Under the pieces are notes generated by a model. It did not search any database, was not told where the DNA came from, and was given only the letters and a program-made list of their open reading frames with translations. A stretch of 50,225 bases of DNA, taken from NCBI GenBank assembly GCA_029213195.1, contig JARGNI010000022.1:44244-94468 (forward strand), given 5' to 3'. The DNA comes from Verrucomicrobiales bacterium. GTDB taxonomy: Bacteria; Verrucomicrobiota; Verrucomicrobiia; Verrucomicrobiales; DEV007. Shown here piece after piece: positions 1 to 50,225 of the stretch. The translations under genes were made by a program, and so were the position numbers. Numbering within the stretch: position 1 is the stretch's first letter; each line of letters begins with the position of its first letter.

Positions 1-1
1 T

Positions 2-55
2 CCTACTTTCCTACTTTCCTACTTTCCTACTTTCCTACTTTCCTACTTTCCTACT
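2..55. repeat. Octanucleotide tandem repeat (CCTACTTT)n
   Basis: Six perfect copies of the 8-base unit CCTACTTT plus a partial seventh (CCTACT) run from the left edge to 8 bases before the GTG start of the cysteine desulfurase. The array may continue beyond the window. The unit is not a multiple of three, so copy-number change would alter spacing or frame. The reading frame of the following gene is open backwards through the array to the window edge, but it contains no ATG, GTG or TTG. Confidence 0.9.
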
Positions 56-62
56 CCAACAA

Positions 63-1247
63 GTGATCTATCTCGACAACAATGCGACGACTCGCATCGC
101 ACCGGAGGTGCGGGAAGCGATGCTGCCCTGGCTCGATGAGCACTATGGCAATCCATCGGGTGGCTATCGTTTCGGACGGGAAGCGAAAAGGGCGATCGAG
201 TTCGCCCGCGAGCAGGTTGCCGAGCTCATTGGAGCGGCAGCCGAAGAGATCATCTTCACCAGTGGAGGCACCGAGTCGACCAATTCCGCCATCCGATCCG
301 CCCTCGCGATCCGGTCGGAGAGAAAGACCATCGTCACATCCACCGCAGAGCACAGCGCGACGGAAGAACTGGTCTCGTTTCACGAAGAAACAGGGTACGA
401 AGTCACACGCAACCCGGTTGACTCTCTCGGTCATCTCGACCTCGAGGCGTGGGAGTCTTCTCTCGCCTCGGACGATGTCGCGGTTGCTTCCCTGATCTGG
501 GCGAACAACGAAACCGGTGTCTTCAGTCAGATCGAAGAAGCAGCAGAGCTGGCCTCGGAGCGAGATGTCTACTTCCACGTCGATGCGGTCCAGGCGGCAG
601 GGAAAATTCCCATCGCGCTCGAACAGCTCCCGATCCATGCCGCGTCCCTCTCGGCCCACAAATTTCATGGTCCCAAAGGGGTCGGTGCACTCTACATCGA
701 TCGACGTACCCGCTTTCGTCCCGAGATCCTGGGAGGAGGCCAGGAAAATGCGCGTCGCTCCGGAACCGAGAACGTCGCCGGCATCGTCGGGATGGGGGTC
801 GCAGCCCAACTCGCCAAAAAACACTTCGAGGACTTTGCCGAGTTGTCCGAGCTACGCGACCGATTCGAAAAAGGAATCACCGAAGCGATTCCCGATGCGG
901 AGATCAATGGCGATCCCAACTACCGTCTCGCGAACACGAGCAACCTCCACTTTCCCGGAGTCGATGGCGAAGGGCTCCTCATTCTCCTCGATGAATCCGG
1001 TGTCTGTTGCTCTCCCGGATCCGCCTGCAGCACCGGTGCCGTGCAACCGAGTCGCATCGTCAAAGCGATGGGACACTCCAGTGCCCGAGCACGCAGCAGC
1101 GTCCGCTTCTCCCTTTCTCGCTACACCACTTCGGAAGAAATTGAGAAAGCGATCGAGGCGATCCTGCTCGCCGTGAAAAAACTGCGTGTCGTGATTCCGA
1201 TGACATCTGGTCCCGTCATTTCCTCCAGCACAAAACGCGACGCCTAG
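63..1247 (+). CDS. Cysteine desulfurase (NifS/IscS family)
   Basis: PLP-dependent class V aminotransferase-fold enzyme that takes sulfur from cysteine as a persulfide for Fe-S cluster, thiamine or tRNA thiolation pathways; cytoplasmic. The 394-residue product starts with the family's typical [10 protein letters not shown] and carries the PLP-stacking His97, Asp174, the Schiff-base lysine in [10 protein letters not shown] (Lys200) and an active-site loop with GSACSTG (Cys322, extra cysteines at 315-316). Length is normal for the NifS/IscS group. The start is GTG with no visible Shine-Dalgarno sequence, and an octamer tandem repeat occupies the leader. ilvC follows 59 bases later on the same strand. 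No iscU, iscR or suf genes are adjacent, so the specific sulfur acceptor cannot be told. The last 20 or so residues extend beyond the usual core. Confidence 0.92.
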
Positions 1248-1306
1248 AATACCGTTTGACCATCACGACGTTTGCGCGGATTCTACGCGCCTCAAACGAG
1301 AAAAAG

Positions 1307-2335
1307 ATGGCAGCAAAAATCTACACAGATAAAGACGCGGACCTGGGAGTGCTCAAGGGCAAGACCTGTGCCGTGATTGGCTTCGGCTCACAAGGCCACG
1401 CACACGCATTGAACCTCAAGGACAGCGGAGTAAAGGTCATCATCGGCCTCTACGCGAAAAGCAAGTCCCGCGCGGTCGCTGAAGAGTATGGCTTCAAAGT
1501 CATGGACACCGCCGATGCGGTCAAGGCAGCCGATGTCATCTTCATCGCGACTCCCGACACCAAGATCGCCGGAATCTTCAACTCCGACATTCTTCCGAAC
1601 CTCGAGAAAGGAAAGACGCTCCTCTTCTCACACGGGTTCGCCGTTCACTTCAACACGATCGAGCTTCCTGATTTCGTCAACGTCATCATGGTCGCTCCCA
1701 AGGGACCCGGACACATCGTTCGTCGTCAGTTCGTCGAGGGTAAAGGAGTTCCCAGTCTCATCGCCGTTCACCAGAACGCCGATCGCCAGGCCAAGAAGAT
1801 CGCTCTCGCCTGGGCCAAGGGAATCGGTGGCACCCGCGCCGGTGTTTTCCAGACGACTTTCAAGGAAGAGACCGAGACCGACCTTTTCGGAGAGCAGACC
1901 GTTCTCTGTGGTGGAGTCAGCCAGCTGATCACCGCTGGATTCGAGGTTCTCGTCGAAGCCGGCTACCAGCCCGAGATGGCTTACTTCGAGTGTCTTCACG
2001 AGCTCAAGCTCACCGTCGACCTCATCAACGAGTCCGGAATTTCCGGAATGCGTTTCTCCATCTCCGACACCGCCGAGTGGGGTGACGTCAAGACCGGTCC
2101 CACCATCATCGATGGTTCCGTGAAGAAGAAGATGGAGCGTGCGCTCAAGAACATCCAGTCCGGCAAGTTCGCCAAGGAGTGGATCAAGGAGTCCGACGAA
2201 GGATGCCCGAATTTCAAAGCCCTCCGCAAGGAAGGCGAGCAGCACCAGATCGAGAAAGTCGGAAAGCGACTTCGCGGTCTCATGCCCTGGCTCAAGAAGC
2301 GGGACATCAAAGGTTCCCAGGCTTCCTACAGCTAA
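1307..2335 (+). CDS. ilvC: Ketol-acid reductoisomerase (NADP+)
   Basis: Second common step of valine and isoleucine synthesis: isomerisation and NADPH reduction of acetolactate or acetohydroxybutyrate. The 342-residue product is a class I (short) enzyme. The N-terminal Rossmann domain has [10 protein letters not shown], and the nucleotide-specificity loop KSKSR suggests NADPH. The C-terminal knotted domain contains the Mg2+-binding acidic motif [11 protein letters not shown] chose the ATG at 1307 ([12 protein letters not shown]). An in-frame TTG at 1256 would add 17 residues, but they lack family resemblance and overlap the leader. A strong intrinsic terminator follows. No ilvB, ilvN or leu genes are in the window, so the gene is outside an ilv operon here. 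Confidence 0.97.
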
Positions 2336-2398
2336 GCGGTTGGAAATCGGGAACGTTCGCAAAACGAGCCCGATGCGAGAAACCCAATTTCAAGAAGG

Positions 2399-2423
2399 CC
2401 GGAGCGAAAGCTCCGGTTTTTTT
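2399..2423 (+). terminator. Intrinsic terminator of ilvC
   Basis: Perfect 7-bp GC-rich stem CCGGAGC/GCTCCGG closed by a GAAA tetraloop and followed by seven T residues, 64 bases after the ilvC stop. Confidence 0.93.
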
Positions 2424-2436
2424 GTGCCCTCGAGAA

Positions 2437-2733
2437 TCAGGCTATGTGAGTGTCTGATACGAGATCCAGCTTCGAATGAAGCTTCCACACCTTCAACTCG
2501 AACCGGGCCATCCCCGGACGATTCGCCTGGTTCACATAGCTGGCGTCGTAGATGGGAACCGCCGCCCACCATTTCTCGCGAAACGGAGCTCTTATCTCAC
2601 CGAGATCCCAATCCTCCCGCTTCGCATAATTCTCGATCGATTCGAGGAAGCTATTGTGATGAGCAAAACGGAAATACCCGTAGAAGACAGCACCAAAGAA
2701 ACCAAGAGGGATGAGGAGGATCCACTGGTCCAT
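2437..2733 (-). CDS. Small membrane-anchored protein of unknown function
   Basis: 98 residues with one N-terminal hydrophobic segment (about residues 4-20, rich in Leu, Ile, Phe and Gly), then a soluble, tryptophan- and charge-rich tail. I do not recognise a family. It starts 9 bases after the stop of the lipoprotein gene upstream on the same strand, so the two are probably co-transcribed and both act at the envelope. It ends close to the ilvC terminator, converging on ilvC. An ATG start at 2733 fits the membrane segment. The main doubt is that a short ORF without family support could be spurious; its tight packing with the lipoprotein argues that it is real. Confidence 0.6.
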   Translation of the reverse strand: MDQWILLIPLGFFGAVFYGYFRFAHHNSFLESIENYAKREDWDLGEIRAPFREKWWAAVPIYDASYVNQANRPGMARFELKVWKLHSKLDLVSDTHIA

Positions 2734-2742
2734 CGACCCACG

Positions 2743-3201
2743 CTACTTCCCCACCGGTCGAAAGTGCACCCAGATCTCTTCTTCGGAACCGAGCTGCATC
2801 TTGATACCGGTTTCAGTTTTTCCCCAGCTGACGATCTCTCCATCATCGTATTTCACGAGATAACGATCCGGGGAAACTTTCTCGATGACCTCATAGCCCT
2901 GGGACTCGCCCGCTCCGTGCTGGATCCGACGCATCTCGTCACGAGTGAACTCGATATCGGTTCCCTCGAGTTGGCCGATCAACACCACGGAGAGACTTTT
3001 CTGCAATCCTCCAACAATTCCCTTGAGTAGCGCTCCCGCTCCTTCTTCCGCATCCGGCTTGGGGCCGCCCTTGGACTGAATCGCCTCCAGGGTGGTCTCG
3101 GAATCAAAGGTCCATTTCCCGATCAGAAAGTTGCCACCGACACAGCCGGAAAGGAGACTCGCAAAGGCGATGAGAAGAAAGAAGCGGAGGAGAGCAGTCA
3201 T
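2743..3201 (-). CDS. Lipoprotein of unknown function
   Basis: 152 residues. The N-terminus has a lipoprotein signal peptide: a Leu/Phe-rich stretch followed by lipobox LLSGC, with the lipidated cysteine at residue 20. The mature part starts with the ligand-binding-like phrase GKWTFD and ends with a strand-rich region. The arrangement resembles small beta-barrel stress or lipocalin-like lipoproteins, but I cannot assign a family. It is divergent from ftsK, with a 207-base shared intergenic region, and heads a two-gene unit with the small membrane protein downstream. Confidence 0.75.
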   Translation of the reverse strand: MTALLRFFLLIAFASLLSGCVGGNFLIGKWTFDSETTLEAIQSKGGPKPDAEEGAGALLKGIVGGLQKSLSVVLIGQLEGTDIEFTRDEMRRIQHGAGESQGYEVIEKVSPDRYLVKYDDGEIVSWGKTETGIKMQLGSEEEIWVHFRPVGK

Positions 3202-3304
3202 GACTTTTACCGCTACAGACTAGGCTGGAACCCGAGCGAGTGTCAATCGGAGACCCGCTGAGCCGCAATGGGTTTCAATTTCTTTTAGAAACCTAAGATA
3301 TCCA

Positions 3305-3333
3305 TTGAATCAAAGCACCAATGAGTCCATATT
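3305..3333 (+). promoter_or_regulatory. Candidate sigma-70 promoter for ftsK
   Basis: TTGAAT and CATATT separated by 17 bases in an AT-rich stretch, about 75 bases before the chosen ftsK start. Each hexamer matches the consensus at 4 of 6 positions. It is weak support on sequence alone. Confidence 0.35.
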
Positions 3334-3408
3334 TGCGATTAAATTCACCTTCAATTGCGTTTTCCATATTTTTTGGAATTCGTCGCTTGTTTGACGCTTT
3401 TTACCTGT

Positions 3409-5988
3409 ATGGCTGCCCGGAAATCCAGTGCTTCGAAAAAGAAAACCGCGACTCGGAAAAAGGCAGCCCCCCGGACGACCAAACCGGCCCGTGCCAAGAG
3501 GGCGATTCCGGATGGCCCCTACGCCTTTCATGAAGTATTTGCGATCTCCCTCGCTGGGATTTGCGTGATGCTGTTGCTGGCCCTGATCTCTTACTCTCCC
3601 TCCGATCTCCCCACCTGGGTTCCTTTCAGCAGCCAGTCCGGGCAGAGCGATCTCGTCCACAACTTCATCGGCCCGGTGGGAGCGGTCACGGCGGGCTATA
3701 CCTACTTTTTCTTTGGCGTGGCGGGATATCTCATCCCCGCGGTCCTCGCCTGGTGGGCGGTGCAGGTTCTCACCGGCGCTCGCCCGTTTCATCCACGGAA
3801 CATCATTTCTTTCGGAGTGCTCATTTGCTCGGCAGCTTGTCTCGTCGAGTTCCAAACCTGGTTCTTCGAGGGCTGGTCCGACCGAATCAACCTCCCCCGC
3901 AGCGCCGGAGGTTTCATCGGATATGGCTTCGGTCACAAGCTCATCGAGCAGTTTCTCGGTTCGGTCGGGAGCGTCATCGTCATGGCGATCCTCTACACGA
4001 TTTCGCTGATCGTCATCACGGGGATCCACCCCTTTCAGTTTGCCGTCCTCCTCAAAGATGGAGTCGCTTCGGTTTCCCATCGCATCCAGGAAGCCGGCCC
4101 CTGGTGGGAGAAGCTGAAGTGGCCCGAGCCTCGTCGAGTCGAGAAGCCGAAACGTACGGTGGAGAAAAAGAAGAAGGATCCCAAGCCGGAGAAAACAAAA
4201 CCCGAACCGGAGAAGCAGCCGGATCTCTTCGAGGAAGAACCTGCCGCAGAAGCCGCTCCTGTCCCTGAACCGAAGATCATCGACTCCTCGCAAAGCGCGC
4301 GGAAGAAGCTCTCTCCCGAAGAGGCGACCGGATCTCTTTTCGCCAAGTCCGAAAAAGAAAGCACCGTGCTTTCGGGAGGTCAGTTTCCCGATTACGAGCT
4401 CCCCAGTCTCGGGATTCTTCAGTATACCGATGATGAAGATGTCGAGCCGACCGATCAGAATCTCCTGATCGAACAGCAGAAGAACATCGTCTCGACGCTC
4501 GGAACCTTCGGGGTCGACGTGGAACCTGGCGACATCACCCGGGGTCCGACGATCACGCGCTACGAGCTCTATCCCATGCCAGGGCTTCGGGTCAACCGGA
4601 TCACGGCGCTCGAGGCCGACATCGCCCGTGCCACCCGCGCGGAGCGGATCAACATTCTCGCTCCCGTCCCCGGAAAAGATACCGTAGGGATCGAAATCGC
4701 AAACTCCGACAAGATCGCGGTCGCCCTCCGCGAACTCTTCGAAGACGAAGCCTTCCGCGATTCCAAAGCGAAGCTTCCGCTCGCCCTAGGAAAGGATGTC
4801 TATGGTAGGACCATCGTCGGAGACCTTGCCCGCATGCCCCACCTCCTCGTCGCCGGTGCGACCGGTAGTGGTAAGAGTGTCTGCATCAACAGCATCATCG
4901 CGAGCCTGCTGTATCGATTCACCCCGGACGAGCTTCGATTCATCATGGTCGATCCCAAGGTCGTGGAGATGCAGCTCTACAACGACCTTCCCCATATGGT
5001 CGTCCCCGTGGTCACCGATCCCAAGAAAGTGCTCCTCGCCCTCCGCTGGGTCATCAACGAGATGGAGCGACGCTATGCGCTCTTCGCAAAGGTGGGCACG
5101 AGGAACTTTGAAGGCTTCAATGCGATGCGAGCCCGCGAGCGGGCCGAGGAAGAACTCGCCGAAGAGGTCATGGAGGAGCCGGAACTCGAGATGGCTCACC
5201 ACGTCAAGCTCAGCGACGACCTCGAAACCGAGGGTGGTTTCCCCGAAGAAGTCGATCCCGAGGCAGCCGATCCCCGTCAGAACCGTCCCACGTTCGAAGA
5301 CTTCGAAGAGGAACTGCCTGACAGTCTCCCCTACATCGTGGTCATCATCGACGAGCTGGCGGACCTCATGCAGACGGCTCCCGCCGATGTGGAATCGGGA
5401 ATCGCGCGGATTGCCCAGAAAGCCCGGGCTGCAGGAATCCATCTCATTGTCGCTACCCAGACTCCCCGCGCGGATGTCGTCACGGGGATCATCAAGGCGA
5501 ATATCCCGTCCCGGATCGCCTTCCAGGTATCCTCGAAAATGGACAGCCGCATCATTCTCGACCACAACGGAGCCGAAAACCTGGTTGGCAAAGGGGATAT
5601 GCTCTTTCTGCCTCCGGGAAGCGCCCAGCTCATCCGCGCCCAGGGAGCGCTCATCACCGATGAGGAAGCCCAGGATCTCGTCGACGCGTGTGCGGCCCAG
5701 GGAGAACCCAAATTCGAGCCGGAGGCGCAGGAAGCCATCGAATCCGGTGACCTCGAAGGGGGCGATGACGAGATTTCCGACGCCGATGAGGAAATTCTGG
5801 AAAAGTGTCTCGAGGTGGTTTACTCCGAGAAAAAAGCTTCTACTTCCCTGTTGCAGAGGAGGTTACGACTCGGTTACACCCGTGCAGCCCGCATGATCGA
5901 TATCCTCGAAAGCCGTGGAATCATCGGTCCCGGCGATGGCGCAAAGCCACGCGAAATTCTAGTCGATCTTTCCGATGACTTCGCTTAG
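3409..5988 (+). CDS. ftsK: DNA translocase FtsK/SpoIIIE
   Basis: Septum-anchored ATP-driven DNA pump that clears and aligns chromosome termini during division. The 859-residue product has a basic N-terminus, four to five membrane segments (about residues 45-210), a Lys/Pro/Glu linker, then alpha and beta RecA-like motor domains and a gamma winged helix. Walker A is GATGSGKS (483-490); Walker B is VVIIDELADLM with the acidic pair at 648-649. The C-terminal winged helix (LLQRRLRLGYTRAARMID) normally reads KOPS sequences. The ATG at 3409 gives MAARKSSASKKK; an upstream in-frame start would add a hydrophobic stretch unlike the family. An acidic insertion of about 65 residues lies at about 572-640 within the motor, before Walker B; E. 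coli FtsK has a much shorter loop there. Confidence 0.95.
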   Translation: MAARKSSASKKKTATRKKAAPRTTKPARAKRAIPDGPYAFHEVFAISLAGICVMLLLALISYSPSDLPTWVPFSSQSGQSDLVHNFIGPVGAVTAGYTYFFFGVAGYLIPAVLAWWAVQVLTGARPFHPRNIISFGVLICSAACLVEFQTWFFEGWSDRINLPRSAGGFIGYGFGHKLIEQFLGSVGSVIVMAILYTISLIVITGIHPFQFAVLLKDGVASVSHRIQEAGPWWEKLKWPEPRRVEKPKRTVEKKKKDPKPEKTKPEPEKQPDLFEEEPAAEAAPVPEPKIIDSSQSARKKLSPEEATGSLFAKSEKESTVLSGGQFPDYELPSLGILQYTDDEDVEPTDQNLLIEQQKNIVSTLGTFGVDVEPGDITRGPTITRYELYPMPGLRVNRITALEADIARATRAERINILAPVPGKDTVGIEIANSDKIAVALRELFEDEAFRDSKAKLPLALGKDVYGRTIVGDLARMPHLLVAGATGSGKSVCINSIIASLLYRFTPDELRFIMVDPKVVEMQLYNDLPHMVVPVVTDPKKVLLALRWVINEMERRYALFAKVGTRNFEGFNAMRARERAEEELAEEVMEEPELEMAHHVKLSDDLETEGGFPEEVDPEAADPRQNRPTFEDFEEELPDSLPYIVVIIDELADLMQTAPADVESGIARIAQKARAAGIHLIVATQTPRADVVTGIIKANIPSRIAFQVSSKMDSRIILDHNGAENLVGKGDMLFLPPGSAQLIRAQGALITDEEAQDLVDACAAQGEPKFEPEAQEAIESGDLEGGDDEISDADEEILEKCLEVVYSEKKASTSLLQRRLRLGYTRAARMIDILESRGIIGPGDGAKPREILVDLSDDFA

Positions 5989-6101
5989 TTTCCGTCACCG
6001 GTGAAAAAATCGTAATCATTCCGCTACCTCATTCGTCCTCCTGAGAGGCGGCGGTAACGACGACTGCCGGCTCAACCGCTTGCCTCGATTGGCAACACAG
6101 C

Positions 6102-6995
6102 ATGGTGACGATAGGACAAAAACTGGGTGATGCCCGTCGTGAGGCAGGATTGTCGGTAGAGGCAATCGCGCACGATACGAAGATTCATTCCACAATGATT
6201 CGGGCCATCGAGGACGACGATTCCTCGATGTTTCCCAGCGTGGCCTATGCCCGCAGTTTCATCAGCAAGTATGCCAGCGTCCTCGGGATCGATCTTTCCG
6301 ACTCTCTCAAAGCCCTCAACAGCGGGGTGACTCTCCAACTCAGCGACCATGAGCTGATGGGAGAGATGAAGAATACGATCAAGAAAGACAGCCGCTTTCG
6401 GCGGGAACGGACTCCCCGTGCGCTTCGGAAGCCGAGGTTCAAAGCTGGCGGTCGCCCCCTTCTCCTCAATCTCATCCTCATCACCCTGATCGGGGCGATG
6501 GCGGTCTTCTATTTTCTTGGATTCCATGCTCATTCCCCCGAGCAGGCCCAGGAGAATATCACGAAAGGGCTCCAGGGCGCCAACCCATTCGATGCCGAGG
6601 AAGAAAAGCTTCCCGAGTTTCCCCTCGCCAGGGAGATCGAGCAACCCGCCGACTCAGGTCCTGCGCGCCCCCAGCTCACCTTTGTCGATGGCGACATCGA
6701 GAAACCCGAAGTCGATCTGGAACTCGATGATCGTCCGCAGCCCTCAGAAGCCATCACAAAAGCCGAGACGCCGGCTCTTCCGCTCCGGGAAACTCCCGCG
6801 ATCTCTCTCGATCCCGTAAGGTCTTCCGGACCCATCACGACTTCGGATCTTCCCGCACTGCGAAAACCGACCGAAGAACCCGCTGCAATCCTCCGTCCCG
6901 AAGGAACTGATCCGGTCCAGGAACAAGAGCCAGGCGAGCCGGCACCTACCCGTCCCATCCGAGCCATTCCCGTGGCCGGCGGTGGAAACCGTTGA
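6102..6995 (+). CDS. RodZ-like protein: HTH domain plus membrane anchor
   Basis: 297 residues: an N-terminal HTH_25/Xre-type helix-turn-helix (about 4-70), a basic stretch (95-118), one membrane segment (about 119-141) and a periplasmic Pro/Glu-rich tail. This is the architecture of RodZ, which links the MreB cytoskeleton to the elongation machinery. The region after the membrane segment is low-complexity and lacks a clear RodZ C-terminal beta domain, so the role in cell shape is inferred from architecture. It follows ftsK by 113 bases and precedes the GNAT gene by 15 bases on the same strand, so a morphogenesis-linked unit is possible. Confidence 0.75.
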   Translation: MVTIGQKLGDARREAGLSVEAIAHDTKIHSTMIRAIEDDDSSMFPSVAYARSFISKYASVLGIDLSDSLKALNSGVTLQLSDHELMGEMKNTIKKDSRFRRERTPRALRKPRFKAGGRPLLLNLILITLIGAMAVFYFLGFHAHSPEQAQENITKGLQGANPFDAEEEKLPEFPLAREIEQPADSGPARPQLTFVDGDIEKPEVDLELDDRPQPSEAITKAETPALPLRETPAISLDPVRSSGPITTSDLPALRKPTEEPAAILRPEGTDPVQEQEPGEPAPTRPIRAIPVAGGGNR

Positions 6996-7010
6996 TCAGA
7001 TTCCTGTGCC

Positions 7011-7484
7011 ATGGGCGATTTGCTGGTCCCTCTCTACTCGCTGGACACTGCCTCCACGAACGATCCCGATTCGGGCTTTCGCATCCAGCGCCCCCTTGCC
7101 GCCGACAAGCATCGGGTCGCCGCGTGGGTGAAAGAACATTTCAGCGAACGGTGGGCCTCGGAAACCGAGATCGCCTTTTCGGATCTTCCTCCCCGGTGCT
7201 TCATCGCCCTTGATTCCGAGAACCAGCTCGTCGGATTCGCCTGCTACGATGCTGCCTTTAGAGGTTTCTTTGGTCCCACCGGCGTGGCTCCTGAATTTCG
7301 AGGACACGGTCTTGGAACTCGCCTCCTCCTACGCAGTCTAGACGCCATGCGCGAAGCCGGCTACGCCTACGTAATCATCGGAGGCTCCGGAGCCGACGAA
7401 TACTACGAGAAAACCGTCGGGGCAATTCCCATTCCCGACTCGACTCCCGGACCCTACCGAGAGTGGATCAAACCAGAGGAGTAA
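7011..7484 (+). CDS. GNAT-family N-acetyltransferase
   Basis: 157 residues. The acetyl-CoA pyrophosphate-binding motif A is clear in GPTGVAPEFRGHGLGTRLL (about residues 88-106), and beta4/beta5 strands follow, with YVIIGG. Substrate is unknown; the family acetylates amines on proteins, antibiotics and metabolites. The gene follows the RodZ-like gene by 15 bases and converges on the 3D-domain gene with only 18 bases between stops. No Shine-Dalgarno sequence is evident. Confidence 0.88.
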   Translation: MGDLLVPLYSLDTASTNDPDSGFRIQRPLAADKHRVAAWVKEHFSERWASETEIAFSDLPPRCFIALDSENQLVGFACYDAAFRGFFGPTGVAPEFRGHGLGTRLLLRSLDAMREAGYAYVIIGGSGADEYYEKTVGAIPIPDSTPGPYREWIKPEE

Positions 7485-7502
7485 GGTTTTTCCTCTTCCT
7501 GT

Positions 7503-8258
7503 TCACCTCCAGACGAGGACCGGCACCATCCACCGCACCGCGACATCACAGGAGGCGGGGCGCCAGATATCCGCGCCCGGACCGAGGGGGTCGTCCTCGC
7601 CCCAATAGAGATCGATCTGGCTGCGATAGAGTCCTCCTCCGGTATCCCCGACCTGGAAACGCACCGCTCCGAACTGGTTGTAGAGTTCCGGATCGAGGAT
7701 CCAGACCCGGGTCGTTTTTCCGAAAAGCGGATTCCCTCGATGTACCGCGATGGATTCTCGATCGAGCAGCGTGTTGTTTCGATTCCCGAGGATGCGGGTG
7801 TGAAACTTCCCATCGTAGGAAAGGTACGGACGCCCTCTCACCGGTTCCGCCATTCTCCCAAATCCCTCGACGTAGGTGGCCCGAACAAAGTCCGCCGGGA
7901 ACTTGTAGGATCGCAAGGCCCGTAGAGAATCCGGTTTCACGTTGAAACCCCGCTCCTTCGTGAAGCCCGCCTCGCGCGGAGTGTAGTAGACGGTGCAGAA
8001 GAAATAATGAGTTTCGGGTGCTTTGTCGAAGGTTTCGTAGATCGAGGAAAGCACCTCGGTGAAAGAACGAATCCCCTCCGCCGCCACTGCCCGGGGAGGA
8101 ATCACGGAACAGAAACTCTCCGGGTCCTGGAGCAACCCCTCCTGCTCGAGGGGAGTCGTGAGAATTTCCTGCCAGGTCACTTCCGTAGCGGAAACCGCTC
8201 CGTGGAAGGACATCCCCCCGAAGGCGAAAAGAAAGATCAAGAATCGGATTGTTTTCAT
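7503..8258 (-). CDS. Exported 3D-domain (MltA-like barrel) protein
   Basis: 251 residues with a signal peptide (MKTIRFLIFLFAFGG..., cleavage near VSA at about 23). The C-terminal part (about 140-235) resembles the 3D domain, a double-psi beta-barrel named for three aspartates and shared with lytic transglycosylase MltA. Visible features are WILDPE, GDTGGG with Asp205 and QIDLYWGEDD with Asp216. A role in peptidoglycan cleavage or binding is inferred. The ATG at 8258 was chosen because it gives a clean signal peptide and lies 1 base after the stop of the NamZ-like gene. It is the last gene of a three-gene envelope operon (OmpH, NamZ, 3D). The full MltA domain is not evident. Confidence 0.75.
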   Translation of the reverse strand: MKTIRFLIFLFAFGGMSFHGAVSATEVTWQEILTTPLEQEGLLQDPESFCSVIPPRAVAAEGIRSFTEVLSSIYETFDKAPETHYFFCTVYYTPREAGFTKERGFNVKPDSLRALRSYKFPADFVRATYVEGFGRMAEPVRGRPYLSYDGKFHTRILGNRNNTLLDRESIAVHRGNPLFGKTTRVWILDPELYNQFGAVRFQVGDTGGGLYRSQIDLYWGEDDPLGPGADIWRPASCDVAVRWMVPVLVWR

Positions 8259-8259
8259 A

Positions 8260-9369
8260 TCAGAGAGTCTCCGAGAAAATGCGGGACTCGGGACGCCCAC
8301 AGAGGATCTCGATCGGGAGTTTATCATACTCGTATTCATAGGGCGGCTTTTTCCACGCAAACTCACTCGGATACCGCTCCCTCAGTTTCGCGAGGATCTG
8401 CAGCGCTGTTGCCACGGGACGAAATTCGTTTCGGTCGGTCACATGCACCTGGCAACCGTGACAGACCTGGCCCGCAAATTTCTGGAAACCCGGCTCGAAG
8501 GAAATGTCGCGAAAAACAACCCCCGGCAACCCGACGGCGTTCAACTCGCCAGCGAATTCCTCGCCCTCGATCCAGGGGGCTCCGAAATATTCAAACGGGC
8601 GCGTCGTCCCCCGCCCCTCGGAGACATTCGTTCCTTCGAGCAGGCACATCCCGGGGTAGACCCGAGCCGTTTCCAGGGTGGGCATGTTAGGAGAAGGAGA
8701 TACCCAGGGAATGCCGGTGGCCTCGTAGTCCATGGACCGCTCCCACCCTGACATGGGCAGAACAGTCAGCTCGAGATCCGGGAAGCATTCCGCTCGAAAC
8801 TGGTCCGCGAGCTCTCCGATCGTTCTCCCATGGCGAATGGGGATGGGATGCAGTCCGACAAAGGACAGGAAATCCGGTTCCTGTGGGCGCCCTTCGATCA
8901 AGGCGCCCCCGATCGGATTGGGACGATCCGCGACGACGAGAGGAATCCCTTTCTCCCGACACGCCTTCATGCAGAGAAACATCGTCCAGATGAAGGTGTA
9001 GTAACGCGCACCGACATCCATGAGATCGAGAAAAAGCACGTCGACCTCGGCCAGCATCTCAAGAGTCGGCTCGCGATGCTCGCCGTAGAGACTGTGGATC
9101 GGGACTCCAAGCCGAGGGTGACGATAGCCCTCCCACTCGATCATGTTGTCCTGGGTCGTCGTCGCGAAACCATGTTGAGGCCCGAACAAGGTAGTCAGGG
9201 AAACCAGACCCAGATCAGAGAGCCTCTCCAACTGCGAGAGCGTGCTTCGCAGATCCGTCGTCGTCGAGGCAGCATGGAGCACGGCTCCGACTCGCTTTCC
9301 GCAACAGGCTTCCGGCCAGCATTGTTCCAAATCGTCGACCGGAAGCTGCACTTGAAGCTTGGAAACCAT
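8260..9369 (-). CDS. namZ: DUF1343 protein, NamZ-type exo-beta-N-acetylmuramidase (GH171)
   Basis: 369 residues matching the DUF1343 family, whose Bacillus subtilis member NamZ (YbbC) removes terminal MurNAc from peptidoglycan fragments. Family signatures are present in order: FGPQHGF (about 62-68), DVLFLDLMDVGARYYT (110-125), VADRPNPIGG (146-155) and EGTNVSEGRGTTRPFE with GAPW near 245-265. The start at 9369 shares one base with the OmpH stop (TGATG), which suggests translational coupling. A longer in-frame extension would run antisense-like into OmpH and is rejected. No signal peptide is visible, unlike many relatives, so the enzyme may be cytoplasmic and act in cell-wall sugar recycling, or may be exported by another route. 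Confidence 0.88.
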   Translation of the reverse strand: MVSKLQVQLPVDDLEQCWPEACCGKRVGAVLHAASTTTDLRSTLSQLERLSDLGLVSLTTLFGPQHGFATTTQDNMIEWEGYRHPRLGVPIHSLYGEHREPTLEMLAEVDVLFLDLMDVGARYYTFIWTMFLCMKACREKGIPLVVADRPNPIGGALIEGRPQEPDFLSFVGLHPIPIRHGRTIGELADQFRAECFPDLELTVLPMSGWERSMDYEATGIPWVSPSPNMPTLETARVYPGMCLLEGTNVSEGRGTTRPFEYFGAPWIEGEEFAGELNAVGLPGVVFRDISFEPGFQKFAGQVCHGCQVHVTDRNEFRPVATALQILAKLRERYPSEFAWKKPPYEYEYDKLPIEILCGRPESRIFSETL

Positions 9370-9935
9370 CAGGGCTTCTTCTCGCTTTCCCGCTTCTTGA
9401 GAAAGGCGATCACTTCCGCCGTGACATCCTCGGCCCCGGGGGCGTGGACAACCTGGGGGAGTCCCGTCGACGAGGAGGAGGAAGAATCGAGAATCACGGC
9501 GTATTTCCCGGATTCGTTCCACTCCGCGACCGCCGCTTGTACATCGGTCAGGATTTCCTTCTTTGCGATCCGGAATTTTTCTTCGAGATCTCGCAGACCC
9601 GTCGTGCGCAGGGTGGCAATGGCTTTCTCCGCTTCATTGGCCTTCTTCAGTTCTTCTGCCGCTGCTTCCTTCTTTCCGGCCCGGATCAGTTCCTGGTGTT
9701 TTTGCAGGATCTGCTTGAGCGTATTCGACTTCTCTTTGAAATCTTTTCGAGAGGCTTCGCGATCGTCGGTAAGTTGCTTCGTCGCTGCCGCCGTCTTGGG
9801 ATGGGCCTCGAAGACTTCGGTCAGGTTGACCACCGCGATCGCAGGAACCGCGGCTTCCTGCGCGGAAACCATTCGATAAGAAGAAGCACTCGCGAGAATG
9901 ATTCCTACCAGGAAAAGGAGGCGTGGCATCGGCAT
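9369..9935 (-). CDS. OmpH/Skp-family periplasmic chaperone
   Basis: 188 residues with a signal peptide ending near VSAQE (about 26), a short beta strand IAVVNLTEVFEAHP typical of OmpH, a long Lys/Glu/Ala-rich coiled coil (about 50-135), and a C-terminal strand with YAVILDSSSSSSTGLP. Skp-like proteins hold unfolded outer-membrane proteins in the periplasm. It is the first gene of an operon with the NamZ-like and 3D-domain genes; bamA, lpxD and fabZ, common neighbours elsewhere, are absent here. It is divergent from the secreted hypothetical gene at 10087, with 151 bases between. Confidence 0.87.
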   Translation of the reverse strand: MPMPRLLFLVGIILASASSYRMVSAQEAAVPAIAVVNLTEVFEAHPKTAAATKQLTDDREASRKDFKEKSNTLKQILQKHQELIRAGKKEAAAEELKKANEAEKAIATLRTTGLRDLEEKFRIAKKEILTDVQAAVAEWNESGKYAVILDSSSSSSTGLPQVVHAPGAEDVTAEVIAFLKKRESEKKP

Positions 9936-10086
9936 GAGAAGTTTCTGCCATGAAAGATCAATGCTCGCAACGACAGAGCTGAAAATTCGATCCCGGCCAA
10001 AACGAAAGCCCTCTTTTTGGACTGTTTTTCAAAGCGAATCATGACTATTCTATGGGAAGCGAAGAATATTCTTTTCCCGATTTGAG

Positions 10087-10524
10087 ATGCCCATGAAACC
10101 CACGCTGATCCTTCTCTCTTTTGCTCTTGTCTCCTGCTTGCTTCCCGCAGTCGCCGAGGATGAGCATCCCCTCGAGGCCTTTTTCTCCGCCGAGGTTCTT
10201 CCCGACGAAGATGCCAAGAAGGTGCAGACGCACTTCGAGGTGTCCGATCACCGTCCCTACTCGCTCACTCTGGAGATGTATCATACCGACCTGAAGAAGA
10301 AGCTTCTTGGAGCAGTCATCGAGGTCAACGCCGAGTCCCTGAACCTGACCTACGATCTTGTCATCGAGATCGACACCCTGCCCTACACCCGGGTGGAGAA
10401 GGAGGCCCCTCTCTTCCGCGGGCGCGAAATCGCAAAATCGGATGTGACCTTCAAGGTCAAAGAGTTCCGCTACGAGGAACTTCCCGATATCGACGACCCA
10501 TCGAAAGAGGACGAAGACTCCTGA
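10087..10524 (+). CDS. Secreted protein of unknown function
   Basis: 145 residues with a signal peptide (MKPTLILLSFALVSCLLPAVA, cleavage near AVAED). The mature part alternates charged and beta-prone segments and ends in an acidic tail (DPSKEDEDS). No family recognised. A cysteine at residue 19 lies inside the hydrophobic core and does not form a convincing lipobox. A second ATG at 10093 is equally possible. It stands alone, divergent from the OmpH operon and convergent with coaB, with 9 bases between the stops. Confidence 0.65.
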   Translation: MPMKPTLILLSFALVSCLLPAVAEDEHPLEAFFSAEVLPDEDAKKVQTHFEVSDHRPYSLTLEMYHTDLKKKLLGAVIEVNAESLNLTYDLVIEIDTLPYTRVEKEAPLFRGREIAKSDVTFKVKEFRYEELPDIDDPSKEDEDS

Positions 10525-10545
10525 TCCGGCGGATCACGGTTTTCT
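10522..10545 (+). terminator. Weak candidate terminator between converging genes
   Basis: A 6-bp stem TGATCC/GGATCA with a GGC loop overlaps the stop codon of the upstream gene and is followed by CGGTTTTCTTT. The stem is short and the T-tract interrupted. Confidence 0.3.
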
Positions 10546-11181
10546 TTGGTCACGGAGATTCTCCACAACCTGAAGAATCTCTCTCCCAATCCTTTTTTTC
10601 GAAGCGAGAGAAAGCACCTGGGACTCCCCGCTCCGAAACAGGAGCGTCACCTCATTTTCTTCCCGGTCGAATCCGATATCGCGGCGACTGACATCGTTCG
10701 CGACAAGCAGATCGCATCCTTTTCGCTCCATCTTCTCCTGCGCATGCGCGAGGACATCATCCGTCTCCGCCGCAAAACCAACCAGCACTCCCGAAAATCC
10801 GAATTCGCTTCGAGCGCTGCCGAGAATGTCCGGATTCTTGATCAGCTTCAGGATAAGTTCGTCCTCGGTCTTCTTGATCTTCGATGCCTCGATGCCATCC
10901 ACGCGGTAGTCGGCCACAGCCGCACAAAAGATCGCGGTATCACAACTTCCGATCTCGCGAGCCACTGCCTCGTACATCTCCACCGCCGTTTCGACTTGGA
11001 CAGTTGTCGCGGCTTTCGGAGCGGTGAGGTTTACGGGGCCTGAAACGAGAACGACCTCGTGCCCTGCTTCGAGCGCAGCCTCGACCAGGGCATAACCCAT
11101 CTTCCCGGACGAACGATTCGTGAGATAGCGAACCGGATCAATCGGCTCGCGAGTGGGTCCCGCCGTGATGAGCAGCTTCAT
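10534..11181 (-). CDS. coaB: Phosphopantothenate--cysteine ligase (standalone CoaB)
   Basis: Joins 4-phosphopantothenate to cysteine using CTP in coenzyme A synthesis. 215 residues match only the C-terminal half of the usual CoaBC fusion: ITAGPTREPIDPVRYLTNRSSG at the N-terminus binds nucleotide, followed by CAAVADYRV and the SKIKK motif near residue 120 that activates the substrate. Its ATG overlaps the coaC stop by 4 bases (ATGA), so the two halves are translated as separate but coupled proteins. Together with coaC and gmk it forms a housekeeping cluster that is common in bacteria. Confidence 0.93.
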   Translation of the reverse strand: MKLLITAGPTREPIDPVRYLTNRSSGKMGYALVEAALEAGHEVVLVSGPVNLTAPKAATTVQVETAVEMYEAVAREIGSCDTAIFCAAVADYRVDGIEASKIKKTEDELILKLIKNPDILGSARSEFGFSGVLVGFAAETDDVLAHAQEKMERKGCDLLVANDVSRRDIGFDREENEVTLLFRSGESQVLSLASKKRIGREILQVVENLRDQRKP

Positions 11182-11738
11182 CCCTGTTTCGCGAGCAAAT
11201 CTTCAATCGCTTCCTCGATCCCTTCGACGGGCCAGAGACGACCGATGCCCTCGTATCCGCAGGCGAGCATTCCTTCCTCGGGGCCGATGAAATGGACGCC
11301 GCGTTCCTTGAGAGTCTCGACATTACCTTGGGTCGCAGGATGCTTCCACATTTTCCCATTCATTGCTGGAGCGAGGAGTACCGGAGCGAGGGTCGCGAGA
11401 TGAATCGCACCCAGAGTGTCATCGGCGATTCCGTTGGCGAACTTGGCGACGACATTCGCCGTCGCCGGTGCCACGACCAAAAGGTCCGCCTGGTCCGCCA
11501 ATTCGATATGGCCAGGATGCCAGTCCGCTTTCTCATCGTAGAGATCCGTCGTCACCGGCTCTCGGGAAAGGGTCTGAAGCGTCAGCGGAGTAATAAACTC
11601 CTGCGCGTCTTTCGTCATCACGACATGCACTTCGTGACCACTTTTCTTGAGTCGACTGACCAGATCGGCGGCCTTGTAGGCAGCGATCGAACCCGTCACT
11701 CCGACAACGATATTTTTTCCTGACGATGTTTCTGACAC
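11178..11738 (-). CDS. coaC: Phosphopantothenoylcysteine decarboxylase (standalone CoaC)
   Basis: Flavin-dependent decarboxylase of coenzyme A synthesis. 186 residues of the HFCD flavoprotein fold. The N-terminal GVTGSIAAYKAADL binds FMN; the catalytic His77 lies in WHPGHIELA; the substrate clamp PAMNGKMW is at 124-131; and the active cysteine is Cys160 in GMLACGYEGIGR. The start is GTG at 11738. It overlaps coaB by 4 bases. In most bacteria these two activities are one polypeptide; here a stop and restart at ATGA splits them. gmk lies upstream on the same strand, with a repeat-rich 250-base gap. Confidence 0.93.
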   Translation of the reverse strand: MSETSSGKNIVVGVTGSIAAYKAADLVSRLKKSGHEVHVVMTKDAQEFITPLTLQTLSREPVTTDLYDEKADWHPGHIELADQADLLVVAPATANVVAKFANGIADDTLGAIHLATLAPVLLAPAMNGKMWKHPATQGNVETLKERGVHFIGPEEGMLACGYEGIGRLWPVEGIEEAIEDLLAKQG

Positions 11739-11788
11739 GCCAAAAGATCGCGGCGAGACCGGGTCTTGGCAAGGGATACGTGGTCATT

Positions 11789-11808
11789 GGTTTTGGTTTT
11801 GGTTTTGG
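11789..11808 (+). repeat. (GGTTTT)n microrepeat upstream of coaC
   Basis: Four GG pairs each separated by TTTT, followed by five T residues. The four evenly spaced GG tracts could in principle form a two-tetrad G-quadruplex on the plus strand. It lies in the coaC leader, about 50 bases before the start codon. Confidence 0.8.
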
Positions 11809-11866
11809 TTTTTGAAGGGCGCGGAGAAGCAAAGGACACTTCTTGTTGGAAGATGTCGTCCCCATC

Positions 11867-11922
11867 GGAAGCGTGGCCGCTTCCGCTACGAGCCCGAAGT
11901 AGCGGAACCTGCAAAGGTTCCG
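11867..11922. repeat. Array of three short hairpins, dispersed GTAG/GCAA-loop repeat
   Basis: Three consecutive inverted repeats: GGAAGCG/CGCTTCC (11867-11884), CGCTAC/GTAGCG (11884-11904) and CGGAACCT-GCAA-AGGTTCCG (11903-11922). The last is preceded by GTAG. A hairpin of the same design but different stem sequence occurs at 28484-28507, and the 12-mer TGGCCGCTTCCG (11874-11885) recurs at 21617-21628. I see no gene in the surrounding 11739-11988 gap. Confidence 0.8.
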
Positions 11923-11988
11923 AGGCACAGCACAAAGCCGCAGCAGAGATCACCAAAGACAACGCGCCAATCTTCTGACGGGTCGCTG

Positions 11989-12642
11989 CTACAGTTCCAA
12001 TTCGGGCTGCTCGCCCGGCAATTGGGGATCCGGGATCAGGCGCTGCGAGCGACAGCGCTCTCCGGCAAAGATCGAGGAGAAAAGGGCGAAGTCAGCTTCC
12101 TTGTCCCGGCTCACGACGGTGTATTGGTAGCGAGCCCAGTGCCGCATTTCTTCGTGTGCATTCTCGAGGCGGAGCGCGAGCTGCTCCTCGGTCTCGGTCC
12201 CTCGAAAATTGAGACGACGCAGCAGTTCCTCGTCACTGGGTGGCAGAATAAAAATATCGACAAAGGCTTCCTGGATCCGCGGATCCTCCTGGTTTCGAAT
12301 GAGTGAAGCCCCCTGCACATCGATATCCATGAGGACGTCCCGACCGGCTTCGATGTGAGCGATGACCTCGGATTTCAGGGTCCCGTAGAAATTCCCGTGC
12401 ACCTCGGCATACTCGAGAAATTCTCCTCGGGTCGCACGCTGCTCGAACTCCTCTCGCTCGAGAAAGAAGTAATCGATCCCATTCTTCTCCTCGCCGCGCG
12501 GGGCCCTCGTCGTTGCCGAAACCGCGTAGACCGCTTCCGAATCGACTTCGGAAAACCGACGACAAAGGGTCGTTTTTCCTGATCCGGAGGGACCCGAGAC
12601 CACGCAAAGCAGTCCCCGGCGTTTCAATTCGAGGTCGGTCAT
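11989..12642 (-). CDS. gmk: Guanylate kinase
   Basis: Phosphorylates GMP to GDP with ATP. 217 residues with the P-loop GPSGSGKTT (about 17-25), the GMP-binding segment SATTRAPRGEEKNGIDYFF and the lid region. Length is normal for the family. The ATG at 12642 gives MTDLELKRRGLL; an in-frame TTG 18 bases earlier is less likely. The C-terminus has an extra 20 or so residues rich in Pro and Glu. It heads the gmk-coaC-coaB direction and is divergent from tetR. Confidence 0.95.
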   Translation of the reverse strand: MTDLELKRRGLLCVVSGPSGSGKTTLCRRFSEVDSEAVYAVSATTRAPRGEEKNGIDYFFLEREEFEQRATRGEFLEYAEVHGNFYGTLKSEVIAHIEAGRDVLMDIDVQGASLIRNQEDPRIQEAFVDIFILPPSDEELLRRLNFRGTETEEQLALRLENAHEEMRHWARYQYTVVSRDKEADFALFSSIFAGERCRSQRLIPDPQLPGEQPELEL

Positions 12643-12738
12643 GACTAGGGGAGGAATCAACAGGGTATGATCAGCGAGTCAACCCTGTTGTGTATCCCAA
12701 ATACCGAACGAACATCGGATCGCTCTCTCCCTACCTCT

Positions 12739-12813
12739 TTTTCTTTTTCCTACTCCTTTTCATTTTCCCACCCCTGATTTCCGAGAAAAGGAAAAGGAGT
12801 AGGAAAAAGAAAA
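12739..12813. repeat. Long inverted repeat, 23-bp perfect arms
   Basis: Arms at 12739-12761 (pyrimidine-rich) and 12791-12813 (purine-rich) are perfect reverse complements across 23 bases, with a 29-base loop. They lie between the divergent gmk and tetR genes. One arm is almost pure pyrimidine and the other almost pure purine. The motif TTCCTACTCC inside the left arm also ends the octamer tandem repeat at the left window edge (48-57). Confidence 0.9.
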
Positions 12814-12875
12814 GGACGAAACGAACTGGGAAGTAGCGACCCCAGGACAATGCGAAATCTACCCGAATTCAAAAA

Positions 12876-12903
12876 TTGACTCTGAGTTACTTTTTGTTAT
12901 ATT
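12876..12903 (+). promoter_or_regulatory. tetR promoter with overlapping palindromic operator
   Basis: TTGACT (12876-12881), 16-base spacer, TATATT (12898-12903). The palindrome ACTCTGAGT (12879-12887) overlaps the -35 hexamer, and the same palindrome recurs upstream of the pump genes (13668-13676), so autorepression by the TetR protein is likely. The start codon is only 9 bases after the -10 box, so the transcript would be leaderless or nearly so. Confidence 0.75.
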
Positions 12904-12912
12904 TCGCTCACC

Positions 12913-13644
12913 ATGGCCATTGCAGACCGGAAAAAGCGAGCCTTTGAAGCTCGGGAAAAACTCGTCATCGAGCAGGCAGACGAGCTGCTCATGGATCGCG
13001 GGTATCTCGGTCTGAACCTGGATGAACTCGCCGATCGAGTCGAGTATTCGAAGGCCACACTCTATCATCACTTCGTCAGCAAGGAGGACCTCGTCCTCGC
13101 GGTGATCGCGCATCACTTCAAGATCCGGATCGACTATTTTCAGCGCGCGGCCTCCTTCAACGGCAACACCCGGGAACGGATGTTCGCTTTCGGCGTCGCC
13201 GATCGCCTCCTTTCTCGAAAGTATCCCCACGGTTTCCCTCTCGTCCAACTCGTCCGACTTCCTTCGATCTGGAGTAAATGCTCCGAGCCACGCCAGAAAA
13301 AATACTTCGAATCCGCAGGCTGCTGCTTCGAACTGGGCATGAAGGTCGCGACCGAAGCAAAGAAAAACGAGGACTTCACCGAGAACGCGCTCTCCCCCGA
13401 GCAGATGGTCTGGGGTCTTGTCAGTCTTTCGAAAGGGGCCCATCTCATCGCCGAAGAAGGAATTTTCCGCGAAGCGGGAAACATCGAGGGAGAGCCACTC
13501 CAATTCCTCTTCGAGAACTACCATCGCTTCCTCGACGGAGCCGGGTGGCTCCCGTTCACCGCGGATTGGGACTACCAGGAAACCCAGAAACGAATCGAAA
13601 CCGAATTGTTTCACAAAGAAGTGGCATCCTTGGGAGACCTCTGA
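12913..13644 (+). CDS. TetR-family transcriptional repressor
   Basis: 243 residues. The N-terminal helix-turn-helix (about 18-65) has the family pattern with LNLDELADRVEYSKATLYHHFVSKEDL; the C-terminal ligand domain is divergent, as usual. It sits directly before the efflux adaptor and RND pump genes, and the same ACTCTGAGT palindrome precedes both this gene and the adaptor. It is therefore probably a repressor of itself and of the pump, released by a pump substrate. The ATG at 12913 has no Shine-Dalgarno sequence but fits a leaderless transcript. The C-terminal domain is a little longer than average for the family. Confidence 0.93.
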   Translation: MAIADRKKRAFEAREKLVIEQADELLMDRGYLGLNLDELADRVEYSKATLYHHFVSKEDLVLAVIAHHFKIRIDYFQRAASFNGNTRERMFAFGVADRLLSRKYPHGFPLVQLVRLPSIWSKCSEPRQKKYFESAGCCFELGMKVATEAKKNEDFTENALSPEQMVWGLVSLSKGAHLIAEEGIFREAGNIEGEPLQFLFENYHRFLDGAGWLPFTADWDYQETQKRIETELFHKEVASLGDL

Positions 13645-13664
13645 AGCGTCTTTTTTAACATAAA

Positions 13665-13679
13665 GTAACTCTGAGTCAG
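13665..13679 (+). promoter_or_regulatory. Second TetR operator, before the efflux genes
   Basis: GTAACTCTGAGTCAG contains the palindrome ACTCTGAGT (13668-13676). Read on the opposite strand, the surrounding sequence matches the tetR promoter operator over about 20 bases with few differences (TGACTC-GAGTTACTTT shared). It lies in the 43-base gap before the adaptor start at 13688. Confidence 0.75.
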
Positions 13680-13687
13680 AATTTGAA

Positions 13688-14833
13688 ATGAAGTCACTGC
13701 GAGTCCTCCTCCTTCCTCTCGCTGCCGCGACCCTGCTGGGTTGCAGTCAGACCGAGGAGACCGAGAAAGAAATCCGCTTGGTCCCCGTCGAAGTCCTGGA
13801 GGTGACGAAGTCTCCCGGTTACGAAGTGGAGCAACGCTTCGTCGGCAAGGTCGAGGCTCGTCGGCGTTCCCAACTGGCCTTCGAGCTCGGTGGCAGTGTC
13901 GAGGAAATCTGGTTTGAAGAAGGGGAGCCGGTGGAGGCTGGTCAAAAACTCGCCCGCATTGACACAGACCGGCTCGAAGCGCGAAAAGCGGAACTCGCCG
14001 CCACTCTCGAACAGGCCGAGGCCACCCGGGATCTCGCCAAAGCTACGCTCGAACGCTACGAAGCGCTCGTCGATCGTCGTGCTGTCTCCAAGCAGGAACT
14101 CGACGCGACCCGAGAGCGGCTTCTCACCTCCCAGGCAGTGATTCGACGGATCGAATCGGAGATCAAGACCGTCGAGACCGATCTCGTCGAGAGCGAACTC
14201 TTTGCGCCTTTCTCAGGAACCCTCTCGAAACTACTCGTCGATGAAGGAGCCGTCGTCTCGCCCCAGCAGATCGTATTCGAGCTTCTCGAGACTTCTCATC
14301 TCGAGGTCAGGACAGGTTTGGCGGAGGAAGCGGTGACAGGTCTCAAGCCCGGTGATTCGATCGCAATCATGACCAGCCGGGGAGTGCAGGCCGAGCTCCC
14401 CATTTTGCGCATTCTCCCGCAGCGGGACGAGCGAACTCGCACCGTCGATGTCATCCTCGATGCCCACGACGCCAACCTTTCGATTCGGGATGGCGATCTC
14501 GTTTCGGTGCAACGCACTTTGGAGATTCGCGAACCGGGATTCTTTCTCCCCCGCGACGCGCTCACCGAATCGACTCGAGGACTTTGGGCCTGTTTCGTTG
14601 CGACACACGATCCCGAGGCCGGACCGGAAGCGCATCGACTCGATCGACGGGATCTCGAGGTGCTACATGAATACGCCGACAGCGTTTTTGTGCGCGGATC
14701 CATTAAAGAAGGGGACTGGATTCTACCCTCCGGTCTCCAGAAGATCGCCCCTGGTCAGCGAGTCCGCATCCTCGAGGTGAACTCTCCGACCTCGGAGATT
14801 CCCTCGGTCGCCCGTCGTGTCGTCACTCCCTGA
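13688..14833 (+). CDS. RND efflux periplasmic adaptor (membrane fusion lipoprotein)
   Basis: Bridges an inner-membrane RND pump to an outer-membrane channel. 381 residues with a lipoprotein signal (lipobox LLGC, Cys19), a first lipoyl half-motif near 60-90, a helical hairpin (about 95-155), a second lipoyl half with FAPFSGTLSKLLVDEGAVVSPQQ (about 177-200), then beta-barrel and membrane-proximal domains. It is followed by the pump gene after 9 bases and preceded by the TetR operator. No TolC-type channel gene is adjacent, so the outer-membrane partner must be encoded elsewhere. Confidence 0.93.
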   Translation: MKSLRVLLLPLAAATLLGCSQTEETEKEIRLVPVEVLEVTKSPGYEVEQRFVGKVEARRRSQLAFELGGSVEEIWFEEGEPVEAGQKLARIDTDRLEARKAELAATLEQAEATRDLAKATLERYEALVDRRAVSKQELDATRERLLTSQAVIRRIESEIKTVETDLVESELFAPFSGTLSKLLVDEGAVVSPQQIVFELLETSHLEVRTGLAEEAVTGLKPGDSIAIMTSRGVQAELPILRILPQRDERTRTVDVILDAHDANLSIRDGDLVSVQRTLEIREPGFFLPRDALTESTRGLWACFVATHDPEAGPEAHRLDRRDLEVLHEYADSVFVRGSIKEGDWILPSGLQKIAPGQRVRILEVNSPTSEIPSVARRVVTP

Positions 14834-14842
14834 TTTGTCCTC

Positions 14843-17800
14843 ATGAAGTCTTCCCGCCTCATCGGTTTGTTTTTCGACAACCGATACTTGCTGACCCTCC
14901 TCATGATCGTCACCCTGGTGGCAGGGCTTTCTGCGATCAATGGTTTGCCGCGTCTCGAGGACCCGGTCATCACGAATCGGAATCCCATCGTCATCACCGT
15001 CTTCCCGGGTGCTTCCGCCGAACGCGTGGAGGCTCTCGTCACGGAGAAAATAGAAGAAACTCTCGACGAGGTCGACGCGATCAAGAACTACGACAGCACC
15101 TCGCGAGCCGGTCTTTCGATATTCAGCATCCAACTGGAAGACTCGGTCACCAAGGAGACGGTCGAGCCCATTCACTCCGAAATCAGGGATGCCCTCGCCG
15201 AAGCCTCGGCCACTTTCCCGCCCGAGGCGCTTCCTCCATTCTACGACGACAACCGAAACCCTGTCGCCTATACCCTCCTCGTCGCCCTGCGATGGGAGGA
15301 AAGTGAGAAAGGTTCCGACAGTCTCGGTATTCTCTCCCGCCAGGCGGAAGAGCTCGCCGATCGATTGCGACGCGTCTCAGGAACGGAACTTGTACGGCTC
15401 TACGGACAGCCTGCGGAAGAGATCCAGGTCACAGTCCGACCCAACGAACTCGCGGCCCGTGGCCTCACTCCTCGGGACGTCGCCAACGCGTTGCAACGAG
15501 CCGACGTCAAGATTCCGGCCGGGCAACTCCGCGGTGACTCTGCCGATCTCCTCGTCGAGGTTACAGGCCAGCTCGACACCCTCGACAGGGTCCGCGAAGT
15601 GATCGTACAGCAGGCGTCGGATGGACTCGCGACCGTCCGGGTCGGCGATCTCGCCGATGTTTCCCGCACCTGGCAGGATCCCCCCTCACAAATTGCCAAG
15701 ACCGAGGGCCAGCGAGCCATCTATGTCGCCGCCCGAGTCGCCGAAGACCAGCGCGTAGATCTCTGGGACAGCAAGGCCAACGAAGTTCTCACGGAATTTA
15801 CCGGGGAAATCGGAAATGCGATCGCGGTGGACACGCTTTTCCGACAGAGCGACTACACCACGGCCCGTCTCGGAGAACTGACTGGCAACCTCATTCTCGG
15901 AAGTCTCGTCGTCGTTCTCGTGATCTTCTTCACGATGGGATGGCGTCGCTCTCTCATCGTCAGCTCGGCTCTCCCGCTCACGGCGGCAGCGACGCTCTTC
16001 GTCGTTTCGATGCAGGGTGGAAAGCTCCACCAGATGTCCATCTTCGGGATGATCATCGCGCTGGGCCTGCTCATCGATACCGCCATCGTGATCACCGACG
16101 AAGTGAGAAAATTTCTCGCCAAGGGAAAGAACCGTCGCGAAGCGGTCATCGCCGCCCTGCGACATCTGTTCGTGCCGCTCCTTTCTTCGACCCTTACGAG
16201 CGTTCTCGCCTTCATGCCCATCCTTCTCCTGCCGGGAAGCGCGGGCGACTTCGTGGGATCGATCGGTGGATCCGTAATCATCGCGATCTCCGCTTCCTTC
16301 CTCCTGTCCCTCACCGCCATCGCGGCCATGGCCGGAATTTTTTCCCAAGCTCCGGGGAAAGAGAAGAAGAAGCCTCTTCTCCCCCGCTGGATGCGAGAAG
16401 GAGTTGAGGCTCGTTGGTTCTCGCTGGGGATGAAAAAAATCATTCATACCTCGGTCCGTTTTCCAATCGTAGGACTGGGTCTCGGAGCCGCGATTCCCGT
16501 CGCCGGTTTTCTCCTCGCCCAGACTCTCGGGAGCCAGTTTTTTCCACGGACCGACCGGGATATGTTCACCGTCGAGATTTCTCTTCCCACCGTCACGACG
16601 ATCGAGAAAACGATCGAGTTTGCCGATCGCGCGGAGGCCTTGATACGAGAGCACGAGGGAATCGAGCGGGTCCACTGGCTCGCCGGTGCGAGCTTTCCCC
16701 CCGTCTACTACAACCTCATCGAAGGTCGCGACAACTCGTCCGAGTATGTCATGGGCGTCATCGATGCCGACCGTTTCGAAACCGTCAACGAGCTCGTCCC
16801 GCGCCTCCAGGAACAACTCGACCGCGCCTTCCCGGAAGCTCTCGTCCAGGTCAAGAAGTTCGCCCAGGGTCCTCCGGCCAATGCCGACGTCGAGTTTCGA
16901 ATCCAGGGCCCCAGCTTCGCGACCCTCCAGTCTCTCGGCGACGAAGTGCAGCGACGCCTCGGAGAGCATCCCGACATCATTCATGCCGAATCGACCCTGA
17001 CACGGGGCGAACCGAAACTCTATTTTGAAACCAACGAGGCCGAAGCCCGCGCCGCGGGAATCGATCCAAGCGCGGTCGCCGATCAACTGCAGACCAATCT
17101 CGAGGGGCTTCCCGGTGGAAGCGTCATCGAAGCCGTCGAAGAAATGCCGGTGCGAGTCCGCGTTCCCGACGCGGGACGGGACCGCATCGATGTCATTGCC
17201 GATCTCCGTATCGTCGGCCGGGATGGCGCGCAGGTTCCACTCCGGGCCATCGGCGAGTTCCAGATGCGGCCCGAAACCGGAGTCATCACGCGACGCAATG
17301 GCGAACGCGTCAACAGTGTCCGGGGCTATGCCGCAACCGGAACGCTCCCGATTGATATTACCAACGAGATTCTCGCGGATCTCGAGGCGAGTGAGTTTTC
17401 CCTTCCGGCAGGATACCGTCTCGATCTGGGCGGTGAGGCGGAGAATCAAGGCGATGCGGTGGGTAACCTCCTCCTGTATCTACCGGTGATCGTCACGGTC
17501 ACAATCGCGATTCTCATCCTCTCGTTCAAGAGTGTCCGCATCGCGAGCATTCTCCTGACGACGGCTTTCCTGTCGGTTGGGTATGGCCTTTTTGCGACCT
17601 GGGTGATGCAGTTCCCCGTGAGTTTCAACACCATCCTCGGCTGCATCGGACTGGTCGGACTGGCCTTCAACGACAACATCGTATCGCTGGCCGCCATCTA
17701 CTCGAACAGGAAAGCAAGAGTCGGAGATGTCGAAGCCATCACCGAGGAAATTCTCGGCTGCGGTCGTCACCTCATCAGCACGACGTTGACGACCATCGGA

Positions 17801-18010
17801 AGCTTTCTCCCTCTTCTCATCCTCATTGGAGGCCAGTTCTGGCCCCCTCTCGCCATCGTTCTCGCCGGAGGCGTCGGGGGAGCCACCTTCCTCGCTGCCG
17901 TGTTTACCCCTGCCGCTTACCGACTCATCGCGGCACGTAAGTATCGGAAAAAAGCAGAGAAGGAAGCGACCGAATCGCTGCCCGAGGGGGCCGCTCCGGC
18001 GATGGGCTAG
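14843..18010 (+). CDS. RND-family efflux permease (AcrB/MexB superfamily)
   Basis: Proton-driven inner-membrane exporter. 1055 residues in the family's duplicated layout: TM1 near 15-35, porter loops, TM2-6 near 345-500, TM7, second porter half, TM8-12 near 875-1030. N-terminal RLEDPVITNRNPIVITVFPGASAERVE is typical of the family. TM4 reads GLLIDTAIVI: the first relay Asp is kept (Asp412) but the second is Thr413. TM10 reads GLAFNDNIV, with Asn943 where AcrB has Lys940 and an Asp at 944. This indicates a variant proton pathway, as in some RND subgroups. Substrates are unknown; the TetR partner points to drugs or lipophilic toxins. Confidence 0.94.
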   Translation: MKSSRLIGLFFDNRYLLTLLMIVTLVAGLSAINGLPRLEDPVITNRNPIVITVFPGASAERVEALVTEKIEETLDEVDAIKNYDSTSRAGLSIFSIQLEDSVTKETVEPIHSEIRDALAEASATFPPEALPPFYDDNRNPVAYTLLVALRWEESEKGSDSLGILSRQAEELADRLRRVSGTELVRLYGQPAEEIQVTVRPNELAARGLTPRDVANALQRADVKIPAGQLRGDSADLLVEVTGQLDTLDRVREVIVQQASDGLATVRVGDLADVSRTWQDPPSQIAKTEGQRAIYVAARVAEDQRVDLWDSKANEVLTEFTGEIGNAIAVDTLFRQSDYTTARLGELTGNLILGSLVVVLVIFFTMGWRRSLIVSSALPLTAAATLFVVSMQGGKLHQMSIFGMIIALGLLIDTAIVITDEVRKFLAKGKNRREAVIAALRHLFVPLLSSTLTSVLAFMPILLLPGSAGDFVGSIGGSVIIAISASFLLSLTAIAAMAGIFSQAPGKEKKKPLLPRWMREGVEARWFSLGMKKIIHTSVRFPIVGLGLGAAIPVAGFLLAQTLGSQFFPRTDRDMFTVEISLPTVTTIEKTIEFADRAEALIREHEGIERVHWLAGASFPPVYYNLIEGRDNSSEYVMGVIDADRFETVNELVPRLQEQLDRAFPEALVQVKKFAQGPPANADVEFRIQGPSFATLQSLGDEVQRRLGEHPDIIHAESTLTRGEPKLYFETNEAEARAAGIDPSAVADQLQTNLEGLPGGSVIEAVEEMPVRVRVPDAGRDRIDVIADLRIVGRDGAQVPLRAIGEFQMRPETGVITRRNGERVNSVRGYAATGTLPIDITNEILADLEASEFSLPAGYRLDLGGEAENQGDAVGNLLLYLPVIVTVTIAILILSFKSVRIASILLTTAFLSVGYGLFATWVMQFPVSFNTILGCIGLVGLAFNDNIVSLAAIYSNRKARVGDVEAITEEILGCGRHLISTTLTTIGSFLPLLILIGGQFWPPLAIVLAGGVGGATFLAAVFTPAAYRLIAARKYRKKAEKEATESLPEGAAPAMG

Positions 18011-18065
18011 ATCACGAAAAAATGAGCTTGCGATAGTCCGGCATGCTCTCCTAATCTCGGCCTCT

Positions 18066-18443
18066 ATGAAATCGCTCACCCGCTTGTTTGCTCTCGCCTC
18101 TTCTCTTTGTCTCCTTGTATCGGTAACCGCCGATGAGAATCATGAAATCATCGAGAAGGTCATGAAAGATGGGCTCAAAGGAAAAACGAGTCCTCTCGCC
18201 AAAGTCCTCGAAGAGGAAGCCAGCGACAAGGAGATCAAGAGTCTCGCCGAACTCATTCTGACGATGAAGGGAACGAAAGCTCCCGTAGGTGATCAGTCCG
18301 CATACGATGAAAAAGTCGAGGAAATGATCGCGGCTATGAATGTCGTCGCCGGAGGCGACAAGGGACCGAAAGCCCTCGAGCGACTCGACAACGCGACCAA
18401 CTGCAAGGCGTGTCACACGGATCACAAACCCAAGAAGGATTGA
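18066..18443 (+). CDS. Small secreted monohaem cytochrome c
   Basis: 125 residues with a signal peptide (MKSLTRLFALASSLCLLVSVTA) and one haem-binding CKACH close to the C-terminus (about residues 114-118). The body is helical and charged. The placement of CxxCH at the C-terminal end, with only 8 residues after it, matches the cytochrome c-prime layout rather than the class I layout; electron partner unknown. The ATG at 18066 was chosen over an upstream in-frame start because it gives the signal peptide. It follows the RND gene by 55 bases and may be independent. Confidence 0.82.
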   Translation: MKSLTRLFALASSLCLLVSVTADENHEIIEKVMKDGLKGKTSPLAKVLEEEASDKEIKSLAELILTMKGTKAPVGDQSAYDEKVEEMIAAMNVVAGGDKGPKALERLDNATNCKACHTDHKPKKD

Positions 18444-18505
18444 TCCTTCTCTCGACCGACCTCGGTCTTCTTTCAGACGGAGCACCCTTGATCTGTTCTC
18501 CGTCC

Positions 18506-18541
18506 AAAAAAAACAGGGTTAGGTGAGACACCTAACCCTGT
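18506..18541 (-). terminator. Strong hairpin terminator for the minus-strand gene
   Basis: A 13-bp perfect stem (ACAGGGTTAGGTG/CACCTAACCCTGT, 18513-18541) with a three-base AGA loop. Read on the minus strand it is followed by a run of U residues (A tract 18506-18512 on the plus strand), 32 bases after the stop of the aminopeptidase-like gene. Confidence 0.85.
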
Positions 18542-18572
18542 CCCATCTCAAACGAGTTGAGTTGAGGGGAAA

Positions 18573-19757
18573 TTATCCGCGCAGGGCGTCGAGAATATAC
18601 TCACTGGGACGGAAGTTTTCGATGATGATCTCCTCCTGGTCACCCCGCTTCATCCGCACCTGGCTGATGTTGAAGTTGGGGGTCTTGTGAGGGGCAAAGA
18701 GAATATCGTCGTGAGTCGAATTCTCGTGCTTTTTGAACATGTCAGGAATGATGTCTCCGCCAAGATGGTCATCGCGACCGGTAGCGAGGTGACAGGTGCC
18801 GAGCACTTTCTCGTCCTGGATATCCGCTCCGGAAACAGGAAGAACCTGGGTGCCGAATCCCAACTCACCCAGTGTCCCGGTCATGGGATCATCGGCGAGA
18901 CGCTGATTGTGGGCGTCGATCGTAGCCTGGTCTCCTTCGATCAGGGTCGAACGGACGATGTTGCGATTCTCGACGTCGAGCACGCCGAGTGTGCCATCCT
19001 CGTATTTCATCGGAAACTGACCGTTGGCATCGACGGGCACGAAGTAGACCTCACCTGCGGGAAGGTTGGCGACATCGGGTGCCGTGCCCTGGCAGAGTCC
19101 GTGGGACTTCTGCGCATCCTGCCCGTCGAGATCAAGCGAGGCGGTGAGAACCCGGCCATCTTCGAGGGCAAAGTCGATCTCGATGGTGTCGGCATTGGTC
19201 ATCGCGGCGCGCATTTTCTCGGCATCGGCACTGACCTCGTTGTAGTCGACCGCGAGCCCGGAGCCGAGAATGACATCGTTCACCCCATGAAGGGTCGCTC
19301 CGCGGAAACCAAACTCTTTGCACTTGGCCGTGAGCGGGGCGGTCGCCGAGTAGGTCGAAATACAGAGGATGATGTCATAGCTGGTGTAGATGTCGCGATC
19401 GAGACTGAGCTCGTTCCCGTCCACATCGTAGCACTCGTCACGAAGGTCGAGGTTGGAACCGTAGGTCATGGGAAAGGCGAACATTTCGCCGCCTGTCATT
19501 CCGAGTGTTTCGAGACCGCCATCTTTCAACCCGAGGTAGAATTCCTCGTAGGCCTTCTTTTGAATCTCATGCCCTTCGGCGTCGAGGAATCCATATCCTT
19601 TCATGAGGCTCATGTCTTCGAGATCAATGAGAATGCAGGTTCGAGCTCCCTGGGTGGGCTCGAAGACCGTGCCGAGCAGACGCTCGAGACTGAACTCCGG
19701 GAAAGTTCGTTTTTCCGGATTGAGGATGGTTTCGCGTTCCAGTGTAGCAACAGACAT
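18573..19757 (-). CDS. M29 (aminopeptidase T)-like metalloprotein
   Basis: 394 residues. The C-terminal half resembles the M29 thermophilic aminopeptidase family: NLPAGEVYFVPVDANGQF, DEKVLGTCHLATGRDDHLGG and HDDILFAPH correspond to the family's NLPAGE, DEKxxGTxHxAxG and HxDx metal-binding segments. The N-terminal domain (about 30-160) is less similar and includes a flexible acidic region. The family contains aminopeptidases and the related ring-cleaving NicX dioxygenases, so the reaction is not certain. No signal peptide, so cytoplasmic. It is monocistronic, with its own terminator downstream. Confidence 0.65.
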   Translation of the reverse strand: MSVATLERETILNPEKRTFPEFSLERLLGTVFEPTQGARTCILIDLEDMSLMKGYGFLDAEGHEIQKKAYEEFYLGLKDGGLETLGMTGGEMFAFPMTYGSNLDLRDECYDVDGNELSLDRDIYTSYDIILCISTYSATAPLTAKCKEFGFRGATLHGVNDVILGSGLAVDYNEVSADAEKMRAAMTNADTIEIDFALEDGRVLTASLDLDGQDAQKSHGLCQGTAPDVANLPAGEVYFVPVDANGQFPMKYEDGTLGVLDVENRNIVRSTLIEGDQATIDAHNQRLADDPMTGTLGELGFGTQVLPVSGADIQDEKVLGTCHLATGRDDHLGGDIIPDMFKKHENSTHDDILFAPHKTPNFNISQVRMKRGDQEEIIIENFRPSEYILDALRG

Positions 19758-19920
19758 AATAAGATGGATCTAAGGTTCTCGAAGATGGGCAAAGGCTCGA
19801 TTCAAAGAATTCTCCCTGAGACGAACCGCTGATACCCAACTTACAAAATTTTGGGTCCAGATCGCCAACATTGTGAAATTACGATGCCTATTGAGAATGG
19901 GGATATACAAAAGTTGTACA

Positions 19921-21402
19921 TTATTGTAACACGACCTGTTTTCGGTCCGTTTTTGGTGACCCCGAGGTTTTCATCGCTGCTTGCCATTGGAGGACTTGCT
20001 CCGGAAAGGGACAGGATTGGCACTCGGAAAGGTCTTCGAGGCAGAAATCCTGGTAGATTTGCAGCAATCCCTGCTGCTGGTAGTAATAACTTGTGAATAA
20101 CTTTTTCCGCGCCGGATCTTCTCCAAACAGACGAAGGGCCGCACGGCGCAAATTCCGGTTCGAATCCACTTTTTGAAGCGCCAGGTATTCCTCCCATCGA
20201 TGGGCTCCCTGCCCCATGACACCGGGGAAAACCACGTTTCCGAGAATATCCCGCCGCCGATCTTTGCCAATCAATTGCATGGGCCGCGATGTCGGTTCGG
20301 ATTTCAGGGTGTAATGCTGGTCCCAGTAGTCGTGAGACAAGTTATTCAGAGAGTTATTCACAATTTTTCCCAATCCTTTTTGGGAAGAATTCCAGAACTC
20401 GTGAATGGAATCCCAACGTGCCAGCAAACCGAGCAGGGCCGCGACTCTCCGCTGGGGGTGATTCAGCGGACGATTCCCTGAAAAGCACCATGGGATCGCC
20501 CGATGAGAGGAAACTTCGAAACCTTCCCGAATCTTCCACCAGCAATCCCAGAGCCTGCGCAGGTATCGTCTTGTTGAATCCCGACTGGTCTCTTCAAATC
20601 GATCGACGGAGAGAAAGCCGGCAGTTCCGAACAGGGCGGCCTCGCGCTCGATGGGAGAGAGTTCCTTCAGGACTCGAATCGGGCATCGCTGGGCAAGGAT
20701 GGCCATGGCGGTTTTGTTGCTTCGATATCCCAGCGCTTCGGCCAGCCCCTGGTAGAGTGCCTGTTCGCGATCGACCGCGGAGCTGAGTGCCGAAAATCGC
20801 AAGGCCTTCTGCCGGAGACGATATTGGGCCGCCGAATGGAGCAAGGTCGCCACCTCGTGATCCGTCATGTTCGCAAGAGGTGTCGTGCATCGTCCGGGAA
20901 ACGCCTCGGGCAGAAAGTCGGGTGGCCCCTGTGACCAGGCAAACTGGGGCAGCTGGACCTGGCAGACCTGCCGATGCTGCTCGGTGCGAGTGAAGAAACG
21001 CTTCAGCGAGGGACCATCGGTGTAGACATGGAGGACGACGGACTCGAACTCGGGATTGCTGCCGTGGCCATGCCCTTCCCAGTCCCGGGCGTCGAGATCG
21101 AGCTCGATGGCACCGGCGTGAAGGACCCCATCGATCCGCACGGTGCTTTCGGTAAAATCCGGTCCCGCTCCCCGATTCCAATGGCCGAATTGGACAATCT
21201 CGACTTTCTCGCCCTCTTCCCCGCGAAAGGAACGACCAAACTCTCCTCCAAACCAGCGCGCCTGGATCTCGAGCTCCGACTCGGACACCACCTTGTCTTC
21301 CGCCACTCGATCCCCATCGGACATAGCGGGAACGGCCGAGTCAAAGACCCTCGCTCGAAAAACCGCGTATCGGTCCGCGGCAGCAGGATACCCATTCATC
21401 AT
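19921..21402 (-). CDS. DUF2851 family protein
   Basis: 493 residues matching the DUF2851 family found in Bacteroidota and Verrucomicrobiota: ELEIQARWFGG near the start, then VQFGHWNRGAGPDFTES, AGAIELDLDARDWEGHGH and VVLHVYTDGPS (about 35-130), and a large helical C-terminal region ending in a Cys-containing patch (CLEDLSECQSCPFP). The GPDF...IELD pattern looks superficially like a PD-(D/E)XK nuclease core, but this is my inference; function is unknown. Start is uncertain: the ATG at 21402 is the longest, and an ATG at 21324 would still keep the conserved part. Confidence 0.82.
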   Translation of the reverse strand: MMNGYPAAADRYAVFRARVFDSAVPAMSDGDRVAEDKVVSESELEIQARWFGGEFGRSFRGEEGEKVEIVQFGHWNRGAGPDFTESTVRIDGVLHAGAIELDLDARDWEGHGHGSNPEFESVVLHVYTDGPSLKRFFTRTEQHRQVCQVQLPQFAWSQGPPDFLPEAFPGRCTTPLANMTDHEVATLLHSAAQYRLRQKALRFSALSSAVDREQALYQGLAEALGYRSNKTAMAILAQRCPIRVLKELSPIEREAALFGTAGFLSVDRFEETSRDSTRRYLRRLWDCWWKIREGFEVSSHRAIPWCFSGNRPLNHPQRRVAALLGLLARWDSIHEFWNSSQKGLGKIVNNSLNNLSHDYWDQHYTLKSEPTSRPMQLIGKDRRRDILGNVVFPGVMGQGAHRWEEYLALQKVDSNRNLRRAALRLFGEDPARKKLFTSYYYQQQGLLQIYQDFCLEDLSECQSCPFPEQVLQWQAAMKTSGSPKTDRKQVVLQ

Positions 21403-21516
21403 AGGATACCCTTACCAATTACTGTTCAAAATACCAGTCTTTTCTGGCGGCTGAATGACTGATCGCTATCGAATCGGGCGAGATCTCGTTCTCCTTCGTC
21501 GAATTTCGCGAATCGT

Positions 21517-21546
21517 GTAGCGGAGCCGGAACCCGCGGATGCGGGT
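21517..21546. repeat. GTAGCGG-led hairpin, dispersed repeat
   Basis: GTAGCGGAGCC followed by the stem ACCCGC-GGAT-GCGGGT (21531-21546). It shares the GTAGCGG lead with hairpins at 11899 and 28484. It lies in the gene-free interval 21403-21660 between the DUF2851 and sulfatase genes. Confidence 0.6.
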
Positions 21547-21608
21547 GGAGACAGCCGGAGGCAACGTGCCAAACCTTCCGAAAATCGCTCTTCGCGCAAC
21601 CGCGGGAT

Positions 21609-21634
21609 CGGAATCATGGCCGCTTCCGGGCTAC
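21609..21634. repeat. CGGAA/TTCCG hairpin with GGCTAC, dispersed repeat
   Basis: CGGAA...TTCCG (21609-21628) followed by GGGCTAC; contains the 12-mer TGGCCGCTTCCG also found at 11874-11885. On the minus strand it begins GTAGCCCGGAAGC, in the same style as the other GTAG-led hairpins. Confidence 0.65.
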
Positions 21635-21660
21635 AGAAAATGGGATCTAACGAAGTAGCC

Positions 21661-23139
21661 CTAGGCCAGCATCGCTTCGAGCGTCTTGGCGGTGTGCGGA
21701 TTCCCGACCTTGGGATCGCCGGTGCGTTTCGCATATTTCTTCAGCTGCTTCGCGAGCTTCCGCCGGGTTTCCGCCTCGGCGGGATCTTCGGCAAAGTTCT
21801 TCAGCTCATCGGGGTCCTTTTCCAGGTTCAAAAGCCAGGGCTCGTCGGTATCGGAGAGAATCAGCTTGTGGGTCGAAGTCACCGCGGCAATCCAGCCCGA
21901 GTCATCTTCGGGAGACTTGGTCGTGCCTCGCATGAAGGTGATGTCGGCTCCATCGACTTTCTCCCCACGAAACAATTCGCTGAGATCCCGCCCCTCTTCC
22001 TTCCCGGAGGCTTCGCCTTCGAGGAGAGAAAGAATCGTCGGCATGAAGTCCGTCGTGTTCATCGCAGCATCGATCCGCATACCTTCCGGGATCCCACCCG
22101 GCCACCGGATCACGAAGGGGATCTTGCCGGAAGCTTCCATCGGAACCCCTTTGTTCTGACGACGATGTTCCCCTCTCATGTCGCCATGGTCGGCAGTGAA
22201 GATGAGGATGGTGTTGTCGTAGAGATCCTGTTCCTTCAGCGCGGCGATGAGCTTTCCGACGTTGTCATCGATGCATTTCATCATCCCGTGGTAATTCGCC
22301 ATCTTCCACGAGCAGCGCTGCTGTGGCTTGGCCCAGCTCGGAGCGCTGGCCGCATCCTTGTCGTAGGTGCGCGGCTTCTGCACCTTGTCGTCGGAAAACA
22401 TCGTGTCGTAGGGAGCCCTCACCGTATCCGGGCCGTGGGGATCCGGAATACTGACGAGGTAGGCAAACGGCTTCCCCTTGTTCTCCTCGATGAAATCGAT
22501 CGTCCGATCCGTGAGCCAATCGGTCGCAAAACTCTCCTCGTCGGCACCCTTCACGGAGTAGCTGGGTTTACCCTGGTTGTCGCGGGCTTTCACGCGGGGT
22601 CCTTCCGGAGTCAGCTCGAGCTGCTTCCAGTGACCACGATTGAACATGAATCGATTGTCCTCGAAACCAAACTTTCGCTCCGGCGCCCACTGGGGCTTTC
22701 CATTGCCATCGAGATGCCATTTTCCGGCGTAGCCGGTCGCATAGCCTTTCTTGCCGAGCTGGTGAGCAAAGGTCACGACGCCGTCGTCGAGATGGGCATT
22801 GTTGTTCGTGACCGGAGTGTTCTGGGGATACTGACCCGAAATCAAGGAAGAGCGCGACGGAGAACAGACCGGAGTCGCCGCGTAGAACTTGGTGCAGATC
22901 GCGCCTTCCCTCGCAAGCGAATCGATATGGGGAGTTTCGCAAACGGCATCGGGACCCCACATCAGGCCTTGTTCCGGCGAGAGCGTGTCACGATAGCAGC
23001 CGATCGTGCGAAAATTCAGCTCATCGCAATGCACGATGACGAGGTTGGGCGGGCGCTTCTCTTTGCCAGAGGCGGTCACTCCGAGGGCGGCGGCCGAGCT
23101 GGCTACTCCGGCTTTCTGAATAAAATCTCTTCGTTTCAT
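21661..23139 (-). CDS. Tat-exported type I sulfatase
   Basis: Hydrolyses sulfate esters, probably of sulfated polysaccharides, in the periplasm or outside. 492 residues: Tat signal MKRRDFIQKAG, metal-binding CDELN near 38, and the formylglycine motif CSPSR (Cys92 to Arg96), in which the cysteine is oxidised by a maturase that is not encoded here. Further alkaline-phosphatase-fold motifs are GKWHLDG and FTADHGDMRGEH. Length is normal. It is divergent from the FAD oxidoreductase, with 152 bases between starts, and both are Tat-exported, so joint action in carbohydrate use is plausible. Substrate unknown. Confidence 0.93.
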   Translation of the reverse strand: MKRRDFIQKAGVASSAAALGVTASGKEKRPPNLVIVHCDELNFRTIGCYRDTLSPEQGLMWGPDAVCETPHIDSLAREGAICTKFYAATPVCSPSRSSLISGQYPQNTPVTNNNAHLDDGVVTFAHQLGKKGYATGYAGKWHLDGNGKPQWAPERKFGFEDNRFMFNRGHWKQLELTPEGPRVKARDNQGKPSYSVKGADEESFATDWLTDRTIDFIEENKGKPFAYLVSIPDPHGPDTVRAPYDTMFSDDKVQKPRTYDKDAASAPSWAKPQQRCSWKMANYHGMMKCIDDNVGKLIAALKEQDLYDNTILIFTADHGDMRGEHRRQNKGVPMEASGKIPFVIRWPGGIPEGMRIDAAMNTTDFMPTILSLLEGEASGKEEGRDLSELFRGEKVDGADITFMRGTTKSPEDDSGWIAAVTSTHKLILSDTDEPWLLNLEKDPDELKNFAEDPAEAETRRKLAKQLKKYAKRTGDPKVGNPHTAKTLEAMLA

Positions 23140-23291
23140 GAGGGGGAAAGGAACCGCAGAGAATGAACAAAATCGGCAATCCTGTCAAAGCGGGATCGCG
23201 TCTCGACCTTTGGCCGTCCTCCACCCGGCAACTGCGTGTTTCGGTCCATGAATTTCTTGGACCCGATCGCTTCTCTTTCTACGATGAAGCC

Positions 23292-24782
23292 ATGAAAGAC
23301 TCCCCGATCGATCGACGCGGGTTCGCCAAAGGCATTGCCGCGGGCGCCCTCTCCTCCACGGCCGCCCTGGCAGGTGCCCAGGAGAAGATCAATCCTGACA
23401 ATCGCCCCAAACCACTTCCCAGGATTCGCCCCGGCGACGAAAACAAGATCTTCGGAACGAATGAGCGGATGCACATTCGCACATCGGGATCGCTGAAGGG
23501 CGACTGGTTCTCGGAGGAGGCTCGCGACATCCCTCTCGCCGGCGATTTCGATGTCATCGTCTGCGGAGGCGGCCCGGCCGGATTCGCTGCCGCTCTCGCC
23601 GCGGCACGCAGCGGCGCGAGCACGATGCTGATCGAGGTCAACGGGTGTATCGGAGGAATCTGGACGGCGGGAATGCTGTCCTGGATTCTCGACGGAGTGA
23701 ACAAGCCAGGCATCATGCGGGAGCTGGGGAGCCGAATCGAGTCCGACTCTGTGGGCAGCCGCTACAAGCATGCCTGGGTTTATCATCCTGAACCGATGAA
23801 GCTTCTCCTCGAGGAAATGCTGCTGGAGGCCGGGGTCAAAATTCGTCTCCACACTCGGGTGGTCGGTGCCGTCCCCGATGAGGGCGGACGTCTCTCCACC
23901 ATCGTCACCGAGTCCAAGACCGGTCGCGAAGTCTGGACCGCGAAATCCTTTATCGACGCGACCGGAGATGGCGATCTCGCCGCGCAGGCAGGCTGCGGAT
24001 TCGACTTTGGTCGACCCGGAGATGGGATCACCCAGCCCTTCAGCCTCATGGCCTTGTTCCACGGAGCGAAAACCGATGAGATTGCCCCGTTTGTCAATCA
24101 TCTCGCCTCAGCTCGAGGTTTGGGAAGAGCGAAGTCCAACCTGCTCGAAGAGTTTCGCAGTGCCGGGATCGATCCTTCCTACGGCGGCCCCACCATCTTT
24201 GAAATCCACGACGGGCTCTATGCGATGATGGCGAATCATCAATACACGGTTTCCTCCATCGACGCCGCGGATGTTTCCCGGGCCACGCTCGAGGCGAGAA
24301 AGGAAAACCATGCCCTGATCCAGGCACTGCGAAAGAAGGGCGGCCCCTGGAAAGGGATCGAGATTCTCGCAACCGGGGAGCAGATCGGAACTCGGGAGGG
24401 ACGCAGGATCCATGGTCGCTATTCGGTGAGCGACGAGGATCTGAAGAACGGAGCGCGATTCGAGGACGGCATCTGTCGAGTCACCTTTCCCATCGATGTC
24501 CACGCGACTGATCCGAAGAAGACCAAGGAAATCGAAAAGAAACCCTTCAAGTCGCAGCCCTACGACATTCCCCTGCGTTCCCTCATGGCCAAAGACGTCG
24601 ACGGACTTGTCCTCGCGGGACGTTGCATCAGTGGCGGCTTCATCGCCCACAGCAGCTACCGAGTCACCGGCAACGCGGTTGCCATGGGAGAAGCGGCCGG
24701 AGTGACCTGTGCCGTGGCCGCCCGCGAGAAGGTACTGCCTCACGAAGTGCCCTTCGATTCTCTCGGCGTGAAACCCGCTTGA
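23292..24782 (+). CDS. Tat-exported FAD-dependent oxidoreductase (PF12831 type)
   Basis: 496 residues with Tat signal (DRRGFAKGIAAGALSS), dinucleotide-binding VIVCGGGPAGFAAALAAARSG (GGGPAG at 92-97), a second FAD contact in DATGDGDLAAQAG and a C-terminal FAD motif LVLAGRCISGGFIAHSSYRVTGNA. This is the FAD_oxidored family that is abundant in planctomycetes and verrucomicrobia and often linked to carbohydrate degradation loci. The ATG at 23292 gives the Tat signal; the in-frame start at 23163 would run through the divergent promoter. Substrate is unknown. Confidence 0.88.
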   Translation: MKDSPIDRRGFAKGIAAGALSSTAALAGAQEKINPDNRPKPLPRIRPGDENKIFGTNERMHIRTSGSLKGDWFSEEARDIPLAGDFDVIVCGGGPAGFAAALAAARSGASTMLIEVNGCIGGIWTAGMLSWILDGVNKPGIMRELGSRIESDSVGSRYKHAWVYHPEPMKLLLEEMLLEAGVKIRLHTRVVGAVPDEGGRLSTIVTESKTGREVWTAKSFIDATGDGDLAAQAGCGFDFGRPGDGITQPFSLMALFHGAKTDEIAPFVNHLASARGLGRAKSNLLEEFRSAGIDPSYGGPTIFEIHDGLYAMMANHQYTVSSIDAADVSRATLEARKENHALIQALRKKGGPWKGIEILATGEQIGTREGRRIHGRYSVSDEDLKNGARFEDGICRVTFPIDVHATDPKKTKEIEKKPFKSQPYDIPLRSLMAKDVDGLVLAGRCISGGFIAHSSYRVTGNAVAMGEAAGVTCAVAAREKVLPHEVPFDSLGVKPA

Positions 24783-24886
24783 GTGTCCGAAGGCTGCGCG
24801 AGCCAAAATAGTAGCCTTCAGAATCAATTCTGCTTTCGGCGCTCCCTTGTTGAAAGGAGATGCTTCGGTTGTACTCTGCACTCATC

Positions 24887-26230
24887 ATGACCCGATTGCT
24901 CCTCCTCGGATTTCTCTTCTGTCTGCTGCCGACGAAAATGGACGCGCAGTCGGAGGATGCCGTCGCAACCACGACCCCGATCTCCGTGGAGGGTGCTGCT
25001 TCGGACACCCTCATTGCCGAACGAATCGCCAATATTTTTGAAGCGGTGGGCGGATTCGAGGATGTCGTCGTCTCCGTCGACTCCGGTGTCGTCACGCTGG
25101 GGGGAACGGCGGCCAACGCCACCGCGCGGACCGACGCGATTTCTATCGCGAACCGCACCGAAGGCGTTGTCCTCTCCCTCGATCGCATGTCGGAAACGAC
25201 CGAATTGGAGAGCCAATTCGCCCCCGCAATCCAGAAGCTGCGGGAAATGGGACGCATGCTCATCCTGAAGCTTCCCCTCATCGGAGCCGCCATCATCCTG
25301 CTTCTCATCTCCTGGTATGTCGCGCGATGGGTGGGAACCCGTGAACCCTGGCTCGCTCGGATGCAGATTTCTTCCCTGGGAAAACAACTCATTCTCCGAG
25401 TCGCTCGCTTTGCCATTCTCGCCGTCGGGATTCTCCTCGCGCTGGAATTGCTCGACGCTACCGCCGTCGTCGGAGCCGTCATCGGCGCGGCCGGTCTCGC
25501 CGGACTGGCCCTCGGTTTCGCCTTCAAGAGCATCGTCGAGAACTACCTCGCTGGTGTTCTTCTCAGCACGAGGAATCCCTTCGAAATTGGTGATGCGGTC
25601 GAGATCGATGGCCGCACCGGAAAGGTCGCACGACTCACTGCCCGAGATACCGTGCTCGTCACCCTCGACGGAAATCATCTCCGCATTCCGAATGCGATGG
25701 TCATGAATTCGGTACTTCTCAACTTCACCCGAAATCCGCAACGACGACTGGAGTTTGCCGTGGGGGTCTCGACCGAATTCGATCTCACCGAGGCCAAGCG
25801 AATCGGACTCGAGACTCTCCAGACTCACCCCGCTCTACTCGGAGACCCTGCCCCGCGTTGTGTCATTGATAGTCTCGGGGACAGCTCGGTCGTGATGCGA
25901 TTCTTCGCCTGGATCGACCAGGACGAGTTTGATTTTCTCATGAGTCGTAGCGAAGCGATCCGGCGGGTCAAGGAAGCTTTCGACGAGGCCGGAATCGAGA
26001 TGCCCGAACCCATCTACCGGGTTCATCTTCGCGAAGGAGGAAACGCCATGAGCTCCGGGGGCGATACCATCGGAAACCTGATCGAGGGGGACGCAGAGAA
26101 AGAGGACTCGCCGAAAGCGGATTCCCCCATTCAAGCCGAGGAGCTTCGCGTCGACCGCACCATCGATGAACAAATCGAGAAAGAGTCCGAGTCCAGCGAG
26201 GAAAATCTACTTCCCGAGAAGCCCGAGTAA
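24887..26230 (+). CDS. MscS-family mechanosensitive channel with periplasmic BON domain
   Basis: 447 residues: a signal peptide (MTRLLLLGFLFCLLPTKMDA), a BON domain (about 30-100, with SVDSGVVTLGGTAANATAR), three membrane helices (about 125-215), and an MscS beta domain with LLSTRNPFEIGDAVEIDGRTG, then an acidic C-terminal tail (about 395-447). The glycine/alanine-rich pore helix is GAVIGAAGLAGLALGFAFKS. MscS channels release solutes on hypo-osmotic shock; the BON domain is a membrane- or ligand-binding module. A Shine-Dalgarno AAAGGAG at 24853-24859 abuts an earlier ATG at 24860; that start (or a TTG at 24869) would add 6 to 9 residues. Confidence 0.88.
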   Translation: MTRLLLLGFLFCLLPTKMDAQSEDAVATTTPISVEGAASDTLIAERIANIFEAVGGFEDVVVSVDSGVVTLGGTAANATARTDAISIANRTEGVVLSLDRMSETTELESQFAPAIQKLREMGRMLILKLPLIGAAIILLLISWYVARWVGTREPWLARMQISSLGKQLILRVARFAILAVGILLALELLDATAVVGAVIGAAGLAGLALGFAFKSIVENYLAGVLLSTRNPFEIGDAVEIDGRTGKVARLTARDTVLVTLDGNHLRIPNAMVMNSVLLNFTRNPQRRLEFAVGVSTEFDLTEAKRIGLETLQTHPALLGDPAPRCVIDSLGDSSVVMRFFAWIDQDEFDFLMSRSEAIRRVKEAFDEAGIEMPEPIYRVHLREGGNAMSSGGDTIGNLIEGDAEKEDSPKADSPIQAEELRVDRTIDEQIEKESESSEENLLPEKPE

Positions 26231-26252
26231 CACGTCCCGCGAGAGCGAGAGC

Positions 26253-26270
26253 CAGGTCGCCTTCGACCTG
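26253..26270 (+). other. Short hairpin after the channel gene
   Basis: CAGGTCG-CCTT-CGACCTG, a 7-bp perfect stem 22 bases after the mscS-like stop. There is no T-tract, so it may be an RNA-stability element rather than a terminator. Confidence 0.4.
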
Positions 26271-26349
26271 AGATGACCGAAAACTTCTTCGTGAGATTTT
26301 CTCGTCCGTAGCGGTATCCTTCCGGGAAACCTTCAACCGGAGACCTACC

Positions 26350-26871
26350 ATGAAACGCGATACGGAAGAATTCATCGAACTGCTGACCGGGGCCCAGAGC
26401 CCTGTCTTTGGCTACATTCTGTCCCTGACCCACGACCATGCCAAGGCACAGGACATTCTCCAGGAGACCAACGTCACGCTGTGGCGCAAAGCCGATACCT
26501 TCGAGCCGGGAACAAACTTCACAGCCTGGGCCTGCCGGACGGCTTACTTCCACGTTCTCAACCATCGACGCAAGGCGAATCGAGAGCAGCTCGTGTTCGA
26601 CGAAGATGTGCTCGACTATCTCGCGGAACGACAGGAAACCCGTGCGACAGCGAGCCAGGATCGAGTCACGATTCTCCGCAGCTGTCTCGAGAAGCTTCCC
26701 GACGATCAGCGAAAACTGATCGATGAACGCTACGAACCGGGGGGCTCCGTCCAGGAAATTGCGAAAGCCGCCGGAAAATCGGTCGGATCGATCTCGCAGG
26801 CTCTCTATCGGATTCGTGCGACCCTGCAGCGCTGCGTCGAGAAACAAGTAAAGCAGGAGGAATTCGCATGA
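26350..26871 (+). CDS. ECF sigma factor, Rhodopirellula/Verrucomicrobium type
   Basis: 173 residues with sigma region 2 (DHAKAQDILQETNVTLWRKA and FTAWACRTAYFHVLNHRR) and region 4 (LEKLPDDQRKLIDERYEPGGSVQEIAKAAGKSVGSISQALYRIR). This subgroup is named for PVC bacteria and normally pairs with a FecR/LamG membrane protein, which is found directly downstream with a 4-base ATGA overlap. GGAGA lies 8 bases before the ATG. Target promoters cannot be told from this window. Confidence 0.92.
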   Translation: MKRDTEEFIELLTGAQSPVFGYILSLTHDHAKAQDILQETNVTLWRKADTFEPGTNFTAWACRTAYFHVLNHRRKANREQLVFDEDVLDYLAERQETRATASQDRVTILRSCLEKLPDDQRKLIDERYEPGGSVQEIAKAAGKSVGSISQALYRIRATLQRCVEKQVKQEEFA

Positions 26872-28448
26872 GCCAGCGACAAAGAATGCATCGAGTCGAG
26901 GAGTTGACTTCTCTGCTTTTCGACGAAGGACTCTCCTCGGAAGAGCAGGACGAACTCAATGATCTTCTTCGCGGCGATCCCGAGACCTGCGAAGTCTATC
27001 TCGCGATGGCCGAGTCTCATGCCGCCCTGGTCCACGACCATGCCGCAGAGGAGCTGACTCATCCCCACTCGGATTCGATCGTCGCCTTTCCCGGTGGGGA
27101 AAGGAAGCGCCGAGCCCGCTGGGTCACATTGGCGACGGCGGCCGTGGTTTTTCTTTGCCTCAACGCAGGTATCCTCTGGTTCCTCCAGAGCAATCCCACA
27201 GAGGGACCAGTTGCCGAAGAACCCCAGGGTGAAGCAGAGTGGATCGCTGTGGTGACCCGCGTCGTCGATGCGGTATGGGAAGACGAGAAGAAAGCTCGAA
27301 ACGAGGGAGACGGCCTCTCTCCCGGGGAGCTCAAGCTCACCTCGGGCCTGGTTCACATCGAATTTTTCAGCGGGGCCTCCGTCGTCGTCGAGGGTCCTGC
27401 CCATCTCTCTCTCGATTCCGCGTGGAGAATGGCCTGTCATGAAGGAAAACTGCGCACCTTCGTTCCCGAGCCAGCCCAGGGCTTCACGATCGAGACTCCG
27501 GAGTATCATGCCGTGGACCTCGGGACCGAGTTCGCTCTGCGGGTCGATGCCTCCGGTCGCAGCGAGTTGCTCGTCGTCGATGGAGAAGTCCGAATCGATG
27601 ACGAATCCGGCACTCCGCTCGAACACGTCCGAGGTGGCGAAGGAATCCTATCGGCCCAGGGCAAGCGCGAACGTCTCGAAGGAGATGGCTCCGACTACGT
27701 GAGCAGTGAAGCCCTCATGGGGATCGCCCTCGCGGATGCCGAGGCTCGCTACAATACCTGGGCGAATCTGCGAGACCGTCTTGCCTCGGACCCAGCGACC
27801 CTCGTCCTCTTCGATTTCGAAGATCAGGATCCCTGGGACCGCCAATTGGAGAATCGTGTCCCTGGTGGTCCCGGAGGGGCGATTATCGGATCCCAATGGG
27901 GAGAAGGTCGATGGAAGGGGAAAGGGGCTCTCGAGTTTCAGCGGATCACCGATCGCATCCGGGTCCGCATCCCGGGGGAGTTCACCGCCCTTTCCTACTC
28001 CGCCTGGGTCCAGGTGAACGGCCTCGACCGCTGGCTCAGCTCCCTGATGCTCACCGATGGATTCGAGGAGGGAGAAGTGCACTGGCAGATGAGTGACAAG
28101 GGAGAGCTGGTTCTCGGAATTTCCTCCGAACGCCGACAGCCCAATACCATTTCTCCCCCCGTGATCGGTCCCAAGGATCTCGGGCGGTGGATGCATCTTG
28201 CCGTGACCATCGATCAGGAGAGCGGCGAAGTAGTCCACTACCTCGACGGAGTTCCGCTGGTAAAAGACATCCGGTCGGAGGTTCCCCTGCTGCGCCTTGG
28301 CGAAGCGGAAATCGGGAACTGGAGCTCGCAGGGAAAGAACCATCCCTTGAGGAGCTTCAACGGCACGATCGACGAGTTCATGATCCTGAAGCGGGTTCTT
28401 TCTCCCGGAGAGATCGAGGAGATCTACGCTGCGGGACGCAAAGGCTGA
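26868..28448 (+). CDS. FecR/LamG transmembrane anti-sigma protein
   Basis: 526 residues: a cytoplasmic helical anti-sigma-like region (1-80), one membrane helix (about 86-106), a periplasmic FecR beta domain (about 125-270, with VHIEFFSGASVVVEGPAHL, VDLGTEFALRVD) and a C-terminal LamG/concanavalin-like domain (about 300-520). It overlaps the sigma gene by 4 bases, with AGGAGG inside the sigma gene end. The periplasmic sugar-binding-like domain suggests it senses a glycan or surface signal and releases the sigma factor; this is inferred. The fusion is characteristic of planctomycetes and verrucomicrobia. Confidence 0.9.
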   Translation: MSQRQRMHRVEELTSLLFDEGLSSEEQDELNDLLRGDPETCEVYLAMAESHAALVHDHAAEELTHPHSDSIVAFPGGERKRRARWVTLATAAVVFLCLNAGILWFLQSNPTEGPVAEEPQGEAEWIAVVTRVVDAVWEDEKKARNEGDGLSPGELKLTSGLVHIEFFSGASVVVEGPAHLSLDSAWRMACHEGKLRTFVPEPAQGFTIETPEYHAVDLGTEFALRVDASGRSELLVVDGEVRIDDESGTPLEHVRGGEGILSAQGKRERLEGDGSDYVSSEALMGIALADAEARYNTWANLRDRLASDPATLVLFDFEDQDPWDRQLENRVPGGPGGAIIGSQWGEGRWKGKGALEFQRITDRIRVRIPGEFTALSYSAWVQVNGLDRWLSSLMLTDGFEEGEVHWQMSDKGELVLGISSERRQPNTISPPVIGPKDLGRWMHLAVTIDQESGEVVHYLDGVPLVKDIRSEVPLLRLGEAEIGNWSSQGKNHPLRSFNGTIDEFMILKRVLSPGEIEEIYAAGRKG

Positions 28449-28483
28449 GGACGGATCAAGGAACCTCGCTCTGCCTTCCTCCC

Positions 28484-28507
28484 GTAGCGGAGCGCGCAAG
28501 CGCTCCG
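28484..28507. repeat. GTAG-CGGAGCGC-GCAA-GCGCTCCG hairpin
   Basis: An 8-bp perfect stem with a GCAA tetraloop, preceded by GTAG. The hairpin at 11899-11922 has the same lead and loop but stem sequence CGGAACCT/AGGTTCCG, so the last four stem pairs differ in a compensating way. Confidence 0.85.
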
Positions 28508-28540
28508 ATCCGATCGTCCTCACTGCACATTCTCGACCTC

Positions 28541-28571
28541 GGACAACGAGGACGTTGTCCCTCCCCTTTTT
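28541..28571 (+). terminator. Candidate terminator after FecR/LamG gene
   Basis: GGACAAC/GTTGTCC, a 7-bp stem with a 6-base loop, then CTCCCCTTTTT. It lies between two converging genes; the T-tract begins 6 bases after the stem, so efficiency is doubtful. Confidence 0.45.
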
Positions 28572-28573
28572 GC

Positions 28574-30781
28574 CTAGATCATGGGAGCGATCACCAGGGC
28601 AACCACACTCATCAGCTTGAGAAGAATATTCAACGAAGGCCCGGAGGTATCCTTGAAAGGATCGCCAACCGTGTCACCAACGACGGCTGCCTTGTGGGCC
28701 TCGGATCCCTTGCCCAGCATCTCCCCATTCACCTCGTAACCTTCCTCGATCATCTTTTTCGCATTGTCCCAGGCGCCTCCAGCATTGGACTGGAAGAGAG
28801 CCATGAGGACACCTGTAATGGTCACTCCTGCGAGAAGACCTCCGAGCATCTGGGCGCCGGCCCCCTCACCGAACAAATTGCCCCCGAAGCCGACGAGAAC
28901 AGGAGCCGCAACCGCGAGCACTCCGGGCTTCACCATTTCCTTGATCGCTGATTTCGTCGAGATCTCGACGCACTTGCCATATTCAGCCTCAGAAACGGCC
29001 TGATCGAAAATGCCACGGTCTTCCTCGGACCAGGATTTCATCTCTTTCCCCTCATTGCGATTCATCGCATCGAGCCCGGCCTTCAGTCCCGGGATCTCCC
29101 GAAACTGACGGCGCACCTCCTCGATCATCGACATGGCGGCTCTACCCACCGCCTCCATCGAGAGAGCGGAAAAGAGAAAGGGCAGCATCCCTCCGACAAA
29201 GAGAGCCGCGACAACCTGCGGATCCGTCACTTCGATCGAAAGGACCGCGCCACCGTTGGCCGCTTCCCAGGTCGTCTTGTAGGCAGCAAAGAGCGCAAGA
29301 GCCGTCAACGCCGCCGAGCCGATCGCAAAGCCTTTCCCGATGGCGGCGGTCGTGTTACCAACGGCATCGAGCTGATCCGTCCGCTGGCGAACCTCGGGCT
29401 CGAGTTCACTCATTTCCGCGATCCCTCCGGCATTGTCCGAAATGGGTCCGTAGGCATCGACCGCCAGCTGGATCCCCGTGTTCGAAAGCATGCCCACTGC
29501 GGCGATCGCAATTCCATACAGTCCGGCCAAGTGATACGAAGCGAGGATGGTCGAAGCGAGAACGAGGATGGGCAACGCAGTCGAGATCATCCCGACACCG
29601 AGTCCGGCGATGATATTCGTCGCCGAGCCCGTCACCGACTGCCTCACGATACCCACGACGGGTTTTGTTCCCGTACCGGTGTAGTGCTCAGTGATGTAGC
29701 CGATCGCAATTCCCGAAATCAGGCCCAGGGCGATCGATCCGAAAACACCCATCGAGGAATACACCTTGCCCCCGTCGACCAGTGCCCACTGATCCGGGAG
29801 CAGCATGCGGATCATGACAAACGCACCGATGAGGAGAAGGACGCCCGCGGTCAATTCCCCCAGGTTCAAAGCCCGATGGGGACTCCCCCCTTCCCTGACC
29901 CGGACGAGAAAGGTTCCTGCAATGGAAGACACAATCCCGAGGCTCGCCAGCATCAGGGGCAGAAGAACCCCCCCGAGTGGCAGATCCGCAAATGCCGGCA
30001 AGGTCATGAAGACCGATCCAAGCACCATCGTCGCGATGATGGATCCGACGTACGATTCGAAGAGGTCGGCGCCCATGCCTGCGACGTCCCCGACATTGTC
30101 ACCCACGTTGTCGGCAATCGTCGCGGGATTGAGCGGGTGATCCTCCGGAATTCCGGCCTCCACTTTCCCGACGAGATCCGCACCGACATCAGCGGCCTTG
30201 GTATAAATCCCGCCACCCACTCGGGCGAAAAGGGCAATCGACGACGCACCGAAAGAAAATCCCGTGACGATGGTCATGACCTTCCCGATCGCCTCCGGTC
30301 CCGTCCCGATCGCGGTGCCAAAAATCAGGAGCAGCGATCCCAGTCCGAGAAGACCGAGACCGACGACACCAAGCCCCATCACGGAACCTCCCGCGAAGGC
30401 AATCTTGAGCCCTTCTCCCAGGCTGGTCCGCGCGCCATTGGTCGTACGCACATTCGCCTTGGTTGCCACCTTCATCCCGATGAGCCCGGCCAACGCCGAG
30501 CAGATCGCGCCCACGACAAAGGAGAGCGCAACGAAAGGAGAGTTGGCTTCCGGATCAAGGAACCCGGCAAAGGCTAACAAAACAGCAACACAAACCACGA
30601 AAATCGAAAGCACCTTGTATTCCGCGCGTAAAAAAGCCATCGCCCCGACCGCGATGTTGTCCGCGATCTGTTTCATCGACTCGCTCCCGGGATCCTGCTT
30701 CGCAACCCACCGGGATCGCCAAAATGTGTAAAGAAGAGCGAGTACACCAAAGCACGGCACAGCAATCAGCAGCATATTCAT
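28574..30781 (-). CDS. hppA: Membrane-bound ion-pumping pyrophosphatase
   Basis: Couples pyrophosphate hydrolysis to H+ or Na+ export. 735 residues, about 16 membrane helices, with the catalytic signature [20 protein letters not shown] and [21 protein letters not shown]. The motif [18 protein letters not shown] has Ala where K+-independent enzymes have Lys, which indicates a K+-dependent enzyme. Whether it moves H+, Na+ or both depends on gate residues I cannot place with certainty. It is divergent from the PycTM-like gene and converges on the FecR/LamG gene. Confidence 0.96.
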
Positions 30782-30959
30782 AAGTCACAGGGGGTTGGAA
30801 AAGCGGTAATGCTCCGAAGTTTTGTTAACAGAGACCGCGCGCTGCATTCAAGAACTGTTTTGGAAAGAACCTTTCGGTAAGTCAGAAGAGAACCTCCCTT
30901 TTCGTGACAAAAGAGTCACCAACACTCTCGAAAAACCGAACGATGCTTTGCCTTTTTCC

Positions 30960-31550
30960 ATGCGGGAGGCCTCAGAAACATCCGAAGAATCCAAAGTCAT
31001 CGATCTGGCCAAGACGGAGCAGGGTTTCAACGGGAACGAACCTATCTACGTTCTCCGAACGACGCAGCAGAATCAGGTGCAGCTCAACCTGATGGCTGAT
31101 CAAAAGGCGAATATCATCATCGGGATCTCGCTCATTTTCTTCACGATTGCCCATCGCCAGTTCGTAGCAGGAATCGGAGAAAATCCGCTGCTCATCATTC
31201 CTCTCCTCATGCTCATTGTCACGATGCTGTCGAGCTTCGTATTCGCCATCCTCGTCGTCGCGCCCCGGATCAAGGCACTTCGTCCCTGTTCTCCCGAGGA
31301 TCTCCCCAATCCGCTTTTCTTCGGTTTCTTCCCTGCCGTTTCCGAAAACGAATTCGTCGATTTTTTCTCCCATCGTTTTCGCGATCTCGAACAAGTGAGA
31401 GAAACCTTTCTCCGCGACATTTATCAGACTGGCACAGTACTTCGCCGGAAATACCGATTCCTCCGTTTTGCCTATATCCTCTTTTCCACCGGAGTTCTCA
31501 CATCGGGGATCGCGACCATCTGGCTTCTTCTCGACTCCGCAGGAGGATGA
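30960..31550 (+). CDS. Pycsar effector-like membrane protein (DUF5706/PycTM family)
   Basis: 196 residues: N-terminal soluble region, NLMADQKANIIIGIS leading into TM1 (about 51-68), TM2 (76-102) ending in APRIK, a cytoplasmic loop with NPLFFGFFPAVSENEFVDFF and RDIYQTGTVLRRKYRFLRFAY, and TM3 (168-191). This layout fits DUF5706, the membrane-damaging effector (PycTM) of Pycsar anti-phage systems. Members also occur outside defence. No pyrimidine cyclase gene is adjacent: neighbours are hppA and mutS. The ATG at 30960 was chosen; a longer frame reaching 30822 has no family resemblance. Function is inferred by family. Confidence 0.68.
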   Translation: MREASETSEESKVIDLAKTEQGFNGNEPIYVLRTTQQNQVQLNLMADQKANIIIGISLIFFTIAHRQFVAGIGENPLLIIPLLMLIVTMLSSFVFAILVVAPRIKALRPCSPEDLPNPLFFGFFPAVSENEFVDFFSHRFRDLEQVRETFLRDIYQTGTVLRRKYRFLRFAYILFSTGVLTSGIATIWLLLDSAGG

Positions 31551-31571
31551 TGCGATCGGATTAGCAAAAGG

Positions 31572-34085
31572 CTAACCAAACAGCAACATCTGCGGGTCGT
31601 CCTCTTCTTCCTCATCGCCGACGGACTTGGCCGCGGTTTTCTTCGCAGGAGGCGAGGACACTGGCTCGGTTTCGAGCGGGAGATGCTCGCCTTCCAACCC
31701 GGCCAGGATCTCCTTGGCACGATCGATGATGGTATCGGGCAGACCAGCGAGTCGAGCCACCTGGATCCCGTAACTCTTGTCGGCCGCTCCCGGCACGATC
31801 TGTCGCAGGAAGATGATCTGGTCGTTCCACTCGCGGACAGCGATGTTGTAATTGTTCACCGCAGCGCGCGAATCGGCGAGCTGGGTCAGCTCATGATAGT
31901 GGGTCGCAAAGAGGGTGCGGCATCCCACCCGGTCGTGGAGATGCTCGACGACACTCCAGGCGATGGAAAGCCCATCATAAGTGGCGGTGCCTCGTCCGAT
32001 CTCATCGAGGATAACGAGACTCTTCTCCGTCGCGTTGTTGGCGATGAGGGCCGTCTCCGTCATCTCGACCATGAAGGTCGACTGTCCCCGCGCGATATCG
32101 TCACTCGCACCGACCCGGGTGAATATCCGATCGACGAGTCCGATCTCGGCAGAAGTCGCCGGGACAAAGCTCCCGACCTGGGCGAGGAGGGTGATCAAGG
32201 CCACCTGGCGAATGTAGGTCGACTTACCGGCCATGTTCGGACCGGTGATCAGCATGAACCGATTCTGTTCCGGAGTGATCGCGGTATCGTTCGGCACAAA
32301 CTTCTCCTCTCCGATATTCTGATCGAGCACCGGGTGTCTCCCCTTCTCGATGACGAGGTGATTCGACTCGTTGAGAAAGGGTCGGCAGTAGCCAAAGAGC
32401 CTCGCGATCTCGGCGAAGGCCGTCAGGACATCGATCTCGGCGAGTGCTGCCGCTGTCGTCTGGATCGCTTCAAGACTTTCGAGAACGGTTTCCCGGAGAT
32501 TCAGAAATTCCTCATACTCGAGGGATCGCAATCGCTCATCGGCACCGAGGATCTTGTTCTCGACCTCCTTCAGCTCGGGAGTGATATAACGCTCCGCGTT
32601 CGCCATCGTCTGCTTGCGCGTGTATTCGGGCGGGACCTTTTCGAGATGAGTCTTCGTCACCTCGATGAAATACCCGAAGACGGCGTTGTATTTGATCTTC
32701 AGGGAAGGGATCCCGGTGCGATCCTGCTCCGCGTTCTGAAGCTCGGCGACCCACTGCTTGCCTTCCGTGGCAGCGCGTCGGAGTTCGTCGATCGCCTCGC
32801 TGTAGCCATCGGCAAAAATCCCCCCGTCCTTGAGCGAAGCGGGCGGCTCTTCCCCGATCGCCATTCCTAACAAAGATACAAGATCCTCGAAGTTGCCCAG
32901 GCGACTCTCCAGAGAATCACCGAGCGAACCTCCCTGCAAGGCACGGAGATGCTCGCGGACATCGGGCACTTTTCGAAGCGACATTTCCAGCGCCTTGAGG
33001 TCCCGGGCATTCCCGGATCCCTGGCTGAGACGACTGAGAGTTCTCTCGATGTCGCGGATTTCGGAGAAGGAATTGCGAAGTTCGTTGAGGAGAAATGATT
33101 CCCGGATCAGGGACTCGACCAAGTCCTGGCGCGAGACGAGGACGTCGAGATCCCGGATCGGATGCAGGATCCAGTTTCGCAGGAGTCGCGCGCCCATCGG
33201 GGTCTCGGTCCGATCGATCGCCCCGAGCAGGGAACTCTTCACCCCACCGGACCGACTCGTGACGAGATCGAGATTGGCCTGGCTCGCCGCATCGATCAGG
33301 ACGAACTGATCCGTCTGGTAGGCCTGCAGGGTGCGGAGATGACCAACACTCCGACGCAGCTGGGTCTCGACATAGTGCAGGATCGCCCCTGCGGCACCGA
33401 TCGCAGGACCGAGGTCGGCACAGCCAAAGCCATCGAGGGACTGCACCTTGAAATGTTCCTTCAGGGTGTATTCGGCCTGGTCGAGGAGGAACGGATAGCC
33501 ATCATAATCCTGGGCATTGGGGAGCAGATCGAAGTGCTCGGCCTGCTCTTCGGAGAAGAGAAGCTCGCTGGGACGCAGGCGATGCAGTTCGTCCTCGAAG
33601 GCGTCACGATCCTTGAACTCGGTGACCCGAAATTCGCCCGTGGTGTGCTCGATATAGGCAAAGCCGATCGTTCCCCGAGTCTGGTAGACGGCGGCGAGAT
33701 AGTTGGACCGCGCCGAGTCGAGCAGATTGAGATCGTCGATCGTTCCCGCGCTGATGATCTGGCTGATCTCCCGTTCAACGATCTTTCCCGGTTGCGGCTC
33801 CGTGGTCTGCTCCGCGAGCGCGACGCGCTTGCCTGCCTTGATGAGTTTCGCCATATACCCCTCGGCGGCATGATGAGGGACGCCGCACATCGGCATCCCG
33901 TTTCGCTTTGTCAGCGCCACGTTGAGAATGGGTGACGCAACCTTGGCATCCTCGAAAAAGAGTTCGTAGAAATCACCAAGACGGAAAAACAGGAGGACGT
34001 CGTCGGGCAACTCCCGTCGCATCGACTGATACTGCTGCATCATGGGGGTCAGCTTCCCCTCGGCTTTTCCTTTTCCTCCGGCCAT
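31572..34085 (-). CDS. mutS: DNA mismatch repair protein MutS
   Basis: Recognises mismatches and starts repair with MutL. 837 residues. The mismatch-wedge Phe39-Tyr40-Glu41 lies in LGDFYELFFEDA; the C-terminal ATPase has Walker A TGPNMAGKST, Walker B LVILDEIGRGTATYDGLS and the dimerising TLFATHYHEL. The C-terminus ends in a short acidic tail. It converges on the PycTM-like gene with 21 bases between stops. mutL is not in the window. Confidence 0.97.
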   Translation of the reverse strand: MAGGKGKAEGKLTPMMQQYQSMRRELPDDVLLFFRLGDFYELFFEDAKVASPILNVALTKRNGMPMCGVPHHAAEGYMAKLIKAGKRVALAEQTTEPQPGKIVEREISQIISAGTIDDLNLLDSARSNYLAAVYQTRGTIGFAYIEHTTGEFRVTEFKDRDAFEDELHRLRPSELLFSEEQAEHFDLLPNAQDYDGYPFLLDQAEYTLKEHFKVQSLDGFGCADLGPAIGAAGAILHYVETQLRRSVGHLRTLQAYQTDQFVLIDAASQANLDLVTSRSGGVKSSLLGAIDRTETPMGARLLRNWILHPIRDLDVLVSRQDLVESLIRESFLLNELRNSFSEIRDIERTLSRLSQGSGNARDLKALEMSLRKVPDVREHLRALQGGSLGDSLESRLGNFEDLVSLLGMAIGEEPPASLKDGGIFADGYSEAIDELRRAATEGKQWVAELQNAEQDRTGIPSLKIKYNAVFGYFIEVTKTHLEKVPPEYTRKQTMANAERYITPELKEVENKILGADERLRSLEYEEFLNLRETVLESLEAIQTTAAALAEIDVLTAFAEIARLFGYCRPFLNESNHLVIEKGRHPVLDQNIGEEKFVPNDTAITPEQNRFMLITGPNMAGKSTYIRQVALITLLAQVGSFVPATSAEIGLVDRIFTRVGASDDIARGQSTFMVEMTETALIANNATEKSLVILDEIGRGTATYDGLSIAWSVVEHLHDRVGCRTLFATHYHELTQLADSRAAVNNYNIAVREWNDQIIFLRQIVPGAADKSYGIQVARLAGLPDTIIDRAKEILAGLEGEHLPLETEPVSSPPAKKTAAKSVGDEEEEDDPQMLLFG

Positions 34086-34282
34086 GCGTGCTCTCGGTGT
34101 GGCATCTTAGAGACAGGTGGAGAAAATGCCAGTGGGTTTCGCAGCCAATCCGAGGGGTTGGGTCGTCACGGTGCGATGGGATCGATAAAGCAAGTCTCCA
34201 GTCACCCAGATCCCAGTCCTACGAAATCCAGATAGTGTCCTCAGACTTGACCAAGATTCGATTCCGGGTTGGAAACATCGTC

Positions 34283-36223
34283 ATGGGAGCCTGCCGTTTG
34301 CTTCGTTGTTCGTCCGGCGTCGTCAGCACTTTGGTATCTGTTGCCGTTTTTCTCGCGCCGAACCAATTGGGTGCCCAGGAGGCCATTCCTTTCCACGAAG
34401 CTCTCAACAAGGGCTGGATCGAGGCAACGATCCTGCAGTTTTCGCAGGAAAAACTGAGCTTGCGAGTGGTCGCCACCTCTCCACAGGGTGCGAAACGAGT
34501 CGAGGTTCGCGATGGGACGTGGATCGACCTCGCCGCATTCCCGACAGCTGGCAGCCTTTTCCTGAAGAGCGGAAAAACTTTGAACCTGTCGAGATCCGAT
34601 CGAAAGGATTCGTATCAGCCAGAAACGCTGTCCTGCATTGCCCTGTCACCCAGGCTTTTCCCGACCGTTCCCGTTTTGGATAGCGTCTACCTTCACAAGG
34701 AGGATGACGCCGCCGAACGCAAAGTGAGCCGGGCCGGCCACGAACCCCTCGCAGAAGGGATTCTTTCCGAGGCAGTGAAGGGAAAAGACGAGATCCTGGG
34801 GATGGCGGCGGCGTTGGTCATGGTCAATCAGCCCGGCCTCACCACCAACCAGCTCCAACTCTACGTCGATCGATATTTCAACAAGCGGAGGACCGAAAGG
34901 CAGCAGAAGGAACTCGATACGGGTGACCGCCGGGGGCCCCTCTGGGTCTGGAACTCAGACGAGAGTCACCTCAAGTTGGGCTTTCATTACCTGGAGAAAG
35001 CCCGCTCTCGTGAATCTGGAGCCCCGGTTCCGAAAAAGCTCACCGCCGCAGATGCCTGCGCAAAAGGATTCCTCCAGGCAGAGGTGCGAAAGGGTATCCT
35101 CAGCAACAGCGACATGATCGTACGCGTGACACGCACCCCCAAAGCGACCGGCAGCTCCGCCGAAGTCACCTTTCCCATCGGAACCTACTTCCTCTTCGAC
35201 GACAGGGAGGACGGCGAACCGGCAAAGTTTTTTCCCATCACGGAAATGACGATCGACCTCTTCGGCGAGATCAAGGAGGGTGCCCATCTCCCCTGCCTCA
35301 ATGCCTCCTACAAGCGTCGCATCAGTACACGCAGGACCATCGCCGTAAAATTCGGCTTCGACGAAAAGGCCGCCAAACTCTGGGCCGATCGTCCCGAGAG
35401 CCACCGGCTGCAGATGGCGGTCGAAGCCGTTCTCCTCGAACACCCCGATTTGACTGACGAACAGATTCAATACCACATCGTCCAGGTGGGAGCCCCCGGG
35501 GTGGAAGACCTGGCTTTGACCGAAGAGTTGATCGCCGCCGCGAAAAACCGCATTACCGGCGGCCATCCCTCCGTCCCCATTACTCCGCCAACCACTTCGG
35601 AGCCTGAGAAACCAAAGACGGTTCCAGAGCCCTCTCGACCCAAGCCCTCCCGCCCGGAACCGGAACCAAATCCGTATGGCGTAACCCTCTCCGAAGGCAT
35701 GCGCGGCGTGCGCATCGATCCGAATGTGCCCCGCGATCCCGACGGATTGCTTGCCAGGGAACCCAACGGCAAGGCCGTCTGGAAAACCATGGTCCAGCAC
35801 GTCCCAGAATATCCCGAAGAGGCCTTGATCGGAAACTGGTCACCCCTTCCACGGGGCGAAGCGATCCAGTCTCTCCTCTCTTTGAAAATGGACACCCTGG
35901 AAGAAATCTCGGCAGCCACCGGCGAATCCATTCCCCCGGAGATGGTCCAGACCATGGAGGCGATGATGAAGCTGAACGACAACCAGACCTTCTACTACAC
36001 GGGCAACCTCGGATTCAGGCGGAACGGAGAGGTCCGTGGAGCCATCAATGGGCCCAACGACAGCTCCGTCACCCCGATCGATGCCAAGTGGAAATTCGAC
36101 GGCATGAAAACGATCCGAATCACCCCAGGGAACGAGATCAAACATTTCATCTTCGGTCGGGATGGTCGCCTCATCTACCACGACGAGCGATCCGGTCGCC
36201 TCATCGTGATGAGGAAATACTAG
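34283..36223 (+). CDS. Secreted protein with duplicated domain, function unknown
   Basis: 646 residues with a signal peptide (cleavage near LGAQE, about 31). Two similar units follow: about 36-200 and 255-403. Each opens with a KG-I/L-AxV/I pattern (LNKGWIEATI; CAKGFLQAEV), continues to a GT-containing strand and ends with a helix pair (PGLTTNQLQLYVDRY; PDLTDEQIQYHIVQV). A Pro/Glu linker (about 435-465) leads to a C-terminal beta domain with GNW and GRLIYHDERSGRLIV, of lipocalin-like appearance. I do not recognise a named family. The ATG at 34283 gives the signal peptide; upstream frame 33932-34282 is open by chance, antisense to mutS. Confidence 0.75.
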   Translation: MGACRLLRCSSGVVSTLVSVAVFLAPNQLGAQEAIPFHEALNKGWIEATILQFSQEKLSLRVVATSPQGAKRVEVRDGTWIDLAAFPTAGSLFLKSGKTLNLSRSDRKDSYQPETLSCIALSPRLFPTVPVLDSVYLHKEDDAAERKVSRAGHEPLAEGILSEAVKGKDEILGMAAALVMVNQPGLTTNQLQLYVDRYFNKRRTERQQKELDTGDRRGPLWVWNSDESHLKLGFHYLEKARSRESGAPVPKKLTAADACAKGFLQAEVRKGILSNSDMIVRVTRTPKATGSSAEVTFPIGTYFLFDDREDGEPAKFFPITEMTIDLFGEIKEGAHLPCLNASYKRRISTRRTIAVKFGFDEKAAKLWADRPESHRLQMAVEAVLLEHPDLTDEQIQYHIVQVGAPGVEDLALTEELIAAAKNRITGGHPSVPITPPTTSEPEKPKTVPEPSRPKPSRPEPEPNPYGVTLSEGMRGVRIDPNVPRDPDGLLAREPNGKAVWKTMVQHVPEYPEEALIGNWSPLPRGEAIQSLLSLKMDTLEEISAATGESIPPEMVQTMEAMMKLNDNQTFYYTGNLGFRRNGEVRGAINGPNDSSVTPIDAKWKFDGMKTIRITPGNEIKHFIFGRDGRLIYHDERSGRLIVMRKY

Positions 36224-36256
36224 CGAGGAGAATCGGAGTTGGGAGAGGCGAAGATC

Positions 36257-36706
36257 TCAGACGAGATTCTCTTTCATCCAGCGCCGGATCTGACCGGCAA
36301 TCCTCCTTCGCCGGAACCACCTCGACACACCCTTCTCTTCTCTCAGTTCCTGTTCCACAATGCCCATGGCGCGCTGAAACAGCATCTCATGAAACTCGGG
36401 AGACTCATCCCCCGGAGCGCTAAACTCATGGACGGCTCTTCCGACAATCTCTTCGTCACTGGTTTTCTCGAGAAGAGGTTCACCTTTTTCCGTCGAGTGG
36501 GAAACCGCCAGCTTCCGGGAAGGAAATCTCTCATCGAGAGCGGACTGAAACGCGGTCCAGAGTTTTTCCTGCTCAGGTTCGGGAAGATGGGAGATGCAGT
36601 CGCTATATTCACGAAGCGCCTGCACTTGACCGAAACTCTCGCGATTCTCTTCCGGAACGTTTTCGAGGAACGCTTCGATCCAGGCGGTTGGGTTATGGAT
36701 GTCCAC
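36257..36706 (-). CDS. Hypothetical cytoplasmic protein
   Basis: 149 residues, rich in Glu and Arg, with predicted helices throughout and a basic C-terminal end (GVSRWFRRRRIAGQIRRWMK). No signal peptide or membrane segment; no family recognised. It converges on the duplicated-domain gene, with 33 bases between stops. Possible alternatives are a spurious ORF; its composition and codon pattern look natural. Confidence 0.6.
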   Translation of the reverse strand: MDIHNPTAWIEAFLENVPEENRESFGQVQALREYSDCISHLPEPEQEKLWTAFQSALDERFPSRKLAVSHSTEKGEPLLEKTSDEEIVGRAVHEFSAPGDESPEFHEMLFQRAMGIVEQELREEKGVSRWFRRRRIAGQIRRWMKENLV

Positions 36707-36891
36707 GATTCTCTCCCTGCTTTTCGCATAGGATGGAAAAGAAACTCGACCAAGTCAAATCGACACGAAAGGTGCTGCGATGCTTCTCTTTTCTTCGCGA
36801 TCCCGGCGAAACGGCAGGTGCCCCTCAAAGATCCGAGGGCACGGCGAATTTCCATCGGCTTCGAAAGTGAAAAGCCAGCCTGCAGGAAACG

Positions 36892-38082
36892 TCAGGGGTA
36901 GCCAGGCGATGCCCGGGGCAGATCAGGCAGATCGTCCGACTCAAGTCGCTCATCGTAACTGAGCACTTCCTGCTCGAGATACTCCGGAAGCGGCAGTCGA
37001 GACCCTTGAGTTCCAATCATCTCCGAGACCGGATACGTTTTTGTCTTGTCGATGATTCTCCCCTCGTTGTCTCGAATCTGCAGCAAGGAGACGGCTTCGT
37101 CTCCAGGCCTCCGAAATTGAAACCCGCTCATGGTCATGGGAATCGTCAGAATCCGGGTTAAGCCACGCTTCGTCCGGTAGACCTGGATACCTCTGTATTC
37201 TTCCAACTCGAGGATCTCCCGCCCCCGGGGAGACCAGACCGCGCCAGTGTAACCCTCGTTGATACCCATTCCCCACCAACGCGTCACCAAGCCTCCGTTC
37301 GACAAAGGGACCCCTTTCGTGCCTTCGGCCAGGTCCGCGACGTGGCGACCGAGCAGGTAAATCCGGCCTCCTTTCTCCAGCAGAGGCGCGAAGGTGATGG
37401 GGGCAAAGAGGCGATGCACCCACATGCAGTCTCCCGATGAGAGCACTTTGGGCGGCAAGATCAGGGAGGCGACAATCAGGATCACACTGGTGATCGATCC
37501 CTTGCCGCCTGCCACGCGATAGACACTCGTTGCCGATCGCCGGTTTCGCTTGTGGGGCAAGACAGAATAGAGCAACCAGGGAGCAAGCAAAGCGATCGCC
37601 AATCCTCCGAACCGATAGCCCGCACCCGCAAGCGAGTGGGTCAGGTGCAGGGCGATCCAGGTGAGAAACGGCCCCAGCAGGAAAGCGAAGACTCCCACCA
37701 CTCGATGCCAGCCCGGCCTTTCATGCGAGCTCGAGGGGGAGCGGGGCGGATCGGCGGAAGAACTGGCCCCCGTCTTCTGTGGCGCGGGGGCAGAACCTTC
37801 CGCAGGGATCTTCTCCATCCAGGCTTCTTCGACTTCGCCCGCCTTCGATTCGTCGATTTCGAGAATGATCTGCGGCGACTTCAGAACTGTTCCCGTCGCG
37901 ATGGGTTTACCCATGATGCTGCCCGAGAAGGGAGTCTTGACCTCCATGCGCCGCCCCTGGGCATCCTCGATCTCATAGAGGAGTTGCCCCCGGCAGACAA
38001 TTTCTTCGGGGGCGACCAGGGTTTTCCTGACGACCAGGGGATAGGCGGCATTCTTCGGTGCACTGAGAGATTTCACTGACAT
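36892..38082 (-). CDS. Membrane protein with lipoyl-like N-terminal domain
   Basis: 396 residues. Residues 14-75 resemble a biotinyl/lipoyl domain (LVAPEEIVCRGQLLYEIED, VKTPFSGSIMGKP, ATGTVLKSPQIILEI) but lack the modified-lysine hairpin, so this is probably a structural barrel as in membrane fusion proteins. A Pro/Ser linker follows, then three membrane helices (about 127-148, 157-176, 197-211) and a soluble C-terminal domain with an FAPITFAPLLEKGGRIYLL stretch. I do not recognise the combination. It stands alone, with 185 bases of gene-free sequence downstream and 157 upstream. Confidence 0.75.
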   Translation of the reverse strand: MSVKSLSAPKNAAYPLVVRKTLVAPEEIVCRGQLLYEIEDAQGRRMEVKTPFSGSIMGKPIATGTVLKSPQIILEIDESKAGEVEEAWMEKIPAEGSAPAPQKTGASSSADPPRSPSSSHERPGWHRVVGVFAFLLGPFLTWIALHLTHSLAGAGYRFGGLAIALLAPWLLYSVLPHKRNRRSATSVYRVAGGKGSITSVILIVASLILPPKVLSSGDCMWVHRLFAPITFAPLLEKGGRIYLLGRHVADLAEGTKGVPLSNGGLVTRWWGMGINEGYTGAVWSPRGREILELEEYRGIQVYRTKRGLTRILTIPMTMSGFQFRRPGDEAVSLLQIRDNEGRIIDKTKTYPVSEMIGTQGSRLPLPEYLEQEVLSYDERLESDDLPDLPRASPGYP

Positions 38083-38239
38083 CTTCGATCAAGTTGTAAC
38101 TGCGCTCGAGGAATCGGGACCAGGTGCTCAAGGGCCGCGTCTCGACGGCGTAAGGCCATCTTCAGATCTTACGCAGGCACATCCGGGGATCAAGTTTGGT
38201 TCTGGATGCGGGCCTGTGGAAAGGGGGGCGTTCGCGACT

Positions 38240-38881
38240 TCACGCTCGGCTGCTAGAAACCTGCTCACCAAGACTCGCCTTCCACGCGCGAAAAGCCTTC
38301 TCCCGCGGCTTCATATACTCGACCAGCTCGGGAAAACTCACCGGAACATAGCCGGTCGCATCGACCCCGACATCGCGGACGAGGAGACGCGGCTGCTCCG
38401 CGTCCTCTTCCTGGAGACGACCGTGCACATGGCCATAGAGGTGCCAGGCTCCGTGAAAAGCCTTGTCCCAACTCCGCATCGGATAGTGATTCAGCCAGAT
38501 CTTCTGCTTCTGGTGCTTGATCATCCCCTGGTCGAGGACGCGGTCGAAAAGTTCATCGTAGGAAGAGAGATCGTGATTCCCTCGAACGAAATGGACATGG
38601 CGGCACCGGATTCGGGATCGATAGGCCGCGGCTTCCTCATAGGATCCCAGGCAGAAATCACCCAGGATCCAGAGCGTGTCGCCCTCCGCAACCCGATCGT
38701 TGATCGCCTCGAGCAGCGCGTCATCATGACGTTGCACCGTTTCCGGAGAGATATTCCCTGCCCGGCGCGAATCGATCCGAACACGCTCCTTCTCCGCTTC
38801 GGAGAGAAAGGGACGATGGCAATACGAGATGATATTGGCATGACCCAGGTGAAGGTCGGCAGTGAACCAGAGTTCGGACAT
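38240..38881 (-). CDS. Metallophosphoesterase
   Basis: 213 residues of the calcineurin-like fold: TADLHLGH (about 7-14), GDTLWILGDFCLG, VRGNHD, LNHYPMRSWD and YGHVHGR provide the two-metal ligands. This subgroup (often annotated as phosphoesterase or DNA-binding phosphodiesterase-like) has unknown substrates. The ATG at 38881 gives MSELWFTADLHLGH; five extra residues come from an upstream ATG. It is divergent from the PcfJ-like gene. Confidence 0.9.
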   Translation of the reverse strand: MSELWFTADLHLGHANIISYCHRPFLSEAEKERVRIDSRRAGNISPETVQRHDDALLEAINDRVAEGDTLWILGDFCLGSYEEAAAYRSRIRCRHVHFVRGNHDLSSYDELFDRVLDQGMIKHQKQKIWLNHYPMRSWDKAFHGAWHLYGHVHGRLQEEDAEQPRLLVRDVGVDATGYVPVSFPELVEYMKPREKAFRAWKASLGEQVSSSRA

Positions 38882-38963
38882 GAGGAAGGTTGGCAACCAG
38901 AAATCGAATCGGAAAAATCAATGAAACCGATTCGCGGAATCGAAAAACAGACCGCGATGCAAG

Positions 38964-40313
38964 ATGGGATTGCAAGGAGGAATCAGGTGCGTTTTGATGA
39001 CCGTCCCGATGCCCCATTCCGCACCATCGGACATCCCCGTGGATGTCTTTGAAGGAGGCTCTTTGCGTCTTTTTCAAGGCGAAACGGAGATGAGTCTCAC
39101 CGCCTGGCCCGTTCCGCGGGCGGTGAGACGCCGTGGGGGTTCGACTGCCGAAAATCCAACCGCGCGCTGGGATTCCTTTCTTCCTGAGTTCCGTGTCGTC
39201 TATCCTTACCGAAGGAAAAAGACCCGCGCGACTCCCCCTCCCTCCGACCCGGATCAGCTGACCTTCGGCTTTCTCGAAGAGACGGCTTCCTCCCCCCAAA
39301 CGAAAGGTCCGGTCCGGCCTGCGCAGCGGCGAAAGGAGGCCTTCGATCAATTTCGATTCTCCATGCCCAAACCGGTCGCCAGGGTTCTCGAACCGTTCCG
39401 CAACAACCAGTGGGCCCTGCTCGTCCTCTTGCGATATGATCCGGCGGCTCTCGAACTGGCCGAGAACAATCCCGTGCTCGCGTTTTCCCTCGCTCAAAAA
39501 ATGAAAGGCGACCGGGAGATGATCGCTGCGCTGAAGTGCTGCCAGATGCGACAGCGGGATCTTCTCGAAATGCTGCAACTTCCATCCTCGAACCGAGCCG
39601 TGAATCTCTTCCGAAAGGTATCTTCAACCTCGATCAACGGCGACAACTGGAGTGCCCTCGTCGAGGTGATCCGGAAGGAACTCGACGCACCGAAGTCTCC
39701 CCTCCTCCATCTCCCCGCGATCAATTCCGGGGTTGTCGAGATCCTCGGCAACGAAACGACCTCACGGGCCGCGACCCATCAACTTCTTGCCGAAGTGTCC
39801 GAGGAGCGTGCCGAGAACTACCGCGGACGAGTCGTTCACCTCATCAGCAGCACCCTGCAGATGCAGGACGAGATGCATACCCGGGACCGAGTCACGAGTT
39901 TCTCCAGTGTCGAACGACTCAAGGAAGTGCATTCCGAAATCACGGCACGCTACCGGAGACGAATCCGGCAATTGCTCGACGCCAACGGACACAGCGCGAG
40001 TCACTTTCGGAACCCACCGCTTCCCGGTATCCCTGGTCGGATCGAACCGATCACGAGCCCGGAGGGACTCGTCAACGAGGGCGAAGCCCAGGGGAATTGT
40101 GTCGCTAGCTATGCCAGCAAGGTCCAGGCAGGGACGACCTTCATCTATCGGGTTCTCGAACCGGAACGCGCGACCTTATCCATCGTGCGAGCCTCCCCCT
40201 TTGCCGACTGGAAGATCGGAGAACTCGAGGGGCCCTACAACACCGATGCCAGCGCCGAGACCGAGCAATTCGTCGAGTCCTGGCTCGACCGGAATCGAGA
40301 TCTCGTGAGCTAG
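38964..40313 (+). CDS. PcfJ-like protein
   Basis: 449 residues. The C-terminal third matches the PcfJ family named from the enterococcal conjugative plasmid pCF10: SPEGLVNEGEAQGNCVASYASKV, GTTFIYRVLEPERATLSI and WKIGELEGPYN. The N-terminal part is helical and basic. PcfJ is annotated with conjugation, but family members occur on many verrucomicrobial and planctomycete chromosomes without transfer genes, as here. Function unknown. Start uncertain: ATG at 38997 is the alternative, with an AAGGAGG 16 bases upstream of it. Confidence 0.8.
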   Translation: MGLQGGIRCVLMTVPMPHSAPSDIPVDVFEGGSLRLFQGETEMSLTAWPVPRAVRRRGGSTAENPTARWDSFLPEFRVVYPYRRKKTRATPPPSDPDQLTFGFLEETASSPQTKGPVRPAQRRKEAFDQFRFSMPKPVARVLEPFRNNQWALLVLLRYDPAALELAENNPVLAFSLAQKMKGDREMIAALKCCQMRQRDLLEMLQLPSSNRAVNLFRKVSSTSINGDNWSALVEVIRKELDAPKSPLLHLPAINSGVVEILGNETTSRAATHQLLAEVSEERAENYRGRVVHLISSTLQMQDEMHTRDRVTSFSSVERLKEVHSEITARYRRRIRQLLDANGHSASHFRNPPLPGIPGRIEPITSPEGLVNEGEAQGNCVASYASKVQAGTTFIYRVLEPERATLSIVRASPFADWKIGELEGPYNTDASAETEQFVESWLDRNRDLVS

Positions 40314-40438
40314 ACGAGAAGCTCCTCATCGGATTCCCTCCTGCGAAATCACAGTCCTTTCCGGGCACAATGCCCCTTTCCTCGCTCCAACCGGAGCCTT
40401 CATCTCGCGAAATTTAGGAAAAATTTATATTCAATTTT

Positions 40439-40480
40439 CCAGAAATTGTGGTAAGTTTGCTTTGTTTCTAAAATTTCTGG
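40439..40480. promoter_or_regulatory. AT-rich inverted repeat before the haloperoxidase
   Basis: CCAGAAATT (40439-40447) and AATTTCTGG (40472-40480) are perfect inverted 9-mers with a 24-base gap, in the most AT-rich stretch of the neighbourhood (40410-40480), 29 bases before the haloperoxidase start. Could be an operator or a transcript hairpin; gene-free interval 40314-40508 holds nothing else I recognise. Confidence 0.5.
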
Positions 40481-40508
40481 CCATCCAGAGATCAAAATCG
40501 GCAAATTT

Positions 40509-41900
40509 ATGAATCCGACGCGACGCCATTTTCTCCAAACCACCCTGCTCGGTGGAGCAGCCGGACTCGTGGGCTGCGCCGCTCCAGCCAGTTCTCGACG
40601 ATCCTATCTCTCGGGCGTACTCGAAGTCGGCGAGATTCCGGAAGCGGATGCGTTCCTGACCGATGTCATGTTCCAAGCGGTACGGGACCAGGCCATCGGC
40701 CCGCCTCTCGCCGCTCGCGCCTACGCAATGGGACATCTCGCGGGATTCCTCGCCGTCAACGGGATCCAGCGAACCCATCGCAGCCCCTATCCCGAGATCG
40801 GAGTTGCTCCGGCCGGAACCTCCCCGGAAGCGGCCTATGTCACGGCGGGACTCCGAGCTGCCGGGGAAGCCCTCCAGATGCCCATGGGACTGGATCGGGA
40901 ACGCTACCTCAAGAGGCTTTCGGCCTCCGGGGAGGCGATCCAACAGGGACGGCAGTGGGGAGAAGAAGTCGGACGGATCGTGCAGAAACGTCGCACCATC
41001 GATGGCGGACATGCCGAGCGAGTCGGATTCTACTTCGATCCCGCCTACGAACCTCGAAAGACGATCGACAGCTGGTCGAGCACGGGCCCCTTTTACCGCA
41101 CCGAGATTGGTCCCCGATTCGAAACCTACGAGCGAGGCCTCTTTCCCAATCTCGGCAACATGGATCCCTTTGCGATCCAGTCGAAAACCCAGTTTGCCGC
41201 GCCACCCTTTCCGGACATTCGCTCCCGCGAATTTGCCGATCAGTATGCTGAAGTCTACGAACTGGGCGGCAGCCGGAGCCGATCCCGGACAGACGATCAG
41301 ACCGAGATCGCCTTTTTCTGGGAGGATGGACCCCGCGGTGGCACCGTCCCCGCAGCCTGGCTGCACATCGCGATGCGTCTCGCCCTCCGGGACCGCAGCT
41401 ACGATCTTCACGATCGCGGTCGCTTCCTCGCCCTCATGAGTGTCGCCATGGCCGACGCCGCCCTCTCGGCCTGGCACAGCAAATACCACTACGACATTCT
41501 CCGTCCCGAAACCGCGATCCGACAGGGAGGAGAGAAACTCGGGAACCCGGATCCTCGGGTGAAACGGGACCGTCGCTGGACGACCCTGATCCCGACTCCG
41601 CCGTTTCCGGCCTATGTCTCGGGACACTCCGCATTCTCCGGTTCCGCCGCCGAGGTGCTCAAGCTTTGGTTCGGCACCGACCATGTCCCCTTCCAGGTGG
41701 AAGCAATCGACCTCGTGAACTGGCCGAAACAACTCAGCGGTGCGACCCGAAGCTACACCAGCTTCACCACCGCCGCCGATGAGAACGGCATGAGCCGGAT
41801 CTATGGAGGAGTGCATTGGCAGCATGACAATGTGGAAGGACTCCGCATGGGACGGGCCGTGGGAAAAGAAGTCTTCACCCGCTTTCTCTCTCATGTCTGA
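40509..41900 (+). CDS. Vanadium-dependent haloperoxidase (exported)
   Basis: Vanadate-binding PAP2-fold enzyme that oxidises halides with H2O2, giving hypohalous acid. 463 residues. The three vanadate/phosphate motifs are complete: K-x6-RP (Lys325 to Arg332-Pro333), SGH (371-373) and SR-x5-H (Arg430 to His436). The N-terminus has a Tat-like RRHFLQTTLL with lipobox GLVGC, so it is probably an exported lipoprotein. Its end overlaps the porin start by 8 bases, which suggests co-translation. Acid phosphatases of the same fold are an alternative, but length and motif spacing favour haloperoxidase. Confidence 0.92.
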   Translation: MNPTRRHFLQTTLLGGAAGLVGCAAPASSRRSYLSGVLEVGEIPEADAFLTDVMFQAVRDQAIGPPLAARAYAMGHLAGFLAVNGIQRTHRSPYPEIGVAPAGTSPEAAYVTAGLRAAGEALQMPMGLDRERYLKRLSASGEAIQQGRQWGEEVGRIVQKRRTIDGGHAERVGFYFDPAYEPRKTIDSWSSTGPFYRTEIGPRFETYERGLFPNLGNMDPFAIQSKTQFAAPPFPDIRSREFADQYAEVYELGGSRSRSRTDDQTEIAFFWEDGPRGGTVPAAWLHIAMRLALRDRSYDLHDRGRFLALMSVAMADAALSAWHSKYHYDILRPETAIRQGGEKLGNPDPRVKRDRRWTTLIPTPPFPAYVSGHSAFSGSAAEVLKLWFGTDHVPFQVEAIDLVNWPKQLSGATRSYTSFTTAADENGMSRIYGGVHWQHDNVEGLRMGRAVGKEVFTRFLSHV

Positions 41901-42969
41901 TCGATCCCCAAATCGCGGTTCACGGCACCAGGGAAGGCTCCTGCTCCTCTTCGCCTGGCTGTTTCTCTGTCAGTCGGTCGGGGCGCAGACCCTTCGTGTC
42001 TCCGATGTCGATCAGCGAGTCGGACCTCGGACCGAGTTTCAAAAACCCATCGCCTGGGATGTCGCAGGTCACACCGTGCTTGTCGAGGGCATCACCGCCG
42101 CGGGCGGACAGGTTCTCCGCAAGCGGCACTCGGCGCAGGACTTGTTCGGAGACCAGGACGACGAATACGCTCTCGTCTACGAAGGCGTCTACGATCTCCG
42201 GATCGCAAAGAAACTTCCGACCACTTTCACCTACGGATTCAATGGTCGCATCCTTCTCTCCGGAGTGGGTGATTCGGTAGCGAACGAGGAGCGATTCGAT
42301 GTCTATCTCCGGAACTACTTCGGCCAGTTTTCCTACGGCAACTTCGACGACCGCGACGCGCTCGTTTTCTCGGCCCGCTCCGTCCTCGCTGGAGAAGCCA
42401 ACCTCTTCTTCGACGGATTCTTCGCCCCCTCGACCGATCGCGCCTTCCGTTTTCGATCGCGAGTCAGCAGCTACCTGATCGATGCGGCGATCGACGAAGA
42501 CGGAGACGCCTACAATGTCGGGGTTCGATTCGGAAGCCCCAATGACTACGTCAAAAAATTCTGGTCGCTGAACTACCAGGGCGGAGATCTGCTCTCCCGC
42601 TACCATCGCCATGGTCTCTCCGCAGGGTATCTCCTGAGCTATGGCAGTCTCGACATCGCTTTCGGGCTTGCCTACGACCAGCTCGATCCCTACGCCAACT
42701 TTGCGACCTTCGACCGCCTCTCGGGGAGCCTCGGGATCAGCTACAAGTTCGGAGCGACCACCCTCGCCGCAGGAGCGCTTCTCGGAGAAACCAACGGCGG
42801 ACCTCTCGAAACGGCCTACACCGCAGGCTTTCGTTATGACTTTGTCAGGGGCCTCAGCTTCAATGCAGGATACTTCTACATCGACAGCGAAAGCACCGGG
42901 TCCGATGGCGAGGCGCTCTCCGCCGGCAACGTTTCCGGTGTCCGGACTTCGCTATCCTATCGATTCTGA
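41893..42969 (+). CDS. Outer-membrane porin-like beta-barrel
   Basis: 358 residues with a signal peptide (cleavage near VGAQ, about 32), alternating amphipathic strands throughout and a C-terminal strand ending in aromatic Phe (LSYRF), the outer-membrane sorting signal. Resembles general porins (Porin_4 group). The start ATG at 41893 overlaps the haloperoxidase by 8 bases. The last 18 bases also overlap the converging phosphatase gene. Its pairing with the haloperoxidase suggests passage of substrates or products of that enzyme; this is inferred. Confidence 0.85.
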   Translation: MSDRSPNRGSRHQGRLLLLFAWLFLCQSVGAQTLRVSDVDQRVGPRTEFQKPIAWDVAGHTVLVEGITAAGGQVLRKRHSAQDLFGDQDDEYALVYEGVYDLRIAKKLPTTFTYGFNGRILLSGVGDSVANEERFDVYLRNYFGQFSYGNFDDRDALVFSARSVLAGEANLFFDGFFAPSTDRAFRFRSRVSSYLIDAAIDEDGDAYNVGVRFGSPNDYVKKFWSLNYQGGDLLSRYHRHGLSAGYLLSYGSLDIAFGLAYDQLDPYANFATFDRLSGSLGISYKFGATTLAAGALLGETNGGPLETAYTAGFRYDFVRGLSFNAGYFYIDSESTGSDGEALSAGNVSGVRTSLSYRF

Positions 42970-43689
42970 CTCGATCCCTTTGCGTCCCTCTACGAGCGCA
43001 CTGGAACCGATCGGTCGAAGCTGCCCCTTCCGGATTTCGCCCTTCTCGGAAGCCTGGGTGTAGCTGAAATCCTCGAGGTCGAGGCAGGTGAGAAACTGGC
43101 CCTTCGCGATCCCGGTATCGATACAGACCGTGTGACCGAGGTCTGCGATTTCGCCAGTCGCCTGGGAAGAGTGACCACACACGACAAGCCGACCACTCTC
43201 GTGCGGCATCGCGTCCGAAAGCACCATCGACTGCAATCGCTCGACCTCTTCCTGACACGGTTCGAGAGAGGGACGGATCCCCCCATGAACAAAGATATGG
43301 GATTCCGTTTCGAAAAAGTCTAGGCACCGTTCTTCGAGAAATTTCCAATGAGATCGAGGAACCCGGGTCAGGAGATCCACCGTCGACCCTCGGCCATACG
43401 AAGCGAGTGGATTTCCACCGGAAAGACACTCCCACGCATCGAGCGAATCGAGATCGTGATAGGTATCGAGCATCATCTGGTCGTGATTTCCCCGAAGAAA
43501 GATCCAGTCCGGATGACGACTCAGCTCGATGAGAAAATCGACGGTCGACGAAACCGATGGCCCTTTGTTCACATAGTCTCCCAGGAAAACGACTCGATCC
43601 TGAGGTGTCGGGTTCACTTCCGAGAGCAGGGCCTCCAGCGAACCGAGATAGCCATGGATATCGCCGATCGCGAGGAGTCGCATATCCAT
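42952..43689 (-). CDS. PPP-type metallophosphatase with atypical motif
   Basis: 245 residues of the calcineurin-like/PPP family: GDIHG (9-13), GDYVNKGP (37-44), RGNHD (66-70), HGGIRPSLEP and VCGHSSQATG. Serine/threonine phosphatases and diadenosine tetraphosphatases have GDxVDRG in motif II; here Asp-Arg is Asn-Lys, which changes the residues that contact phosphate. The C-terminal 40 residues are unconserved. It overlaps the converging porin by 18 bases and is followed downstream on the plus strand by that gene. Substrate unknown. Confidence 0.85.
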   Translation of the reverse strand: MDMRLLAIGDIHGYLGSLEALLSEVNPTPQDRVVFLGDYVNKGPSVSSTVDFLIELSRHPDWIFLRGNHDQMMLDTYHDLDSLDAWECLSGGNPLASYGRGSTVDLLTRVPRSHWKFLEERCLDFFETESHIFVHGGIRPSLEPCQEEVERLQSMVLSDAMPHESGRLVVCGHSSQATGEIADLGHTVCIDTGIAKGQFLTCLDLEDFSYTQASEKGEIRKGQLRPIGSSALVEGRKGIESESIG

Positions 43690-43704
43690 TCCAGACCCCG
43701 AGGG

Positions 43705-44151
43705 TCAGTCGAGATCGAGATCGAGGATCAAGACCGAGCCCTGGAACGTTTTCGGGACGATATACCCTTCGGTGTCTCCTTCGAGCTCGAAGGAAAAGAA
43801 GACCGAGTACTGTTTCGTATCCGGATCGTAATCCCCCAGCTCCGCTTCTACGATTCTCCCCTGCGTTTTCTGGGCCCCGTCGATCTCGGAACTCAGTTCC
43901 TTCACGAGATCTTCCTTATCCTGCAATCTCACCGGGACTCCTCCCGGACCCTCTTCCATCTCGGGGTGCAGCAGATCTGCGAGGGCTTCCGCATCCCCAT
44001 GATTGAACGCGTCGGCAAACTCTTTCAGCAATCCCGAGACAAGATCTCTCGGGAGGGTCTCTTCGGAAGGAGCGGAAAAGGCAAAGACCACCAGGACCAG
44101 GATCGAGATGATCCCTTTACCCAATCCAAGCGAACTGTATTTCATTGTCAT
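43705..44151 (-). CDS. Exported NTF2/SnoaL-like protein
   Basis: 148 residues with a membrane or signal segment (about 10-28) followed by an NTF2-like fold: LKEFADAFNHGDAEALADLLHPE and a strand-rich C-terminus. The family provides a ligand cavity with varied functions. Starts at 44151 (MTMKYSS); a second ATG 6 bases later is possible, and a longer frame reaching 44226 overlaps the preceding gene. It is the last in a minus-strand run of small envelope genes. Confidence 0.7.
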   Translation of the reverse strand: MTMKYSSLGLGKGIISILVLVVFAFSAPSEETLPRDLVSGLLKEFADAFNHGDAEALADLLHPEMEEGPGGVPVRLQDKEDLVKELSSEIDGAQKTQGRIVEAELGDYDPDTKQYSVFFSFELEGDTEGYIVPKTFQGSVLILDLDLD

Positions 44152-44164
44152 GACCCTCTTTCCC

Positions 44165-44599
44165 TCAAATCGAAGCAGCGGCAGTGTAGTAGGCTCCCAT
44201 CGTTCCCAGAAATCCGATCGGGACACCGATCCAGAAAGGGCGTGCCCAGCGACCCATCGGATCCAGCTTCCAGCGGAAGATCACTTCGGCGAGGAGAGGG
44301 ATACATCCCACGGCACCGAAGAGCCAATGGGTCACGACCGAACCCGTCGTGTGGCCCGAGTCGAGGTAGAAATAGAAAAGAAAGAAACAGGGCACGGCAG
44401 CGAGAGGATAGAGCGGCCAGAGCGCTTTTCCGGCGAGTGTAGCTTCCACCGGAGTGGCAAGCACACAGATGAGAATTCCAAGCAGATAAGCTCCCAGGTA
44501 TCGTAGGATCGCGAAGAGAACCCTCCGCCATGCCGGAGCAGACTTGGGGTTCCCTTGTTCGGACACGGAGGAGGAGACTGAATCGACAGATGGATTCAT
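44165..44599 (-). CDS. Small integral membrane protein
   Basis: 144 residues with four hydrophobic segments (about 27-50, 60-78, 88-104, 122-142) separated by short loops, and a Ser-rich N-terminus. No family recognised. The ATG at 44599 was chosen; a longer frame starting at 44692 would overlap the lipoprotein gene. It is 13 bases from the next downstream gene. Confidence 0.7.
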   Translation of the reverse strand: MNPSVDSVSSSVSEQGNPKSAPAWRRVLFAILRYLGAYLLGILICVLATPVEATLAGKALWPLYPLAAVPCFFLFYFYLDSGHTTGSVVTHWLFGAVGCIPLLAEVIFRWKLDPMGRWARPFWIGVPIGFLGTMGAYYTAAASI

Positions 44600-44675
44600 A
44601 AGAAGTTTGTGATGAGAATGCGTTGCGGAGTTTTCGTGAGAAGAGCTCGGCTCTTCGAAATGGTTTCGCCCGTTT

Positions 44676-45146
44676 TTACTCTGGATCGACAAAGAGGGAA
44701 AGATTCAAATCAATCGTGTAGTCTTCGTCCTCTCCTCGAGTAAAAGGCAGCTCGAGACTCTTTTTCTGAGCCGCAAGATCGAGACGAGGATCGGCGCTCA
44801 ACACGAAATAGGTCCCATGGATGGCAAATCCGTAGGAATACATCGCGGGGGCAAAGCGCTCGTCGAGCTCCACGTAGTTGCGCAGATACCCGACACTCGT
44901 CTCATAGCTCCCCTCGAGAGTCGCATGGAGTCCGCGGGAATCTCTGAGGATTTTGCCGCTGAGTCGCTCCGTGGCAATTTCTTCTCCCAATTCGATTTCC
45001 ATCGTCTGGAGCAGAAGATACTCCTGGTCGCTGTTTCTCGTGAACCAGTGCAGAAACAAGGGGGATTCCTGCTCAGCGACGCCGGCTCTGTCACAGCTCG
45101 GTAGCCAGGGAATCGCCAGGAAGAGAAGGAGAGGGTAAATCTTCAT
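44676..45146 (-). CDS. Lipoprotein of unknown function
   Basis: 156 residues with a lipoprotein signal peptide (lipobox LPSC, Cys18). The mature region has alternating strands (YLLLQTMEIELGEEIATERLSG, YLRNYVELDERFAPAMYSYGF) and ends in a beta-rich acidic segment. No family recognised. It is followed by the membrane protein gene on the same strand, with 76 bases between. Confidence 0.72.
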   Translation of the reverse strand: MKIYPLLLFLAIPWLPSCDRAGVAEQESPLFLHWFTRNSDQEYLLLQTMEIELGEEIATERLSGKILRDSRGLHATLEGSYETSVGYLRNYVELDERFAPAMYSYGFAIHGTYFVLSADPRLDLAAQKKSLELPFTRGEDEDYTIDLNLSLFVDPE

Positions 45147-45252
45147 GAACTCGGAATGGGTTATCTATCGTTCCGAGAACTCGAAACCTTCGTTCCCTCG
45201 GATCGTAGAGAGAAAGGGGGGGAGTAGAAAGACATTTTGATCCGTAGCCAAT

Positions 45253-45630
45253 TCAGCCCAGGACGCCGGACTCGCCTACTCCACTTGCACATTTGCCGAG
45301 TTCCGCTTTTCCCTTCGCATAGTCGACCCACCACAGCGTGGAGGCGATCAACCACATCGCGAAAATCACAGAGTTCACGGGTCCCGGAGCGATCGCGGCA
45401 GATACTCCACCGAAGAGGGCCGCCACCGTAGCGAAAATCGCGGTGAGAAACTGGGTTTTGACCTTCTTTCTCTTTCTCTCGAGGTCCTGCTCCACCTCCT
45501 TGTGCCCGTTTGCCGCCTCGGTGGGCTGATCGGACAAGAGGAGCCCCTTTGCCTGTTCAGACTCCGCCTGGGAAAGTTCTCCTCGTTCCCGGAGAGAAAC
45601 GAGCTTTTCAAGTTCTGTACGAATATTCAT
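45253..45630 (-). CDS. Membrane protein with SHOCT-like N-terminus
   Basis: 125 residues. The N-terminus (NIRTELEKLVSLRERGELSQAESEQAKGLLL) resembles the short SHOCT oligomerisation helix pair, followed by a Lys/Glu coiled segment and two membrane helices (about 58-80 and 84-100). Function unknown. The ATG at 45630 was chosen over one 30 bases upstream. It starts 45 bases after the 2-TM gene at 45676-45927, with which it may form a unit. Confidence 0.7.
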   Translation of the reverse strand: MNIRTELEKLVSLRERGELSQAESEQAKGLLLSDQPTEAANGHKEVEQDLERKRKKVKTQFLTAIFATVAALFGGVSAAIAPGPVNSVIFAMWLIASTLWWVDYAKGKAELGKCASGVGESGVLG

Positions 45631-45675
45631 TTTATCGGAGGTCAAAGACGAACTGACCAAGAGGAAAAACGGGAT

Positions 45676-45927
45676 TCAAACGATCAAACGCTTCGCCTTG
45701 CGTCCCAGCCACCACCCACGCAGCAGCGAGATCAACCCGCCCACGACGAAGAAAGATCCCACCATCGCAGGGACGAGGGTCGCACGGACGCCCTCGGCGA
45801 TGGCCACCGCGGTTTCTCCTCTGCCCTCAGCATGGAAATTGCCGAGGTGGATCGCAGTTATGCCGGCTCCAGCCAAGCCAGAGAGCAAAAGGATGATGCC
45901 GGCGAGTTTGTATCTCATTTCTCTCAT
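45676..45927 (-). CDS. Two-helix membrane protein
   Basis: 83 residues with two hydrophobic segments (about 7-27 and 47-71) and a basic C-terminus (GRKAKRLIV). No family recognised; small size and position in a run of small membrane genes suggest it is real. 119 bases separate it from the upstream NTF2-like gene. Confidence 0.65.
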   Translation of the reverse strand: MREMRYKLAGIILLLSGLAGAGITAIHLGNFHAEGRGETAVAIAEGVRATLVPAMVGSFFVVGGLISLLRGWWLGRKAKRLIV

Positions 45928-46046
45928 CTAGGAAGAATCTCTCACTTCTCCCGATGGCAGACGATTACAAACTCCCTTATCCTTTGGAAGCCGAGACGAT
46001 GAACCCGCCTCCCGAGAAGTCCGCTTCGAAACGCGCCTCTCCTCGG

Positions 46047-46805
46047 TCAAAACTTCCCGTTGTCATTCACCCACTCGCTTCGAGGTGGCACGTGATCGAC
46101 GGTATCCCAATGCTCGACGATCTTCCCATCGACGATGTGAAAAAGGTCATAGAACGAAACGTGGGCCTCGACGAGAAACCCTTCCGTTACCGATAGGACA
46201 AAACTCCCCTCGGCGAGGAGCCGATGGACCTTTTCATACTTCCTGCCCTTTGCATTGGCAGACAGCGTTGCCTGGAGCGATTCCCTTCCATCGCTCATCT
46301 CCGGATTGTGTTCCGTATAGCTCTCGGCATCGACGTAGGCGTCCAGGCGAGCCCACTCCCCCTCAACGAGGACCTCTTCCAGGAAGCGCCGAATCATCTC
46401 TCGATTGGCCTCCGTCTTTTCGAGATCGGTCGCTTCGGTGGGCCCATCCAACATGGTGTGACCCGAGGGATTCGGGTGACTCGGTTTCCCCTGGAGATTG
46501 TCCCAGTGCTCGACGACGCGGTCGTCTTCGAATCGAAAAACCTCGAAACCCACCTCCCTGACATCGAAGTCGTAGTCGGTGTGAGCAAAGACAAAATCCC
46601 CATCCTCGAACACCCGTACGATCTCGACTCGAGGAGAAGTCTTTGCGAGCCGCTGGAAGAGTTCCGCCAAGCCCACGCTCCCTTCCCGCGTCAGGGGATT
46701 GTGCTGGATGTACTTGGCCTCGTTGACCACTTCCGCAGCTTCCGGGTCCCCTGTCTCGATCCCCTTCAGCAGGGTGCAGATCTGTTTTTTTCTTCCCGAA
46801 TTCAT
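46047..46805 (-). CDS. Tandem SnoaL/NTF2-like protein
   Basis: 252 residues composed of two SnoaL-like domains (about 1-115 and 128-250) with matching phrases: AKYIQHNPLTREG and ESYTEHNPEMSDG near the middle of each, and DDRVVEHWDNLQ and DGKIVEHWDTVDH near the ends. SnoaL-type folds host polyketide cyclases, epoxide hydrolases and ligand-binding proteins; no catalytic residues are assigned. No signal peptide, so cytoplasmic. A clear internal duplication. Confidence 0.85.
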   Translation of the reverse strand: MNSGRKKQICTLLKGIETGDPEAAEVVNEAKYIQHNPLTREGSVGLAELFQRLAKTSPRVEIVRVFEDGDFVFAHTDYDFDVREVGFEVFRFEDDRVVEHWDNLQGKPSHPNPSGHTMLDGPTEATDLEKTEANREMIRRFLEEVLVEGEWARLDAYVDAESYTEHNPEMSDGRESLQATLSANAKGRKYEKVHRLLAEGSFVLSVTEGFLVEAHVSFYDLFHIVDGKIVEHWDTVDHVPPRSEWVNDNGKF

Positions 46806-46956
46806 TCTCCCTGGTGGTCATGCGGACTGGCAGGCCCGTTCTCGAGCATCCTCGAAACTCGCACGCCGGAAGTCAATCCTTCCGCTGCCTTGTCTCTCGA
46901 TACGAGCCATGGAAAACCAGCAACCAACCTTCCTGATTTTCTTATTCGGTATTTTT

Positions 46957-46973
46957 TTACCGTAAAACGGTAA
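46957..46973. promoter_or_regulatory. Palindrome TTACCGT-AAA-ACGGTAA
   Basis: Perfect 7-bp inverted repeat with AAA centre, preceded by a T tract, in an AT-rich stretch about 110 bases before the DUF2975 gene. Two ATGCAT hexamers follow at 47002-47015. Candidate operator, possibly for the HTH regulator encoded downstream. Confidence 0.5.
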
Positions 46974-47084
46974 CTTTTAACTTTACTTCAATCAATTTTT
47001 AATGCATCTATGCATCCATCGGCAACAAATTCGCTCTCCAGAGCCCGAGGCGGTCGCCAAGATAAAAACCAACCAAGTCTCTCC

Positions 47085-47951
47085 ATGAATTCCGAATCCT
47101 TCCTTCATCAGAAAAAAGTCCGCACCATGGGCATCTTCCTCGCGATCGTTTCCTGCCTCGCCCTCATCTTCTCCCTGCTCCTCATTCCTTACGGTCTCTT
47201 GTGGTCTTCCTCGCAACTCACCACGGGAACGGCTGAGGAGATGGAGAGTTTCTCCGAGGAGATCGAGGGGATGTTTGCTGAGGCGGTTGGCGAATCCGAC
47301 CTGTCTCAATTCCGCCTCAGCGAGGAAGAGCTCAAAGAGGTCTATGCGGAAACCTACGACGACCTCAAGTCCGAGCTCGAACTCCCGAAAGACGCGACCA
47401 AAGAAGATTTCATCGGCACCATGCTCTACCTGAAGCGAGTGGGGGAGGGAGAAGACATTCCCATGCCGGAAGAAAACATCATCCGGGAGTGGGTTGATCC
47501 CACCCTCATGTATCTTCCGGAAAACGTCGATGCAGAAACCACCGTGCTCGAGCTGGTCGAAAAGGACATCGCCTTTTTCGAAGATCACAAGAATTCCTTT
47601 CGCTTCCTCTCCTTTCTCGCGGCCGCCCTCTACGCCATCATCGCTTTGATTATTCTGCAGATGGCTCTCGCCTGGAAACAGGGGGATCCCTTTGGAAAAA
47701 GAACCATCCTTGGACTCCGATGGCTCGCGATTCTCTACATCGGTCAGTTTGTGGCCAGCTTCGCGATAGGACCCGTCCTGCCCCACGCAGAATACGACGA
47801 CCTCTTGTTTCATGCCTCGATCTACCAGCTTCCGATCGACATGCTCTTCGGCACAGGTGCCAACCTGTCCTGTGGTCTCGTCCTCCTGACCCTCAGCTGG
47901 GTTCTCGAGCATGGCAGGAAGATGAAAGATGAGCAGGCCCTCACGATTTAG
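47085..47951 (+). CDS. DUF2975 membrane protein
   Basis: 288 residues. A membrane segment at about 15-38, a large acidic soluble loop (about 40-165), then three more helices. The C-terminal half fits DUF2975: WKQGDPFGKRTILGLRWLA and LVLLTLSWVLEHGRKMKDEQALTI, the family's typical ending. DUF2975 genes are usually followed by a small YozG-type HTH gene, as here. The acidic loop between the first and second helices is longer than in the usual 150-180-residue members. ATG at 47085 preferred over 47010, whose extension is low complexity. Confidence 0.82.
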   Translation: MNSESFLHQKKVRTMGIFLAIVSCLALIFSLLLIPYGLLWSSSQLTTGTAEEMESFSEEIEGMFAEAVGESDLSQFRLSEEELKEVYAETYDDLKSELELPKDATKEDFIGTMLYLKRVGEGEDIPMPEENIIREWVDPTLMYLPENVDAETTVLELVEKDIAFFEDHKNSFRFLSFLAAALYAIIALIILQMALAWKQGDPFGKRTILGLRWLAILYIGQFVASFAIGPVLPHAEYDDLLFHASIYQLPIDMLFGTGANLSCGLVLLTLSWVLEHGRKMKDEQALTI

Positions 47952-48022
47952 CCCGCTACGAACCCAAGCCAGCGCAACCCTTCTCGAAGAAAAGAATCCC
48001 TTTCTCACCAGCCCTCATTGCC

Positions 48023-48244
48023 ATGCCTATCATCGTGAACCTGGATGTCATGCTTGCCCGCCGGAAAATGAAACTCAACGACCTTGCCGAGGCTGTCGAG
48101 ATCACCCCGCAGAACCTCTCCGTCCTCAAGACGGGCAAGGCCAAAGCGATCCGATTTTCCACCCTCGAAGCAATCTGCGACCACCTCGACTGCCAACCGG
48201 GAGATATTCTCGAATTTCAACCCTCCGAAGGAGACAGCGACTGA
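48023..48244 (+). CDS. YozG-type Xre/HTH transcriptional regulator
   Basis: 73 residues, essentially one helix-turn-helix: LDVMLARRKMKLNDLAEAV, ITPQNLSVLKTGKAKAIRF and LEAICDHLDCQPGDIL. This is the compact regulator normally paired with DUF2975 proteins. It lies 71 bases downstream of the DUF2975 gene on the same strand. It may control its own operon through the palindrome at 46957-46973; this is inferred. Confidence 0.9.
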   Translation: MPIIVNLDVMLARRKMKLNDLAEAVEITPQNLSVLKTGKAKAIRFSTLEAICDHLDCQPGDILEFQPSEGDSD

Positions 48245-48287
48245 GCGGCATCTCTCGCGCCCTCCCATTCGAAGACAGAGCCTTCGG

Positions 48288-48686
48288 CTACGCGAATTCA
48301 CCGTATCGTTTCTTCAGTGCTCTCCCCAAAATGATCATGTAAGCGATATTCCAAATCGCCCCGAAGAAGCTCGAAATGATCATCGTCGGATAGACTCCAT
48401 AACAGTTGATCAGGAAGAGCAGAGATCGATGCCCCCGGACCGTGAGGAGTCGCAAGATGCTGAGAAACGAAACCAGGTTCAAAATCAGGATTCCCGCTCG
48501 CACGACCCATCCCCAATGACTCAACGGATGCATCTGGACATTCCCCCATGTCAGCCACTCTACGATCCAGTGAGGATAGGAAATCGAGATGGGAAGCCAG
48601 ATGGTGGTCAGGTGAAAGACCGGGAACGCGACGATCGAGAGCCGACGATTCTGAATCGAAGTCTTCTCCATGGGGACCCGTTCCAT
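48288..48686 (-). CDS. Small multi-pass membrane protein
   Basis: 132 residues with three to four hydrophobic segments (about 17-40, 60-80, 85-103, 105-122), rich in Trp, His and Ile. No family recognised. A second ATG at 48671 would shorten it by 5 residues. Converges on the HTH gene. Confidence 0.7.
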   Translation of the reverse strand: MERVPMEKTSIQNRRLSIVAFPVFHLTTIWLPISISYPHWIVEWLTWGNVQMHPLSHWGWVVRAGILILNLVSFLSILRLLTVRGHRSLLFLINCYGVYPTMIISSFFGAIWNIAYMIILGRALKKRYGEFA

Positions 48687-48752
48687 TCTTGCAGGCGCTC
48701 CGGCTGGCCCAGGTTCCGCCCCGAAGCACTTCCCTCACGAAAAGCCAACCGC

Positions 48753-48932
48753 CTACTCCTTCACCAGGATCACGAGACTTGCCGCGATCACATGCCCGGT
48801 GCCGCCCATTGCCGTGGCCGACTTCACAGTCCACCCCTCGCGTAGAAGTTGATTCAGCTCAGCAAGCGCCCCCTCTTCGGACTTTCCTCTTTTCTCCGTC
48901 AGATCGACGGCAACGATGATGGCTTTTTCCAT
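48753..48932 (-). CDS. 59-residue DUF4177-like small protein
   Basis: ATG at 48932 to TAG at 48753-48755. The product starts MEKAIIVAVDLTEKRG, continues with a helix and LNQLLREGWTVKSATAMG, and ends AASLVILVKE. The pattern strand, helix, GW(x)V-strand, strand is that of DUF4177-like mini proteins. It lies 66 bases upstream of the membrane protein on the same strand. Codon use looks natural. Function unknown; family resemblance is moderate. Confidence 0.65.
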   Translation of the reverse strand: MEKAIIVAVDLTEKRGKSEEGALAELNQLLREGWTVKSATAMGGTGHVIAASLVILVKE

Positions 48933-49040
48933 GTGGTCTCTTTGGCTGCGGTTCCGGCGTCCGGGTCGACGCTTCGCTCTTCCCCTCTCCAGGACGCTCC
49001 ACCCTGTTCGCCCTGATGCGGGTGAGGCTTAGATTCATAA

Positions 49041-49220
49041 ACGAAGCGAAACACTCCGGGAAGAGAATTCGCTCCAAACTGGGGCAACCTTCACCTGGCG
49101 TATCAACAGCTGGAAGACAAAGAGCGTGAGCAGTTGCTGGGATTCCAGTACAGGGCTGCCCAGCTTGGTCGGAGAATGCCCGGGCGAATCGACGGGCATC
49201 CCTTCCGACTTCAAAAGGTA
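49041..49220 (+). pseudogene. Possible coding remnant
   Basis: One frame on the plus strand is open from 49041 to a TAG at 49263-49265 and reads as a natural-looking peptide (EFAPNWGNLHLAYQQLEDKE then REQLLGFQYRAAQLGRRMPG) but has no start codon in front of it: a TAA lies at 49038-49040. Its 3' end overlaps the antisense gene at 49211. It could be the tail of a decayed gene. The rest of the gene-free interval 48933-49210 shows nothing else. Confidence 0.25.
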
Positions 49221-49606
49221 TCAACCCTGTCGATGCGGATCTTGCCGCCGGTGATCCCCAGGTAGAGGACTACCGGCACGTCGACCCGTCCCTTCTTTCC
49301 GCCCTGGAGCGCCGTCATCGAGAAATCGCCGGGGCCGTCTGTCTCCCCTCCACCCGAGAGGAACGGCAGCTTCTCCTGCTGAACCGTCGTCGAGGTTCCG
49401 GCGTGGTCGACGAGCGTCAGTCCCCCACCCGAAGTCACCTCGATTGCGCTGGGAGGGGTTAGCATCTGAGCAGCCTCCTCGTATCTTTCCTGAGAGACAT
49501 GATCAACAAAAGCCGCAGTAGTACGTTTCGGGCGAAAGACCCACCAATCGATCAAGGCGATGCCAATGAGGATCAGGGCGGATATCGTGAGGATGCGTTT
49601 ATTCAT
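49211..49606 (-). CDS. Membrane-anchored hypothetical protein
   Basis: 131 residues with an N-terminal membrane segment (about 6-23, MNKRILTISALILIGIALID then WWVF), then a periplasmic beta-rich region (VTSGGGLTLVDHAG, GRVDVPVVLYLG, GGKIRIDRVD). No family recognised. It is 57 bases downstream of the selenoprotein-like gene on the same strand and may be co-transcribed with it. Confidence 0.7.
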   Translation of the reverse strand: MNKRILTISALILIGIALIDWWVFRPKRTTAAFVDHVSQERYEEAAQMLTPPSAIEVTSGGGLTLVDHAGTSTTVQQEKLPFLSGGGETDGPGDFSMTALQGGKKGRVDVPVVLYLGITGGKIRIDRVDTF

Positions 49607-49663
49607 AAAACATGGAGTCCGGAGAGAGCCTCTTCATGCGGAACGTTGGAGGCCGACCTCCCG

Positions 49664-50128
49664 CTACTGAGAGCGCGAGTCCGAATCTGGTTTGGGCTTC
49701 CCGTCGTCCTCTGATTTCGAGTCCACACCGGTTGTGGGTTGGTCAGGGCCATCTTGTCCGTCCCCTTTTATTCCAGGCTCGGGACCCTTTGCTACCTTGA
49801 CCTTGAAGAATATGTTTTTCTGCAAGATGGCAATCACCTCCTCGGGTTTGGCCGAGCCAGTGTATTGAATCACCTGCCCTTGTTTCTTCACTTCTGGATT
49901 CCGGGACTCCTGTCCAGGAACCTTGAGATCAGAAATCCCAGCCGTATTCGCGAGTGCAGACCGCACCGCTTCAAATCGACCGCCTACTCATCCCATCCCA
50001 TCCACACTCAGGTACACAGTTCGTTCTTTCGGGTGAGCCAGCTCTGCTCGGACAGGCTCTTCTGCTGATGCTGTCCATGTGAGGACTGGCAATGTAAGGG
50101 CGCACACAATAGCAATCTTGTTGATCAT
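49664..50128 (-). CDS. Predicted exported selenoprotein, HMA/MerP-like, Sec at residue 47
   Basis: A single frame of 154 residues plus stop, interrupted once by TGA at 49988-49990. Upstream: signal peptide (MINKIAIVCALTLPVLTWTASA) and VYLSVDGMG. Downstream: VGGRFEAVRSALANTAGISDL, then KPEEVIAIL, i.e. the helix and strand order of a heavy-metal-associated domain. In that family GMxC precedes the helix; here TGA stands at the cysteine (residue 47), while the second CxxC position is Gly. A hairpin with apical loop GGUCU lies 25 bases after the TGA (SECIS-like). The C-terminal 40 residues are acidic and disordered. Alternatives: nonsense pseudogene or sequencing error. selA/selB/selC are not in the window. 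Confidence 0.72.
49950..49969 (-). promoter_or_regulatory. Predicted bacterial SECIS hairpin
   Basis: On the mRNA: GCGGTGC, loop GGTCT, GCACTCGC. Pairs are four Watson-Crick (GTGC/GCAC), one G-U, then, past a bulged C, two more (GC/GC). The loop starts 26 nt after the last base of the TGA at 49988-49990, within the usual bacterial range. From memory, the E. coli fdhF element has the same GGUCU in a loop flanked by TGC and GCACC. Confidence 0.7.
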
Positions 50129-50160
50129 GATCTGGGAACTTCTGTCGTTAGATACGCGAG

Positions 50161-50200
50161 AAAGTAGCACGTGACCTGATCCCGAAAAAGTGGACGTGCC
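50161..50200. repeat. Pair of imperfect direct repeats upstream of the selenoprotein gene
   Basis: AAAGTAGCACGTGACC (50161-50176) and AAAGTGG-ACGTG-CC (50187-50200) align with two gaps and one substitution. They lie 33-72 bases upstream of the start at 50128. Could be regulator-binding sites or part of a dispersed repeat reaching the window edge. Confidence 0.5.
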
Positions 50201-50225
50201 AAAATTGAAGTTCTGCCTCAAGATA

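Follow-up and report, generated by a model that had tools for sequence, protein, structure and literature searches.

Gene and reading frame

Two ORFs on the minus strand (49988-50221 and 49664-49966) were found in the same frame near the end of the window (the whole stretch of 50,225 nucleotides analysed here), with the TGA at 49988-49990 as the sole stop codon between them, as the initial annotation had described. When they are joined and read from the ATG at 50128 as the likely start, a protein of 154 residues with U at position 47 is obtained (Table 1), and the frame remains open for 107 codons downstream of the TGA. The codon usage 3' of the TGA gave a slightly negative score, yet the best one among the six frames by a narrow margin. 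Since the window stops at the end of the draft contig (C44), only 97 bases lie 5' of the ATG. The segment at 50168-50221, at this contig end, has further matches at the end of contig C57 and close to that of C73; a repeat or an overlap in the assembly graph seems to have broken the contig here. Owing to the signal-peptide-like N-terminus, export of the protein is considered likely.

Table 1. Positions of the predicted selenoprotein gene and its features in the window
Feature	Position	Strand	Remarks
Putative Sec-containing HMA-like gene	49664..50128	-	Start ATG at 50128; codon 47 is TGA (Sec); stop TAG at 49664-49666; 154 residues
Probable signal peptide MINKIAIVCALTLPVLTWTASA, then EE	50063..50128	-	Read by eye from the sequence; boundary approximate
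In-frame TGA, very probably read as selenocysteine	49988..49990	-	Beta 1/alpha 1 loop; first Cys of GMxC
Predicted SECIS hairpin with GGUCU apical loop (49958-49962) and core GTGCGGTCTGCAC (49954-49966)	49950..49969	-	Loop 25 nt after UGA
HMA-like beta-alpha-beta-beta-alpha-beta domain, residues ~36-113	49790..50023	-	AlphaFold model; top Foldseek matches are HMA domains
Acidic Gly/Pro/Asp-rich C-terminal tail, ~40 residues	49667..49789	-	Missing from aligned relatives; pLDDT ~52-63

Relatives and exchange of TGA for cysteine

The search of 33 genomes of the genus with the Pfam HMA model gave 16 matches with exactly one internal TGA and none with TAA or TAG. A separate hit, G013:C1, that contained both a TGA and a TAA was rejected as an artefact, as the two stops are located 5' of a gene whose CxxC is ordinary. 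The TGA-containing HMA relatives fall into two types. Type 1 (genomes G029, G023 and G013) resembles the window protein, with mostly lipoprotein-like N-termini and the motif GMxU-x-x-x-C-V; type 2 has the motif GMTGVTUGGC. Among the fetched sequences matching the respective motif, the site is occupied by TGA in seven and by a Cys codon in two of type 1, by TGA in 16 and by a Cys codon in three of type 2, and by TAA or TAG in none of either type. In the N-terminal linker of a two-domain Sec-HMA gene of G029 (L058:1151-1350), two additional in-frame TGAs are present (AEAQUPSK and ASTUSK).

The TGA of the window gene recurs at six other type-1 sites in three other genomes, and the downstream domain is intact in five of these six, the copy in G013 losing its frame later. 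An HMM built from the relatives, with the window protein left out, gave the window protein 31.7 bits (25.4 bits with X at the site), compared with 6.6 bits for the best of 996 shuffled sequences; the parts before and after the TGA, scored separately, gave 7.6 and 10.4 bits, respectively. The BLASTP alignment of the window protein with the relative G029b had an E value of 2e-6 across the site in that one comparison, and no sensible alignment was obtained with the segment downstream of the TGA alone. According to these HMM and BLASTP scores, the homology therefore spans the TGA, though it is weak on either side. The initial annotation had proposed a search with TGA translated as U and a comparison of residue 47 among the homologues; the homologues do align across the TGA, and they carry U or C at this residue.

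The identity between the window protein and its relatives is 28-35%. In the alignment with the nearest relatives, their motif U-x-x-x-C corresponds to U-V-G-G-R in the window protein, so that Arg stands at the position of the second cysteine. The second cysteine had earlier been taken as replaced by Gly (U-V-G-G), a reading that the U-x-x-x-C register corrects to Arg, while the placement of the TGA at the first cysteine of GMxC was borne out. No close orthologue of the window gene was found in the searches of the genus and of a phylum sample, and the query P0001 found no relative in the genome contigs. Among the matches listed for the phylum sample (387 genomes, each scored with at most 12 candidates), the gene's own genome was the only one with a TGA match at E <= 1e-6, and the TGA-bearing members of the genus did not appear in this list.

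Hairpin adjacent to the UGA

The GGUCU loop lies 25 nt past the UGA, and the base of the stem begins 18 nt past it. Thus, the earlier placement of a GGUCU hairpin at 49950-49969, following the UGA after 25 nt, is right in position and loop, and the 25 nt refer to the apical loop instead of the stem base. The rules for bacterial SECIS elements were taken from the accessible text of PMC13188914 (G in the first two loop bases, loop of 3-9 nt, stem of 4-16 bp, distance of 16-37 nt from the UGA and minimum free energy <= -7.5) and were applied by our own implementation. The window hairpin satisfies these published rules (loop GGTCT, 25 nt, -15.0), a SECIS search having been proposed in the initial annotation. 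Of 150 TGAs drawn at random from the window, 58 passed the same rules, so the hairpin by itself proves little and was dropped as stand-alone evidence for a selenoprotein; for the same reason, the earlier argument that a nonsense mutation would not leave a fitting SECIS is weak when taken alone. The folding energy was dropped likewise, the z-scores of four fragments (0.04, -0.54, -1.26 and 0.99) being ordinary. Rfam returned nothing for this stretch except a weak microRNA match, which was taken as chance.

The comparison of homologues was more informative. The core GTGCRGTCYGCAC begins 24 nt after the T of the TGA in all seven type-1 sites and has no further occurrence in the fetched DNA (~648 kb, with overlaps counted). 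The exact arrangement TGA-N21-GTGCRGTCYGCAC occurs at seven places in the 33 genomes of the genus, all of them type-1 HMA TGAs; with one mismatch allowed in TGA-N21-core, there were eight further matches versus four in the reversed control. Where the seven type-1 sites share an amino acid, the same codon is used in 66 of 72 cases at hairpin codons 8-11 and in 106 of 275 elsewhere; for the window gene against the six other sites, the corresponding values are 19/20 and 13/47. The chance that codons for VRSAL would spell the core was 0.0019-0.0026 under local codon usage.

The pair closing the apical loop is A-U in four, G-U in two and G-C in one of the seven sites. Of 500 shuffles, one matched the covariation score and 50 matched the number of pairs in which both bases had changed. 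In the common register, both sides of the two outermost stem pairs are changed in one and two sequences, respectively, and the same two pairs are broken in 4/7 and 2/7 type-1 sequences, the window included, whose own fold has a one-base bulge there. The bSECIS rules are satisfied at six of the seven type-1 sites, the first G029a site being the exception. The type-2 genes hold a different frozen hairpin, which is best seen at codons 6-9 (287/305). The conservation of the hairpin across the homologues is far beyond chance.

Selenium machinery and tRNA-Sec

In the same genome, selA (521 bits) and selB (301 bits) lie ~5 kb apart on contig C21, with a gene for a putative selenate ABC transporter binding protein between them (259 bits versus a cut-off of 250). 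The selD gene (386 bits) itself has an in-frame TGA (SSCAGUASK) and a hairpin, and is adjoined by SenB (309.8 bits, cut-off 300) and a SenA-like gene (400.5 bits, under the cut-off of 420). The whole cluster (L017, C21:9000-28000) thus comprises SenA-like, SenB, Sec-containing selD, selA, putative selenate ABC transporter and selB genes. Within the genus, selA is present in 24 of 33 genomes. All 13 genomes in which the two genus searches had found a TGA-HMA gene are selA-positive (p = 0.0044 by Fisher's test, with the relatedness of the genomes ignored); when G011, whose TGA-HMA gene came from a fetched locus outside the uniform search, is added, the count becomes 14/14 (p = 0.0024, relatedness likewise ignored).

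Of the four sel genes named in the initial annotation, selA, selB and selD are therefore present, and selC (tRNA-Sec) was not found in the draft (95.44% complete) by RF01852, loop patterns or ARAGORN. RF01852 gave nothing over the cut-off among the candidates scored in its two runs (150 of 929 and 92 of 930). One loop-pattern match (C59:2585) was rejected, as neither ARAGORN nor Rfam recognized a tRNA in it. A looser loop pattern gave at least 30 matches per strand versus 18 in the reversed control, and ARAGORN detected one tRNA-Gly and no tRNA-Sec in 30 loci selected by it; nor did it detect a tRNA-Sec on contigs C21 and C44 (2 of 115). The candidate L184 was rejected after only a weak tmRNA-like match had been obtained with Rfam; this locus, on contig C13 of the same genome, consists of a repeated sequence resembling the 3' half of a tRNA and adjoins an endonuclease-looking ORF.

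In the genus, RF01852 scored above 55 bits in 18 genomes, all 18 being selA-positive, and at 17 of the 18 loci ARAGORN called tRNA-SeC. Those lower-scoring matches over the cut-off that were checked proved to be tRNA-Ser or tRNA-Leu. Five other selA-positive genomes are likewise without an RF01852 match above 55 bits. Because the tRNA-Sec genes of the relatives fit our first search pattern in 17 of 17 cases, we infer that the copy of this genome probably lies in an assembly gap. In one genome, two tRNA-Sec genes were seen ~700 bp apart (L225, G010:C73).

Fold, metal site and neighbouring genes

The AlphaFold model, computed from a five-sequence alignment, has a mean pLDDT of 66.9 and the order beta-alpha-beta-beta-alpha-beta; residue 47 lies in the loop that connects the strand 36-43 to the helix 51-60. 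Within the domain, the pLDDT is at least 74 in six of the eight ten-residue blocks and 65 in the block with residue 47. The top rows of the Foldseek search were HMA domains, with ATP7B as the best one (TMt 0.81, E 1.7e-3) and none at E <= 0.001. The HMA-like domain claimed earlier is thus supported by the modelled fold and by the structural matches, and the predicted ligand is located in the beta 1-alpha 1 loop as in HMA proteins. A two-ligand site of the CxxC or U/CxxxC kind is absent, with one U and Arg at the second position, and the window protein would therefore offer one selenolate only.

At the type-1 locus G023a, 53 bp separate the end of the Sec gene from a TolC-like gene (below its cut-off), after which come genes for a CusB-like adaptor (over the general RND adaptor cut-off) and a CusA/CzcA-family pump (over its cut-off). 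No CusCBA-like neighbours were seen in the ORF listing at the other type-1 loci with listed ORFs. For the window gene, no neighbour points to a metal, because the upstream side is cut by the contig end and Pfam gave no match for the closest gene downstream. Nine of 20 fetched type-2 Cys relatives lie near an ORF with a VPVLPYE-like motif (L074, L075, L077, L079, L080, L082-L084 and L087), which we take, by its motif, to encode a putative ZnuA-type metal-binding protein.

Type-2 loci

The type-2 loci were examined in a wide-flank set of eight, which comprised six loci picked for a tRNA-Sec match on the contig and left out G029, G017, G015 and G027. In all eight (L247-L253 and L255), the Sec-HMA gene is divergent from an MnmH-like gene, MnmH being a selenouridine synthase, and a NifS-like gene, and in six of the eight a tRNA-Sec match lies on the same contig (five by ARAGORN, one by RF01852 only), both counts being biased by the way in which the six loci were picked. 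The MnmH assignment was over the family cut-off in one locus (L249) and was made by ORF appearance in the other seven, and the NifS match of the neighbour in L249 was below the cut-off. The MnmH-like and NifS-like neighbours, together with the tRNA-Sec matches, suggest that the type-2 Sec-HMA proteins may act in selenium metabolism, and these paralogues thus hint at a putative link between HMA proteins and selenium metabolism.

Interpretation

The apparent stop codon of the window gene very probably encodes selenocysteine at the metal-binding loop. The earlier reading of this gene as a selenoprotein gene is supported by the homology across the TGA in an open frame, the exchange of TGA for Cys, the conserved hairpin and the presence of selA, selB and selD; the insertion of Sec, export, metal binding and the kind of metal are inferred. 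We hold it to be highly probable that the product is an exported protein of the HMA fold, that the UGA at codon 47 is read as Sec and that the lone selenolate most likely binds a soft metal.

On this reading, the hairpin 25 nt downstream of the UGA would be bound by SelB with Sec-tRNA-Sec, and Sec would be inserted where the first metal-binding cysteine would otherwise stand. The window gene would be a divergent member of a verrucomicrobial family, the other Sec members of which have U-x-x-x-C, and in this copy the second cysteine would have turned into Arg, leaving one selenolate. The protein, most likely after its export, would bind a soft metal ion (Hg, Cu, Ag or Cd) by the selenolate in the beta 1-alpha 1 loop, and the bound metal might be sequestered or handed to an efflux pump.

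It is rather unlikely, though worth weighing, that Sec is inserted and the protein acts as a thiol/selenol redox protein or a selenium carrier instead of a metal binder. One chalcogen ligand is left in the window protein, as would suit such a role, and the Sec paralogues of type 2 adjoin MnmH-like and NifS-like genes in 8/8 of the partly selected wide-flank loci; however, metal-binding HMA domains have this same fold, the type-1 relative G023a lies upstream of CusCBA-like genes, and the putative ZnuA-like ORF (assigned by its motif) occurs near 9/20 of the fetched type-2 Cys relatives. A broader and more doubtful proposal is that the Sec-HMA proteins of the genus form a selenium or soft-metal relay, in which those of type 2, encoded next to MnmH, a NifS-like desulfurase and often tRNA-Sec, would carry selenol-bound selenium to biosynthetic enzymes and the window protein would be a stripped-down single-selenolate carrier.

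A recent nonsense mutation or a decaying pseudogene, in which a family member no longer functional would terminate at the TGA, would fit the Arg at the second cysteine and the divergence of the window copy from its relatives (28-35% identity), but we consider it improbable in view of the same TGA at six other sites in three other genomes with five intact downstream domains, the 107 open codons past the TGA and the hairpin codons kept in 19 of 20 cases. It is possible that the window gene once decoded Sec and is now beginning to decay. An error of sequencing or assembly, by which TGC, TGT or TGG was read as TGA, has next to no likelihood, since TGA stands at the same codon in other genomes and the adjacent hairpin is conserved, even though the gene sits at a draft contig end.

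Comparison with known families

The window protein matched no Pfam family up to E 0.01, including HMA (PF00403), the gathering cut-off of which (24.8) is passed by the four scanned type-1 Sec proteins with 40.7-83.8 bits. Its single NCBIfam match was NF041115 (UxxU_metal_bind) with 17.1 bits, below the cut-off of 95. This model of a metal-binding (seleno)protein is matched by all type-1 Sec relatives (36.1-68 bits) and is listed with two Sec residues (UxxU) in a table of the review PMC13188914, as far as its text is accessible, whereas the window protein has one U and no second Cys or Sec. NF045683 (MerT/CopZ fusion-like heavy metal transport selenoprotein) likewise has a CopZ/MerP-like domain with Sec, but the window protein is without the MerT part and NF045683 was not among its listed matches, and the type-1 Sec relatives reached 23-27.4 bits versus a cut-off of 375. 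NF047957 (CopZ family metallochaperone) was the best model for the four scanned type-1 Sec proteins (51.6-101.8 bits), its cut-off of 85 being passed by the two-domain G029a only; it is, however, not a marked selenoprotein family, and the window protein had no match to it at E 0.01.

In the accessible part of PMC2398784, MerP is listed as a selenoprotein in ocean metagenomes, and in that of PMC13188914 a cation-transporting ATPase E1-E2 (UxxC) and a putative mercuric transport protein (PF02411) are given as selenoproteins. The latter two resemble the window protein in the use of Sec for heavy-metal handling. Both are membrane transport proteins, unlike free exported HMA domains. The terms 'UxxxC' and 'verrucomicrob' have 0 occurrences in the main text of the 2026 review (PMC13188914), subscription literature lying mostly outside the scope of this comparison.

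Because HMA-, CopZ- and MerP-type selenoproteins are already known (NF041115, NF045683, MerP and the UxxC ATPase), the novelty is limited to the level of a variant; the earlier label of a new selenoprotein holds for this variant and not for the type as a whole. What is added is that, in a verrucomicrobial genus that is uncultured, two HMA lineages are predicted to contain Sec, the U-x-x-x-C motif and a lone-selenolate variant of it being found among them. The standard code splits these Sec-HMA genes in two, and together with their Cys relatives they offer a natural comparison of Sec and Cys within the same metal-binding loop.
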